Assembly (NCBI GenBank): GCA_004369045.1 | Contig: ML213526.1 | Location: 68,382-132,381 of the forward strand | DNA from: Heliocybe sulcata | Lineage: Eukaryota; Basidiomycota; Agaricomycetes; Gloeophyllales; Gloeophyllaceae | Reading direction: 5' to 3' | Length of the DNA: 64,000 nucleotides | In this document: piece after piece, positions 1 to 64,000 of the stretch | Position numbering within the stretch: the stretch's first letter is position 1 | Layout of the letters: the number at the start of each line of letters is the position of its first letter | The notes under the pieces: model-generated | What the model saw: only the letters and a program-made list of their open reading frames with translations | Database searches by the model: none | What the model was told of the DNA's origin: nothing | Program-made: the position numbers and the translations under genes

Positions 1-3000
1 GCGAGAACTTGAAGGAATGGTTGCTATGCAAGTCCAAGCTCGAGGGACGTCTCACTCTGAGTGCAGGTATGTTTGTCTGATGTCTCCGACATGTGGTGAA
101 TGAGAATTTCTGCAGAGGTTGGGCAGGCCCTGTTGCGAAGACATGAGGCTTACGTCCGTCGCAATGAGGTTGGTCCTCGGCTTTAGTTCTGTAGCAGACA
201 CTCACGTCGGTGATGCAGCTCGCGCATCAATCACGGGAACCATCCCTGGCGCTGTCTGAACTGACGGAAGACGACGAGATCGACCCTAGGACACGCGAGG
301 AGCTGGACAGTCGTGTCGCCTTCCTCGTGCAGGAGAACGCGGTCTTGGAGAAGGTCAGCCCCTTCCCAGCACTCGTGACCACCCACCTTAAGTACGCCTA
401 GTAGCGACTCGCTCAATCAATGGTGAACTCTGAAGTTGCCGAGTCATCGAATAAGACAGCGCTGCAGCAGCTTGCCGATGCACGGGCGGAGATCTCTCGC
501 CTGCAGGCGCAGCATGCACGTTCGGTGGGATGGGACACGCGACTAGCAACCGTTGCGCAGGAGAAGGATGATCTACAGCAGGAGAGGGATAGCGAGGCCC
601 ATAGAGCGCGGATGGCGGAGGTGCGGCTGGCCGCACTAAAGGAGAAATCTTGTAAGCTTCAATCCACCGCTTCAGGAAATGTGATCTTCTAAACGTACGC
701 CATAGCTAAGCTGCAATTGGAAGTCCGTCGTCTCTACAAGGAACTTGAAAAGCAGAGATCTCATAGGCTGGAATTGTCCGAGGAAGTTCTGTCAGAGGCT
801 CGCTCCCACCTTGAGTCGCTGCAGCAATCGGTATGTGCCCCTGTCGACTCGATTTCTCCGGTAGCTCACGAAACAGCAGCGATTTGGCCATTCCACTACC
901 ACCGAAGATCCGGAAGTATCCAAGGTGCTCGAAACCCTTGTAGCTGACAACGAAGCGTTGAAACACGACAACGCGGAACTACAGAATCTACTGACGGAGA
1001 CACGAGAAGATTACCGTTCCCTCCAAGAAGAAGTCGAAGAGCACCGGGCTACTTTGCTTTCGAAGACAGGCAGTAAGTTATATTCATATGTACGGAGTAT
1101 TAGTGTCCGTTCCTCAACCCGCTGTCGCAGTGGAGACCCCTCAATCCCGGCACCGCGTCACGAATAGCCAGTCCTCAATAACTTACATCCGTTCCCCTAA
1201 TTTCAGCGCAAATACCGCGCTGTCGCCTTTGTCGACTAGTTTCTTTACGGGGAGACGAGCTCCCAGCGCAGAACGTGCCGCGAAGCGCAGATCGTTTGTG
1301 AGCCAGTCTAGATAGCTGATTGAGAGGCGTATTAAAGGTTTCTGTATCTTAGGAACCACTCACCCCGGAGACAGACCGCACCATGCTCTCTACCGATGAG
1401 GCGAAGCTGAGTTCTTCCAACTACATGGGGACCCAGCATTCTCCGCATAGAGGGGGCAATGATTTGGAGGAGGATGTCTCGACAGAGCATGCCCCGAGCC
1501 AGAAGCCATTGCTCCTCCTCTCCCGTACCAAGGCCGTCCAAACCGAGCCTACCTGGTCAGGCATGCTTGCACCTTCACCGGCGTACTCTGCCACAACTCC
1601 CGGCGACGGGCACTCCGAGTCGTCCTCCCTTACGGACTCTAGCCAGAACTCCGCACTCGGTAGCATTATAGAACGTGTCGGCACCCTCCTCAACCGCCTC
1701 ACCCAAGCCGACGCACTGACACTCACCAACCGACTTAAGCGACAACACCTTCACGGCGCTGACGTGGGGCACCTATCCCGGACAACTGTCGACTCGATCA
1801 TCAATGAGGTTACAGGGCTGCGCGCTCAGTACCGTGCGTTGTTGGAAGACGAGAAGATTGTGGTGACGTGTACGCGGAAGGAGCTTCGGGCGCTGTTCAA
1901 GGTGCTGAGGGAGGTGTTCCTCGAGATGGGGCAGCTAAGAGTCACACTGAACGATGTGATTCTTGACCCGAGTATCGCGCCGAAGGTGCGAGATATGGCC
2001 ATGAATCCTGCCGCGGCCAAGGGCGGGAAACCGGCGCCGTCATCTGGGCCGGTTTCCTGGATCGCGCCGATATCGAAGTTGTTTAGCGGAGCGGGGGTGA
2101 CCGAGGCAAAGCCCAGTCCACCGCTGAGGCCAGCGAGCAGGGGGCGGCCTGCTACGAAACTGGTACCGAAGTTGGGCCCTGCTCTGTCTGCAAGTACTAC
2201 GACAGTGAATGTAGAGTTTTCAGGAGGGGGAATAGGTCGCGCGGTGTCATCTTCGCATGTTCCAGTGATAACTCCAGGATCAGGGAGCGAAGGAGGGGCA
2301 GGAGAAGGTCCGAGAAATCTGATGGGGATCTTCGCTGGAGCGCCGAAGCCTGCGGAGGTAGATCCATGGGTCGTCCTCCCTAAAGATTCTCTGGCTGCGC
2401 CTTCCGCCCCCAATCTGAGGACGAGGAGTCAGAGTAGAGTTAAATCGCCTCTCGCGACTGCCACAATCGGAAGAAGAGGCCCGAAGCCACTGCAGCTCGT
2501 GGACGAGGCTCGGCTCTCTAGGAATTTGGATGCTATCATTGATGTGCACTCGCCCCAGGTGGGTAACGTGGATAATGACGGCGAGGAAGGAGGCTTCCAG
2601 CGGACGCTGCTTGAGCGGACATTGAAGCCAAGGGGACTGAGTGACTCGTCAATCCATACCACTTTCATGAACCATGGCGAGGATGAAGATATCCCTCAGG
2701 CGTCGGGACCGGGGCCCTCGGGGAGGCAAGAAGGGTGGCCTGATAGGCAAGGCGTGCTGCAAGCTCTGAGTCGGAAGATGCAAAGCTTCAGGTTAGGGGG
2801 AGCAGTCGGTGCTACGGCTGTTGCCGCTGGGGCGGTTGCGCAGCCTATAGCGTCTGCCTCCACCGCTGGAGGAGTAGGTTCAGGTACCGGGACTCCTTCA
2901 GCATCGTCTCCTATCCGGGAAAGGTTTGATCGCTCAGCATCGCCGGGTCTCGCGGGACTGATGGGCAATCTATCCTCCATGCCTTCGTGGAGCACAGGCG

Positions 3001-3086
3001 AGCTTGAGCCCCGCGCTGTCCCGCATTTCGTGGGTAGCCCTATGAGAGGACGGGAGGATGATGGGATGTGGAGGGAGACGCGATGA
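1..3086 (+). CDS. Coiled-coil protein, 3' part (5' end outside window)
   Basis: I do not recognise the family. The gene enters from the left edge, and its first exons carry heptad-rich Glu/Lys/Leu sequence typical of a long coiled coil. Clear introns include about 67-115, 168-219 and 654-706. The long last exon, open from about 1370, encodes roughly 570 residues. It begins with a Ser/Thr-rich linker, followed by a conserved-looking helical block near 1660-1990 (LLNRLTQADALTLTNRL, then RKELRALFKVLREVFLEMGQ), and ends in a low-complexity Pro/Ser/Gly-rich tail with an Ala/Val-rich hydrophobic patch near 2800-2850. There is no enzyme motif. The architecture suits a cytoskeletal or organelle tether, but this is inference only. 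The stop is TGA at 3084-3086. Coding status is secure; function is unknown. Confidence 0.75.
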
Positions 3087-3865
3087 GGGTACGTTGCTGT
3101 TGCCTATCTGTTCTCTATTTGCTCGGAGACGATAGCTATTGGATCGCAGGTCAAGTTGCATGTCCTACAGTTGTTCGACAGGTCCTTAGCAGGAATGTAT
3201 ATTGTTATTCATTTGTATGTATTGAATACCTAGCATTTGCCATAACTCAGCTTCAAGGTCGCGAGTACGTCGAAATCCGGCGAGGCGCATTGACGTCCGG
3301 TATGTATGCTAGACATGGGAACTGGCAAGTACGCGTCTGCTACAATTATACCACTAGCGGCCTCGTACCACTGACCGTCTCGACCGTCATGATCACTCTT
3401 GAGTGGTTATACATTCGTTGGACTGCCCGGACTAGTGACAAAGGTCAGATCTGCCGTTACTGCCTGTCGGGGAGGACTGGCATCTTTTCTTGACTGTACG
3501 TCAATCACAAGGCAGACAGTACGAGATATAGCCTGAGTGAGAATTGATTAGTCCTCACATCCAGTCTTGAAAATGAGGACTTGTCAGGTCTTTGCAACGC
3601 CCTCGGGCAGCGTGCATTTGCAATCGGGCACCTCTGATCATAGTCTATCACAGGATTGCTGTGAATGTCGATGTCGCCTGATTATACAGAAGCTGTGAAG
3701 CTGTGACAGTCTTGCCTCGCCAAGAACATGGAAGAACCGCAAGCTCGGTCAAGGCTGAAGGTAGAAGCGCCAAAGCAAGGCGAAGCGGTTCCTGGTGTGC
3801 AATGCCAGAGAGGTCTGATGGGAGAGACTTCCGAGTCGATCCGCGTGCCGAGGGGCACAGCAGAG
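3087..3865. other. Intergenic, left of inverted-repeat element
   Basis: There is no supported gene. Short open frames here lack coding character, and the 3068-3493 frame begins inside the previous gene in another frame. The first part is probably the 3' UTR and terminator of the coiled-coil gene. Confidence 0.5.
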
Positions 3866-3884
3866 TAGGACCCCCGATAATAGG

Positions 3885-4043
3885 TATCGATGCCTGATCG
3901 CGGTCCGGACAAAAAATCGGTCGCCCAGACGCAAATGCCTGATTTTATCCGGACAAAACGGCCGAAAACTGCTTGAACGCCTGTTTCATTGTCCGGACAA
4001 ATCGTGGCCATAATTTGTGGGCCTGATGCGTAGTCCGGACAAA
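3885..4043 (+). repeat. Regular ~44-bp degenerate repeat units with TCCGGACAAA
   Basis: TCCGGACAAA occurs at 3904, 3948, 3992 and 4034 (spacing 44, 44, 42), each preceded by a GCCTG-type motif. The same motif pair returns in the right half at 4571, 4611 and 4645, all in the same orientation. The regular spacing and position inside the element ends suggest subterminal protein-binding sites, possibly for a transposase supplied elsewhere. That function is inferred. Confidence 0.8.
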
Positions 4044-4044
4044 G

Positions 4045-4130
4045 GCTCGTTGGTGCAGTCGGCAAGCGTACTGCAGTCGTGTCTGACCCGGTGACGCAAG
4101 GTTCGAATCCCACGTAGTGCATTTCTTTTT
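4045..4130 (+). pseudogene. tRNA-like sequence (degenerate) inside the MITE
   Basis: An A-box-like TGGTGCAGTCGG and a perfect B-box GGTTCGAATCC lie at tRNA spacing, followed by a T-run (TTTCTTTTT) that could stop RNA polymerase III. The acceptor, anticodon and T stems do not pair acceptably, so I do not call a working tRNA. It is best read as a decayed tRNA or SINE-like head captured in the element, possibly still carrying a polymerase III promoter. Confidence 0.5.
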
Positions 4131-5400
4131 GTTGTTGGTGTCCCATACAGATTTCTTTTCTCTTTCATTCTTGAGTACTACGAGTCAGCTTATATATAGT
4201 ATACTAAATTGATAATGTATATATACTATTGACAATCAAAGTAATCATATACAATATGAAAATTTAAGCTAGCAATAGCGCTGGGTAGCGTGCTTTCTGT
4301 GTATTCATGGACATGCGGACGTGTAGCTCACAAGTCCTAGCAGCCGTCACTGAATGGAGAAGTTACGCGCCCGCTATCGACGGGCAGGGAACAAGGATGG
4401 TGATGGTGGGCACGAGTAGTAGGATGGTTACCTGACCGGTGTATGTTTGATTATGGGCATATAAACCCGTTGCATCGCTCAGAGAACGCTAGAAATTACT
4501 TCTTTATAGCTTTTGAAACGCCTGATCCGGGAATCCGGACGGAAAACTGGGCTGAGGCCTAAGCCCGAAGTCCGGACAAATGGCCTCGAAATCTCGGACC
4601 CCTGATCTAATCCGGACAAAAACAGCCGATTTTTGGGAAATTTATCCGGACAAAATTCCAAAATTTTGGAAATCCGGGATCAGGCATCGATACCTATTAT
4701 CGGGGGTCCTAGCAGAGTCCGCAGCAGTCATATGCCACCCACAGCGACAATGAAACACGAGCTGAAACGCGAGACGAGCTTCAAGATCAGGATAAATAGT
4801 AATTGACGGAGGCTGCGTATTGTGCGTGGAGTCAAAGTCAAAGCGGCGAGATCCTTGTGGAGACTACCTAAGTATCATGAACACTTATTGGTCGTCTACT
4901 GAAGGTCGGCGGTTAGAAATCGACGACCCGTAAACCTACGTTGTGGCTGCGGTTCGTAGTTTTAGGATCAAAATCGGTGACTCGTGGAGAGGCTGGCGGC
5001 CAAGGAGCATCAGCCGCTCGCCTGCATGCCATGACATCGGCAAGACAGGTCGGCAGTATCATCACCGCAATGAAGAGATTGCAGGACGACGCATACTGTC
5101 GGGAGATGAGTCGACGACAATGCGTATCATTGTCGCTCAATCCAGTCTATTCTCGCTATCTGTAGCCTGATCGTTGAATGCTATTATCAACGCACAAGAC
5201 AGCTAATAACAACATACCGGAGCGGTACCCTGTACGCTAGCGCGCGAAGCAGAAATAACGGCAATGCACTGCCTCCGTGGCAGACCCTGTGACGGCGGTA
5301 TTCTAGTTCACCGGATTCTGGTCAGATGCGTCTGCTGCGCGATTCACACACAGCTCGTTCCTTGCAGTCAACAAGCGCGGCTTCCCACCGGTGTGTCTTC

Positions 5401-5408
5401 ATATAAAA
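5401..5408 (+). promoter_or_regulatory. TATA-like box of the stomatin gene
   Basis: ATATAAAA lies 35 bp before the chosen stomatin ATG at 5443. The position is reasonable for a TATA element with a short leader; no transcript data are available. Confidence 0.35.
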
Positions 5409-5442
5409 CGCAGGGATTGCTGGTCGCTGATGGTCAATGGAG

Positions 5443-6761
5443 ATGTCGTCCCTCGACCGCAAAGACCGCGTTCCGTCCGTCAGCGAGGGTTCCTCTCGTG
5501 GGAACGTCGTGGACCACGATGCACCGCACGGTACGCACAGGTCCTCTCGTTCTTGCCATGTCTCTCAACCATATCGCTGGTTGCGTCAGTGACTACAGAT
5601 GGCGAGCCAAGGCAGTTTAACCCAGCTAAAGCAAAGAGCCATGTCATCACAGTGCAGCCATTGAAGCGCAGCGAGATGCAGGTGCGTGGGCTTCAAGCAG
5701 GCAATTTGAGACATATTCTGAACCGCTATGATAGCCTTCATATGCCCAGGATCTTGGGACCGGAGAAGTCCAGCATGGCATCTACGGGAGTATGTTACAA
5801 TGCCTGGGGTCAGTTGTCGGCCTCTGTGGCGCAATTCCTTGCTGCCCGTTCCCGAACCCGTACCGAAACGTTCAGCAAGGTACGTCAGGTTCGACTGACT
5901 GCGTCTGGTCGCAGTGCTAATGCGGTGCGATAGGCTCGGTGGGCCTTGTTTCTCGCTTCGGACAGTTCTACAAGTCCGTCGACCCGGGTCTGGTGAACGT
6001 GAACGTATGCACGGAATCCTTGAAGGTTGTGGACGTCAAGATCCAAATCAGCCCAATTGGCAGACAGAAAGTCATCACGCGCGACAACGTCGACGTCGAG
6101 ATGTAAGCACGCTCCACACCAGTGTCATCTCAAGTTTACTCACCCCTCCTCCAGCGACTCGGTCATCTACTTCCAAATCAACAACCCCTACCGCTCCGCC
6201 TTCGGCATCACCGACCTCCGCCAAGCCCTCATCGAGCGCGCGCAAACCACCCTGCGGCACGTCGTCGGCGCCCGCGCCGTCCAGTCCGTCGTCACCGAGC
6301 GCGAAGCCATCGCCTTCGAGATCGCCGAGATCGTCGGCGACGTCGCGGACAGGTGGGGCGTCACCATCGAGGGCATCCTCATCAAGGACATCATCTTCTC
6401 CCCCGAGGTCTCCGCCTCCCTCTCCTCCGCCGCGCAGCAGAAGCGTATCGGAGAGAGCAAGGTCATCGCCGCGCGCGCCGAGGTCGACGCGGCGCGGCTG
6501 ATGAGGCAGGCCGCGGATATTTTGGCCAGTCCGGCGGCCATGCAGATCAGGCAGCTCGAGGCGCTCCAGCAGATGGCGAAGAGCGCACAGAGCAAGGTCG
6601 TGTTTGTCCCGATGCAGCTGCAGAGCGATGTTATCGGGCAGACGGGTGCGGGCCCCTCTGGCGAGGGCTCATCGGGTGCGAAGTTGATCTCGAGCGAGTC
6701 TGGAGAAGGTATTGGTGCTGCCGGTCGGGCCGGTGTTCTTTCCAGCATGTCAGATATCTGA
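5443..6761 (+). CDS. Stomatin/band 7 (SPFH) membrane scaffold protein
   Basis: This SPFH-domain protein assembles into oligomeric scaffolds on membranes, probably mitochondrial or plasma membrane lipid domains. The exons 5443-5530, 5599-5681, 5735-5879, 5934-6102 and 6155-6761 give 363 residues in one frame. The N-terminal part has the fungal stomatin signature VQPLKRSEMQ then PSYAQDLGTG. A Cys/Pro-containing membrane hairpin (GLCGAIPCCPFPNPY) follows, then the SPFH domain beginning GSVGLVSRFGQFYKSVDPGL. The C-terminal half contains the highly conserved block KRIGESKVIAARAEVDAARL and ADILASPAAMQIRQLEALQQ. The tail is a Gly/Ser-rich variable end. The start was chosen because the 5530/5599 splice restores the conserved frame; this first exon is the least certain part. 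A stomatin-like assignment is firmer than any particular organelle. Confidence 0.9.
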
Positions 6762-7132
6762 TTATGCTTTTGTTCAAGCTGCATGATGCTCCTTTGCTTG
6801 CCAGCTGGTTTGCGGTCTTTGTATGCGCATGCCTTATCTTCGCTTTCACTGCTGTCTTCACCGCAACTTGTACTTCTATCTCTATTATCCTGCTCACGAT
6901 TGACGGCTTGTACGATTACCTTACCCTTTCATGTTTTGTTCGGATCATACGCTAATCTCATGCTTTCTTTGGATCCTGTCGTATTCGGGAATGGATGGAC
7001 GGATTTACAAGAAAAATACAATGTTAATATTGGAAGATATAAGATATAGCAGCGACGAAAGAAGCAGGTAACCAACGACACCCGCCTCACCCCCGAAAGT
7101 AGCTCCAAGATCTCTGACCTCTCAGAACCCAG
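6762..7132. other. Convergent intergenic spacer
   Basis: This is the shared 3' region between the stomatin gene (+) and the RGS gene (-). Nothing was recognised apart from pyrimidine-rich and AT-rich stretches expected of 3' ends. Confidence 0.6.
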
Positions 7133-8680
7133 TCAGCGCTGCACCCCACTTGGTACACTCAAGATGATCGCAACATATACCTTGCCGCACGTCAGTACAC
7201 CCGGGCCAGCTATCCACCACATTGACACGACAAAACACTCACCAAGCTGAACCACGCCCCAAACACCCAAATATCCCTCATCACCTTCTTGTGCACCTGC
7301 GCAATCCGCGGGTCGAGCACCACCCTCTCTGGACCAAAGACCGGCACCCTCCACTTGTCCTCTTTTTCGCGGGCGGCAAAGGGCGCGATGACGGCCTTCT
7401 CTTGCTGAGCGGCCGACTCCGAGTCGGAAGGCGGCGAAGAGAGCTCCCAGGGCCGGACTTGCATGCCACCGCGGCGCCAGACCCGGGAGCAGAATCTGTG
7501 CGTAGAGTAAGGGACCGTGCGAGAAATGCGGGCAGGGAAGGGATCGTACCCGCGCCAGGCAGCGTATACCTGCATCGCGCCGATGGCGGCGATGGGGAGG
7601 GAGAAGAGGCGCCAGGCGCGGTTGGCTTGCGACGGGACGGGGAGGGTGACTATGAGGGCGATGGCGATGGCGAGGCCGAGGAGGATGTCGAGGATGCCTA
7701 TGATGTACCTGCAAGCCGGCGTGTGAGCGGGATGAGAAGGGGAGGAGGGGAGACGCACCAGAATAGTTGGAGAGGTAGGTTGATGTTCGTGGATGCGTAT
7801 GCGAGGAAGCGGGGGAGGGAAACGGTCTCGAGGGAGTTGTAGACCTCTTCGTATATCGGCAGCAACTGCAATGGCGTCAACGTGATCAAGAGCGGCTATT
7901 TACTAGAAAGCAGGGTATACTCACGACGTCCGGATGGGTGTTCCACGTCAGGTCGCTAAGAGTGGCGTCCCTCACTCTCGAATCGAGTGACAGTTCCTGC
8001 TCAGAGCTAGGGCGGAAAAACGTCGCCACAACCTTCGCAATCTCCTCCCTGAACGGCTGGCTTTCAGGGTGAATCGTTATTGGCCTGCCCGACTCTCCCG
8101 CGGACCACAGCAGCGGCGAGGTCGACAGCGGCACGGCGAAGCTGCATCTGCTCGCGGACCGCTGAGGGGGAGCGAGGCCCTCCAAGCTCAGTGCCGGTTT
8201 GACCATCTGCATCTCGCTGACGCTGGTGTACGTCAGTGTGGACCGGGCAGAGGACACGGTCGCCCGCCGTTCAGACTGTGCGAGGGTGCGCTCTGTGCGT
8301 GCGAGCGAAGGTTGGGAGAAGGGGAAGTGGGCTGCCTGGGAGCCTGGGCTTTGCGACTGTTCGGAGAGTGGGAGGGAGAAGAAGCGTGCACGGTAGTCTT
8401 GGTACCATACTACGAAGTGGAGGTTCTCGAGCGAGAATTCCTGGGAGATAAGTCAGACATTGCACTTGCTTCTCCCTGAGTTAAGCTCGATCTGTGCGTA
8501 CCACGTATGAAAGATACGCCTCGAAATCAGGCAAGCTGCAAATTCAAATGAATTCGTGTATTCGAGTCACCGCATGCTGATATACGCATGATGAACTTAC
8601 CCAATTGGCGTGCAGGTGTCTCCGGATAACAGATGTGCGAGCCTGGTGTCTGTGAGCTGCTGGCTGAGATTCAGCTTCAT
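7133..8680 (-). CDS. RGS-domain, three-helix membrane protein (Rax1-like)
   Basis: The protein begins MKLNLSQQLTDTRLAHLL and runs into a regulator-of-G-protein-signalling domain: LPDFEAYLSY, a spliced intron, then EFSLENLHFVVWYQDYRARF. A Ser-rich insert (about 8100-8400) interrupts the domain, which resumes near LSDLTWNTHPDVV and YEEVYNSLETVSLPRFLAYA. Three hydrophobic segments follow: YIIGILDILLGLAIAIALIV, LFSLPIAAIGAMQVYAAW and a last one (DIWVFGAWFSL joined to VYVAIILSV) made by splicing near 7205. RGS domain plus three C-terminal helices is the plan of yeast Rax1, a polarity and bud-site landmark protein; other fungal RGS membrane proteins are possible. Start ATG 8680 was chosen because it gives an N-terminus directly joined to the RGS domain. 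At least four introns. Confidence 0.82.
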
Positions 8681-10119
8681 GGAGACACGGTCAAGACGTG
8701 CTCTCCATCTTCCAGCTGCTGGTCGAGAAGGCATCCGAAATATTGGAGATTGGATTTTGTGCTACACCGGCAGAAGCTGTAGAATGTCAAGAAGAAACGA
8801 GTGTATGGCGGATGTGGACAAGAGTTCGAGACGACGCCTCGAGCAGCGTCCCCACAGGCCTTACGCCGAGCCATGATCCATTACGAAAAGGCCAGCGAGC
8901 TTTGTATTGCAACTGCCTAAGCAGGCCATCCGTAGGCGGATGCAAACCGGTGGCTGCATAGACGCAGATCGCGACCGACGCGGACGCCAAATTCAGATTC
9001 CGTCTACCCCATGCCGCCGGCTTCGGAGGCAGCAAAGTTACCATTTTGAGACGTATGTCGGAAAACATACCGTCGGGTATTGCGTATCCATATGCCCTGA
9101 CAGGTTTTGGCGTGGTGGTAGGGTCTGGGCAGAATATATTCAATAAAACATGCAGGGACCTGGACTGGAGATTTGAGATCTGAGAAGTAAATGGCTCAAG
9201 CAACCATTCCAACGCGGATAGATCTGACGCTGGGATAGCACTGCAGCAGCTAGGATCGGCGTGTATACGCAAAGGAAGCTTGAGATTATCGCAGAAACAT
9301 CTCCGTCAGCACATGCGCGCGAAAGCAGTCATGAAGTAACCAGGATCACCCGAAAGCACGGTCAGTCATAGTCTAAGTGACAGGCTGCGCAGTGGCACAT
9401 GGAACGCCTCACATTCGCTTGACCATGTCGACCTCCATTGATGCAATATCGCATGCATCTCGTAAGTGCACTTCATACAACGGTGTCGGGGAAAGGACTC
9501 GTATCACCGCCTGTCGGATCCAGTCAGGCGTTCCACGGCTTACTACCCAGCGGCGCCGGGGCGGACGCCACAAGCGAGACAGCGCTGATACCTGTCCTAT
9601 GACCACTGCGCCTCTAGCGGCCCTCAACGGCCTCCGGAATACTAGCGCTGAGATCCAGCGTGGATATGAACCCGGTCTATAAAATGCCCGCAGTCAAGCC
9701 ACAGCAGAGTCCTGCTGCTCATACGCGCCCACACTTGGCGGTAAATATTGACGTTGCGGGACGTTAAGGGCGGGAAGCGTTCCTTATCGTCTTGCTAGTA
9801 GCGCGACCCCGAAGACTAACCCCGCTGACCTGTTTTATCGCAGTCAATGCCCCGCTGCTTACCATCCAGGTGCGTTATCGTGGCTTGAGTCCGCGTCTTC
9901 GAGGAAGACTTCCGCCGTCGGGCACGATAGTTTCTATCCTGGTATGGGATAGGTATCTCGGTTCTCAGCCAGTATCAGTACAACACCCGCACATACGGAC
10001 ATTCCATATATCACGCACAGCACGACAGGACGCAGCTTTCCACGACACCCACGGCACCACAACCTGAGAAGCACGAGAGTAGACAAAGCACCCAACAACC
10101 TACAACAAGGCAAGAGAAG
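8681..10119. other. Intergenic region, 1.4 kb
   Basis: No gene is supported. Frames at 8787-9272 (-) and 9377-9682 (+) show no recognisable domain or splice context. A TATAAAA at 9678-9684 points rightward, but I found no coding sequence after it that I can support before the convergent gene end at 10120. Confidence 0.5.
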
Positions 10120-13100
10120 TCACAACGGTTCATTCAAACGGACCGTCCTTCGCCTTTTCAGGGAAGCACCGCCATCCTTGAGCTTGATCCTCCGTTTGCC
10201 AGGCGTCACTACTACCTCTGCATCCGTTCGGATGAGAGTAGGTCTCGAACAGTATTCAACCAGCGCTTGGTAGATGTCCTGCACAGCGTCATTCCCGGCG
10301 TGCTTAGGATTTCTGAACCCCGCGAAGCGGAGCCTCAGGCACGGCGGGCGTCGAGACCCACCGTCATAATCCGCCTGGATCTCCTCGATTGTCCGATTGC
10401 GACAGCTCTCCAGTTTCTGTTTGGCAGTCTGGCAATAGAAATCTTTGGCCTGTGGGGCTGCGTAAGTGTTCGCTTCGGTTCGATACGGTCAGAGGCGCAC
10501 AGATTTCGGGATCGTCTTCCATTCCTCCAGAGTCAAGTCTTCAGCCTTGAAAATCTCATAGAACCCAGCAAAGAAACACTTCGAGCTATGCTTAGCTGCG
10601 TTGACTACATTCACGAACAGCGGCTGCGCCTCCTGCTCAATAAACTCCTCGCCACCCGCGGCTCCCATGAATATGTATCCATCCTCGCCGGGCGCGCGGG
10701 GACACCAAGGATTTTGGCTCAGGTTTGCGCAGATGTACCTTGTCACTCCGAGCTTCTGGGAAACTGTGAACTTGCCGCGCTCGTGCTCAGGGATCCTTCA
10801 ATAAATGTGTCAGAAAAAAGTGTTGTACACAACAACTGTGGACGACGTACTCCACCACGATGCTGCCCTTGTTCCCGCCGAGAGCACCCAGAAGCTCAGT
10901 CTTGCTGAAGTGTTCGATGCCGGTGGGAAATGCGGGTACAGCTAATTCCGGATTCACATGCGGAGATTGGTCACGCAGGTCCCGGAGCACCTTCAAGCGT
11001 CCCTCAGGAGTTCGGGGGACAGGAGCTGGGGTCACCACCACCGCGCTTTGGCCTGCACTCGGGACGTCGGTTCTACTACTCGAACTGGGTCCTATACTGG
11101 CTGACGAAGAAGGAGATGGGGCCACCTGGGGCTGCTAGTAAAGCCCGGAGAAATCAGTTATACAGCAAATTCCTGGGCAGTGTGATGTATACCATTCTGA
11201 TGTGTATCCTTCCCTGCGCCCACTCCGATGCCACCGTCTGCGGCACCGAGACTTCTTTCTCAGCGGTTCTAGGTGCACGACGCACAGTAGCCAGCTCCTG
11301 CTCTCTCTGCTTGAGCGTCGTCTCGAGATTCAAGACCTGATAAAGAAGCGTCGATATCAGAGGAACATCCGATCCAGCAGCTTCTCCGAAGGCACACCTT
11401 TCGGCAAGTCTCGTCAATCGTCTGCTGCATGCTTGCGATGCTTTCCAGTTTGGCGGCCACTTCAGCTTCATGGCTAGCTGCCGACTCGTTGAGCTTCCGG
11501 TTAGCCACATCAAGCTGACTCTGCAGGTCCTGGACCGCAGCTTCTTTTGCCCGCACTTCCGCGCGGAGTTGAGTGGTCCTCGAATTGACGCCCTTGATCT
11601 CTTCGCGGAAAGACTGGAGAGAACGTCCCGTGGTCTGCGAAATGTCAAAGCCTACCCCTTCATGGGCCAATTCTTTGCAGAGAGCCTCGGCGTCCTGGCG
11701 CAGTTGTGCTAATGCCGTCTCCGCAGCATGCAATTGCTCGTCCTTCGTACTCATATCGGCCTGTAACTGCGAGAATTTTTGTGCATGAGCACTGTCTTCG
11801 TCAGAGCGCATTTGCGTCTGATCACGCAACTGCTGGAGCTGCAGACGTAAAAAGTTATTGTTAGGAACACACAGGATCCGTAGAACGCTCACAGCACGGT
11901 CTCGCTCTTCCGAAGCATGCTTGGCTGCTTGCTCTGCCGCGTCCTTCCCTCCTTGAAGCAGCTTTGCCGCATCATCAGACTGGGCCAACTACGATCCACA
12001 GGTATCAGCTGCTTGCCCTCATTTGACTGATTGCTCAATTACATACCTTGAGCTGGTATTCGTCTCTCTCCTGGGCCACTTTGACATGTTCCTCCATGAG
12101 CTCCTGCAGGCTCGTCCTGAGCTATTCGAGATCAATTGGCATGCCCATATCAGAGTAGACTATGTAGAATCACCTGCTCAAGCTCAATTACTTGCTGCCG
12201 CTGTTCCACAGGTGTGAGCCGATGGGAGACTGGAGTCCCAGCATTCATGGCCTTACCAGCTGATCCCGCTCTCGTGTAGTCCTATCTGCGTTCTGGCCGA
12301 TCTCGGTCATCTGTTCACGTAGTCGTGTCACTGTCTTCGCGGACTCATCCAGCTGATAAGGATACCAGAGCGCCCTAACGTCAGCGTATATTCTAAGAGC
12401 GAGAGGTTGGGCATACATCGGCCTTGTATTTGCTTCGTTGCTCCTTGAGGTTTGCACAATCCGTTGCTAAGTGCTCGACACGAATCTTGAGCTGCGGAAG
12501 TTGACTAGTCCCTGACGACATGATTGAAACACGAACTTACATCTGAAAAGTCCACAAGTTGGAGGGCGATGTTCTTCTCTCGCTTCTCCCGCTCACTTGT
12601 GAGGGCGGCCTTGTCTCCTTCCAGTCTGGAAATGTACTCTTCAAACTACCGATAGAGGGACAGTCAGGCGATGCAGCGAGAGGTGCCGGATGCTCGTACC
12701 CTCTGCTTCTCTGCAGTCCACTCCTCGAACAGTTTGTCCTTCTCATTCTTCATCGCGTCGCGCATCGAGTTGGCCAGCCCTATCTGAATGGAAAAGCAGC
12801 ACCAGATTTGTGCTGTGTCGATGCAGAGAGATCACGAGAGGACAAACGTACCTTGCTCTTTAGATCACTGCAGTCCTGCACCATAGATGCACACTCTGCT
12901 TTCAGTGCCTCACATTGGTCCTCCCACGTCCGTGCCTCAGAGAATTCATTCTGGAGTGTCTCGGTCTGATGATGTGCATCAGCTTGCAGTTCTGCTACCT
13001 GGACACGATACGCCTCTATTTCTTCAGTAAGAACCTTGACTCGTCCTTGGAGCTCGTCAACCTCGGATCGTAAGTGTCCTGCAACATCAGCCGATTGAGA

Positions 13101-13732
13101 TAACTAGACAACAGGATCGTAGCCATGAGCTGGCAGCATATGTCGTGTCCCACCTCCGTCTTGCGTACCTGATTCTGGAGATCATCCCGTTCTTCCCTCG
13201 CGCACTGACCGTCCCTCTCTGCGATCCCGACACGAGATTTCAGCTATCCGTGTAGATTCAGATTACTTGCAGTTGATAGTAGGCTGAATACCGACAATCA
13301 CCTCTTGCAGCCCTTTGATGTCGGCTTTGGCTTGATCAAGCTCACTCTCCAGCAAGCAAACTTCGGTGTTGGTCCTGCGGTATGACCTCGCCTGTCGGTT
13401 CCATACATTGCGAGACAATGAGCACCATATAAATAGAGAAATACCATCAACACACAACTCACTTCGTCGCTGAGTCTATTCACTTCTTTTTCTAGATCCT
13501 TGCACCGTTGCTGCAGAGCCTCATCAGGCTGACCACGGGACACCACTCCCTCCCTTCTCAAAGCTAGGACTTCTTTCTAAGAAATTCCTGATTATTGTTC
13601 CTTGATACACGTCCCATCGAGTTACAGTCTTACTTCTAGATGGTTGATGTGGTTGCGATACTGGCTGACGCTGCCAGTCAGAGCAGTGATAGTCTCAAGG
13701 TCGATAGCAGAGGTCTCTGGGTTGTTGTTCAT
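10120..13732 (-). CDS. Coiled-coil protein with conserved C-terminal domain, paralog A
   Basis: The start MNNNPETSAIDLETITALTG (ATG 13732) leads into a long coiled coil spread over many small exons (about 11270-13700). A Ser/Pro-rich linker follows (ASIGPSSSSRTDVPS, 11040-11120), then a C-terminal domain: FSKTELLGALGGNKGS, then GVTRYICANLSQNPWCPRAP with PLFVNV, then GFYEIFKAEDLTLEEWKTIP, and finally RLRFAGFRNP and DIYQALVEY. The end is the basic peptide KRRIKLKDGG before the stop at 10120. The C-terminal domain closely matches the next gene (14137-17694). From memory it resembles an uncharacterised basidiomycete domain of the DUF6697 type, not verified. The role may be in the nucleus (basic tail) or in scaffolding; unknown. 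Exon borders in the coiled-coil part are approximate. Confidence 0.78.
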
Positions 13733-14136
13733 TTGGATAGATGGTCGCGCTCCCTATACATCCGAGGGTGTGGCGTGTCGAGAGACACCAAGGACGTCCT
13801 CACGGTACACATGCCACCTACATGAATGAGATAATGAGATCGGCCAGAAGATCTAGATTGGCGAGAAGATCTAGATATTAATAGCCACGGTGCTGATATA
13901 ATATTAATTATAAGTATAAGGCAAACCTCGCAACTACATTAATTGCGTGTGCACTTTCCAGATGTGCGACGCGTCACTACACTCATCTTCGACACCGTAA
14001 TGCTGGTGAGAGCACTTGAGAGTAGCAGGAGGGTATTATATTCAACGGGTAATAACATTAGAAGAAGCATAAGTCGCCCACAACCATCACGAATAATCAG
14101 TAAGTACACTCCGGCACATGGTAGTCAGCCCTTCCC
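13733..14136. other. Spacer between tandem coiled-coil paralogs
   Basis: About 400 bp, partly AT-rich (13860-13930), with two nearby copies of a GAAGATCTAGAT motif at 13844-13874. It serves as promoter of paralog A and 3' region of paralog B. No coding sequence seen. Confidence 0.5.
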
Positions 14137-17100
14137 TCACTTGGCTGGGGATACACTTGCACTGTCTTGCGTAGACCCAGAGACTCGAAAGCGCCCTGAA
14201 AAATGATCCACCAATGCTTGATATATATCCATGTTAGGCTTGCTCGGATTCCTCCAACCGACGAACCTCAGTCTTCGACAAGGCGCTCTGCGAGACCCGC
14301 TCTGATACTCAGCCTTGATCTGCTGGAGGGGTTTATTGTAGCACTCGAGGACCTTGTCTTTCGTAGTCTGGCAGTATTGACTTTTGATCTGCAGGAGCAA
14401 CGGGCACTCAGTAACGATATCCATAGCAAGTTAAGAGGAACTTACATGATCAGGCACAGTACTCCATTCCTCCACCGTGACATCCTCGGCTTTACAGACT
14501 TCGTAGAAACCAGAGAAGAAGAGCTTGGAACTCTGGTCCTCAGACACGTTCACGAACAAAGGCCACACGTATGGCTCGACGAGGCGGACAGCATCACCGC
14601 CGAGCCCGACGAACATATATCCATCCTTGCCGGGGGCATACGGGCACCATGGATTCTGGTTCAGTTTCGGGCAGAGGTACCCGGTTATACCCAGATTGCG
14701 TGACAACAATTTGAGGCTGTCTTTCGCTATGCTTGGTTGGAGGTCAGTATGGGTATACATCCCGCATCTCAGAAGAGCACATACGTGACGATGAGACTTT
14801 GTTTGTTCCCGCCCAAAGCATTCGCCAGCTCTGTCTTCGTGAAATGCGTCATCTCCGCGAGGTCATCCGGGACCGCCAGTCCAGGATCTAGTTCGTGTCG
14901 GAGGTCGTCGAATACCTTGATGCGTCCCTCAGGAATAGGCGAGATGTAGCTCGTCAACATGTGCGCCATACGACTTCTGCCTGACAAAGAGCTGATGCAG
15001 ATAACGTCTTGATCTTCCATATCCGATTCAGAGTACACCTGTATCTTGGCGCGTTTGCGCGGACTGCGTCTTATGCCCGTAGACGCGGAGTCGGACGGCA
15101 CTTGTGAAGAGCCTGTGACTGCCTGCGATGCACTCCGCTGTGCGATACTATCCATTGAAGCACGAAGAGCAGCGACCTCGGTTTCTCGGGTCAGGAGCTG
15201 CTGCTTGAGAATTTCCACCTAGCATAACTGTCAAAACGCGGACCCTCATTGCTAACATAGAAACAAAGTATACCTCTTGACAAGCCTCTTCCCTTCTCCT
15301 TTCGCACTCGTTCTTAGTCGCTGTCTCTTCTGCAAGCCTACTCACCGATACCTCGTACGCTGAGTTCGCAGAGGTGGACTTGCTCTGTAGATCAGCTATA
15401 GCAGCTCCCCGCGTATCAAGCTCGGCTTGCAGGGATGTTACCTGCTGGTTCAACAAGCCGACCTGCAGATGAAGAGGCTGGAAAGAGGCGACAGTGTCGA
15501 GCGAGACCTTGAGTTCTTCACGAAGGGACGAGGATTCCTCACGGGCCTTATCCAACGCCGCTGTCGTCTCACGTAGCGATGCTTCCTTTTGAGTCGCATC
15601 GCCTTCCAACTCTGTGAGCGTCTGAGCGAGTGTTTCTTTGTTGCTGCTAAGCTCATGAACCAGCCGAGGCAGTTCCTGCCACTGTATTACGAGTTATTGC
15701 TCGTTGTCTGGAATAATCAGAAGCATAAAGCTCACCGAAGGACATACGTCCTTTAGTTCCTCCATGACTTGATCCACGATACTCTTCTCCTCCCTCATCT
15801 TCTCCAACGACGCAACGCATTCAGCCAACTGGAAACCGTGAGCTACAGCTGTGTTGATAGCGAACACGCAGAGAACAGTCTTACCTCGCTTTCGCGATCG
15901 ACGAGCTGATCAACGGCTCTTGCGTACTCTTTCTCCAGCTCCGCTCGGCCTTCCTTATCTTCCTCGAGGCCAGCACGAAGCTCCTGGAGCTCCTGCTGCG
16001 AGCGTTCTACTCTAGCAGTTGTACTATCAAGCAACCGCGACTTCTCCGCCGCATCCGCCCGCACGGTGTCAAGCTGGCGTGCCAGACCCTCATTCTCAGC
16101 AGCAATCTGTTGGAGCTTTTTGAGCAGTCCGCATCGCTGAAAACATGTGAGCTCGACCCTCGGCGGAATAGATACAAACCAAGAGGACTCACATCGGCCT
16201 CGGCCCGTCTGCCTGCTTCAGCAGCATTTTGTGCATCGTTTTTCTCATGGTCCATGTGACTCAGTGTCACGACCATGTTTGCGAGCTAAGACAGCAGGCT
16301 CAATACTTGGTCGATGACCTCAGCGAAAGAGGTACGCACCTCGGTTTTCATATCATCGTGTTGTGTGATAGTAGCCCTGAGCTGTATCCGCAGCTCACAT
16401 ACTTGAGCCTCCAGTTTATGCGCTCGCTCGGCTTCATATCGAAGACTTGCGTTCTCGTTCCCGAGCTCAATATACGAGGTCCTCGTCTTATCCACCAGTT
16501 TGATCTGTTCACATAAATCGGCGTGGAGCTTTGTCACCTGGTGCTCGTGCACTTCTCGCTCTTCGGCGAGCTGACGGGCGTAGGCCTCCTTCTCGTGTAA
16601 GAATTGTCGAGCATAATCTGCCTGCAGCGTCCACAGCTGCTGCTCGTACGTCTTTTTGCAGTCCGCGAGCTGCCGAGCGTGCGCCTCGCTCTCGTTTGCA
16701 AGTCGTTGGTTGTGTTGATCCACCTGGTGACACTAGTAATGAGACGCGTGAAGGGCAGATTGGGATAAAGCGCCCAATGCAAAGAGCGTACCAGCTGATC
16801 ACGTTCTTCCAAGGCTTTGTCGGCAGCCTGTTGCAGGTCCACTTTCGCAATCCGCAGGGACTTGACAGTCTGCACTGACTTGAGTAACTAGGAGGAACGA
16901 CAGTCATTCGGTCTTCCCAGAGTCGAAGGACACATTGCCTACCTCGCGGCAGATATTTTCCCTTTCTTCCTTCGTACGATTGTTGTCTTCTGCGACTTCG
17001 CTTAATTGATTCTTGAGCTGCAAGATCGATTTCAGTGTCCGCAATCGATATCAGTGACTGATCATACCTACCGATGACAGCTCCTGTAGTCCTTCCGTTT

Positions 17101-17694
17101 CCTTGGTTAATCTGTCTAGTTCACTAATGGTCTTTCGCCACTGTTACGAGTTCAGACATTCTGTCGAACGACGGTATAGCACCACATACAGCATGTTTGA
17201 CTTTGTCACGATCCGTTCGTAGATCGCACACCTCCATCTCAAGCTATGAAACCAGCATTACGGCCTGGCAAAGGACAGAAGAGGACCGGCTCACCGTCCG
17301 GCATCTCAACTGGTACTCCTCTGCGAGTCTCTCATTCTCTCGTCTCGTCTGCTCGACAGTCAAAGTCGTGGTTCGTAACTACGTCCGCGGTAAACACAGC
17401 CATGCACAGAGTGATATCACGCGGATATACGACGCACCTCCTGCTGAAGTCGATCTCGCTCCCTCTCCACCTCCTCGAGTCGTGTTACGTCTACTTGCGC
17501 GTGACCCAGACCAGAGGCAGCAATGACCTATCCACCATGTCGGCCTCGTCAGATCTTCTTTTCCATCCAATAAATACCAGAATACGCGTACGAACCTGTT
17601 CGAGCTCCTCGACCCTCTTGCGCAAGTCCGCGTTCTCTCGCGCGTAGTGGGCAAGCTGCGTGCCCATCACCGCGATAAACGCTGTGTCGTCCAT
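14137..17694 (-). CDS. Coiled-coil protein with conserved C-terminal domain, paralog B
   Basis: The start MDDTAFIAVMGTQLAHYARE (ATG 17694) is followed by a long coiled coil in many exons (15150-17650; for example QLVDRESEV, DKAREESSSLREELK). A linker contains a likely nuclear-localisation-type basic stretch (SPRKRAKIQVYSESD, about 15030-15060). The C-terminal domain contains HFTKTELANALGGNKQS, GYLCPKLNQNPWCPYAPG, PLFVNVSEDQ, GFYEVCKAEDVTVEEWSTVP, RLRFVGWRNP and DIYQALVDHFSG. Every block aligns in order with paralog A; the C-terminal basic tail of A is absent here and the protein ends VSPAK. The coiled-coil parts have diverged more than the C-terminal domain, which suggests constraint on that domain. 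Function unknown. Confidence 0.78.
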
Positions 17695-17893
17695 CGCGTG
17701 CTCTACAGCGTAGTTACTAGTCCGAGACGTATAGGAAAGCGAGTAACGTGAAGTCAAGGTCGCCGTCAGGGCCAGTCAGTCCGCGAATCCAAATTGATGC
17801 CGAGAAGCAGTCGTAACTCTAAACTCTCATCAGCGCATGCGCAGATCCCTCCTTCCTTCTCTTCCGGTATACCGCTCGAGGACGAAGTGCATT

Positions 17894-19200
17894 ATGGCCG
17901 CTGAGACGAAGTATTGGTTGATGAAAGCAGAGCCGGACTCGAGGATTGTCAAAGGAAAGGATGTCAAGGTGAGTTGGTCGATCGTGATCGGACGCTGATG
18001 CTGATGCAGCGCGGGCAATCCTTTCCACCTTGGACGCGTTTCTGCTGTCATGGACGCGTAGTTCAGCGTGGACGACTTTGAGGCACTCGGGACGACGCCT
18101 TGGGAGGGGGTCAGGAATCATGAGGCGAAGAACTTGATGAGGAGTATGGCGGTTGGCGATCAGGTGCGCGTATACCAGACAGCTTTCGAGCGGGAGTTGT
18201 AGCTGAACGGGTTGGCCTTTTGCTGGGTCATAGGTGCTGTTCTATCATTCGAATTGTAAAACCCCAGGTGGGCAATACGAGTTCTCGAATGATATGGCTG
18301 CATAGAGTCTGACAGCCGCGTCCGACGCTGCTCAGGTATTGCTGGGTTCGCGGAGGTTAGTGTGCTTATATTCATCCTTTCCAGTGCATCGGACTTGAGC
18401 ATGGCGTCTCTAGGTCTGCAAGGAGGCCTATCCTGACCGTACGTGATAACTTCTTCTCTCCGTGACCTCAGGATCATACGTGCCGGACAGACACTGCATG
18501 GGATTCGTACGTCCTCTCCGTCATTATGCCCAATGAATTGTCTCATACTTCCCAGGTCACATCCATACCATGATCCGGTAAGTCATTGACCCTAGTATGA
18601 TTGTTGCAGCAAATGTATGACGCCTGGATAAAGAAAACAGACAAGGATAATCCAAAGTGGTACATGGTCGATCTTTCGCTCAAGACAAGGGCAAAGCACT
18701 TCGTATCACTAGCACTCCTTCGGCATATTGCCAGCTTGTCGTCAACCGCTGCGCCTGCAGAGATCGACTACTTAGGAGAGCGCGGAGTGAAGGCAATAAA
18801 AAGTGTGTGTTGTCATACCTTTGCTTCTGAGACGGGTCACTTGACAATATGCTCCTTACCAGACATGGCGCTTGTTACGCGAGGCCGACTGAGTGTGCAG
18901 AAGGTGGAACGGGATACCTGGGACGCCGTCGTCTTGTTGGCTGAACGGGGCGGTTGGGAGGACATGGATTTCAAGGGTAAGGAAAAGGCAGTGGCGAAAG
19001 AGAAGACGAGTAGGCCGAAGGGTGGAGCGAAAGCCAAGAAGACGAAAGAAGAGAGCGCTGAAGACGAGGAGGAGGAGGCGGTAGAGGCAGAACCAGAAAA
19101 ACCGGCGGCGAAACCCCAGAAGAAAAGAAAGGCAGATGAAGGAGAAGATTTATACGACGAGGCGCGACCTCTTAGGAGATCGACGCGTGCTAAGAAATAA
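17894..19200 (+). CDS. EVE-domain (THYN1-type) nucleic-acid binding protein
   Basis: The protein begins MAAETKYWLMKAEPDSRIVK and continues after an intron (17969-18061) with FSVDDFEALGTTPWEGVRNH and EAKNLMRSMAVGDQ. Short exons carry VLFYHSNCKTPG, the VCKEAYPD block and HTAWDSSHPYH. The domain closes with DKDNPKWYMVDLSLKTRAKH and, after a further intron near 18804-18866, MALVTRGRLSVQKVERDTWD. This is the EVE/PUA-like fold of thymocyte nuclear protein 1, a family that binds modified bases in DNA or RNA. The fungal protein adds a Lys/Glu-rich tail of about 80 residues ending RRSTRAKK, likely a nuclear targeting and DNA-contact tail. The ligand is unknown. Short exons between 18163 and 18610 were placed by homology and are approximate. 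Confidence 0.85.
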
Positions 19201-19414
19201 TATATCTTGCTATTTACGCGCTTTTGGTTCCGTTAATGGGACGCGTCTGCCGGCGGGACGCGATCAGGCCTGCCCTAACATGATCGAGCTCACGTGGTCG
19301 ATGCGCCAGTGGTGTCCTCACGCTGACGTTCTACGCTCATGAATGACGTTCAGACCCACTCCATCTCTTCATTATGGACCCTGCGCTGCCCTTCAAAATC
19401 GATGAGCGAAAGGG

Positions 19415-19420
19415 TATAAA
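19415..19420 (+). promoter_or_regulatory. TATA-like box very close to SDR start
   Basis: TATAAA lies 16 bp before the first in-frame ATG (19436) and about 130 bp before the second (19551). If it is functional, transcription may begin downstream of the first ATG, favouring the second start. Confidence 0.35.
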
Positions 19421-19435
19421 GACCCTCACCTCGCC

Positions 19436-20554
19436 ATGTTCTCCCTCCTCCGCATTACCCCTCGACTAGTCTTGAGACCACTACATCCAACCCTCCACTT
19501 CAAACCAACCAAAGCAGCCAGATTCACCACGTCGAGAACGTTGTCAAGCATGGCCCAAGGAAACAAAAAGTTTAGCATCCAGAACCTCTTCAGCGTCGAG
19601 GACTGGGCGGTCGTCATCACGGGCGGCGGGACGGGCATCGGCCTCATGATGGCGCAGGCATTCGCGAACAACGGTGCGCGCGTGTATATCACCAGCCGGC
19701 GCCAGGAGACGCTCGAGCAGACGGCGAAGACGTGGGGCTCGTCGCTTGCCCATCCCAAGGGCAAGATTATCCCCATTCAGGCTGATATCACGAGCAAGCC
19801 GAGTATCGAGAACCTGGTCAAGGAGGTTTCGAAGCATGAGAAGTTTGTGGATGTGTTGATCAATAATGCGGGTGTTAGTATTGGGAGCTCGTCGGTTGAG
19901 AAGGGGCATGAGAGTGCGCAGGAGTTGGCGAAGGAGCTGTTTAGCGAGGAGCAGCAGGCCTGGGAGGATGTTTACCGGACGAACGTCATTGGGTGAGTGC
20001 CTTTGACGGCTGTGATTACAACAAGTACTGATGACTATATGCGCGCAGATACTTCTTTACGACAGTCGCATTCCTTCCTCTTCTCAGCGCCGCCTCCAAG
20101 GCCCGCCCTAATCACACGGCAGCCGTCATTAACAATACCTCCATGTCCGGCATCACCCGCACGACGCAACATCACTACAAGTACAATGTCTCAAAGGGCG
20201 CCGCGATCCATTTGAACACGCTCCTCGCGCAAGAGCTTCGCCGCCCTGGCGTCAAGGTCCGCGTGAACAGCGTCGCACCTGGTATCTTCCCTTCAGAGAT
20301 GACGAGTAAGTTCGAAGCGTTTCTTCAGTCAGAGCCACTGTAAGCTGATAGCGCATATAGCCAACGAGTCCGACGACAAGAACAAGAGCGAGATCCCCGT
20401 CGACGAGTCCTACGGCGAGGAGAAGGGTATTCCCGCTGGCCGTCCGGGAGCTGAGGAGGATATGGCGCAGCTTGTGCTCGGCATGGCTGTGAACCAGTAC
20501 TTGTATGGTCAGACGATTGCGCTTGACGGAGGCTACCTTCTCGAGCACCCATAA
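19436..20554 (+). CDS. Short-chain dehydrogenase/reductase, possibly mitochondrial
   Basis: Exons 19436-19992, 20049-20305 and 20361-20554 give 335 residues. The cofactor motif is VVITGGGTGIGLMMAQAF (TGxxxGIG), the structural NNAG is in VDVLINNAGVSIGSS, the catalytic Ser is in INNTSMSGI, and YxxxK is in YKYNVSKGAAIHLN. VNSVAPGIFPSEMT and a C-terminal ALDGGYL complete a classical SDR. Residues 1-38 (MFSLLRITPRLVLRPLHPTL...) are Arg-rich and lack acidic residues, as in a mitochondrial presequence. A second start (MAQGNKKFSIQNLFSVED, 19551) would give a cytosolic form. The nearest family known to me is the RhlG-like 3-oxoacyl reductase type; the substrate is not predictable from sequence. Confidence 0.9.
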
Positions 20555-22192
20555 GCGCATAGCAGACGGAAATGGAGAAGAACAATGAAAGCATGTAGTG
20601 TGTACTGATACTGTATTTCTTGCGATCTTGGGATCCAAAATGCATACATTGCTGTGCTGACTTTCGCCTCGCGATGGGTGATGTAACTTCAAGCGTGAGT
20701 GCCGATATTGCATACACAATTATTAGCGTCAGCTTTTTGCACCGTGAACGTTGGTATAGGTACGCCTTCTTGCTAGCAAGCTCGACGGCAGACGCTCGGC
20801 AGGTGCCGGGCGAATCACAGGATGCAACAAACTCGACCCTGTTAAGCGACAGCTTGACATACTGTAGCTTGACATGTGCAACGCTCCTCGACATGCCTGC
20901 TCTTGCAACGTCGCTCCAAGCACTGACTCAGTCTCCTAGAGACAGCTGTTTAATGATCATGAATCTTGACGCTCACACGCAGACGTATCGCGTAGATGAT
21001 TGCGGCCGATTTACGGTCTGAAAAGGGTGAGTCGAGTCTCTTGTCATGCTTTCCGCAGACTACGTGCAATGACGAAACTAAGCAACGTCCGGACAACCTG
21101 CCAGTGCGTTCTAGCAGCGTTTCTGAGTTCAGTAACCGCGGAGCGGATTGGCCATGACAGGGTTGGATGATGGCGAGTAATTTGCAAGCGGAGCACTGCC
21201 TACTCTGGTTTCTTTCCTTTTCCTGCGTGAAGGATGGCAGGCGTATGTTCATTACTGACCTTCATTCTTGAATTTGTAGTGGGAAGCGATTGATCTCCTT
21301 GAACGCGTCTCTCAGCCTTATCGTCTGCGTGGCGATCAATGATGTATCTGCACTGGTAATCACTACAGGTGGACCGCTCAGTAAGGGAAATTCGAAGGAC
21401 CTTTGTGACCTGATTGACGCTCGGTTTTAAGGAGTTACCAGTGTAAGTACACTCTCATTGCATTTTTTCAGATGAGAAAGCGGCGTACGCAGTTGGGATT
21501 GCTGGTTACAGGTAACGTACTTTTCCCAGCTGGCTCGATGCCGTACCTCGCATTTCAGGCCATACCAGTGAATATGGATGCATCATGGAACGAGCTCGGT
21601 GGATTTACGATCAGAATATCTTTAGCTTACAAGCAGGCTAGCCAAATAAGGGTGCATACTAGAGCCTAGCCGGTGGAGCGACATCAGCCCACGCTCTAGT
21701 GATCATGAAGTTCAATAGGTCCATCGCAGCTTATCTGGACAGCCTCACCGCTCCAGTTGATGGATTTGCGCTGCATTGCAGATGTGAACGTGATGTAATA
21801 CTGCGGACGACCCGATACACACGGATACTCCGTTCCATCAAGGTGCGTCGCACTTCTTGGAGTTATTTCTTGATGAACATCTTTAATAGAATCTATTAGC
21901 TCACGGTACATGTTCGCCCTTCTGCTTTACTCTCTTTGACGCCTTGGTGGTCGTGCAGTTGATTGCATCAGCTTCCAGTGGCTTATCCGCTGTGGATAGG
22001 CGAGATATATGCGTTGTTTCGTGATCCTGAGCGACCCGCTTGGTCTGTACAATAAGACGCTGCTCTGATTGAGCCTCCCACGCGGTAAGCATCTTCTACC
22101 ATACCTGGGATGGCAGTGCCTCTCCCTTAGGTACGCGATGTGCACCTCACTGATGAAATGCAGTGACGTCTTTTTCGGAATGTACAGTGAGA
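20555..22192. other. Intergenic region, 1.6 kb
   Basis: No coding sequence supported. Frames on both strands are short and lack splice-consistent continuation. The first 200 bp are the 3' end of the dehydrogenase gene; the last few hundred are the promoter of the seven-helix gene. Confidence 0.5.
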
Positions 22193-22200
22193 TATAAATA
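22193..22200 (+). promoter_or_regulatory. TATA box of seven-helix protein gene
   Basis: TATAAATA lies 83 bp before the ATG at 22283, a typical distance for a fungal TATA element with a short leader. Confidence 0.45.
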
Positions 22201-22282
22201 TTCTGCTGTTCCTATCACGAGTCCCGCTCACACTCTCCTGCCCTTCTGCAGGACCCGTTTTCACTCACCTCCTAGAAACGAC

Positions 22283-23626
22283 ATGCTTGCTCCATTCCCG
22301 GTAGACGAAGCTCAGATAGTCGCTCAATTCATGCAATGCATCGCCTATGGTAAGTTCCCTGTCCTACGTGAGCGTCTTACGTCTGAGAAGCTCGGAGGCA
22401 TACACATAGTAACATTCATCCTTTGCATCAGAGCTCTGGTGCTTCCGCGGAGGAACAAACACCAGAAAAGCATTAACGTAGATTGGTCGATGTTCATCTG
22501 CGTCATTGCGATGGGCATCATCGCTACGCTTGCGGGTATGTACTGCGTCTATTTCATTGAATGGAGTGTAATCCGTGAGCAGTTGCCTTCGAGTTACTGA
22601 GCAATATTCACACCTTTGTCCTGTATCATGGACCTCGTGGAACGGTCTCGGAGGCATCCGACATCTCATACTGGCCCAACTTCTGGCAAACTATTCTCTA
22701 TGTGCTCCAGGCAGCCCTAGAGGATGGAATCCTGGTAAAGTCCAGAACCTCACCTTGATACGTACCCATATTCAATCCATGCCAGATATACCGAACGTAT
22801 TGCGTGTTTAGCAAAGACTGGAGGATCATAATCGTGCAGGTAGTTGGCTACGTGGGGCTTCTAGGTAAGAGACAGCATCTGTTTCGTAGGCGCACTGATT
22901 AATCAGTTTGGCCAGGCGGCAGCGGCTACTTCGTTTGGCAAGAGATTACAGCGAAAGAAAGTGAAACACTGGTCGGTCCTGAGCTCAGGCCCGGGATGAT
23001 CATCTATATTTCCGCGACCCTCGCTTTGAACCTCGCAGGCACCTGTACGTCTTGTGTCTCTTCGTATCCGCCAGAAATTACTGATTCTGGCAGTATTAAT
23101 TGTATATAAAATACGGAGCCTCCGGTCTCAAACTGCCTCCATCCTGATCGGACCTAGCCCTCTCACCCACGTCATGAGGGTCGTCATTGACTCGGGATTG
23201 ATATATACGACGTGGGTGCTTGTATGTTTAGTAACGGCGCTCGCGAGGAGTAACGCCCTGTATGCTTGTATCACCGTGGTAAGTCATCTTCCGGTCGCGC
23301 TGACATTCCTGAGTGAGCTAACGAACTCGATCTCAGACCGGCCAAATTATCGTATGCCCTTCTAGCCCTAGTCATGCTTACGATCAAATACTGACGCGTT
23401 CATTATAAAGGGTATCGCGTTTGAGCTTATATTCATCCGCGTCAAGCAAGACACTGCCCTCGGCGTGCCGACTACCACAACATCATTGGACAGCGGTCCG
23501 CTGCAATTCACCGCAAGTGACAGCTCTGCACGGATCTCTCGTCTGCATATCCATACCGTACCTAGCATGGGCGAAAAGGGTGAAAGTTCGTCCACGTTCA
23601 TTCTACGAGCCGAAGATATGGCATAG
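22283..23626 (+). CDS. Multi-pass membrane protein of a basidiomycete seven-helix family
   Basis: Starts MLAPFPVDEAQIVAQFMQCI. Small exons carry hydrophobic segments: GIHIVTFILCIRALVL, SMFICVIAMGIIATLA, a helix after YCVFSKDWRIIIVQ, PGMIIYISATLALNLAGT, LTHVMRVVIDSGLIYTTWVL and a last one after GQIIGIAFELIFIRV. Motif order (Tyr-rich loop before a Trp-Arg helix start, SGLIYT, IIGIAFxLIxIRV) is that of a large agaricomycete family of uncharacterised seven-helix proteins, often in many copies per genome. The C-terminal tail is soluble and Ser/Thr-rich. At least six introns were inferred. A receptor role is plausible from topology but unproven; it is not a pheromone receptor by motif. Confidence 0.75.
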
Positions 23627-24559
23627 GCGCTGTCGATTGGTAAGGTTGTACGCTAAGCTTGCATAGGATCGAGTCACGGATGCTTCCAACTTCCCATTTG
23701 AACCATAATCGAGGCAATGGTCGTGAAGAAGATGTAGGAATAAGGTCGTAGGGACGCATATACAAGAAATACACGCTATTTATCCCGGTCGGCTACCGTT
23801 GATCCCACTTTCGTCGTCTACTGACCGTCCGTTCTCAGCCTTTCGTCACGGGCGGGAGATACAGTGCACGTACATTCCTAAAGAGCTCGGAGTGCTCATC
23901 TTACACTGATACCCTGGAAGGTAGCAAAACCCTTTGCTCGAGGCCGACGCTTATCGTTATAGCTTGCGCCCTCAGGGCCTCAAACGTTGAAGTTGAAGGT
24001 CGGATCGGGCAGGCTGGCAACTTGGATGCATCATAGGCCTATATGGACGTGTTAAGCTGAATAGGTTTCAAGGATACCTAATCGCCCGTATCATTCACTA
24101 GAATAAGCGACATAAACAACACTCCCGTCACGCTGGCTAGAGGACTCGTGCCTCCTCATGACGAATATTCTCTCCAGCACAGCGTATGTCATGAACTCGA
24201 TTGGTATCGGGGCCGAGCAAGGAGCATGGCGGGCACTGCTCGACGACGTCCAGCAGTGCTCGTGATGCCTTTTCCTAGGGCCGATAATAGGTCAGGGTCT
24301 ATCATCTGTTGTGGCCGTATAGCGAGACTTGGTCTATGCCACTACGCCACTGATCTATCCAGAAGAGCAATAACGTAGTCGTCCGTACGTTCTTGCGCAC
24401 ATAAAGCAATCCCTGTGGGAGAGCAGATCCTAATATTACACATGCTCAGCAAAGACACGCATTGCAGCGACAGTACAGAGCACATCGAAAGCGTTACCAC
24501 AAGACTGCCATCCAAAATCCCAATAAAATAAAGCAGCAATCATAAGTCCGTCACGGGCG
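23627..24559. other. Intergenic region, 0.9 kb
   Basis: Spacer between the 3' ends of the convergent seven-helix gene (+) and NADAR gene (-). The 24148-24378 frame shows no domain and no splice context. Nothing else recognised. Confidence 0.5.
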
Positions 24560-26172
24560 CTACTGCCCCGCTAGTTCTGCCCTCAAGCGCTCCCGCAGTC
24601 GTCTGAGCGCGATGCCCAAATGGTTCATCCCTTGCCCAAGTGTACCCTCCCCCCAGACAGGATCAGTCGCCTCCGCGTAGATAAGGTCGGCTACTCCCGT
24701 GTTGAGCAGCTGATCCCGCAGGTCGGGATGCTGCGTGAACTTCAAATATAGCGCCTCGTCCATCTGGATTACCGCCCATGTATCAGTTCCTCTGCACTAA
24801 GCAATCGAAAACCAAAACACACTCACATACTCCATCAACTCCCTCTCGAACCCCTCCTTCGCATACTCCTTCATGCGCTCCGACAGCGGGTGCACGTCCG
24901 CGGGGTTCTCCATCTCGCGTATCCGCGCCGCGATATCGTGCCGCTCGTTCCGCAAGAACTTGAGCGCCTCGAACAGGTGGAACGCGCTCGGGTAGAGCTC
25001 GCCCTGGTACAGCACGCGGTGCGGCGAGTGCGGGAGGAACCCGTCGTGCCCCGTCATCATGTTGAAGCGCACGGGCTCGAGCGTGGAGGGCGAGCCTGTC
25101 TGTGGGAGGACGGGCGTCGGCATGCGCATGGGGCTGGGCTCTCCAGGGATGACGGGCGTAATGGGGCCGTTCATGACGACTGCTGGGGGCGACGGAGACC
25201 GTTCGTCGCGCTCGTCCTCCCGCCTACGCGTCGTCCATGACCGAAAGAGCCCGCCGCGACGCCTCCCAGGCCCTCCTTCGCCGTCTCCTCCTCCTTCCCG
25301 CCGACCTGTAAATGACCCAAAGAAGTTCCTCCGCCTTCTTCGCCTCCCGCCTCCGCCGTCGTCTCCCGAGGGAGAAGAGTCCAGCTCGCCCGGCGCGCGC
25401 GGAGGTGGCGTCCACGTGCCAGTTAGGTCTCTCGACAGCATGGATTTGTACGGCTCAAGTTCGTAGATATCTTTTGGTGGGGAAGGGAGCGGGTTTGATA
25501 TGGGTGTTAGCGGCCGAGGACCTGGCGGGCCGAACGCGTCGGGATGTGCAGGTGGAAGTGGTGAAGGGAAGCGTGGGTCGGGGTTCTCATGCATCTGGGG
25601 CGGGGGAGGTGGGGGGCCAGGGGCGTACCCGGCTGGGTACTGCGCCTCCGGTATTCCTGGCCCAGGCGAAGGCGTCGATTGTGACGCAGGCTGCATCTGG
25701 GGTTGCTGTGGCTGGAATCCTGGAGGAAAGACCATCTGTTCCTGCTGTTGCGGCTGAGGCTGAGGTTGGGCTTGCATCTGCGCTTGAGGCATCTGGTATT
25801 GAGGCTGCATGGCGAACTGTTGTTGTGGCCCTTGTGGCGCCATCTGCGGTTGTTGCATTGTCATCTGTTGTGGTTGAACGTAGTACTGGACGGCCTGCGG
25901 TTGTTGGTCTATAGGCCCCACCCATTCATTACCCGTCTCGCTACGCCCGACTACAGAAGCTACTCACACATTGCCTGCTGGTATCCCATCGGGTACTGCA
26001 ACACATATCCATTACTATAGATCGGCTGGGCCTGGGGATATGCGACCGGGTAGTTGTATGGGTATCCCGCAGCTTGGGCTCTTTTGCTCGCGTCCTGGTA
26101 GTCTGGTTGGAAGAGGAGGTTCTGTGCGTAATTGGGGCCGGGAGGTTGTATGCGCGAGCTGTTATTGCCCAT
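24560..26172 (-). CDS. NADAR-domain protein with long Pro/Gln-rich N-terminal region
   Basis: The N-terminus MGNNSSRIQ fits an N-myristoylation signal (Gly2, Ser at 5 and 6). A long disordered region follows, first Tyr/Ala/Pro-rich (YPYNYPVAYPQAQPIYSNGY), then Gln/Pro/Met-rich, then Arg-rich. The C-terminal NADAR domain contains FLPHSPHRVLYQGELYPSAF, HLFEALKF and the RNERHDIAARIREM block. After the last intron (about 24764-24822) it continues MDEALYLKFTQHPDLRDQLL, YAEATDPVWGEGTLGQGMNH and LGIALRRLRERL. The family includes bacterial YbiA, an N-glycosidase acting on a damaged riboflavin-pathway intermediate, and enzymes that act on ADP-ribose. The Glu in YAEATDPVWG and the Trp are as expected for an active domain. 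Membrane anchoring is inferred from the N-terminus only. Confidence 0.88.
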
Positions 26173-26712
26173 TCAAATTCGTGCACGTTCAATTTCAGGG
26201 ATCCGAGCAAAATTCGTGAAGCGGAGCGTCAGATGAAAATCGTGACAGAAATAAAGTCGTTAGATAGATATACAAGCAGATACGTGAGATTGCGGAGGCA
26301 AGCAGGAGCAGAACACAACGAGGCCCACACGCGGTTGAGGTACCTGCGTTAGTTATTGATAGACTGAAGGAGATACGGCCCGCGTGATTCGACACCAGTC
26401 AGGATTGAATGCAGAGGCCATCGAAGCGGTGTATTACTGCCGTCGAGGCATGCTACAGAGGAGGTACTGTAGCAGACGGAAACAAGCCATGCTGGTCTGT
26501 GGCTGAAAATACCATCGTTTGCATATTTGTCTAGAATTAGCACGCCAGATAGATTCACGTATCACCACGTTCAGACTAGCGCACAGAAGAAACGCCTGAG
26601 GAAACTGGATTCAAGCATGGTACCAAGTTCCTATGGATGGGGGCGAGTAGAGGCCAGGAAAGAGATATGAATGAAGTAGACATTAAGCACCAAGGCAAGA
26701 CGACATGCCTGC
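26173..26712. other. Intergenic region, 0.5 kb
   Basis: Promoter of the NADAR gene and 3' region of SAP18, both on the minus strand. No further coding sequence seen. Confidence 0.6.
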
Positions 26713-27659
26713 TTATCGTCTCCTCGGCGGACTCCTCGAACGCGTCCTGCTCCTTCGTCCCCTCCCTCTTCCGCGATACGTCGGTGGACTCTCTCCCCTC
26801 CGTGGCGGCGGCGGCCTACGATCCCGTGGTTCGTACTCCCGATCCCGACTTGCAAAGTCGCCTCCCCTGCGGCCTCCTCTCCCACCACCCCGACCAGGCG
26901 TCGGACCATTGGACTCACCACGCCAGTGCCCTCCCCCTCGTCCCAACGACCCGCCCCAGCCTCCATCCCCGCCCCTTCCAGTCGCAGCCGCAGGCCCACC
27001 AGCACCCTTCCATCCAGGCCCATTCGCCGGCTTCCCTGGTGCCTCCGCATTTCCCAAACTAACGTTCTTCGGCAAGATCACCGCGACACACATATAATCC
27101 CCCGGCACGAACCGCAGCTCGTCCAGTGTCCGCTCCTCCTTCTCCCTCTCCGTCAGCTCCCTCTGGCCTTCCCCCTCCTCCGAATCATCAAGAGGACCGA
27201 TAGTGCCCGGCTCGCCAAGAATGTCGCGGCTGTAGACGATCCCGAGCTCCTTCTGCGAGAAGCGCCCGCGTGAAGCAGAGTCGGCGTACACAGCGCGGAA
27301 GGAGTAGCGCGCGAGCGGGTGGCGGTATTCAGGCGCCTGGGCGGTGGTGCGCAGTGTGGTGAGCACTTCGCGGAGGGTCGCGTCTTTCCTAGTTGGTACG
27401 CGACTTTAGCCACGTCTTCAGATTCACAATCAATGTAGACGTACCATGTAAATATCTGCTGCTCGTCGGCTATGGGCAGACTCGCATCTTCGAACGTGTT
27501 CAACTTGTGGAACGCCCCGATTTTGATGAATGTCCGTATGAGAAACGGAGCAGTCTTCAGACCAATCAGCCTCAAGCTCTCAGGAAGAAGAATAAATCCC
27601 ACCTTTTCTCTATCGACGATAGGCCGGCCAGCGGGGGTTACTGTCTCGTCCACCTGCAT
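26713..27659 (-). CDS. SAP18: SAP18, histone deacetylase/ASAP complex subunit
   Basis: Starts MQVDETVTPAGRPIVDREK. A 48-nt intron then joins to TAPFLIRTFIKIGAFHKLNT. The next intron splits the tryptophan of IFTWKDATLREVLTTLRT. The ubiquitin-like SAP18 fold continues with RHPLARYSFRAVYADSASRG, IVYSRDILG, an acidic insert, and closes with LRFVPGDYMCVAVILPKN. Human SAP18 ends about here; this protein adds an RGG/Gly-rich stretch and an RS-type tail (RSRTRSRSPPRRR). SAP18 links Sin3 deacetylase and the RNPS1/Acinus ASAP complex; the RS tail fits a splicing-associated role, which is inference. The start codon is only about 100 bp from the end of a pogo transposon. Confidence 0.92.
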
Positions 27660-27760
27660 ACTGCGTGCTCGTATTGCGACTTAAGGCTGAGGAAAGGTTA
27701 AGGTAGCGATGATTACGTAACGCCAATAATTTGTCAATTGAACGAAACGATTTGTAGGTA

Positions 27761-27785
27761 CTGTACCGGGCCGCGTACTCGGACA
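27761..27785 (+). repeat. Left terminal inverted repeat of pogo element
   Basis: 25 bp, matching the reverse complement of 31555-31579 except for three positions. A TA dinucleotide precedes it. Confidence 0.92.
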
Positions 27786-28222
27786 CCCTAGCTTAGCAGC
27801 TCTCCACTGCTCGCAAACCATCACTTCTCGCCAAAGTAAATAGTGGAAACTGTCTGCAAATACCTCTTCTACATCATGGACATACGTTTCTATTTTCTTG
27901 TCTTGCATAAGATGCACTACGAATATTTTTTTGCGGAAGGTGTCTCCGGTGGCGCGGACTACGTACTCGGACAGCGTGGGAAATCGGAGTTCGGTTTCGC
28001 AGCAACAGCCACCGGGGACTTGTAAGACGGATAGAACAATGAGCAGGCCCTCCACCTGGATGTCAGAGACACTAAATGACCTTGAGGACCCTCCCTGACA
28101 GCCTGCTGAAACCATCAGAGCTTTTGTAGCCTCGAACTTCTGCGAACAGGAGCAACCTCAGGCTGTAAAGACTTCTGTCCAACTCCTATAGCCAATCGTG
28201 AGTGCTACTAGTCGTGTTGGCT

Positions 28223-30715
28223 TCATACCGACACAGACTTACCTGTTTGATTAGAAGAGCTATCCATTGTACCCTTTTGTGTGGTAATCAGGGCTGGGAA
28301 CATCACAGACTCGGAAGATGGTCGGGAAGTGGATGGATCCGGTACGTCATGTGTGTTATCTGCACGGTGCGCACTGCTGCATCCTGTTGCCCCGCTCACC
28401 GTAGACCGTTGTCCCCTGTTCCGTGGCCGTGGAACAGGCCGCTGCCTCTGTGGTTCATCTTGTCCTGCTTCCGCTTGCTGTTGCTCAATGCTCGGCGCCG
28501 GTTTTCTTCCCTTCCTGCCTCGTCTCGTGGCAACTTGAGCGGCCTTCCTTGCAGCTTCCTCCGCCTCACGCAGCCTCTTCGTGACCAATCTCTGAGCCTC
28601 CTTCAATTTCCGCATCCGAGCCTGCTCTAGGCGCTTTTGCTCCTGCTTTGCCTGGCGGTCGCGGGCTTTCTCCTCCTTTTGCGCCTCTCTCTTAGCCTCA
28701 GCGATTGCACGCTTCTCGTCTCTGTCATACTCAAGGATCTTTGTCTTCCAGTGCTTGAATTTTGGTGCGGCCTCCTTGAAGACATCCTTCATTGCAGATT
28801 CCCAGTCAGCTCTTGCAAGATAGTCGAGTGCTTCACTGCTGGTCATGTGCCGTCCATGTGATGTATCGAAGCGCCGTGGTTTCTTGTTCTCTTTGTGGAA
28901 GGCTTTCTGTCGTAAACCGTCCATTCTCCCGCTCCATGAGTACCATCGTAGCATGGGCAGACCTCATTTGGCAGTAAGTGTTTCTGATAATCTCTTCCAG
29001 CTCTGAGATATGGCTGCGGAGGTGCTCGCGTCACGCATAGTATGGAGGTGGCGGTGGAATAGGGGTTAGATCCGGCAGCGGAAGGGCGTGGACTGTTTCG
29101 ATTGATCCAATCTGATCGTGCGCTCCACTCGAAGTATCGATAGGTATGGGAGCTGCAGGAGTATAGCTGAATACTGCCGGCGAAGTGAGGGTCTCGGGGG
29201 CGGGAGTCGAGGGTTCCGCAGAGCCTGTCACGATTTGAGGTGAGTGCTGTCCAGGCTCGAGGATGGCTGTCGTAACAGCACTGACAATGGCAGCAGATTC
29301 TATGGCAGCAGCACCACCACCACCGCGGGAACTCTGGTCTGTAGACTGGATGGGTGCGAGGGGCAGGGCAGGTTGTGTAGTTGTCAGTAGTGATGGATCG
29401 AAAGCTGCTGTCGGTATAGCATCCGGATTGAATGGCCAAATACCAGTTCTGGCAAAGGCTGCTTGGATAGTGGATGCCTTCAGAGCACGCTGCCGAGCGT
29501 TGTCGTAGTATGCCAATAGGTTATGCTTGTTGATGACAGTCAGCTCCGCAGATGCAGTGTTCACTTCTGCTTTCCAGGAGCGTGCAAGGGGACCAAATAC
29601 GCCAACATCGCATGGCTGTAGCACGTGTGTCGTGTGTGAGGGCAGATGATGTTATGATCCGCTGCAAATTTGCAGAATTTGTAGCTGTAATGGGAGTTGT
29701 GGCCGTCAAGAATGAGTAATCGAGCATGACCCTCAGGATCCCGGGTTGCCGGCTCAAAATCTCGCTGCAGCCACTTGAGTCCAAGATCCTGGTCCGTCCA
29801 GCCTTTCGGCGAGTGCGAGATACTGCAAAGGCCATAAGTAAGCTCGCAGCGATACAAGATTTTCACTGTCAAAACATGCCTGGCTTTACACGGATTATTC
29901 CGCCCCCACTCCAAATCCATATGATGACCCTGATATATCACACTTGGATGAAGAGCTCTCCCATCAGCACAGATCGCCTCGATAATGGTGACCAGCTCTC
30001 GATCTCCGTTTTCGACTTGATAAACTTGCTTTTGATCGCGATCCACAAAGGCGGCTATGCGCTCACCAATCCCCCGTTGCACCCCCTTTTCGTCCATGTT
30101 CCACACATTTCGGGGAAGGATACAGAACTTCTGAAGAATCTCACCAAGCATATTGAAATAGTTCCGGACTGTTGTAGGGTTGAGTGCACGGGCCCGGCAC
30201 TGTTCAAGTCCAGTTGTCCAGCGGACCTTAAGCTCAGGATGTCGCCTGCGGAATCTCTTAACCCAGCTTTGCCCGATATGCATCTTGCACAGATCAGCCG
30301 CACAGTCAATAATCGTGGAAGCTGACATAGGTAAGCCACGCCGGCCCATTATCTTGATCCAGTCGACGAGAGCAGCTTCCGCCTCTGAGCACAGCTTCTG
30401 CTGTGGCTCTCGTGCTTTGGCTTTTGTGCTCTTGCCATTCAGTCTATCCGACAATGTGCTCTTTGAGACATTGAAGGCTTTCGAAGCCTCCCGGATGGAT
30501 AAATTGGGCTGACCGAGTGCATTCATCCCCGCGCATTCGATTGCGGCAACAGCGAGAGTGATGCGATCTTCATAGTCACTAGAGTCGACAGAGGCTGCTG
30601 GTCTGACAGGGGGAGTCATTTCAGATGTGAAGCTCTTGCAATTATGGCATAGACAGGCTTGAGGAGGGCGGGAGGGAGTAGTAGGGCATCGAGTAACAGG
30701 CTGCGCGATATACAA
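28223..30715 (-). pseudogene. pogo-type DDE transposase, disrupted
   Basis: The N-terminal part has a psq-like helix-turn-helix (LSIREASKAFNVSKSTLSDR) and a CENP-B/Tc5-like second HTH (RGLPMSASTIIDCAADL, SWVKRFRRRHPEL). The DDE_1 catalytic core shows the acidic residues in VWNMDEKGVQRG, LLILDGHNSHYS and QPCDVGVFGPL. A probable intron with a GC donor lies at about 29818-29876 between NPCKA and ISHSPKGW. The reading frame shifts near 29640, just before LQPCDVGVFG, and breaks again near 29030 before the Lys/Arg/Ala-rich C-terminal coiled region. It is therefore probably inactive. The likely start is either 30715 or an inner ATG near 30619 (MTPPVRPAASVDSS). Confidence 0.88.
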
Positions 30716-30895
30716 CTTGTTACATACATTTAGCCATAGCCGAGCCTCATTTTCTCCTTCCCAGTATCTTCATCAATCGCACTCAAGAGCTCCGGCACAT
30801 CAGGCATGGGTAGCGACCACGATGGAAACGAATATCCGAACCTCGTGTCGCCACCCAAAACACGCCTCTCCGCAACAGGACCTACCACGTCGATT

Positions 30896-31316
30896 TCATC
30901 CGTAGAACTCTGTAAATGGTTGTTAGATATGCTCTACATGTCTGAGAAGCTAGTAGCATACCAATTTTTGCAGTAGCACCCACACTGCAGAAAATGTCCT
31001 TTTTCCAATCCTGACCATCAAAATACGAAGCATCGGCAATGATCTCGTACTCTACCCGCCCAGAAAATCTGGAAAAATGCAACAACTGGATTATATGTGC
31101 CAGAGGGACACTCACTTTGATATGACAGGTACTTGAAGCTGCTAGCATAGAGTCTTTGACCACCGGCGAGGACGAGAGACAGCAGGTCCTAGATTCAGGT
31201 TCAGGAGAAAGCTGGAGCTGTCGCAATGCTGCAGTAAAGAATTCCAAGCAGTAATGACGGACAAACAAAGGCATGGCACCAGAAAGATAGTGGCCAAAAT
31301 TTGGGAGCAATTGCAT
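30896..31316 (-). CDS. Small spliced ORF of unknown function inside the pogo element
   Basis: I do not recognise it. Exons 31117-31316, 30962-31068 and 30896-30909, joined at good GT-AG sites, give an open frame of exactly 107 codons with a stop. The protein starts MQLLPNFGHYLSGAMPLFVR, continues HYCLEFFTAALRQLQLSPEP, then KIFWAGRVEYEIIADASYFD and GQDWKKDIFCSVGATAKIEF. It lies between the transposase start and the right inverted repeat, transcribed in the same direction as the transposase. It could be an accessory transposon gene, a captured host fragment or a chance frame; two clean introns with frame kept argue against chance. Confidence 0.45.
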
Positions 31317-31554
31317 GCGATGGGCGGGAGCAGGACATGTTTCAGTTTGAGCGAGAGTGGCCGGTACGACGCACTCGTGGGAGATTGCCGGAATTCTACC
31401 TAATTCGGGTACCGTATCTCACGTAGCGATTCATGTATCTCCTTGATACTGTGCATATGAGGTGATCTATGCCATAGGTACAGAATGCAATAAAAATTTT
31501 GTGCAAAGGTGTGATAGAGAGTGAGCAGGAGACAAAGTGTCCGAGTACATAGGC

Positions 31555-31579
31555 TGTCCGAGTACGCGACCCGCCACAG
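31555..31579 (-). repeat. Right terminal inverted repeat of pogo element
   Basis: 25 bp, partner of 27761-27785. A TA dinucleotide follows it, at 31580-31581. Confidence 0.92.
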
Positions 31580-31733
31580 TAATTCCAGATTTGGTGTGCT
31601 ACAACCCATTTCAGGACCAATGTTCTGAAAGAGAGTCATAGCTGAGTTCGAAATTTCCGCAGAAATAATATGACATATACCGTTTTTGGATCAATGAATC
31701 TCAAGACGTCTTACTCTTCCACATTCTTCACAG

Positions 31734-33885
31734 ATGTCTTCCAGCTTGCCTTTCATTCCTCGTAAAGTCGCCAGAACCAGCAAAGCAACGTCCACCGCCT
31801 CCTCCTCAGGCCCTGCAGTCGTCGAAGCAGCGACCGCCCGTGAACCAGGCGGCGTCGACCAAGCTGGAGACAACTCGACGAGCCGCACGACGAAGGACAA
31901 AGGAAAGCAAAAGGAGGGATACAAGACACTCTCAGAAGAAGACTATGCGAGTCTCATCTCGCTGTCCTTGTCCGACTACGCGTTATGGTCCAACCCTGAG
32001 ATACGTATGGCGATAGACACGCACCCGGATGGATGTACGTTCCTCTATATCCCTAGTCAATGATACGAGTTCGTCTGATGCTGACGCGCAAGTCATTTCC
32101 CTTAGCGATCTAATGAGCTACTCTGCGTATCTGAATAGCTTACCAGCAGCGAGCGAAGGCACTCTCGCCAAAGCCATCCGCACCCACGCCTCTGACGTGC
32201 TGGAAGTACGCATGGTGGTGTCTGCACCAGCGAAGGGCAACTGGTATAAACGAGGTGTAGGGAACGTGAAAGATGTTGGAGGAGGGTATGAAGTACGGCT
32301 GAAGAACTGGAAAGACGTGATTAAACGCGTTGGAGAGATGACGAAGGAGCTATGGGACAGGCGGACAGTCTACGTGGTGCGTTTCTAACTCCATACATGC
32401 TCCACAACGGAACGCTAATCGGAGTATTAGGAAAATATCCCAGTGCGATATCGTAGTGTAGCCGGGATAGCTCGCTTCATCAATGCTCTTCTCCATCCCA
32501 TAACAAACCCGTGCACGTCTGTACAACACGTCTCACTCCCTGGCCACCACCCCAACGCGAAATGCAAAGAGTTTGCTCTGGCTAGCCTCCAATCAGAAGA
32601 TGAGCTGATTCATATGACGAAACATTGGCCCTGGCACACAAACGCGCCCTCGGACTCAGGCGAATCCGAAGCAGAGGAAGCAGAAGAAGTATCGGAAGCA
32701 CGCAAATTTGGGCTGAGGTGTACGAGTAAGGAAAGGTGGGAGGAGCTAGGGAGGGAGTATGTTGCATATCGGGAGCACTTGTTGCAGCAGGTTGCTGGGA
32801 CTGACGATCAGAATGTCATCGGCCCTGAGGATGCAGGACCTTCACGTGTCATAGGCGATGAGACCCACGAGCAAATGGCTAGAACGGATCTCCAATCTTT
32901 GAGGGATCATCCGCAAAACTGCCTCGTTTTCATACGGAACGTCCATCAATCGACGAATAAAACCACCCTTCGGACGCTTTTCTCCACAGCCTTTGCGACT
33001 TTGGAGGATAGCAACGGGATTGACTACGTCGACTATAATAAAGGCATGGACGCAGTATGCTCGTTTGCTTCCTTGCCTATTTTCTGTTGTAATCTCACAC
33101 GCTTCTCTCTCGTAGTGCTACCTGCGCCTCAAATCACCGACTCACGCGTCCCGCATAATTGCTCACTTCACCTCTCATCCAACGCAGCAATCCGATGGGC
33201 TCGATAGCACGGGTACTCCAGCAGAGGAAACTGACAGGGTAATCCACGCGGAACTGGTAACCGGCACGCGAGAGCAGGTTTACTGGGCAAAGGTGCCGGA
33301 GAAGGTGAGGCGAGAGGCTGTTATAAGACTGCAGTCGGGAAGAACCCCTTCACCACAAGCAGCTCCAGAACATCCGAAGGCCGCTGCTGTCTCAAGTCCC
33401 ACAAGTTATCCACAAGGCTGCTTGGTATTTGTACGCAATATACATCCGTCTACGAATAAGACCGCGTTACGCTTGCTTTTCGCTTCTGCGTTCGGTGAGG
33501 ACGAGGACGGCACTGATTATGTTGACTTTAGCAAGGGGATGGATACGGTACGCTTCATTCTCTTGTCATACGTATTCATTATCTGACAGCAGCAATCTAT
33601 GCTCAGTGCCACCTCCGGCTGAAATCGCCCTCGCACGCGACCCGCCTTGTTTCCTATTTCACTTCTCATCCAACCGTTGGAGGCAACGGCTTGGGTAGCA
33701 CTGATGCTCAGCAGGGTGACAAGGCGATTGAGATGGAACTGGTCACTGGCAAACGGGAGGAAGTGTACTGGGGAAAGGTGCCGGAGAAGGTGAGAAGGGA
33801 GGCTGTTGCGAGAGCGGTCAGTGGAGTGGAGGTGGGCGGGGATGAGGAGGGGGAGAGAAAGAGGAGAAAGCGGCGGCGAAAGTGA
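31734..33885 (+). CDS. LARP7-like La-module protein with two tandem xRRMs
   Basis: Exons 31734-32034, 32093-32376, 32431-33054, 33116-33547 and 33607-33885 give 639 residues. A La motif (residues about 65-145: SLSDYALWSNPEIRMAID, DGFISLSDLMSY) is followed by an RRM (about 185-260: VYVENIPVRYRSVAGIARFI). After a linker with an acidic segment come two copies of a C-terminal xRRM: about 357-474 (CLVFIRNVHQSTNKTTLR, IDYVDYNKGMDACYLRLKSP) and about 500-620 (CLVFVRNIHPSTNKTALR, TDYVDFSKGMDTCHLRLKSP). Each copy contains an intron at the same codon. LARP7 proteins bind polymerase III 3' ends and structured RNA; the fission yeast member Pof8 is a telomerase subunit. A basic Arg/Lys tail ends the protein. 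La-related proteins normally have one xRRM. Confidence 0.88.
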
Positions 33886-34986
33886 ATGAAGGCCTGGAGG
33901 CCGTATCAGAGCAGTATGTTCAGGTTCAATAGCATTCGGTTCGTTTCTATCGGTGTCTGCCCGAGTATTGATTCAATTGCGGCAGCCGTCTAGCGCTTTG
34001 AAGCGTCCGTTGAATAGCACTCTCGACCGCTGTTAGACGCCACTGGAACCAGATCAGGAAGTACTATTTCCACCTCTGGCAATATCATTCTGAAGGGGAC
34101 GCGTAACTGCATCTGCTCTGTGTCCTTATCGTGTACGACGCCTCAGACAAGGAGCGACCGCTGAATCGCTAGTACCCGCTGGAAGAAGGGAAGTATCATC
34201 AGATGATTCAAAAAGTCAAAATGTCGCATTACGCACTGGTTCTGGGTCCTGAGCAACCGAAATAATTGAAATCACTATGCTTCGGGCCAAGCTTGAACCC
34301 GCGTACCGTAGGTCCACTGTACGGGCTCCATCTTTGAATCTGTCAGGCGACTATATGGGCCATCGAGAGCATACAGACGAAGCTACGGCACTTGCCACCA
34401 TTCTCAACGAACCCGCGGCGTCATTGCTTCTCTGGCTCCTACGCTTCGGTCCTGGCCAGGGGATATTTCGGTCAGTATCATTATTCTGCCTATGGCATCT
34501 CATCCCCTCCGGTTCGAGGAGCCAGAGAGGCCGCCATTGGCTTGCTTTGCTTCAATATTGGACACGCCTGCAGAAATGCCGTACGTCTCATCGAGGAGGA
34601 CGACAAGGAGAACAATGGGCAACTATTGAACCCGTTTCTGGCGTCTCCTTGAAACAATGCCTACCTAGGTACCGGATGGTCATGTACAGATCTTAGAAGA
34701 TGCTACGCGCCTGCTGCGTATGCAAGTGGGTCCAACTATCCGTGCTTTCACAAGGATTTCCAATTTCCAAGGTTTGGGATGGATCCCGAAGCTCGGCAAT
34801 TTTGCGATTCTCGATCTCGGAAGCCTGAGATGCGAATGCTGGACAGATTCACGGCCATCATTGTCGAAGACGTAAATCAGTTCCACGCAGCTTATATCTG
34901 GGCCACACGGCGATTAATATTCAAGCGACGCTCCGGCACTGTCGTAGACTCCACTGGCTTGCGCGCAGCACGCCAGTACGCTCAGA
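33886..34986. other. Intergenic region, 1.1 kb, with one doubtful frame
   Basis: No gene is supported. The frame 34392-34652 (+) encodes a Gly/Ala/Tyr-containing segment (RGYFGQYHYSAYGISSPPVR, AAIGLLCFNIGHACRNAVRL) with some coding flavour, but has no recognised family and no convincing splice partner; it may be a gene remnant. Confidence 0.45.
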
Positions 34987-35723
34987 ATGAAGGACGGTGA
35001 GCTTCGTGAATTGTGTCCCGAATAGGCGCACTGACGCTTTGCGCGAGGCTCTCACATCGATGGCAATGCACCGATTGAGTCGAAGAATTTCGTGCTGGAG
35101 ATGCACCGCTCCATGATGAGGAACGGCAGGGGTTTCGCCGACTCGGTCGGCGGAAGATTATCTATTACAGAGATATCAGTATCAAGCAAAAGCGAAGAGC
35201 CTTCAAAGGTCGAGGGCCGAGTCGTCGCAGAAATCACTGCACAAGAAGGTACTCGATGGCACGTACATTGGTCCTTACAGGTATACTTACCGCGCATACA
35301 GACATGACAAATGGCGCAGGATACGTCCATGGAGGGTGTTTGATGTACCTGATAGACAAGTAAGTGGTGCACGAGATAATTGATCAAGCAAGATTAACGA
35401 CCGTCTCAGCTGCGCCTTGCTATGTTTGGCCAGCATGGACAAGGAGGCAACGCTCGGCTTTCCGGGTCTATCATTAGCGATAGACACCGTCTTCCACGCA
35501 CCCGCCCGGCAGGGCGATCAACTCCGCATTGCGGCCACCACCATGGCTATCGCCTCCCGTATCAAGTCCGCGAGAGTGGAGGTGCGTGCATGGAAGAACT
35601 GTGGTTTGGCGGCAAACTCTCGGCTGATTGTCTCCTTCCGAGCAGATTTGGGACGCGAAACGCCACCGACTTGTAGCCTCTGGCGTGGAGGTCAAAATGG
35701 ATCCCCCGAAGTCGAAGATGTGA
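34987..35723 (+). CDS. Hotdog-fold thioesterase (4HBT/PaaI type)
   Basis: Exons 34987-34996, 35048-35248, 35302-35359, 35410-35581 and 35646-35723 give 172 residues. The first exon holds only ten coding bases, and the frame is kept throughout. The core motif is DMTNGAGYVHGGCLMYLIDN, the hydrophobic helix and HGG loop of the hotdog fold, followed by LGFPGLSLAIDTVFHAPARQ and GDQLRI, then KSARVEIWDAKRHRLVASGV. These match acyl-CoA thioesterases of the 4HBT superfamily; the acyl substrate cannot be told from sequence. The tiny first exon is the weakest part; an alternative start upstream is possible. Confidence 0.82.
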
Positions 35724-35949
35724 CCGGCAGTAGGGACATCGTAATGAACCACCACCTCAGAGTCCGATTGAAAGCAGGGCTTCTGCCTTGCACTACAATA
35801 GCAGAGCAGTTAATGTGATGGTACCCACTAAGCATATATGCAGGATACGCTATTGGAGCTATGAGCTGGAAAGAATTTAAGACAAGCCCCATCAACTGAG
35901 CCGACATTACCTGCCGTCGACGCGTCCCCCTTCATAAGCCAAACCTTGC

Positions 35950-38211
35950 CCTATGCTGGCGCCCTTGACCGGGACCTTGTTCTGGCGACCTCGATCTCAT
36001 GCTCCACCTCTTCTTCTTGTTGGTGCCGAATCTCATCTCCCTCGTATACTAAATGACAGGGTGAATTCAGCTGGCAGGGAAAGAGACAAGTCTCGGCACT
36101 TACGGAAAGCCAATTCTTCTAGGGTACGATTAGCCGTCTCCGGGAAGAACAAATACACAAAGATAACTTCGAATAATAGGAACAGACAATAACTGCGCAT
36201 GATGCCCAAGCCGTTAGTTGGTCCGACGCCACCGGAGCTTCACTACAGCCTACCTAGCGTAGAATTTCCAGCCTGGATCAAGGGTTCAAATCCAATCATG
36301 GAATTCAAGTGTCTAACGGGAAATGAAGCGTACCTGCAGCTGATATTCCAATAGGGTTGACAAATTGGTTCAGAAATAGGGCTGATTTGCTCCACCATTG
36401 AAATACGGTAAGACCCTTGGAGCGAACGTGGTACGGGAATACCTCAATCATGAACGCTGGCATAATAGACGATCTTCAGCACCGGACGGGGCGTCTAAAT
36501 CTCGAAAGCTTACTGTAGGATAAAGCGTTGAAGCCGATGTTATAGGCTGGACTATACAAGAACATGAGTCTATGACAGAAGGAATCCTCAGTGGTGCTGT
36601 CATTGATATTGGAGCTGCGGATACCAACGCGACAACAGCATGCCCGGCCAGAATGTTCCCCGTTGTACTATAGATGGCGCTTGCACCGGTCCACGCGGAG
36701 AATATACAGAACAAAGATATAGTACCGGTCTACGCCGCATGCCGTCAGATTAGCCTTATGCTCGCGGATGGAGGTTGCCATAGATCATGGATTGCTCACA
36801 AGATAGGCAATGCGGCGCTTGAATCTCGGGACGGTAAATGCAATGGTCGTGCCATTGACAAAGGCCCAGCAGACAGTAGCGAGGTTGATCAGATTTTTGG
36901 TACGATTGTCATGAATACCGATGCTGTCTAAGATAGGAGCCAGGAAGTACCTAATGCACCGTCAGAACCGAGCATACGCAGAAGGTATGAAATCATAAGG
37001 ACATCAACTCACGAGATTAACCCATTTCCGCTCCACTGAGTAGCGACTCCAAGGAAAGACGCAATCAAGACACGTCTTCTCATCCCTTTTGTAGCGACCA
37101 TCTCCGCCCACGAGCTCTTCGCGCTCTTGGCCTCCAATTCGAGCGTTTTCTCGATCTCGGCGAACTCCATTTTCACGAAATCGTCGTCCTCATCCCCTTC
37201 GGCGTGATACTTTGTCAGAATGGCGAGGGCTTCGGCGTGGCGGCCTTTCGCAACGAGCCAGCGGGGAGACTCGGGGACAAAGCGGATGAATGATAGCTGC
37301 AGTACGCTGGGAGTGAGCTGCAGCAGAGAGGGGATGCGCCAGGCCCAATTATTTGGCATGGAGAATGTACCGAGGGTAACGGCTGCAGCGCTGATAGCAC
37401 CTGAGATAGAGGAGGTAGAATTATGGCACTGCCTAAGTTTTCGAAAGAGGGCTACTCACCAATAAACCATGATGAACTGAAGAGCGAACTGACAATCGGC
37501 CGCTCCTTCGGATGAGATAGTTCTGGACGGACAGAGGTATGCTAACCATCAAGAAAAGCACCGGAACTAATATCGCACCTCCAACCAGTGATGCTGCGGC
37601 AATCACAGCGAATGGGATCCCAAATCCAAGGATGAATCTAGCTATGACAAACGTAGTGACTGTGTAGTGCTTTGAGCCTAGTTCCCCGTGAAATAGTCTG
37701 CAAGACATACAATTCTGCGAAGCAGCCTGCATAAGGGCACCCAGGATCATAAGGATGCTGCCGAGAACGATGGAACGTCGGCGACCCAGGCTATCACTGA
37801 TAGGAGCGACAAAGGGAAGTGCACAGACGCCCCCTAGCGAGTAAAGAGCTGTCATAATTCCGAGCATCATGGCATGTGGATGCTGAAAGACTGGGAATTT
37901 GTTAGATTTGACTTAGCGCAGAGTAAAGTCTCGTACAGAGTTCCCAAGCTTCTACCGCTTGCAACCCGTTCATCATAGAAGAGTCGAAGCTATCAAGAAC
38001 GGTTCACGCTCCGATTCGACTCTTTAGCATAGGTCGCTCACCCGCTGGTCATTTCAGTCCCCAGGCAGGTCGGTATCATGACAAGATATAATGTCCTTAG
38101 GTTGGGCTTCCGATACCATGGGGTTCGGTCCTCCTTGGCCAGCCGGGACAAAAGGGGCACTGACTCGTCTCCCTCCTCATTGAAACTCGGCCGCCTGCTG
38201 GAAATGATCAT
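35950..38211 (-). CDS. MFS sugar transporter (lactose permease/hexose type), copy 1
   Basis: Begins MIISSRRPSFNEEGDESVPL with a soluble N-terminus, then WYRKPNLRTLYLVMIPTCLG and FDSSMMNGLQAVEAWE. Sugar-porter motifs include PISDSLGRRRSIVLG (loop 2-3 GRR), ILGFGIPFAV, FVPESPRWLVAKGRHAEALA (PESPRWL) and, near the end, FFPETANRTLEELAF (PETxxxxLEE). Twelve helices are expected and most segments can be followed over about ten exons. The C-terminus is a charged tail (EIRHQQEEEVEHEI). The transported sugar is unknown, although the type is shared with fungal lactose and cellodextrin-like permeases. A closely related gene lies 1 kb downstream of this gene's start, on the same strand. Confidence 0.88.
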
Positions 38212-39211
38212 TGTATAATACTCGTACGGTCGTGTATTTGAATCTCTTGCACCGCATTCAACTCAGAAATTGCAACGTCGTCCAGAAGCTAAGAAGCTGA
38301 TGCTCTTCTCTGATAGCTGGCTGGTGAAAGAACGGTTTCTGAAGAGGCGTGAAAGGTGCTTCGTGCATGAGTCAGGTGGGTATAAATACCTAGGTATATG
38401 CGCCTCGTGTGCTCTTACTCCGAAACTTGGGAACAGCGCGACGATAGCATGCAACCCAGCACCGAACAGATTGTGGCTGGTTGGACGCCCGACGAACCTG
38501 CACCGGCAATAGGATACGTAGGAGAGGTGAAGGAATGTCTAAGTGGAGGAGCGGGCCAGTGTACCCGGATAATGAGTCTATTAGGAGCTGATAACAAGCA
38601 ATGAAGATAGCGCAGCATTCAGAATAAAGCTTTGTATTTATGAAGTGTGTCGTACCTGAATAGATTCCGGTGTGTCATTCCGATGAAACGCCGCGTGCAT
38701 GGCGCGTTTCAAATCGTTGGATACGGCACCGCGACTGCGGGGAGGCACCGAGGTGCTGGAGGGCATTCTCCAGCATTCAGAACATTTTGCTTTGGATTCA
38801 GGCCATGTATCGTCAGACAGCCTTAAGAGTCGAGGATAACTTCACCAAGCCTGCAACAGTGACCTCGGCGGTCCGGTCGACTCGCAGCCTACGGTTAACA
38901 CCAGTCCTGGCCAGTTGATGGATCATAAGAAAGACAAGTGAGCTTTGAAACTGCTGATTCAGGTGTCTGTCAAGGCAATTGAGAGGTGCTGAAGCAGCAC
39001 AACCCATTGATTCGGTTCGCTGGCAGATGGAGAGAAGAAGACAAGCCGACGGAAGATTCGGATTCAGCCGCAACTACACCCTGCTTCAGAATCTTCGTTT
39101 TCCCCTCGACTCGGAAAGACTCGATCCAACCCTACATACTAGTATTCATATGTACAAAGAGCACCTGTCACTGCAGCGCCCAAAATATCGTACAGGTCAC
39201 CATGCAAGGAC
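38212..39211. other. Intergenic region between two transporters
   Basis: Promoter of copy 1 and 3' region of copy 2. No coding sequence supported. TATAAATA-like sequence occurs at 38384-38392 but points away from the minus-strand gene. Confidence 0.5.
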
Positions 39212-41444
39212 TCAAATAAATGCGCTCGGATCCTTCTCAGAATCCTCCTTGGTGGAAGGGGTGTCTCCCTGCACTTCGGCGATCTCGTGCTGTACACGCT
39301 TTTGCTGCTCCTGCATCTGGTCTCCTTCGTATACTGCAAACAGCCGGTCGTAAGCATCTGGCCCTGATGGTGCGATGGAGAGCAAGACGTACGGAATGCC
39401 AGTTCTTCCAGGGATCGGTTGGCGGTTTCAGGGAAGAGGAAGTACACAAAGATGACTTCGAACACTAGCCAGACACAGTAGCTGTGGGACATTAGGTACC
39501 ATGCCTTGAACCAAGGGAATAAGGCCACAAACCTGATGTAATATTTCCACCCTGTACACCGAAGATGAATGATTCAAGTAGGATGCACAAGTCTCATGAA
39601 CTAACCTGCGTTGGCGATACCTATAGGGTTCACGAACTGGTTGAAGAAGGTCGCCAATCGGCTCCAGCACTGGAATATCGTCAAGCCTTTCGACCGGACG
39701 TGATACGGGAAGAGCTCGACCAAGAAGGCTGAAAACGAATAGACAGTCGGTGAACCACTAGTCTGATAGCCAGATTCAGACAACCGGACGTACTGTATGA
39801 TAGAGCGTTATATCCAATGTTGTACGCGGGACTGTACAAGAATATGAACCTGTATTCGCCTTCAGCAGACGCAGTACAGATAGTCAGAAACAGACTCACG
39901 CTATGACTGCTCTTGACGACGCCTGATCACCCGTGATAGCGTATCTCGCACTCGCGATCGTCCAGCCGGTGAATATCGAGAGCAGCGAGATCGTGCAGAT
40001 CTTCGGAACGGTCACTATCCTGCGACAACAGAATTACTCAAGAGCTTACCATGTAGCTGGTCCTCCGCTTAAATCTCGGCATCGTCAACGCTATGAGAGT
40101 GCCATTAATGAAACTCCAGCAGGTCATGGCTAAGTTGATCAAATTCTTTGTGCGGTTGTCCGTAATACCGACATTGTCCAGTATTTGCGCTAGGAAGTAC
40201 CTGGGACATGATACCAGGGTCAGCATAATGAAGGATACCTGACCGGTTCACCGGCGCTTACGAGGTCAGTCCATTTCCACTCCATTGCGTCGCCAAGCCC
40301 AAGAACGATCCCACCAGCACCCGGCGCCTCATTCCACTGGTCGTAAACATCTCCATCCAGCTCGTCTTCGCCACCTCGGCCTCCATCTCAAGCGTCTTCT
40401 CGATCTCAGCGTACTCTGCCTTCACGAACTCCGAGTCGACGTCGCCCTCGGCGTGATACTCTATCAGCACTGCAAGAGCCTCAGCGTTGCGCCCTTTGGA
40501 GACCAGCCACCTGGGCGACTCGGGCAGAAAGCACATAAAGGTAATTTGGAGAATGCTCGGGATGGTCTGCAGGACGGAGGGGATGCGCCAACCCCAGTCG
40601 GATGGCATGGCAAATGTGCCGAGGGTCACGCCTGCTGCCACGATTGCACCTGTGAAAGAATGGCGGCAGTCAATTTTACGCGACGCATTCCGTGGCATGT
40701 ATATCATCGCTTACCGATGAACCAACAAGAGTTGAAAAGGGAACTCACGATAGGCCGTTCTTTAGGATGAGAGAGTTCTGAGGTAGACATCAAGTTGAGA
40801 AGAGGAAGGAAAACGTTACGTCTAGGGTCGTACCATTCACCAAAGAGGAAGCCGCCACAATCGCGAACGGGATACCAAAACCGAGGATGAACCTGGATAT
40901 GATAAACATTGCGACTATCCCCTCCTTCAGCCATATGCCAGTGAGTCGTATTCCGGCAACTTACAATTTTGCGACGCGGTCTGCAATATGGCTCCAATAA
41001 GCATCCAGACGCTGCCGAAAATGATTGACCATCTGCGACCTAGCCGGTCGCTGATAGTGGGCACAAGAGGGAGAGCAGCTACGGCTCCGAGGGAGTAAAG
41101 GGCGGACATCAGCCCCAGGATGGCGGACCGCGGATGGTTGAAGACTGCATAATTCCCATTTAATCTCCATCAAATCATTTCTCGCTGGGAAGACGTACAG
41201 TTATTCCAAGTTGTGACGGCTTGCAGTCCATTCATCATAGAGGAGTCGAAACTGGCCACTCATGGGATAAACGCCTCGTTGAACAAGGCAGACAAACGTA
41301 CCCACTCGTCATCTCGACTCCCAGGCAAGTCGGAAACATCAGAAAATATAATCTTCGTAGATTCGGCTTCCTGTACCATGGCACCTTGTCCTCTTTCGCA
41401 AGCCGACTGACGAGCGGGTCGACGGTTCCATTCTGAGGTGCCAT
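39212..41444 (-). CDS. MFS sugar transporter (lactose permease/hexose type), copy 2
   Basis: Begins MAPQNGTVDPLVSRLAKEDK and continues WYRKPNLRRLYFLMFPTCLG, then FNHPRSAILGLMSALYSLGA. Sugar-porter motifs are PTISDRLGRRWSIIFG, FILGFGIPFAI, FLPESPRWLVSKGRNAEALA, LGLATQWSGNGLTSYFLAQI and FLFPETANRSLEELAF; the C-terminal tail EGDQMQEQQKRVQHEIAEVQ is charged. Every block aligns in order with copy 1, including the intron-rich structure. An upstream in-frame ATG at 41564 would lengthen the N-terminus; 41444 was chosen because it matches copy 1 better. The pair probably arose by tandem duplication and may share or divide substrates. Confidence 0.88.
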
Positions 41445-42676
41445 GGCTGCAGCAGGAGAGAGGGCACCAGGCAGCTTGACTGAGAGCTTGTTATTTAAAG
41501 CGACCAGATGTACCTTCCCTTCCAGAACCAGGTATAAAAGACAGGACGGCAGTCTTAAGACCACTTATTCCATGAATACCCCAGATAGCTTAATGGCGGT
41601 GTCCCTCGTGCACAGGAGTATGGTCTGGAGGGATAGGTAGCTGATCATGGGGCCGCGTTAGGACGGCCGGTGGAGTAGTGGCTGCTGAAACGGTTTCGTG
41701 ACTCTCTTGATCCCAGGAACAAGAGCGCGAGGGTGTTGCATCCTAGGTGTCTTGCAATTGAACGCAAGCAAGCTTCTGGGCAGGAAAGAACCCGATGAAC
41801 ATCGCAGTTGTGGTCAGAAGTGCTAGCAGAGAATTCAAGCGGAACGCGGAACAGCCAGTCCGCCGCACGAAGAGCGCACGAGATCTGTTGTCCATTTCAC
41901 GAGCCTATAAGGAGAAAGTCCGGGGACGCAGTATCATACGGTGTACGGTATGTGGATAGAGCAAGGCTGAAGACGATCCTTTTGGAATCGCACCTCTGGA
42001 GTTCCGTTCCGTACATGGGGGACGGGATGGAACCACTGGGGGTCTGACTGATATTTGTCCCGACAGCACAGAAAGTAGAGGATTCAGTGGTTGAATCAAG
42101 CACGAATAATACCCATAGAGTTCGTGCGGGGTAGGATCAGTATATAGAGGAAATTTCAAGTGTATGCGTTACACCCGGCGAGCTGAGAATAATTCCTGCT
42201 GCCGTGATTCCAGGCGGTCAGCGCTAGCGGCCAGCCCCAGGTAGGTTCCAGTCAAAGCCATTTCTGGTACTCTTGCATATCCGTGCCCAATGACATTAAT
42301 TGCTGACCAGGTATCGAATATTGAGTATGTACTGGAGGAGATGAGAAGAGATGGACATTAATTGCAAGATCTGAACTTTAACATTCGCTCTACCGTGAGA
42401 ACTTGAATGCGCTGATGTCGGGATGCTTGAATCGTCATGTTTCCCTCTACCAAATCTCTCATGGAAAACATACGGTTACAAGAGACTTGGTGAATTATAC
42501 CCGCGTTTTCATGCAGCTCTGCGCTCTCGCGGAGTGCATTTATTTATTGCGCAAAAGGCTTCGCATGAATGATCTCGTTCATCGCCCGGATTGCCTTCTT
42601 TAGGCTCGGGTACCGCCACTGACATTTGTAACGGGCTGCCTTTCTTCTGCAACCATCCGCGACTTGCTCTGCCACC
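41445..42676. other. Intergenic region, 1.2 kb
   Basis: Divergent promoter region between the transporter (-) and NEDD8 (+). No coding sequence supported; frames at 41808-42603 lack domains. Confidence 0.5.
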
Positions 42677-43148
42677 ATGTTAATCAAAGTCAAGGTTTGT
42701 AGCCTCTACGCTGGAATCCCTTGAGTTATGCTTATGCGACATCCATAGACACTTACGGGAAAGGAGGTGCGCAATCATCGACCTGGTGGAAATGCCTGGA
42801 TTGATCCTTACCTGCGTTTATCTTCATTGTCAATAGATCGAGCTCGACATCGATCCTGATGATCAGGTAAGTACTTGCCGTTGAAGAGTTAAAATACTCT
42901 AAAGGAGCCCGGAACTGCAGATCACACGCATCAAGGAGAAAGTTGAGGAACAGTCTGGCGTGCCACCCCCTCAGCAGCGGTTGATCTTTGGTGGTCGTCA
43001 AATGTACGTTACCATCGCTCGTCTCGTAGATTTCTACTCTGACTGTGAATGCCACTTCCATAGGCCTGACGACAAGACGGCGCGCGAGTTCAATATCTCA
43101 GCCGGATCTGTTCTGCACTTGGTTCTCGCCCTCCGTGGAGGCCGATGA
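42677..43148 (+). CDS. NEDD8: NEDD8/Rub1 ubiquitin-like modifier
   Basis: Exons 42677-42694, 42749-42766, 42837-42866, 42921-43003 and 43064-43148 give 77 residues: [20 protein letters not shown], then [40 protein letters not shown] and [17 protein letters not shown]. This is the NEDD8 sequence type (LALRGG with Ala72, which distinguishes it from ubiquitin's Arg72). Only one residue (Arg) follows the Gly-Gly, so a hydrolase must remove it before conjugation to cullins by the E1/Ubc12 pathway. The first two coding exons are 18 nt each and the third is 30 nt, which makes this gene easy for gene finders to miss. Confidence 0.95.
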
Positions 43149-43529
43149 GTTGATCCATCCTTCGATTATCGGGCAACTTGTGTGGAGAAGTGATGGAGAA
43201 GCAAATGAAGTGCAGCGCAGTGTATAGGATGTATCGGTCTTTGCTCTCGTACGTTATTAGATGTTGTCGACTATAGCATTTTCTTTCATCATTCCTGCTG
43301 TGGCGGTCTTTTATGAGTGACTCGAGTTCGGGGGTAAGGTCTGTCTGCACGTCCGTTGGTGCTGCAGTACAAGAAGAATCATGGCTGGTACTGGTGGGTC
43401 GATATCTATATCCTGATGTACTTTGACTGATCCATAACTTCTACAGGTTGTCACTCGATCTGGCGTACCAGTGTATTCAACATATATCCCAGCCGTGACC
43501 CAAATTGCTCTCTGTCCAGATTTGCACAA
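43149..43529. other. Convergent spacer, NEDD8 to AlkB-like gene
   Basis: Shared 3' region of two convergent genes. Nothing else recognised. Confidence 0.6.
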
Positions 43530-44513
43530 CTACTCCTTCGCATCTCCGGTCTGGTCTCCAACAACGTCCGCACCAGGCAGCAACCACCTAAACGTCACAC
43601 TCACCCTTGTCCCTCTCTTCACCACTTGCGTCCGACCATCCTCCCCGAGCACCACATCCTCCGACAGCTTTTCGATCCCATGTGTCCACTCGTACCTCGC
43701 CGCGCCGCACATAACGATGACACTCCTGGCTGGGAGGTACAGCGCATGCCTCTCTTTACTCGCCCCCGTACGAGCAAAATGCATGGCACACCCGCTTCCC
43801 ATACTGACACCGACAATCCCGTCCCCAAACCTATCAAGCAGGTCGACATGAGGTGTAATCCCCTCGCCAGGCTCGTACAGATTCACGATCGCCTGCCGCG
43901 CTCTGCCCCGTGCTGCGAACAGGAGGTCGTGGGTTTCCTCCGAGAGCTTGGGACGCAGGAGGCCGGACAGTGCAGAGATCAGATCTGATAGGAAGGGCGG
44001 TAGGGGTGAGGCGTCTGGGCGGGAGAAGAGCATTATCTGGTTGGTGAGTGGGTTAGTGAAGTACGTGGACATGCATTGGGCGAAGACTTCGTCGATGAGC
44101 GGCTCGGGGAGGAGAAGACATGGGTCAAAGGTGAGCCCCGGGATTGACGGTGCCGTGAGGGATGCAGGTTCTAGTTCTATGACAGCTATCGATGGGATGG
44201 GCTCAGCTCGTGCTTCTGAGGGAGCATCCGCACTTGAAGAAGCCGCGATTGGTTCGGAATCAAGAGAGCCGAAGAGCGAGTCGGTGTCGCAGTCATCGTC
44301 GAGGTCCAGGGGGGGCAAGTCAGCGAAGATCAAGGGTATTGGGGTTGTGGAAGGCGGATTCTCCTCTTTACTTCGTGTCCCCGCAACCGCCGGGATCGAG
44401 ACAACAAGCTTGTTGCGAGTCCGTTTCCCACTCTCTGTACGTAGTGCATCCCCGGCTTCTACAAGCTTCCGCTTCACAGCGGTCGAAGGAATGAATTGAT
44501 AGTCATCGCCCAT
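43530..44513 (-). CDS. AlkB-like Fe(II)/2-oxoglutarate dioxygenase
   Basis: Single exon of 327 residues, starting MGDDYQFIPSTAVKRKLVEA. The first 120 residues are low complexity, with basic KRTRNK and acidic LDLDDDCDTD stretches. The catalytic double-stranded beta helix follows: AIVNLYEPGEGITPHVDLLD supplies the HxD iron ligands, GAARYEWTHGI the distal His, and RVSVTFRWL the 2-oxoglutarate-binding Arg. This order is characteristic of AlkB homologs (ALKBH family), which repair alkylated nucleic acids or modify RNA; the R-W ending resembles the ALKBH4/7 or fungal AlkB-like groups. The substrate is not predictable. The family has a wide range of N-terminal lengths, so the disordered start is not unusual. 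Confidence 0.87.
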   Translation of the reverse strand: MGDDYQFIPSTAVKRKLVEAGDALRTESGKRTRNKLVVSIPAVAGTRSKEENPPSTTPIPLIFADLPPLDLDDDCDTDSLFGSLDSEPIAASSSADAPSEARAEPIPSIAVIELEPASLTAPSIPGLTFDPCLLLPEPLIDEVFAQCMSTYFTNPLTNQIMLFSRPDASPLPPFLSDLISALSGLLRPKLSEETHDLLFAARGRARQAIVNLYEPGEGITPHVDLLDRFGDGIVGVSMGSGCAMHFARTGASKERHALYLPARSVIVMCGAARYEWTHGIEKLSEDVVLGEDGRTQVVKRGTRVSVTFRWLLPGADVVGDQTGDAKE

Positions 44514-44677
44514 GATCCGCCGGAGCCTTCTGTATTGGAGACTGGTAGCTTAGCTAGATATGAGGGTTTGAACTCTGCTTGGCGATGTTGTGGCAATTCA
44601 GGAAGAGACGCGCCACTTCAAAATATTTATTTAATTTGTAATTATAATAATAATTTTTAACTTACTGTACCCGTCAC

Positions 44678-44758
44678 GGCCGCCTGGCGTAATGGCAACG
44701 CGTCTGACTACGACTAATATGCATCAGGAGATTGCAGGTTCGACCCCTGCGGTGGTCA
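44678..44758 (+). tRNA. tRNA-Arg (anticodon ACG), 9-nt intron
   Basis: The acceptor stem pairs GGCCGCC with GGTGGTC (two G-U pairs). The T arm is GCAGGTTCGACCCCTGC. The anticodon stem TCTGA/TCAGG encloses CT-ACG-A plus A, with a 9-nt intron at 44714-44722 just after position 37, the canonical place. The anticodon is at 44710-44712, and the discriminator is A at 44758. The 5' flank is AT-rich, as is usual for fungal tRNA genes. It lies between AlkB-like (-) and the WD40 gene (+). Confidence 0.93.
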
Positions 44759-44994
44759 TTTTAACTCCTTCAATTACTTTTAGGTCCAGGATACATTTTA
44801 CCTTCGTTGAGATAGAGCTCGTAATATCGTGCGGCGCATTGTGGCAAAGCAGCCTCGTAAATTCAAGCCACCGGATAAGTCCGGCGGAGTTTCAAGACCT
44901 GTGGCTGCTGACTGTGAGAACTATCCAGTGATCGTGAGAAAGCGCCGCTGTAATGAGACGCTTTTGTGTACGTTCGTTATAACTTGACTGAGCC

Positions 44995-46403
44995 ATGGCC
45001 AAACGTCCGCCGTCGCCGTCCTCGTCTGGCACACTCATCAAACGCGCCCGGTCAAACTCCCCAGATGGTCAGACCCAGCAGCTGGTCATATCGTCCTCGA
45101 ACAACGAGCGTGGCATAGTCAGAAGCATCAAACGCACAAGCAGTCTCGAAGCTCCCATCGTGAGCTTGTCGGGCGCACACTCGGTACGTACTTCGTGCTA
45201 GGTGCGAACACGATGCTGGAGGAGGGTCTTTAAACAGTAGGCTGAGTGAGGTGGTTCGCAGGCAGAAATACTGAGCTGTAGATTCGACCCAAGCGGGCAA
45301 AATATCGCTGCGTGTTCCGCAGACCGTAGTCTATGTGAGTCCTTGTCATGCTGTTTCGTAGCTGTAGAGACGATATACGCTTTTATAGCTTTCTGGAAGA
45401 CGTATCCTCCGAATGTCAACTATGGTCTTCTGCAAAGCATCCACAAAGCGCCCATTCTCGACTTTCAATGGTCCCTCCTCCATCCTCTCATTTACACCGT
45501 CTCGGCGGACCATACGTTGCTCATGAGCGACGTGACGACGGGCGAGCGCGTCAGAAAAATACGCGCGCATCGTGGAATCATCAATACGCTGGACAGGACT
45601 ATCGCCGGCGGCGCGGGCGTGGAGTTGATCGCCACCGGCTCGGATGACGGAACTGTGAGGATATGGGAAGGAGGGGACGAGGGAAAGAAGGACTGTGTCG
45701 CGGCATTCGAGGTTGGCTGCCCCGTCACGGCAGTGTGCTGGAGCGCGGACGGCGCGAGCGTGTATGTTGGCGCTTTGGACAATGAGATCCATGTGGGTTT
45801 CTCTCTTTTGGTCTGGCGCATCGCAATATCTAACGGTACGTTGGCAGGTTTATGACCTTCGCAAACAAGCCCAAGTGTCTACGCTTGGCGGACACACGGA
45901 TACGCCCACCTCGCTCTCCCTGTCCCCGAATGGCTCGTATCTTCTATCCCCTTCATTCTCCTCACAAGTCATTATTCACGATATTCGGCCCTTCTCTCCA
46001 TCCCCAACCCGCATACACCGTGTTCTGACGGGCGCGCCCGCTGGATTCGAGAATACCCTGCTCAAGGGCGCATGGAGTCGCGATGACGGAGGAAAGCGCG
46101 TGGCCGTCGGTGGCGCGGACAGGATGGTATGCATTTGGGACGTCGAAAGCGGGAAGTTACAGTACAAGGTGCGTAGTGAATCTATGTGTATTGAGGTATG
46201 ATCAACTGAAACCCGCCTCGCCGTTCCAGCTCCCAGGACACAAAGGCACGGTCACTGCAGTTGACTTCCATCCAAAAGAGCCCATCAGTGCGTATGATCC
46301 AATGATCTTACAGCATTTGACTAACTTGATACGTCCAGTTCTGACGGGCAGCAAGGACGCAACGATGTTGTTGGGCGAGATTGAACCCAGTGTTGCTGTA
46401 TAG
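44995..46403 (+). CDS. U5 snRNP 40-kDa WD40 protein (SNRNP40/Spf38 type)
   Basis: The N-terminal basic region MAKRPPSPSSSGTLIKRARS precedes a WD40 propeller: LSGAHSAEILSCRFDPSGQN, IAACSADRSLSFWKTYPPNV, APILDFQWSLLHPLIYTVSA, DHTLLMSDVTTGERVRKIRA, ATGSDDGTVRIWEGGDEGKK and QVSTLGGHTDTPTSLSLSPN. Later repeats are GKRVAVGGADRMVCIWDVES and LPGHKGTVTAVDFHPKEPI, and the last is LTGSKDATMLLGEIEPSVAV. The order and inter-blade sequences (VNYGLLQSIHKAPILDF, NTLLKGAWSRDDGGKRVAVG) match the spliceosomal U5-40K protein. Six exons. The exon ends at 45183 and about 45332 are clear GT-AG borders. It acts in the nucleus as a spliceosome component. Confidence 0.9.
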
Positions 46404-46686
46404 TTTCGGAGGGGTGAAACGCTTGCATTGGACCCATGGGACACGTACATAATGCTATCAAAATCGTGCCTGTCATACAGCAGCTGGTACAATTCTTCGG
46501 GAGCATCAGGCACGAATTACAGATACTGAAGCAAAACAACAGAGGGCATGATAGCAGCGGGAGGGTATATGAAAGCAAGATGACGGTAATGGAAGCGCGC
46601 GGCGGACATATGACGACAGATACGAGGGCAGATATGAAGACATTTTGAAGACGATCCATGCCGCGAGAATTGACATCGGAGGACGT

Positions 46687-48085
46687 CTATAGAAGTTCAG
46701 GTGAAGGGGGAGCCGGCTCGTCGATGTAATAGCTGGGGATAACTTGGTGTACATCCTCAACAAACCAGTAGTGATCTCTTTCGCTCTCCTCACTGGCATG
46801 GGGTATGATCTGCGCAAAGGTCGCAGAGAGACCCATACCGACGATAAGGGCATTGAGGACGGGTGGCTCCACCAGGACCGTAATAGCGCCGCGATTCGGG
46901 TTGTGACAAGTGGGACCATGGCTACCATGTCGCATGCTCGTTGTTGGCGGCATGATGTGCGAGCAGTCGTCCGGAGGCAAGCCCCACGGTGCGAGAATGA
47001 CCTGCCCCAGATGGTGCGCAAGCTCTTCGTCCACTCCGTTATTGCGCCCGCTGGTGGAAGACTTGGGTGGCAGGATGGAAACGATGCGACGCGTGCTCGT
47101 TTCCACTAACCCGAGTGTGTGCGTGAGAGGCAACGTTGTGGGTCCGAGAAGAGATATCAGTGGCATTGCGCCAGGATCAGGCTTGAACCATGCTGCGTCG
47201 TCGAAGGCCAGCTCTGCCCAGTTCTGCGGTACAGAACTTTGGGCTGTCGGCTGGGCTGAAGATGCGCCATGTTGGTCTGCCCAGAGCTCTTTGAGACCTC
47301 GGGAGACCGAGCAGCGCAGGGCGCGGGCGATCACTAATGTTTGGGGCAGCTCAGTTCTCGCCTGTCGTTGGGGAGTCCGTATGAGCTTCGGGAAACACGC
47401 TGCAATGGACATATTACACATACACTGTCAAGTAACGCTCGAGCTGATTCCAGTTCCTGTATACCTGCCTCTTCAGCATGGAAACCAACCCGTAAGAGAA
47501 AGTCCACATAGAAAGAGATCAGCAACGGTGCATCACGACACCAGTCTCTTTTGTTCTGCCACCCGTTGTCAAACCAGATCGAGGAGAGAAACAGGGCAAT
47601 GGAGGTCCGGGGATCCCATATGAACAACTGAAGTCGATCGAGTTGCTCTGGATCCTCCGGGGCCTTCGGTGGCTTAGGATTCTTCCTCTTGTCGAGCCAT
47701 CTCGCGGCGTCGGGTTTGTAGGTGAACAGCCCGATGTGATAACGGAGCTGAGGTGTACGGTGAGCATAAGCGACTGCCGTGCCACCGCCCGCTTACATGG
47801 CAGTACAACTCCTTGAGCCAATTCTCATAAACCTGGATGTTTCGGTGACGCGGTAACTTAGGCCATAGGCCAATACAGTCTTGTTCAAAGGCCTTGTCGG
47901 CCCTGTACAACCGATGTATTTCCTCTAGTTTCCGAAATTCACTAACAGGACCAACTGTCAGTGCCGACAATGCCATGCCATCAGATAGTCACCCACTCGC
48001 TGTCCATATCCACGCGAGAGAATCTTCCTGCTGCGCGGGCATCCTGCCATTGTTTGATCCAGGAGCCGTCGTAGAAGACGTTCAT
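46687..48085 (-). CDS. Conserved-looking protein of unknown function
   Basis: I do not recognise the family. Exon pieces carry MNVFYDGSWIKQWQDARAAG (start at 48085), LEEIHRLYRADKAFEQDCIG, LPRHRNIQVYENWLKELYCH, LRYHIGLFTYKPDAARWLDK, DPRTSIALFLSSIWFDNGWQ and DAPLLISFYVDFLLRVGFHA. The 46687-47421 exon follows, with Trp-rich segments (WAELAFDDAAWFKPDPGAMP) and the hydrophobic NALIVGMGLSATFAQI. The frame between the first exon (ending near 47992) and the second could not be joined by a clean splice site, so the 5' structure is unresolved. The C-terminal acidic end is APPSPELL. A membrane or metabolic role cannot be inferred. Confidence 0.6.
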
Positions 48086-48389
48086 GACTGCCCACCTTGA
48101 GGGCGATGGTTGATGGTCGTTTCTCTTTGTTGTTGTCGCTAGATCACTTGAGGCGGCGATATGAACCTGGCATGAGTATGACCCTGAGCATGTCGACCTA
48201 GTTTGTTGCTGGTCCCTAAGAATGTATGCGCCTGCACCGGCGGGCCGGCGCTCCTTGGTCTCGACGCGCACAGTCGACGGACTCCTTCTGTCCTCCTACC
48301 ACCACACTCTGTTACACATACACGTAGGTATCTCCTTGTCGTTCAGAGCAGGATTCGAGTGGTTTCGGGGGTGAAGTCAGGCGTACGGT

Positions 48390-49954
48390 ATGTCAGTTTT
48401 GCTGGAGACGTCCTTCGGCGACATCGTCATCGACCTAGAAGTCGAAGCATGCCCAAAGACCTGCGAGAATTTCCTCAAACTATGCAAAGTCTACTACTAT
48501 AATCTCAACTGTTTCTTCAATGGTATGTGTTTCGATCAACAACAGGTTGTATGACTGGGAACTTACAGCTGTTCAGTGTCGAAGGACTTCCTAGCTCAGG
48601 CGGGAGATCCCACAGCGACAGGAACTGGAGGAGAATGCATATGGTCGTATATTGCAACTCAGCAAGGGAAATCAGCGCCGCGATATTTCACTCCAGAGAT
48701 TGTCCCGCGCCTGAAGCATACTGAGCGAGGCACTGTGTCGATGGCCGTAGCGCCCTCTGTCGAAGGTCTCAAGGGCGGCTGCGGCAGCCAGTTCTTCGTC
48801 ACTCTTGCCGACAACATCGATTATCTTGACGGCAAGCACGCTGTCTTTGGACACGTCGTGGAAGGACTGGAGACATTGGACAAGCTGAACGAGGTCTTTG
48901 TGGACCAAGAAGGGCGGCCGCTGAAGGATGTCAGGATAAGGCACGTAATCATTCTAGGTAACGAGCAAGTATTCTCCAACTGCTATACCTAACGCATATG
49001 CACAGAGGACCCATTCCCAGACCCTCCTGGTCTCGTCCGTCCTGATGCCTCGCCCATTCGACCACCAGATAATTCGACGCGCATCGCAGAGGACGAGGAC
49101 CCGCTCGCGACTCTCCCAGAGGAGGAAGCTGAGAAACAGCGCCGGGAGCAAGCCGCACGCGCATCTGCTCTAACTCTTGAGATGGTCGGCGATCTGCCAT
49201 TCGCCAACGTACGGCCCCCAGAAAATGTCCTGTTCGTCTGCAAGTTGAATCCCGTAACACGCGACGAGGACCTCGAGCTGATATTCTCTCGGTTTGGCAC
49301 GATCATGAGTTGTCAAGTCATACGCGACAAGAAGACCGGGGAGTCGTTGCAATATGCATTCATTGAATTTGATAAGCGGGAAGATGCCGAGCAGGTTAGT
49401 ATTGTTTTGGCTCCGTTACACAGCTGTTTTCAATGGTATTGCTAGGCTTACTTCAAAATGCAAAACGTCTTGGTGGACGATCGGCGAATATGGGTAGACT
49501 TGTATGTCTTCGCTCTACTTTAGTCTGTACCTCTGCTGATCCCTTCATCAGCTCCCAATCCGTAGCCCGCATGAACACTCATTGGTCCAATGACCCCAAA
49601 ATGGGCCCCCGCGGGGACCGTGGCGGGGGAGGCAGACGCGGCCGAGGCGGAGGCCGGCCTATGGAGGGCTTCGGAGGCAGAGAGGACCTGGAAGAGACGC
49701 GCAGGTACCGGAATGACGACTATGGCGGAAAAGGCGGTCACTACGGGATGGTGTTCGACGTTCCTGAAGATGATTCCGCTAAACACCGAGGTAGTCAGCG
49801 GCGATCCCGGTCCCCTCGGCGCGAGAGAGTAAGTGACAGGGATCACCGAAAGAGTAGAAGCAAGGAGAGATATAGGCGCCGGAGCAGGAGTAGGGGCAGG
49901 GACAGAGATGATGATAGGCATGAAAGGGACCGGTATAGGGAGAGGCGGCGTTGA
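48390..49954 (+). CDS. Cyclophilin with RRM and RS tail (PPIL4/Cyp6 type)
   Basis: Starts [20 protein letters not shown] and [12 protein letters not shown]. The cyclophilin-type peptidyl-prolyl isomerase domain includes [40 protein letters not shown] and [20 protein letters not shown]. It is followed by an acidic linker ([14 protein letters not shown]) and an RRM ([37 protein letters not shown]). A Gly/Arg-rich region and an RS-like C-terminal tail complete the protein. PPIL4-type proteins act in the nucleus with the spliceosome and RNA polymerase II. The active-site Arg and the Trp of well-characterised cyclophilins are not all present, as is known for this subfamily, so isomerase activity may be weak. 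Short introns lie near 48527, 48960 and 49395-49550. Confidence 0.92.
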
Positions 49955-50216
49955 GGCATGGCCGATGTCGCTTGTTTCAAGTTTCGTGTGTATATCAGTC
50001 TTTTGGTCACTTAGTCCCCATCTGATGACGATACCGAAGCTGCTACCATCTGTGCGCACAGGTAGCATCATTGAGAACTGCACTGCTGTCTGACAGGTAT
50101 GGTCCTAATCACGATGATCACGAGGAGTTTGGGACAACTGGCGCTCCCTGCTGTTTCCGAGACATCCGCATGCAAGCAGCCGCGCCCTCAGGCTTAATAT
50201 AGGTGAATATGAGAGC

Positions 50217-51140
50217 ATGGCCAGTCCTCACCTCACTGCAACCCTGCACACCTCTTACACACCCCTGCGTCCTGCCCGTCACTCCTGCTCAATGATCTCT
50301 GACGAAATCCAGAGCTGCTTGCACTGCTTCACTGCTGCTGATGCAGATGTCGTCCTGCGCTCTACTCAGCCCGATGCGACCGACTTCCGCCTTCACAAAT
50401 GCATCCTTGCACTCGCTTCCCCGTTCTTCGAAAACATGTTCTCCCTCCCTCAGCCATCCGGCGCCGATGACCTCCCGGTCATTGATGTGTCGGAGCAGGC
50501 TGCTGTGCTGAACGCAGTCCTGCAATTCGTCTATCCAGTATTGGACCCCGCTATCGAGACGCTGGACGAACTGTTATCTGTTCTGACAGTCGCGATGAAG
50601 TATGAATTCACGGCTGCGGTCCACAATCTCCGACAACTCCTTGTATCGCCTCGATTTGTCACGGTGGAACCCATGAAAGTGTTCGCCATCGCGTGTCGCT
50701 TCGATCTCGACGACGAAGCCAAGACCGCGTCGCGATACACGCTATCCACGGACGTCCTCACCGCTCCCTTGACGGACGACCTCAAGTACCTCTCCGCATA
50801 CTCCTACCGCCGCCTACTCGACCTGCACCGCACGCGGGCAGCAGCGGCGCAGAAAGTCCTGCAGTCCACCAAACCGGCTAGCGTCGATACGCTAAAGTGC
50901 ATGCAATGCAGTGCGGTGGCGTTCGGCACCTACATGCCCCCCCGATGGTGGATGGACTTCCAGAAGCGGGGGTGCGAGGAGCTAGGGAAGAGGCCGTGCA
51001 CGGACGTCGTATTTTCGATGGCGTTCTTGTCGCAGTCGGCCAGGACTGGGTGTCCGAGATGTGCGGAGAGCGTGTTGAACTCGTACAGTTTCATAGAGCG
51101 GTTGAAGGAAGAGATTGATGAGCTCCCGGCAACTATTTAG
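50217..51140 (+). CDS. BTB/POZ-domain protein
   Basis: Single exon of 307 residues. The BTB core (about residues 40-125) reads FTAADADVVLRSTQPDATDF, RLHKCILALASPFFENMF and VLNAVLQFVYPVLDPAIETL, with the canonical D-VL and hydrophobic B1-A helix pattern; the rest is a helical C-terminal region. The family is very abundant in agaricomycetes and usually acts in dimerisation or as a Cullin3 adaptor. Two Cys pairs near the end (LKCMQCSAV, GCPRCAESV) could bind zinc, but this is unproven. The start could also be ATG at 50209. No partner can be inferred from neighbours. Confidence 0.9.
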   Translation: MASPHLTATLHTSYTPLRPARHSCSMISDEIQSCLHCFTAADADVVLRSTQPDATDFRLHKCILALASPFFENMFSLPQPSGADDLPVIDVSEQAAVLNAVLQFVYPVLDPAIETLDELLSVLTVAMKYEFTAAVHNLRQLLVSPRFVTVEPMKVFAIACRFDLDDEAKTASRYTLSTDVLTAPLTDDLKYLSAYSYRRLLDLHRTRAAAAQKVLQSTKPASVDTLKCMQCSAVAFGTYMPPRWWMDFQKRGCEELGKRPCTDVVFSMAFLSQSARTGCPRCAESVLNSYSFIERLKEEIDELPATI

Positions 51141-51334
51141 GGTCCGATGGGGACGGACGCACTGAGTCTGCATTTGGACCATGCTGTGCTCGTAGAACGA
51201 TGTGTTTGCAGATGGACAAGGACCTCCATCCTACGTTAGCCTTTGTGCCCTAGTAGATACAAGTAACAGTTGCTATAATACACCTGACGCTTTTCCGATT
51301 TTTTCCTTCCAAGCCACTCGGAACATACCTTCCC

Positions 51335-53479
<2,145 letters not shown>

Positions 53480-53571
53480 GTTTTAGATATTTCCAACGAA
53501 GAGGAAAGAGTCGTTCTAGCCGTCCTCGACGTTCGACGACAAGCAGAGCGCGATGCCTCGCACAGTTGCTG

Positions 53572-53579
53572 TATATATA
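53572..53579 (-). promoter_or_regulatory. TATA-type box of P5CDH gene
   Basis: TATATATA, 93 bp before the ATG of the P5CDH gene on the minus strand; a plausible core promoter element. Confidence 0.4.
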
Positions 53580-53699
53580 CCGGATCATGCACGGAAGAAA
53601 GTAGATTGCAGATTCAGATGTGCCCGATCTAGCCGCCCACCGGCAGGCCCCGCCCTCACCCGAAGCGGTTAGGCGCCCGCCGTCTTCTGCTGTTTGTGC

Positions 53700-55314
53700 A
53701 TGACCTTGACCACGACGACCGCTACCTCCCTTCCACTTAAGCGCTCTACTAGACGGATACTATCGTCTTCTCGTGCAAGACGGTTTTCGCAGAATGTCAG
53801 AAGGTCTTCCGATGAGCAGCAGCAGTCAGGAAGCGCGAGCTCAAAGCTCTTCGCGGACGCTGCTCGGGAGGAGGCAGACGAAGCCGAGGCACTAGCAAAA
53901 CGAGCACGGAACCCCTTACTCGAAAAGCATGAGAACTGGACGGGTGAGGAGTCCATGCAGGACGCTGTCCTGCGCATGCTGGTCGACAAGTACAAGCCGT
54001 TGCGGAGCGGGCCTATCAGGACAGCGGACGAGAAGCTGAAGCAGGCGCCGCCGAAGGTGACTGAGCCTGATACGCCTGCGGTTGTTTCGTCCAGTGCTAC
54101 TGTTGCTGAGGTGGACGACGGGGGCTCGTTGATACAAGTTACAGCCACCACTACTACGGCCACTGACGGGACAGGAGCAGCAACAACTACTGTGACCGCT
54201 ACCAGCACAGAGGCACCTCGGATACAGACCAACTCCTTCCTGCCCGGTATCGAAGGCCACAGGCCATGGCATACCACATTTACTGTCCCCTCCCATGCGA
54301 CGGCTTCGATCAAGCTGGGCAACATCCCTCCGCCGAAGAAACGCGTGCCCTCCCTGCCCATGGACGAGAAAGCGCAGCGGAAAGCCCGGGAGGACAAGAA
54401 GCGGGCTATCAACGTGACGCGGCTCACTGGAGCGCGGGAGTCTGCTATAGACTACCGGATGGGCATCAGGGATCCGAAAGCGCAGGGCGCGCCGGGTGGG
54501 CGGCCGAACCCGGTCAGTGTTAAGGGGTGGCAGGGTCTCGTTGAGGAACGTATAGAGGTCAGTCTATCGTCATCGCCCATGAGCGTATCGGTGACTGATA
54601 GTCTGCATTAGCGTGCACGTCTGGAGGGGCATTTTAACAAGATTAGCGGGAGAGGCAAGCCCTTAACCCGTCAGCAGGACGAAGGGAACCCCTTCATCGC
54701 TAGAGAAGAGTTCTTGATGAATCGCATTGTTAAGCGGCAAGGCGCTGCCCCTCCATGGGTCGAGTTACAAACAGGTACCTGAATCTGAATTCAGTACAGA
54801 CGAAAAATCCTAACTACATATATCCGCAGAATTGGAAGCAGCAGCAACCTCCTTCCGCGAGATCCTCAGACAGTCCTGGACACGGCGCGCCATTCGGACG
54901 CTGACAATGTCCCACCCCCTGGTACACCTCAGCACGCTCACGCTTACTTCTGTCACGACACTGCGCGACCAGGAGTGGGAGGAGCGGGAGCGATCGTATC
55001 ATGCCACCGCGCTGGACGAGCTTAACGGCTTAGTGAGGAGGTACAACGGCGTCGCGCCGTACGCAGTGCGCAGATCGTATTATACGATCGAGGAGGAACT
55101 CGAGAAGGCGTATAGGGAGAGTGGAGAGGAGATCTTGAAGGGCGTCCACGAGCGGTTCAAGCGTTCTGGGAAGCCTGTCGACATGATGGGTGTGGGGGAC
55201 GAGGAAGAGAGAAGGAGTGGAGGAGGCGCCGGGGTGGGATCATTCGAGGTTATCAGGCTGCGGGATGTGATTCGGGAGTGGTTTGGGTGGGGCGGGAAGA
55301 AGCAGGCTGGGTAA
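53700..55314 (+). CDS. DNAJC28-type conserved protein (DUF1992), likely mitochondrial
   Basis: Begins MTLTTTTATSLPLKRSTRRI and an Arg-rich SSRARRFSQNVRRSS, which looks like a mitochondrial presequence. The next region contains AREEADEAEALAKRARNPLL and WTGEESMQDAVLRMLVDKYK. The DUF1992 core, in the second and third exons, includes WQGLVEERIE, spliced to RARLEGHFNKISGRGKPLTR, and NPFIAREEFLMNRIVKRQGA, APPWVELQTE. After the last intron a helical C-terminal half (SFREILRQSWTRRAIRTLTM) follows. Human DNAJC28 has an N-terminal J domain, absent here, as in other fungal members. The function is not established. Confidence 0.82.
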
Positions 55315-55852
55315 TCCATCGACATTCGTCACATCGATGACAGTTTCTGCCATATGACTGCGTCGACGATCCGGAGATTTGTCTGCAGGTGTACTGATGT
55401 ATTGATCCATGTAGGCTCATATGGCCTGCTGTTTTTACCTTCGTCTGTAGAATGTTATTGTAGCATCGCCTTGTTATGTATTTATCCATATAGATAGACT
55501 TGTATATCACAGAGAGTAATCTTGCGTGATCAGCCACCCCCTTCTCAGCGCTTGATGTCGCGAGGCCTCCTCGAGTGCCACTCGTACCTGACCACTCCAT
55601 CCTCCCCTCTCACCACCGGTGCCTCTCAGCCTGCTCTCCGACGACGGCGACCATTCCTCGCTGTCCGAAGTATTCAGGGATATTGCCCTGCCAAAACGTC
55701 AACGTCACAGACCGTCGTGATGGCCGGAGTACAATGGGCAGGATGCCATAATGGGGGGTCGCTCTTCTCTTCCGGGCTCTGACTGTGCGGGGCGGGACAG
55801 GCCTCATGGCTGCCTCGAGTTCTATGAGTAACATGGGAACGCGCATCCAATC
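55315..55852. other. Intergenic region, 0.5 kb
   Basis: 3' region of the previous gene and upstream sequence of the 90-aa protein gene. Nothing else recognised. Confidence 0.55.
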
Positions 55853-55859
55853 TATAAAA
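55853..55859 (+). promoter_or_regulatory. TATA box of the 90-aa protein gene
   Basis: TATAAAA lies 105 bp before the ATG at 55964; a strong consensus in the correct orientation. Confidence 0.5.
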
Positions 55860-55963
55860 GCCGCGACCCCGCGTTTTCCTGGTCTTCACTTGCCGCGCTC
55901 CACGACACCGACACCGACCGACCTCCTCAAGAGAGCCTCAAGACCTCAAGACAAGCAAGCACG

Positions 55964-56416
55964 ATGTCCTCTGCCGTCGTCAGCTACAGCGCCCTGCAGG
56001 ACAACGACGACATCGCTGTCAGTCCTCTCGCCTCGTGTCGGCGTCAGCTCATATCCTGACTATCATATCTCATATCACATAGCCCGGTGACATCGTCGCA
56101 GTGCAGCACTCGCAGTATGGCAAGCGCGAGGGACTCGTCGTCGGCTCCCACTACGACTACGCAGTAAGCAATTACGTGTCTGGTATACGTCACCGCGCAG
56201 CCGCTGACCGCGATGGCAGGGACGCCTGGTCGTCGAAGTCCAGATGGAGCCCGGCGAGGTGTACCACACCTGGTAGGCCCCCGCTGCTTGCCTTTTCTTC
56301 TCGCGAGTGTGTGTGTCTGAAGCGCTTGCAGGGCGCCCACCGTTACGAGGATCAGACGCACCGTCTACCGCACGCCCACCAAGCACCGGACGGTCGAGCG
56401 CCACATCTACTGGTGA
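55964..56416 (+). CDS. Small basic protein of 90 residues, unknown function
   Basis: Exons 55964-56017, 56083-56163, 56220-56272 and 56332-56416 give 90 residues in one frame: MSSAVVSYSALQDNDDIAPG, then DIVAVQHSQYGKREGLVVGS, HYDYAGRLVVEVQMEPGEVY, and TPTKHRTVERHIYW at the end. The middle resembles a short SH3/Tudor-like beta barrel (GDIVAV, GLVVGS, RLVVEVQ), and the end is Arg/His/Lys-rich. I cannot assign it to a family. Four exons in a 273-nt coding sequence, three clean introns and a good TATA box 105 bp upstream support a real gene. Confidence 0.72.
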
Positions 56417-56929
56417 CGCACGAATCCCCAGGGCCAGGGACGCTTTCGCCTCGGAGGCTCGTCGCGGCGTTTACGAGAATCACCTCTGCGCCACGCCTTT
56501 CCAGCATGCTCTCCGTGTGACATCAAACCCCATTCAAGTCCCCGTTCACATGAACGTTCCTTCGGTAGCATATCAGGACCCTCCGTCATGATCATCACCT
56601 AACTTATCGAAGTGAGCTGGGTTTACTCTTGCCTCTTCTCGACTGCTTTCTCTTGATTGCTTTGCTGTGTTTTGCTGTCCTATCGCTTTCAAGGGACTAT
56701 CTATTCCATCCAAAATTGTAGATTGCCACGAGTGTAATGAACCTGAGACGAGCACAGATTGTGGTGTATTATATATAGGTATGCAATGCGATATAGGTTG
56801 CAAACTAAGAAGGGTGAACTGAAGCAGACACTGGCGACTATGACAGCTTCGGGTCGATTCTAAGGATACAGAACAGTAGTAATATACAGAAAGCCCAGCA
56901 AGGAGATAAATACAAATGTTCAGAGGTGA
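56417..56929. other. Convergent spacer, 0.5 kb
   Basis: Shared 3' region between the small-protein gene (+) and the DUB gene (-). Nothing else recognised. Confidence 0.55.
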
Positions 56930-59384
56930 TTATGCCCGTAGCCCGACAGTCCGTGGAGGAGACAACGGCGCCCCAGGCACAGGTCGTATAGGCTGGGGAG
57001 CTTTTAGCCGCGGCTGGGACGATTTCCGCGAGGGCTGCGAGGGCGACGTGGGTTCTGTCGCAGTTGGAGAGGACAGCGACTCGGAAGACGAGCTCGCGGC
57101 CTCCACCAAGGGATGTGCGTGACCATTTGCCGACTCCCCATTCGGTACTCCCTCCGGCTTAGGGGTACCCTCATCTTCAGCCCCAGGTACACTTCCCTCC
57201 TTCCCCAAAAACGGCGAAGGACTCGCGCTCTTTCCCCTCCCCGCCGCCACATTCCTCACAACCCTCGCCCCCTTGCCCTCCGAAGGCCCGCCTACAACAG
57301 ACAACAGCAGGTCATCATCGCCGCGCTCGTTGAGCACCTCACGGGGCCTCACCGTGTCCTGGCTGCTCCTCGCCACCGGCACCGGCCTCGGATGCACAAC
57401 GCGCTCATAGAACAGCATAAACGCGCCGCTCCCCTCTGCCTGCACCGCCTCGATCCCGCACTCGCGCACGGCGTCGTCGCTGATGCGCAGCCAGCCCCGC
57501 CCCGGCGCCGGCGGGTAGTGCTCGTCGCGCACGGGGCCGTAGTGCCGGCACTTGTCGCACTCGCAGCCGAGCGGGCACGCGAGGCGCGGTGGGGAGAAGC
57601 GATGCGAGCCTGCGGATGGTGGGCGCGGTTTGCGCCGGAAGCAGATGTAGTGCCCGAAGGAGTGCTGGCCGTAGTGGCAGACGACGGCGGAGAGACGGTA
57701 GAGCGTGCGCGGAGTGGCGTAGGTTGCTGGGGTTGGCGTTGTGGATCGGGGGATGAGTGGGGGTGGGGAGGAAATGGGGGCGGAGGGCGTGGTGGAGAGG
57801 TTGCCAGAGGTCGTGTAGGGCGTGAGGTCGAGGATTTCGGGAAATATTACTCGGCAGCTATTTTTCGTGGCGTAGTGGCCGTAGATCATGGAGCGATTGA
57901 GGTGGAGGGCCAATATCGGAGGGGGCTAGATGGTGATGAGGCCAAAAGGTGATCAGTGATGGGACCAGAGGACGCACTCGTGCGATCATAGCTTGCTTCG
58001 TCGACGCGCGACTGAACACCTTCTCCATCTTCACACCCCGAATGTCCTCCTCTATCTTGCCCTGTTCTAATGCCGCCTTCACGCGACCTTCCAGCTTCCT
58101 TGCCTCTCTAGCACGCTTCTTTTTCGACGAAGAGGGGTTGTCGTCCACGCTCGCAGCCTCAGTCAATCGCTCGGCCTCTTGTGCGAGTCGTCGGTGAGTC
58201 GCAATCATCGAACATTTCCGGCATATACAGTCTGTCAGCACTTCTAGCCGGGTATAGTCGGCTAGGCACTCCTCGAGCCGACAACTAGCCTATCGAGCAG
58301 TCAGTGATAGCATTAGTGCAGAGGGAGAGTGGCGCACATATCGGGGCAGCGCCAATTGCCAATTGTCAAACGCAAAGTGCATTACTGCCTCCGTGTACCC
58401 ACAATCCATGCAACTTCGTCGGTTCGCCGTGAGCCCATCAAACACGCTCTTCCCGATATCCCTATTAATGTCAGATGACATACTCGCTAACCCTCCCAAA
58501 CCCCGATCCCTGTGACCTTCATTATCAACCTGCATTGCTTCCTTCTTGATACATTCGGAGAGAAGCTGGAAAAGCTCCTGGGCGTCCTGATGCTCGCGCG
58601 ACGAGAAGAGAGCGTTACGTTTTCCTGGGGAATGGTCGGATAGTGCATTGATGATGTCCAGAGGCCTGATGGAAGTAGAGTGAGATCGGGGATTGTTAAG
58701 GACTTGATGGGCCTATTAGTAACAAGCAGTATATTTCTTGTACCAGACGTACTGTACAAGAGGTCTCTGAGAGCGTCTATGACTGGCGTGGGCACGTCCA
58801 GAGCTTCGGCCTTTGCGTGAATGCGTTCTATGTGTGGCTGGAGATAGCACAATGACGCCATGGCCTACCGCTTGGGTGTAAGGAGCGTCAGACATCCCGG
58901 ATTACTGCAATACAAACCTGTAAAGTCGAGTTCATGAAACAATACGTCCCAGAGATATTCACTAGACCGGGGTAATATCCATCCTCCGTACCCGCCCCAT
59001 CGTGGCTTTGCTCTGCACCAAAAGTAAGACATGAGCAATGCAGGTCTGATAGTACGACGCACCGTGCTTCTCACTGCCATTCAGCGCCAACTGATCCGCG
59101 CGGGTACGAACATGCTTCTTCTTCAACTTTCTCCGTTCGCTGGAGGACCCGGAGCCTGAGCTACTGCTGGATGAGTTCCATGAGAACGAGAAACCGAGTG
59201 ACTCCAGGAACATGGCGAAGGAGTCGAAGAAGGACGCCGAGTGGGTCTGGAGGGAGACAACCAGGAGCGGGATGACTAAAACGACGGCAAGCGGGGCGAG
59301 CTGTTGAACCGCGGGATGGGCAGTAAAGGTCTGGCACAGAGCTCGTAAATAATCCAGGGGGGTCATGGAGAGTGCAGCGGACAA
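56930..59384 (-). CDS. Ubiquitin-specific protease, membrane-anchored (Ubp16/USP30 type)
   Basis: Starts MSAALSMTPLDYLRALCQTF; a hydrophobic segment LAPLAVVLVIPLLVVSLQTH suggests a membrane anchor near the N-terminus, as in Ubp16 and USP30 of the mitochondrial outer membrane. The USP Cys box is GLVNISGTYCFMNSTLQ, with one residue more than the usual GLVNxGNTCFMNS spacing. The C-rich finger region includes RRSCMDCGY and LEVLTDCICRKCSMIA. The His box is AVVCHYGQHSFGHYICFRRK, followed by the conserved WLRISDDAV. The C-terminal half is Ser/Pro-rich and disordered. At least six introns. Target and localisation are inferred. Confidence 0.85.
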
Positions 59385-59520
59385 GTCAAGCTCTGCACAG
59401 TCCGACCATCAGGCTTTCGATACGGTGCAATGCAGAGCAGCACGACCGCATGCGAGTAAGCCGAAGAAGCTGTGCGCAAAAATGGATGGAATATATATTT
59501 ATTAATGGACAATAAATTAT

Positions 59521-59602
59521 GGCTACCTGGCGCAATGGTAGCGCGTTTGGCTTCGATTGCCAGCGTACCAAAAGGTTGCAGGTTCGAGTCCTGCGGTGGT
59601 CA
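59521..59602 (+). tRNA. tRNA-Arg (anticodon TCG), 10-nt intron, copy 1
   Basis: The acceptor stem pairs GGCTACC with GGTGGTC. The anticodon stem TTTGG/CCAAA encloses CT-TCG-A plus A, with a 10-nt intron (59557-59566) after position 37; the anticodon is at 59553-59555. B box GGTTCGAGTCC. The discriminator is A. The 5' flank is AT-rich. A near-identical copy lies 2.4 kb away in inverted orientation. Confidence 0.93.
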
Positions 59603-59711
59603 AGTCTTTGCCTGAGGCTTATTTTGACACACGTTTTGTATGCAGAGAGGTCAAGCCCATGTCCGTATACGGAACTTCAGCTACATATGCAAGACAAAGG
59701 CTATGGCCCGA

Positions 59712-61866
<2,155 letters not shown>

Positions 61867-62008
61867 TCCAGAACAAGGCTCGGACAAAAGCCAAACTAGC
61901 GCAAGCCAAATGACGCGAAACAACGCGCCAAGGAAGCGTGGGGTAACGCGTCGAATGGGTGAAGCACGTGATAGCGTGTCGCAAAAGCGAAAAGATGCTC
62001 ACCCCTTA

Positions 62009-62090
62009 TGACCACCGCAGGACTCGAACCTGCAACCTTTTGGTACGCTGGCAATCGAAGCCAAACGCGCTACCATTGCGCCAGGAAGCC
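62009..62090 (-). tRNA. tRNA-Arg (anticodon TCG), 10-nt intron, copy 2
   Basis: Identical to the copy at 59521 apart from one base: GGCTTCC instead of GGCTACC at the 5' end of the acceptor stem, which creates a T-T mismatch at the fifth pair. The intron, arms and B box are the same. It lies on the opposite strand to copy 1, with CDC7 between them. Confidence 0.9.
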
Positions 62091-62184
62091 ATTCCCGGCT
62101 GTTGACTCGTTATAATATGATATATTGGTTCTCGGTATCCATTCGATTGTGACCGTCTGGAAAACCACTACCTTGCACTCAACC

Positions 62185-62893
62185 ATGGCTTTGAATTGGG
62201 CAATGCTCTCGCCAGAACGGTCACCGATACCGCTGCCCCATGAACAGACAATCACGAGCGTTGATTCTGGTGCGGAACTCCACTTGATCATCCCCAATGT
62301 GCCTCCATCCGGCTCAATGTCTTCTGGGGGGTCTGGAAGTGCAAGGGTTATGAAAGAAACGGGACGGATTTGGCTCACCGACCAACGAGTGCGCTGTCAA
62401 TGCTTTCCAGGCTCCTCTGCAGCTTATTGACCTGAGTGCGCTATCTGCAATTGGTTGAGCAGATGGTCTTCGTGGCGGACACCAAGAACAATAAGCCGGC
62501 ATTCGAGTCTCTGTCCGTGCCTCTTACTTCCATTCAGGCGACGAAGTTCGAGCAGCCGTACTTTGGCGCCAACTATCTCGTTATTGAGATTAAGCCTTCA
62601 CCTGAGGGTGGTCTCACGGAGGGGACGAAGGCGGAAATCAGGCTGAATGACAAGGGCATATTTTCGTTTGTTAGCGTATTGGACAAGACGAGGGAGCGCG
62701 CTATCTACATGAAGCGACAGTCTGCCATGGACGACGAGGAAGCTTTGCGTACGTCCAGTCGTGCTTTATCAGTGTCTCGCATCGTTGATGATGTCGCTTG
62801 ATAGCTACATACCCCGCGCAAGCATCAGCTGGTCCTTCAGGTGCAGGGTCCGTGGATATCCCAACTGATGACCCACCAGCATACGATGCTTGA
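62185..62893 (+). CDS. WBP2-like GRAM-domain protein
   Basis: Exons 62185-62388, 62463-62748 and 62805-62893 give 192 residues. Starts MALNWAMLSPERSPIPLPHE. The GRAM/PH-like domain is spread over exons one and two: GRIWLTDQRMVFVADTKNNK, PAFESLSVPLTSIQATKFEQ, PYFGANYLVIEIKPSPEGGL and AEIRLNDKGIFSFVSVLDKT. The last residues, IPTDDPPAYDA, supply a PPxY-type motif (PPAY) that can bind WW domains, as in human WBP2. The family links GRAM membrane or lipid binding with WW-protein partners such as Rsp5/NEDD4 ligases. The role in fungi is little known. Two introns are clean and the frame is kept. Confidence 0.85.
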
Positions 62894-64000
62894 GTCACTG
62901 AACGGAATGCGGAACGTGGTGTAACAGTAATGTACTATCATTCCTTCTTGCTTCTGGACGGATGAATGCATGGAGGATTCATATTCGCCGTTACAGCTCT
63001 TTGCGAGTATCATAAGACAGCGTCTAGTAGAACATTAATGTCGGTCTCCTGACCGACGCATATGACTCCAGGAATCACAAGTTCGGAAGTTATGCACTTG
63101 CGAGCGAAGTCCATATACTTACTTGCTTCGGTTCTTGGGCCTCGCAGTTGCTAATACTTTGCTAATATGTGAAGATCTCGCCACTAATCTTTCCATAGGC
63201 GCGCGGATATCATTCTTCCCCATTTCGACATTCTTTAGTACCGAATGAGTCTTTAGTGGGAGGCCAAGTCACAATCTTCAATATTATTACTGCAACTGGG
63301 TTTTACGAGTACGCGCAGTGGGTGTTCGCTGTTGTAATATTCTCATAAGGTACGTATACGCACTACGACCATTGATAAGTTTCGGTTGTTAACTTGAAGG
63401 ATAGGATCGGCTATCAATAATGCACATCATGGTGCCTGATAAGAAGCAGCAGGTTAGGCTTCTTAGCAGCGAAAGCGGTAGTTTCTGGTACATTATCCGA
63501 GAAGATCTGCAAAAGTATATAAGCCCGTAGGCTTCCCGGGTTACGGGTGTCACTACGTATATAACATGGTGCGGGGCACACAGGCCGAGCGTTTTCTGGT
63601 CCATTTGAGTCAAGCGGCGACGAGGTACGGAAACTTATGTCTTGCACATCAATCGACTTATTGACTTCTGCCTGCATTCCAGCTGAATGCTAGCTCCCGT
63701 TCCCGTTGAGCTTTCCCTTGAGCTCGAAACTGTCCACCACCAGTCCTGACCATGACATATCTGAATGCAGCTCTGGGAGCACTGGAAAGGCTAGTCATAA
63801 CACTGCCTTCGAGTTGCTATTCTGATTACTGAGGTTATAACTAGTTTTCATGTACGCGCAAGGGAGCAGCAACATGTGGGCGTTCCCGTGGTACCGCTGA
63901 CGGTGGGCGCGATGGAAGACCTGCAGCTAGTACGGTGAGTAACCAACATGCACGAAATTATTGAACTGCCTCAAGCGCTAGAATGTCATGTCTCAGCTTT
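62894..64000. other. Intergenic sequence to the right edge
   Basis: The first 200 bp are the 3' region of the WBP2-like gene. I see no supported gene from 63100 to the end. The frame 63414-63677 (-) lacks recognisable motifs; a neighbouring gene may begin beyond the window. Confidence 0.5.

Follow-up and report, generated by a model that had tools for sequence, protein, structure and literature searches.

The gene discussed here raises the question of whether a LARP7-like protein of Heliocybe sulcata carries its C-terminal xRRM twice, how such a second copy would have arisen, and what it might serve. Proteins of the LARP7/Pof8 type assist in assembling telomerase and the splicing RNA U6. The gene lies in a 64-kb window, by which the whole stretch of DNA that was analysed is meant. 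A survey of its predicted features, together with those of other ORFs in the window, is compiled in Table 1.

Gene model and the two C-terminal domains

The five predicted exons are separated by four short introns (58, 54, 61, and 59 nt), with GT-AG at all four pairs of predicted splice sites. From the N- to the C-terminus, the protein comprises a putative, divergent La motif, RRM1, a linker that is in part acidic, xRRM copy 1, a Pro/Ala/Ser-rich linker, copy 2, and a basic tail, which, judging from its residues, is likely to serve in nuclear localisation or RNA contact. Elsewhere in the window, the DDE match of a Tc5/pogo-like transposase ORF, upstream of this gene, covers profile positions 2-100 of 177, and its frame may be shortened or may continue past an intron. 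The Prohibitin/Band 7 ORF appears by eye to be part of an intron-containing gene, and the protein kinase gene is, again by eye, presumably CDC7-like.

Table 1. Features of the predicted LARP7/Pof8-like gene and other ORFs (positions within the 64-kb window).
Feature	Positions	Strand	Basis or remark
Predicted LARP7/Pof8-like gene, five exons	31734-33885	+	639 aa, spliced frame open throughout
Exons 1-5	31734-32034, 32093-32376, 32431-33054, 33116-33547, 33607-33885	+	Predicted splicing
Putative divergent La motif, about residues 70-140	31941-32211	+	Intron 32035-32092 within; pairwise score against 4wkr fragment
RRM1, about residues 178-254	32323-32607	+	Intron 32377-32430 within; pairwise score against 4wkr RRM1 fragment
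xRRM copy 1, residues 354-478	32905-33340 (intron included)	+	PF19977, Pof8 xRRM match
Copy 1 Y394-V-D396 (Y/W-X-D/Q, RNP3-type)	33025-33033	+	Aligns with Pof8 YID
Intron 3, phase 0, in copy 1 after GMDA	33055-33115	+	GT-AG, predicted
Exon 4, 432 nt, both ends in phase 0	33116-33547	+	Copy 1 second half, linker, copy 2 first half
Copy 1 R407	33125-33127	+	Aligns with Pof8 R343
Inter-xRRM linker, 21 residues (479-499), Pro/Ala/Ser-rich	33341-33403	+	Sequence
xRRM copy 2, residues 500-620	33404-33825 (intron included)	+	PF19977, Pof8 xRRM match
Copy 2 Y538-V-D540	33518-33526	+	Sequence
Intron 4, phase 0, in copy 2 after GMDT	33548-33606	+	GT-AG, predicted
Copy 2 R551	33616-33618	+	Aligns with Pof8 R343
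Basic C-terminal tail GERKRRKRRRK	33850-33882	+	Sequence
Prohibitin/Band 7 ORF	6024-6761	+	PF01145
Tc5/pogo-like transposase ORF	29561-30769	-	DDE_1, HTH_Tnp_Tc5, HTH_psq
AlkB-like 2OG-Fe(II) oxygenase ORF	43530-44549	-	PF13532
Protein kinase gene, at least two ORFs	59712-61998	-	ORF 59712-60464 matches Pkinase

The xRRM has been described by a Y/W-X-D/Q motif in strand 2, an arginine in strand 3, and a C-terminal helix bearing charged or aromatic residues (PMC8881624). In Pof8, Y330 and R343 are given as the equivalents of RNA-contacting residues in p65 and LARP7, and mutation of either one led to shorter telomeres (PMC5805695). Among the Pfam-A families, the xRRM profile PF19977 matched the predicted protein of H. 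sulcata in two stretches (E 2.2e-90), where a sequence-only reading of this DNA had already placed two tandem xRRMs, and PF08777 likewise matched in two stretches. With each domain taken alone, PF19977 gave 157.9 bits (E 1.5e-46) for copy 1 and 137.4 bits (E 3.4e-40) for copy 2. Both copies carry the Y-x-D motif and the strand-3 arginine, with a spacing of 13 residues from Y to R as in Pof8 Y330/R343, and both have the C-terminal helix, as far as this may be read from weak models. The latter were obtained with AlphaFold2 for each xRRM from two-row alignments and are of low confidence (pLDDT 62.0 and 64.2); in both of them the RRM order is followed by two C-terminal helices, the 18 residues beyond YW in each copy being modelled mostly as helix.

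Along these lines, sequence comparison with the PDB put the Pof8 xRRM (6tzn) first for copy 1 (E 2.6e-10) as well as for copy 2 (E 7.4e-6), followed weakly by human LARP7 in both cases; in the list of copy 1, an unrelated adenylosuccinate synthetase (E 0.041) ranks between Pof8 and human LARP7. For either copy, Foldseek, run with the weak models against 350,542 PDB chains, returned the Pof8 xRRM entries (6u7v/6tzn) at the top, human LARP7 (5knw) in third place, and ordinary RRMs close behind. The matches to human LARP7 and Tetrahymena p65 comprised 5knw, 6d12, 4eyt, and 4erd for the model of copy 1, and 5knw for that of copy 2.

Origin, age, and asymmetry of the duplication

The two copies are identical at 78 of 121 aligned residues (64.5%), close to the two thirds estimated earlier by eye, and their coding DNA is 66% identical. 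Introns 3 and 4 interrupt them at the equivalent codon and in equal phase, exactly after GMDA and GMDT as had been read from the letters, with splicing as predicted. By simple arithmetic, independent introns would coincide with a chance of ≈ 1/363 (121 aligned codons × 3 phases), and the coincidence in codon and phase most likely means that the intron is older than the duplication. Since the intron was kept in both copies, the duplicated unit was most likely genomic DNA rather than a processed copy, and a retro-copy origin of the second xRRM is rejected. When the cores of introns 3 and 4 are aligned, 154 of 1000 shuffles score as high as the real pair, so that their homology is read from position and phase only. 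Because exon 4 runs from the middle of copy 1 to the middle of copy 2, the breakpoints of the duplication probably lay in coding DNA near the linkers. The gene model, the position and phase of the introns, and the alignment of the copies thus support the earlier proposal that an exon-intron-exon unit was copied within the gene.

Synonymous divergence between the copies is near saturation (pS 0.68, dS about 1.8), whereas nonsynonymous divergence amounts to pN 0.23 (dN about 0.27), giving a pairwise dN/dS of about 0.15 as an average over both copies. Together with the unalignable introns, these values point to an old, constrained duplication and not to a doubled assembly; the duplication reads as one that was kept by selection. 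Some synonymous signal is left, as the same codon is used at 37 of the 76 positions sharing a degenerate amino acid, where the codon usage of the gene would predict 26.5. The longest stretch of DNA identity shared by the two copies measures 21 nt (33289-33309 and 33774-33794), a length reached by 38 of 5000 codon shuffles, and may hint at past local gene conversion, or at constraint.

With Pof8 as the single outgroup, 34 residues of copy 1 and 25 of copy 2 are identical to the Pof8 xRRM; ten such residues are kept by copy 1 alone and one by copy 2 alone, suggesting that more change has accumulated in copy 2. The scores of human LARP7 (5knw), which is slightly nearer to copy 2 (17.5 bits) than to copy 1 (16.3 bits), run against this asymmetry. 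It could be argued that copy 2 is a tolerated leftover, which folds but has no distinct binding, and that copy 1 does the work; the greater distance of copy 2 from Pof8 and its lower score on the Pfam xRRM would suit such an explanation. A useless copy would, however, be expected to decay, whereas dN was held to 0.27 at the high dS given above (a pairwise figure that averages both copies), and the Y, D, and R that were checked are all retained in copy 2. We regard redundancy as an alternative to be reckoned with, albeit a rather unlikely one.

Exon 4 is symmetric, so that its skipping would leave the frame intact and yield an isoform of 495 amino acids, in which one complete hybrid xRRM is rebuilt from halves of both copies. 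Such an isoform, made from some transcripts beside the double form, would turn the locus into a switch. This symmetry, on the other hand, arises automatically whenever a domain split by a phase-0 intron is duplicated, and what speaks for the switch is frame arithmetic. Furthermore, fungi generally make little use of exon skipping, which argues against this explanation. We regard it as improbable.

La module and genomic context

The score of the putative La motif against the La-module fragment of human LARP7 (4wkr) was reached by 1 of 2000 shuffles, and that of RRM1, which follows the La motif, by 0 of 2000. Pfam-A gave no La match for the La motif, the La-module piece alone likewise remained without a Pfam match, and a La-family search of the genome missed the La motif of this gene and found contigs C18 and C21 instead. 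In the PDB, a long N-terminal query matched one distinct sequence up to E = 10, namely the LARP7 La module 4wkr, weakly and in two collinear stretches (E 0.064); a trimmed La-module query returned nothing up to the same limit.

In genuine La proteins (LARP3), the La motif carries aromatic residues that bind uridylate, in what is seen as an FYF/FWF segment. At the aligned place, EFYFADSNL is found in a separate gene (L001, contig C18) and DFWFGDANL in 4wkr, compared with SLSLSDYAL in the protein under study. With its FYF segment intact, L001 is taken as the genuine La, and another La-motif protein is encoded on contig C21. The loss of a segment kept in both 4wkr and L001 fits a place of the H. 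sulcata protein in the Pof8 branch. The La motif of Pof8 itself was reported as detected by profile search, with the oligo-U residues mostly not conserved (PMC5805746), and a survey of fungi described the La module of Pof8 as inferred from secondary structure only (PMC8917221). The LARP7-like identity that had been proposed is thus upheld by the Pfam xRRM, by sequence and fold matches in the PDB that are led by Pof8 and include LARP7 (the folds from weak models), and by the comparison of the La module with 4wkr. A genuine La protein would have the order of La motif, RRM1, and C-terminal RRM in common with it, but this assignment is very unlikely, with the FYF segment residing in the C18 gene and the xRRMs matching Pof8 and LARP7. 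Less probable still is an artefact of assembly or gene model, an assembly error being rejected because the copies are too diverged (66% identity of coding DNA, pS 0.68 with synonymous sites near saturation, introns aligning no better than shuffles), and splice sites and phases are clean.

In the assembly of 31.6 Mb, searched exon by exon (a procedure that can miss diverged copies), no other xRRM locus was found; all four matches fell within this gene in both the protein and the PF19977 searches, as did three of three matches in the La-module search. The Pfam profile RRM_3 found nothing in the exon-wise search of the genome and its controls were silent too, yet the spliced protein matches RRM_3, so that an exon-wise null counts as weak evidence. 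A Bin3/MePCE homologue, the genomic correlate of Pof8, is encoded on contig C14 (PF06859, matched with E 1.9e-18 in a single stretch that covers profile positions 5-56 of 109); among 472 fungi surveyed, Pof8 without Bin3 was reported in only four species (PMC8917221). TERT is present as well, with two stretches of the telomerase RNA-binding domain. The assembly holds no run of five TTAGGG repeats, but it may lack chromosome ends, and this result is uninformative on telomere type. Outside the genome, plasmids queried with copy 1 gave no relatives, and none of the 103 pattern stretches in viral_contigs or of the 69 in genome_contigs was confirmed; these collections are viral and prokaryotic by description, so their nulls say nothing about the frequency of the architecture among fungi.

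Possible roles and comparison with known systems

We consider it fairly probable that the gene encodes a LARP7/Pof8 orthologue with a tandem-duplicated xRRM, in which copy 1 would keep the ancestral role and copy 2 would provide an additional or wider RNA contact. In fission yeast, the xRRM of Pof8 was reported to be required for binding of telomerase RNA (PMC5805695), Pof8 promotes the binding of Lsm2-8 to this RNA (PMC5805746), and U6 is the target of a Bmc1-Pof8-Thc1 complex (PMC10484740). The H. sulcata protein could, by analogy, be a nuclear chaperone in the assembly of telomerase RNA and/or U6, acting with the Bin3/MePCE homologue and with Lsm2-8 as a probable further partner. Copy 1 would perform the ancestral stem-loop binding, and copy 2, held on the flexible linker, might contact a further stem or a different RNA, such as a U6 guide snoRNA. 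This contact would bring higher affinity or the bridging of two RNA elements, such that both xRRMs and their linker may form a clamp on a pair of stems within one RNA, or tether two separate RNAs to each other. The first suggestion of the sequence-only reading, that two RNA elements could be bound, is plausible; the second, a dimeric telomerase interaction, found no support. It is rather doubtful that each xRRM has one structured RNA of its own and that two are bound at once (U6 and a guide snoRNA, or two telomerase RNA domains). If true, bridging that may go through Lsm2-8 in the single-xRRM Pof8 would be built into one polypeptide. With two xRRMs in cis, one nearer to Pof8 and one more diverged, the RNA or the step served by each becomes open to a separable test.

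With two C-terminal xRRMs, this protein departs from the studied LARP7/Pof8 relatives, which have been described with one. The earlier remark that known La and LARP7 members have a single xRRM agrees with the descriptions of Pof8 and LARP7 drawn upon here (PMC5805695, PMC8917221, PMC8881624, PMC10484740, PMC5805746). Among the literature matches listed, there was no two-xRRM LARP7. Given a dS near saturation, the double-xRRM architecture is probably common to related fungi, and it may already stand in domain databases, unremarked.

Descriptions of Pof8/Lar7 from S. pombe give it a divergent La motif, an RRM1, and an xRRM at the C-terminus (PMC5805695, PMC8881624, PMC10484740, PMC5805746). The protein from H. 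sulcata would share with it a divergent La motif without the uridylate-binding residues, and shares the RRM1, the C-terminal xRRM with Y-x-D and R, and the Bin3 homologue in the same genome (PMC8917221). In contrast to Pof8, for which a single xRRM without an extended final helix is described (PMC8881624), there are two xRRMs here, each with 18 residues after YW that are modelled, at low confidence, as largely helical, and a basic tail follows. Genuine La, here represented by L001, likewise combines La motif, RRM1, and C-terminal RRM, but keeps the FYF segment that the present protein lacks. With human LARP7 and Tetrahymena p65, the protein has in common a putative La module and a C-terminal xRRM with an additional helix, the latter read from weak models; the La-motif aromatic residues of human LARP7 (4wkr) are gone, and 7SK has been stated to be confined to animals (PMC10484740). 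Both LARP7 and p65 are described with one xRRM (PMC5805695), compared with two in H. sulcata.
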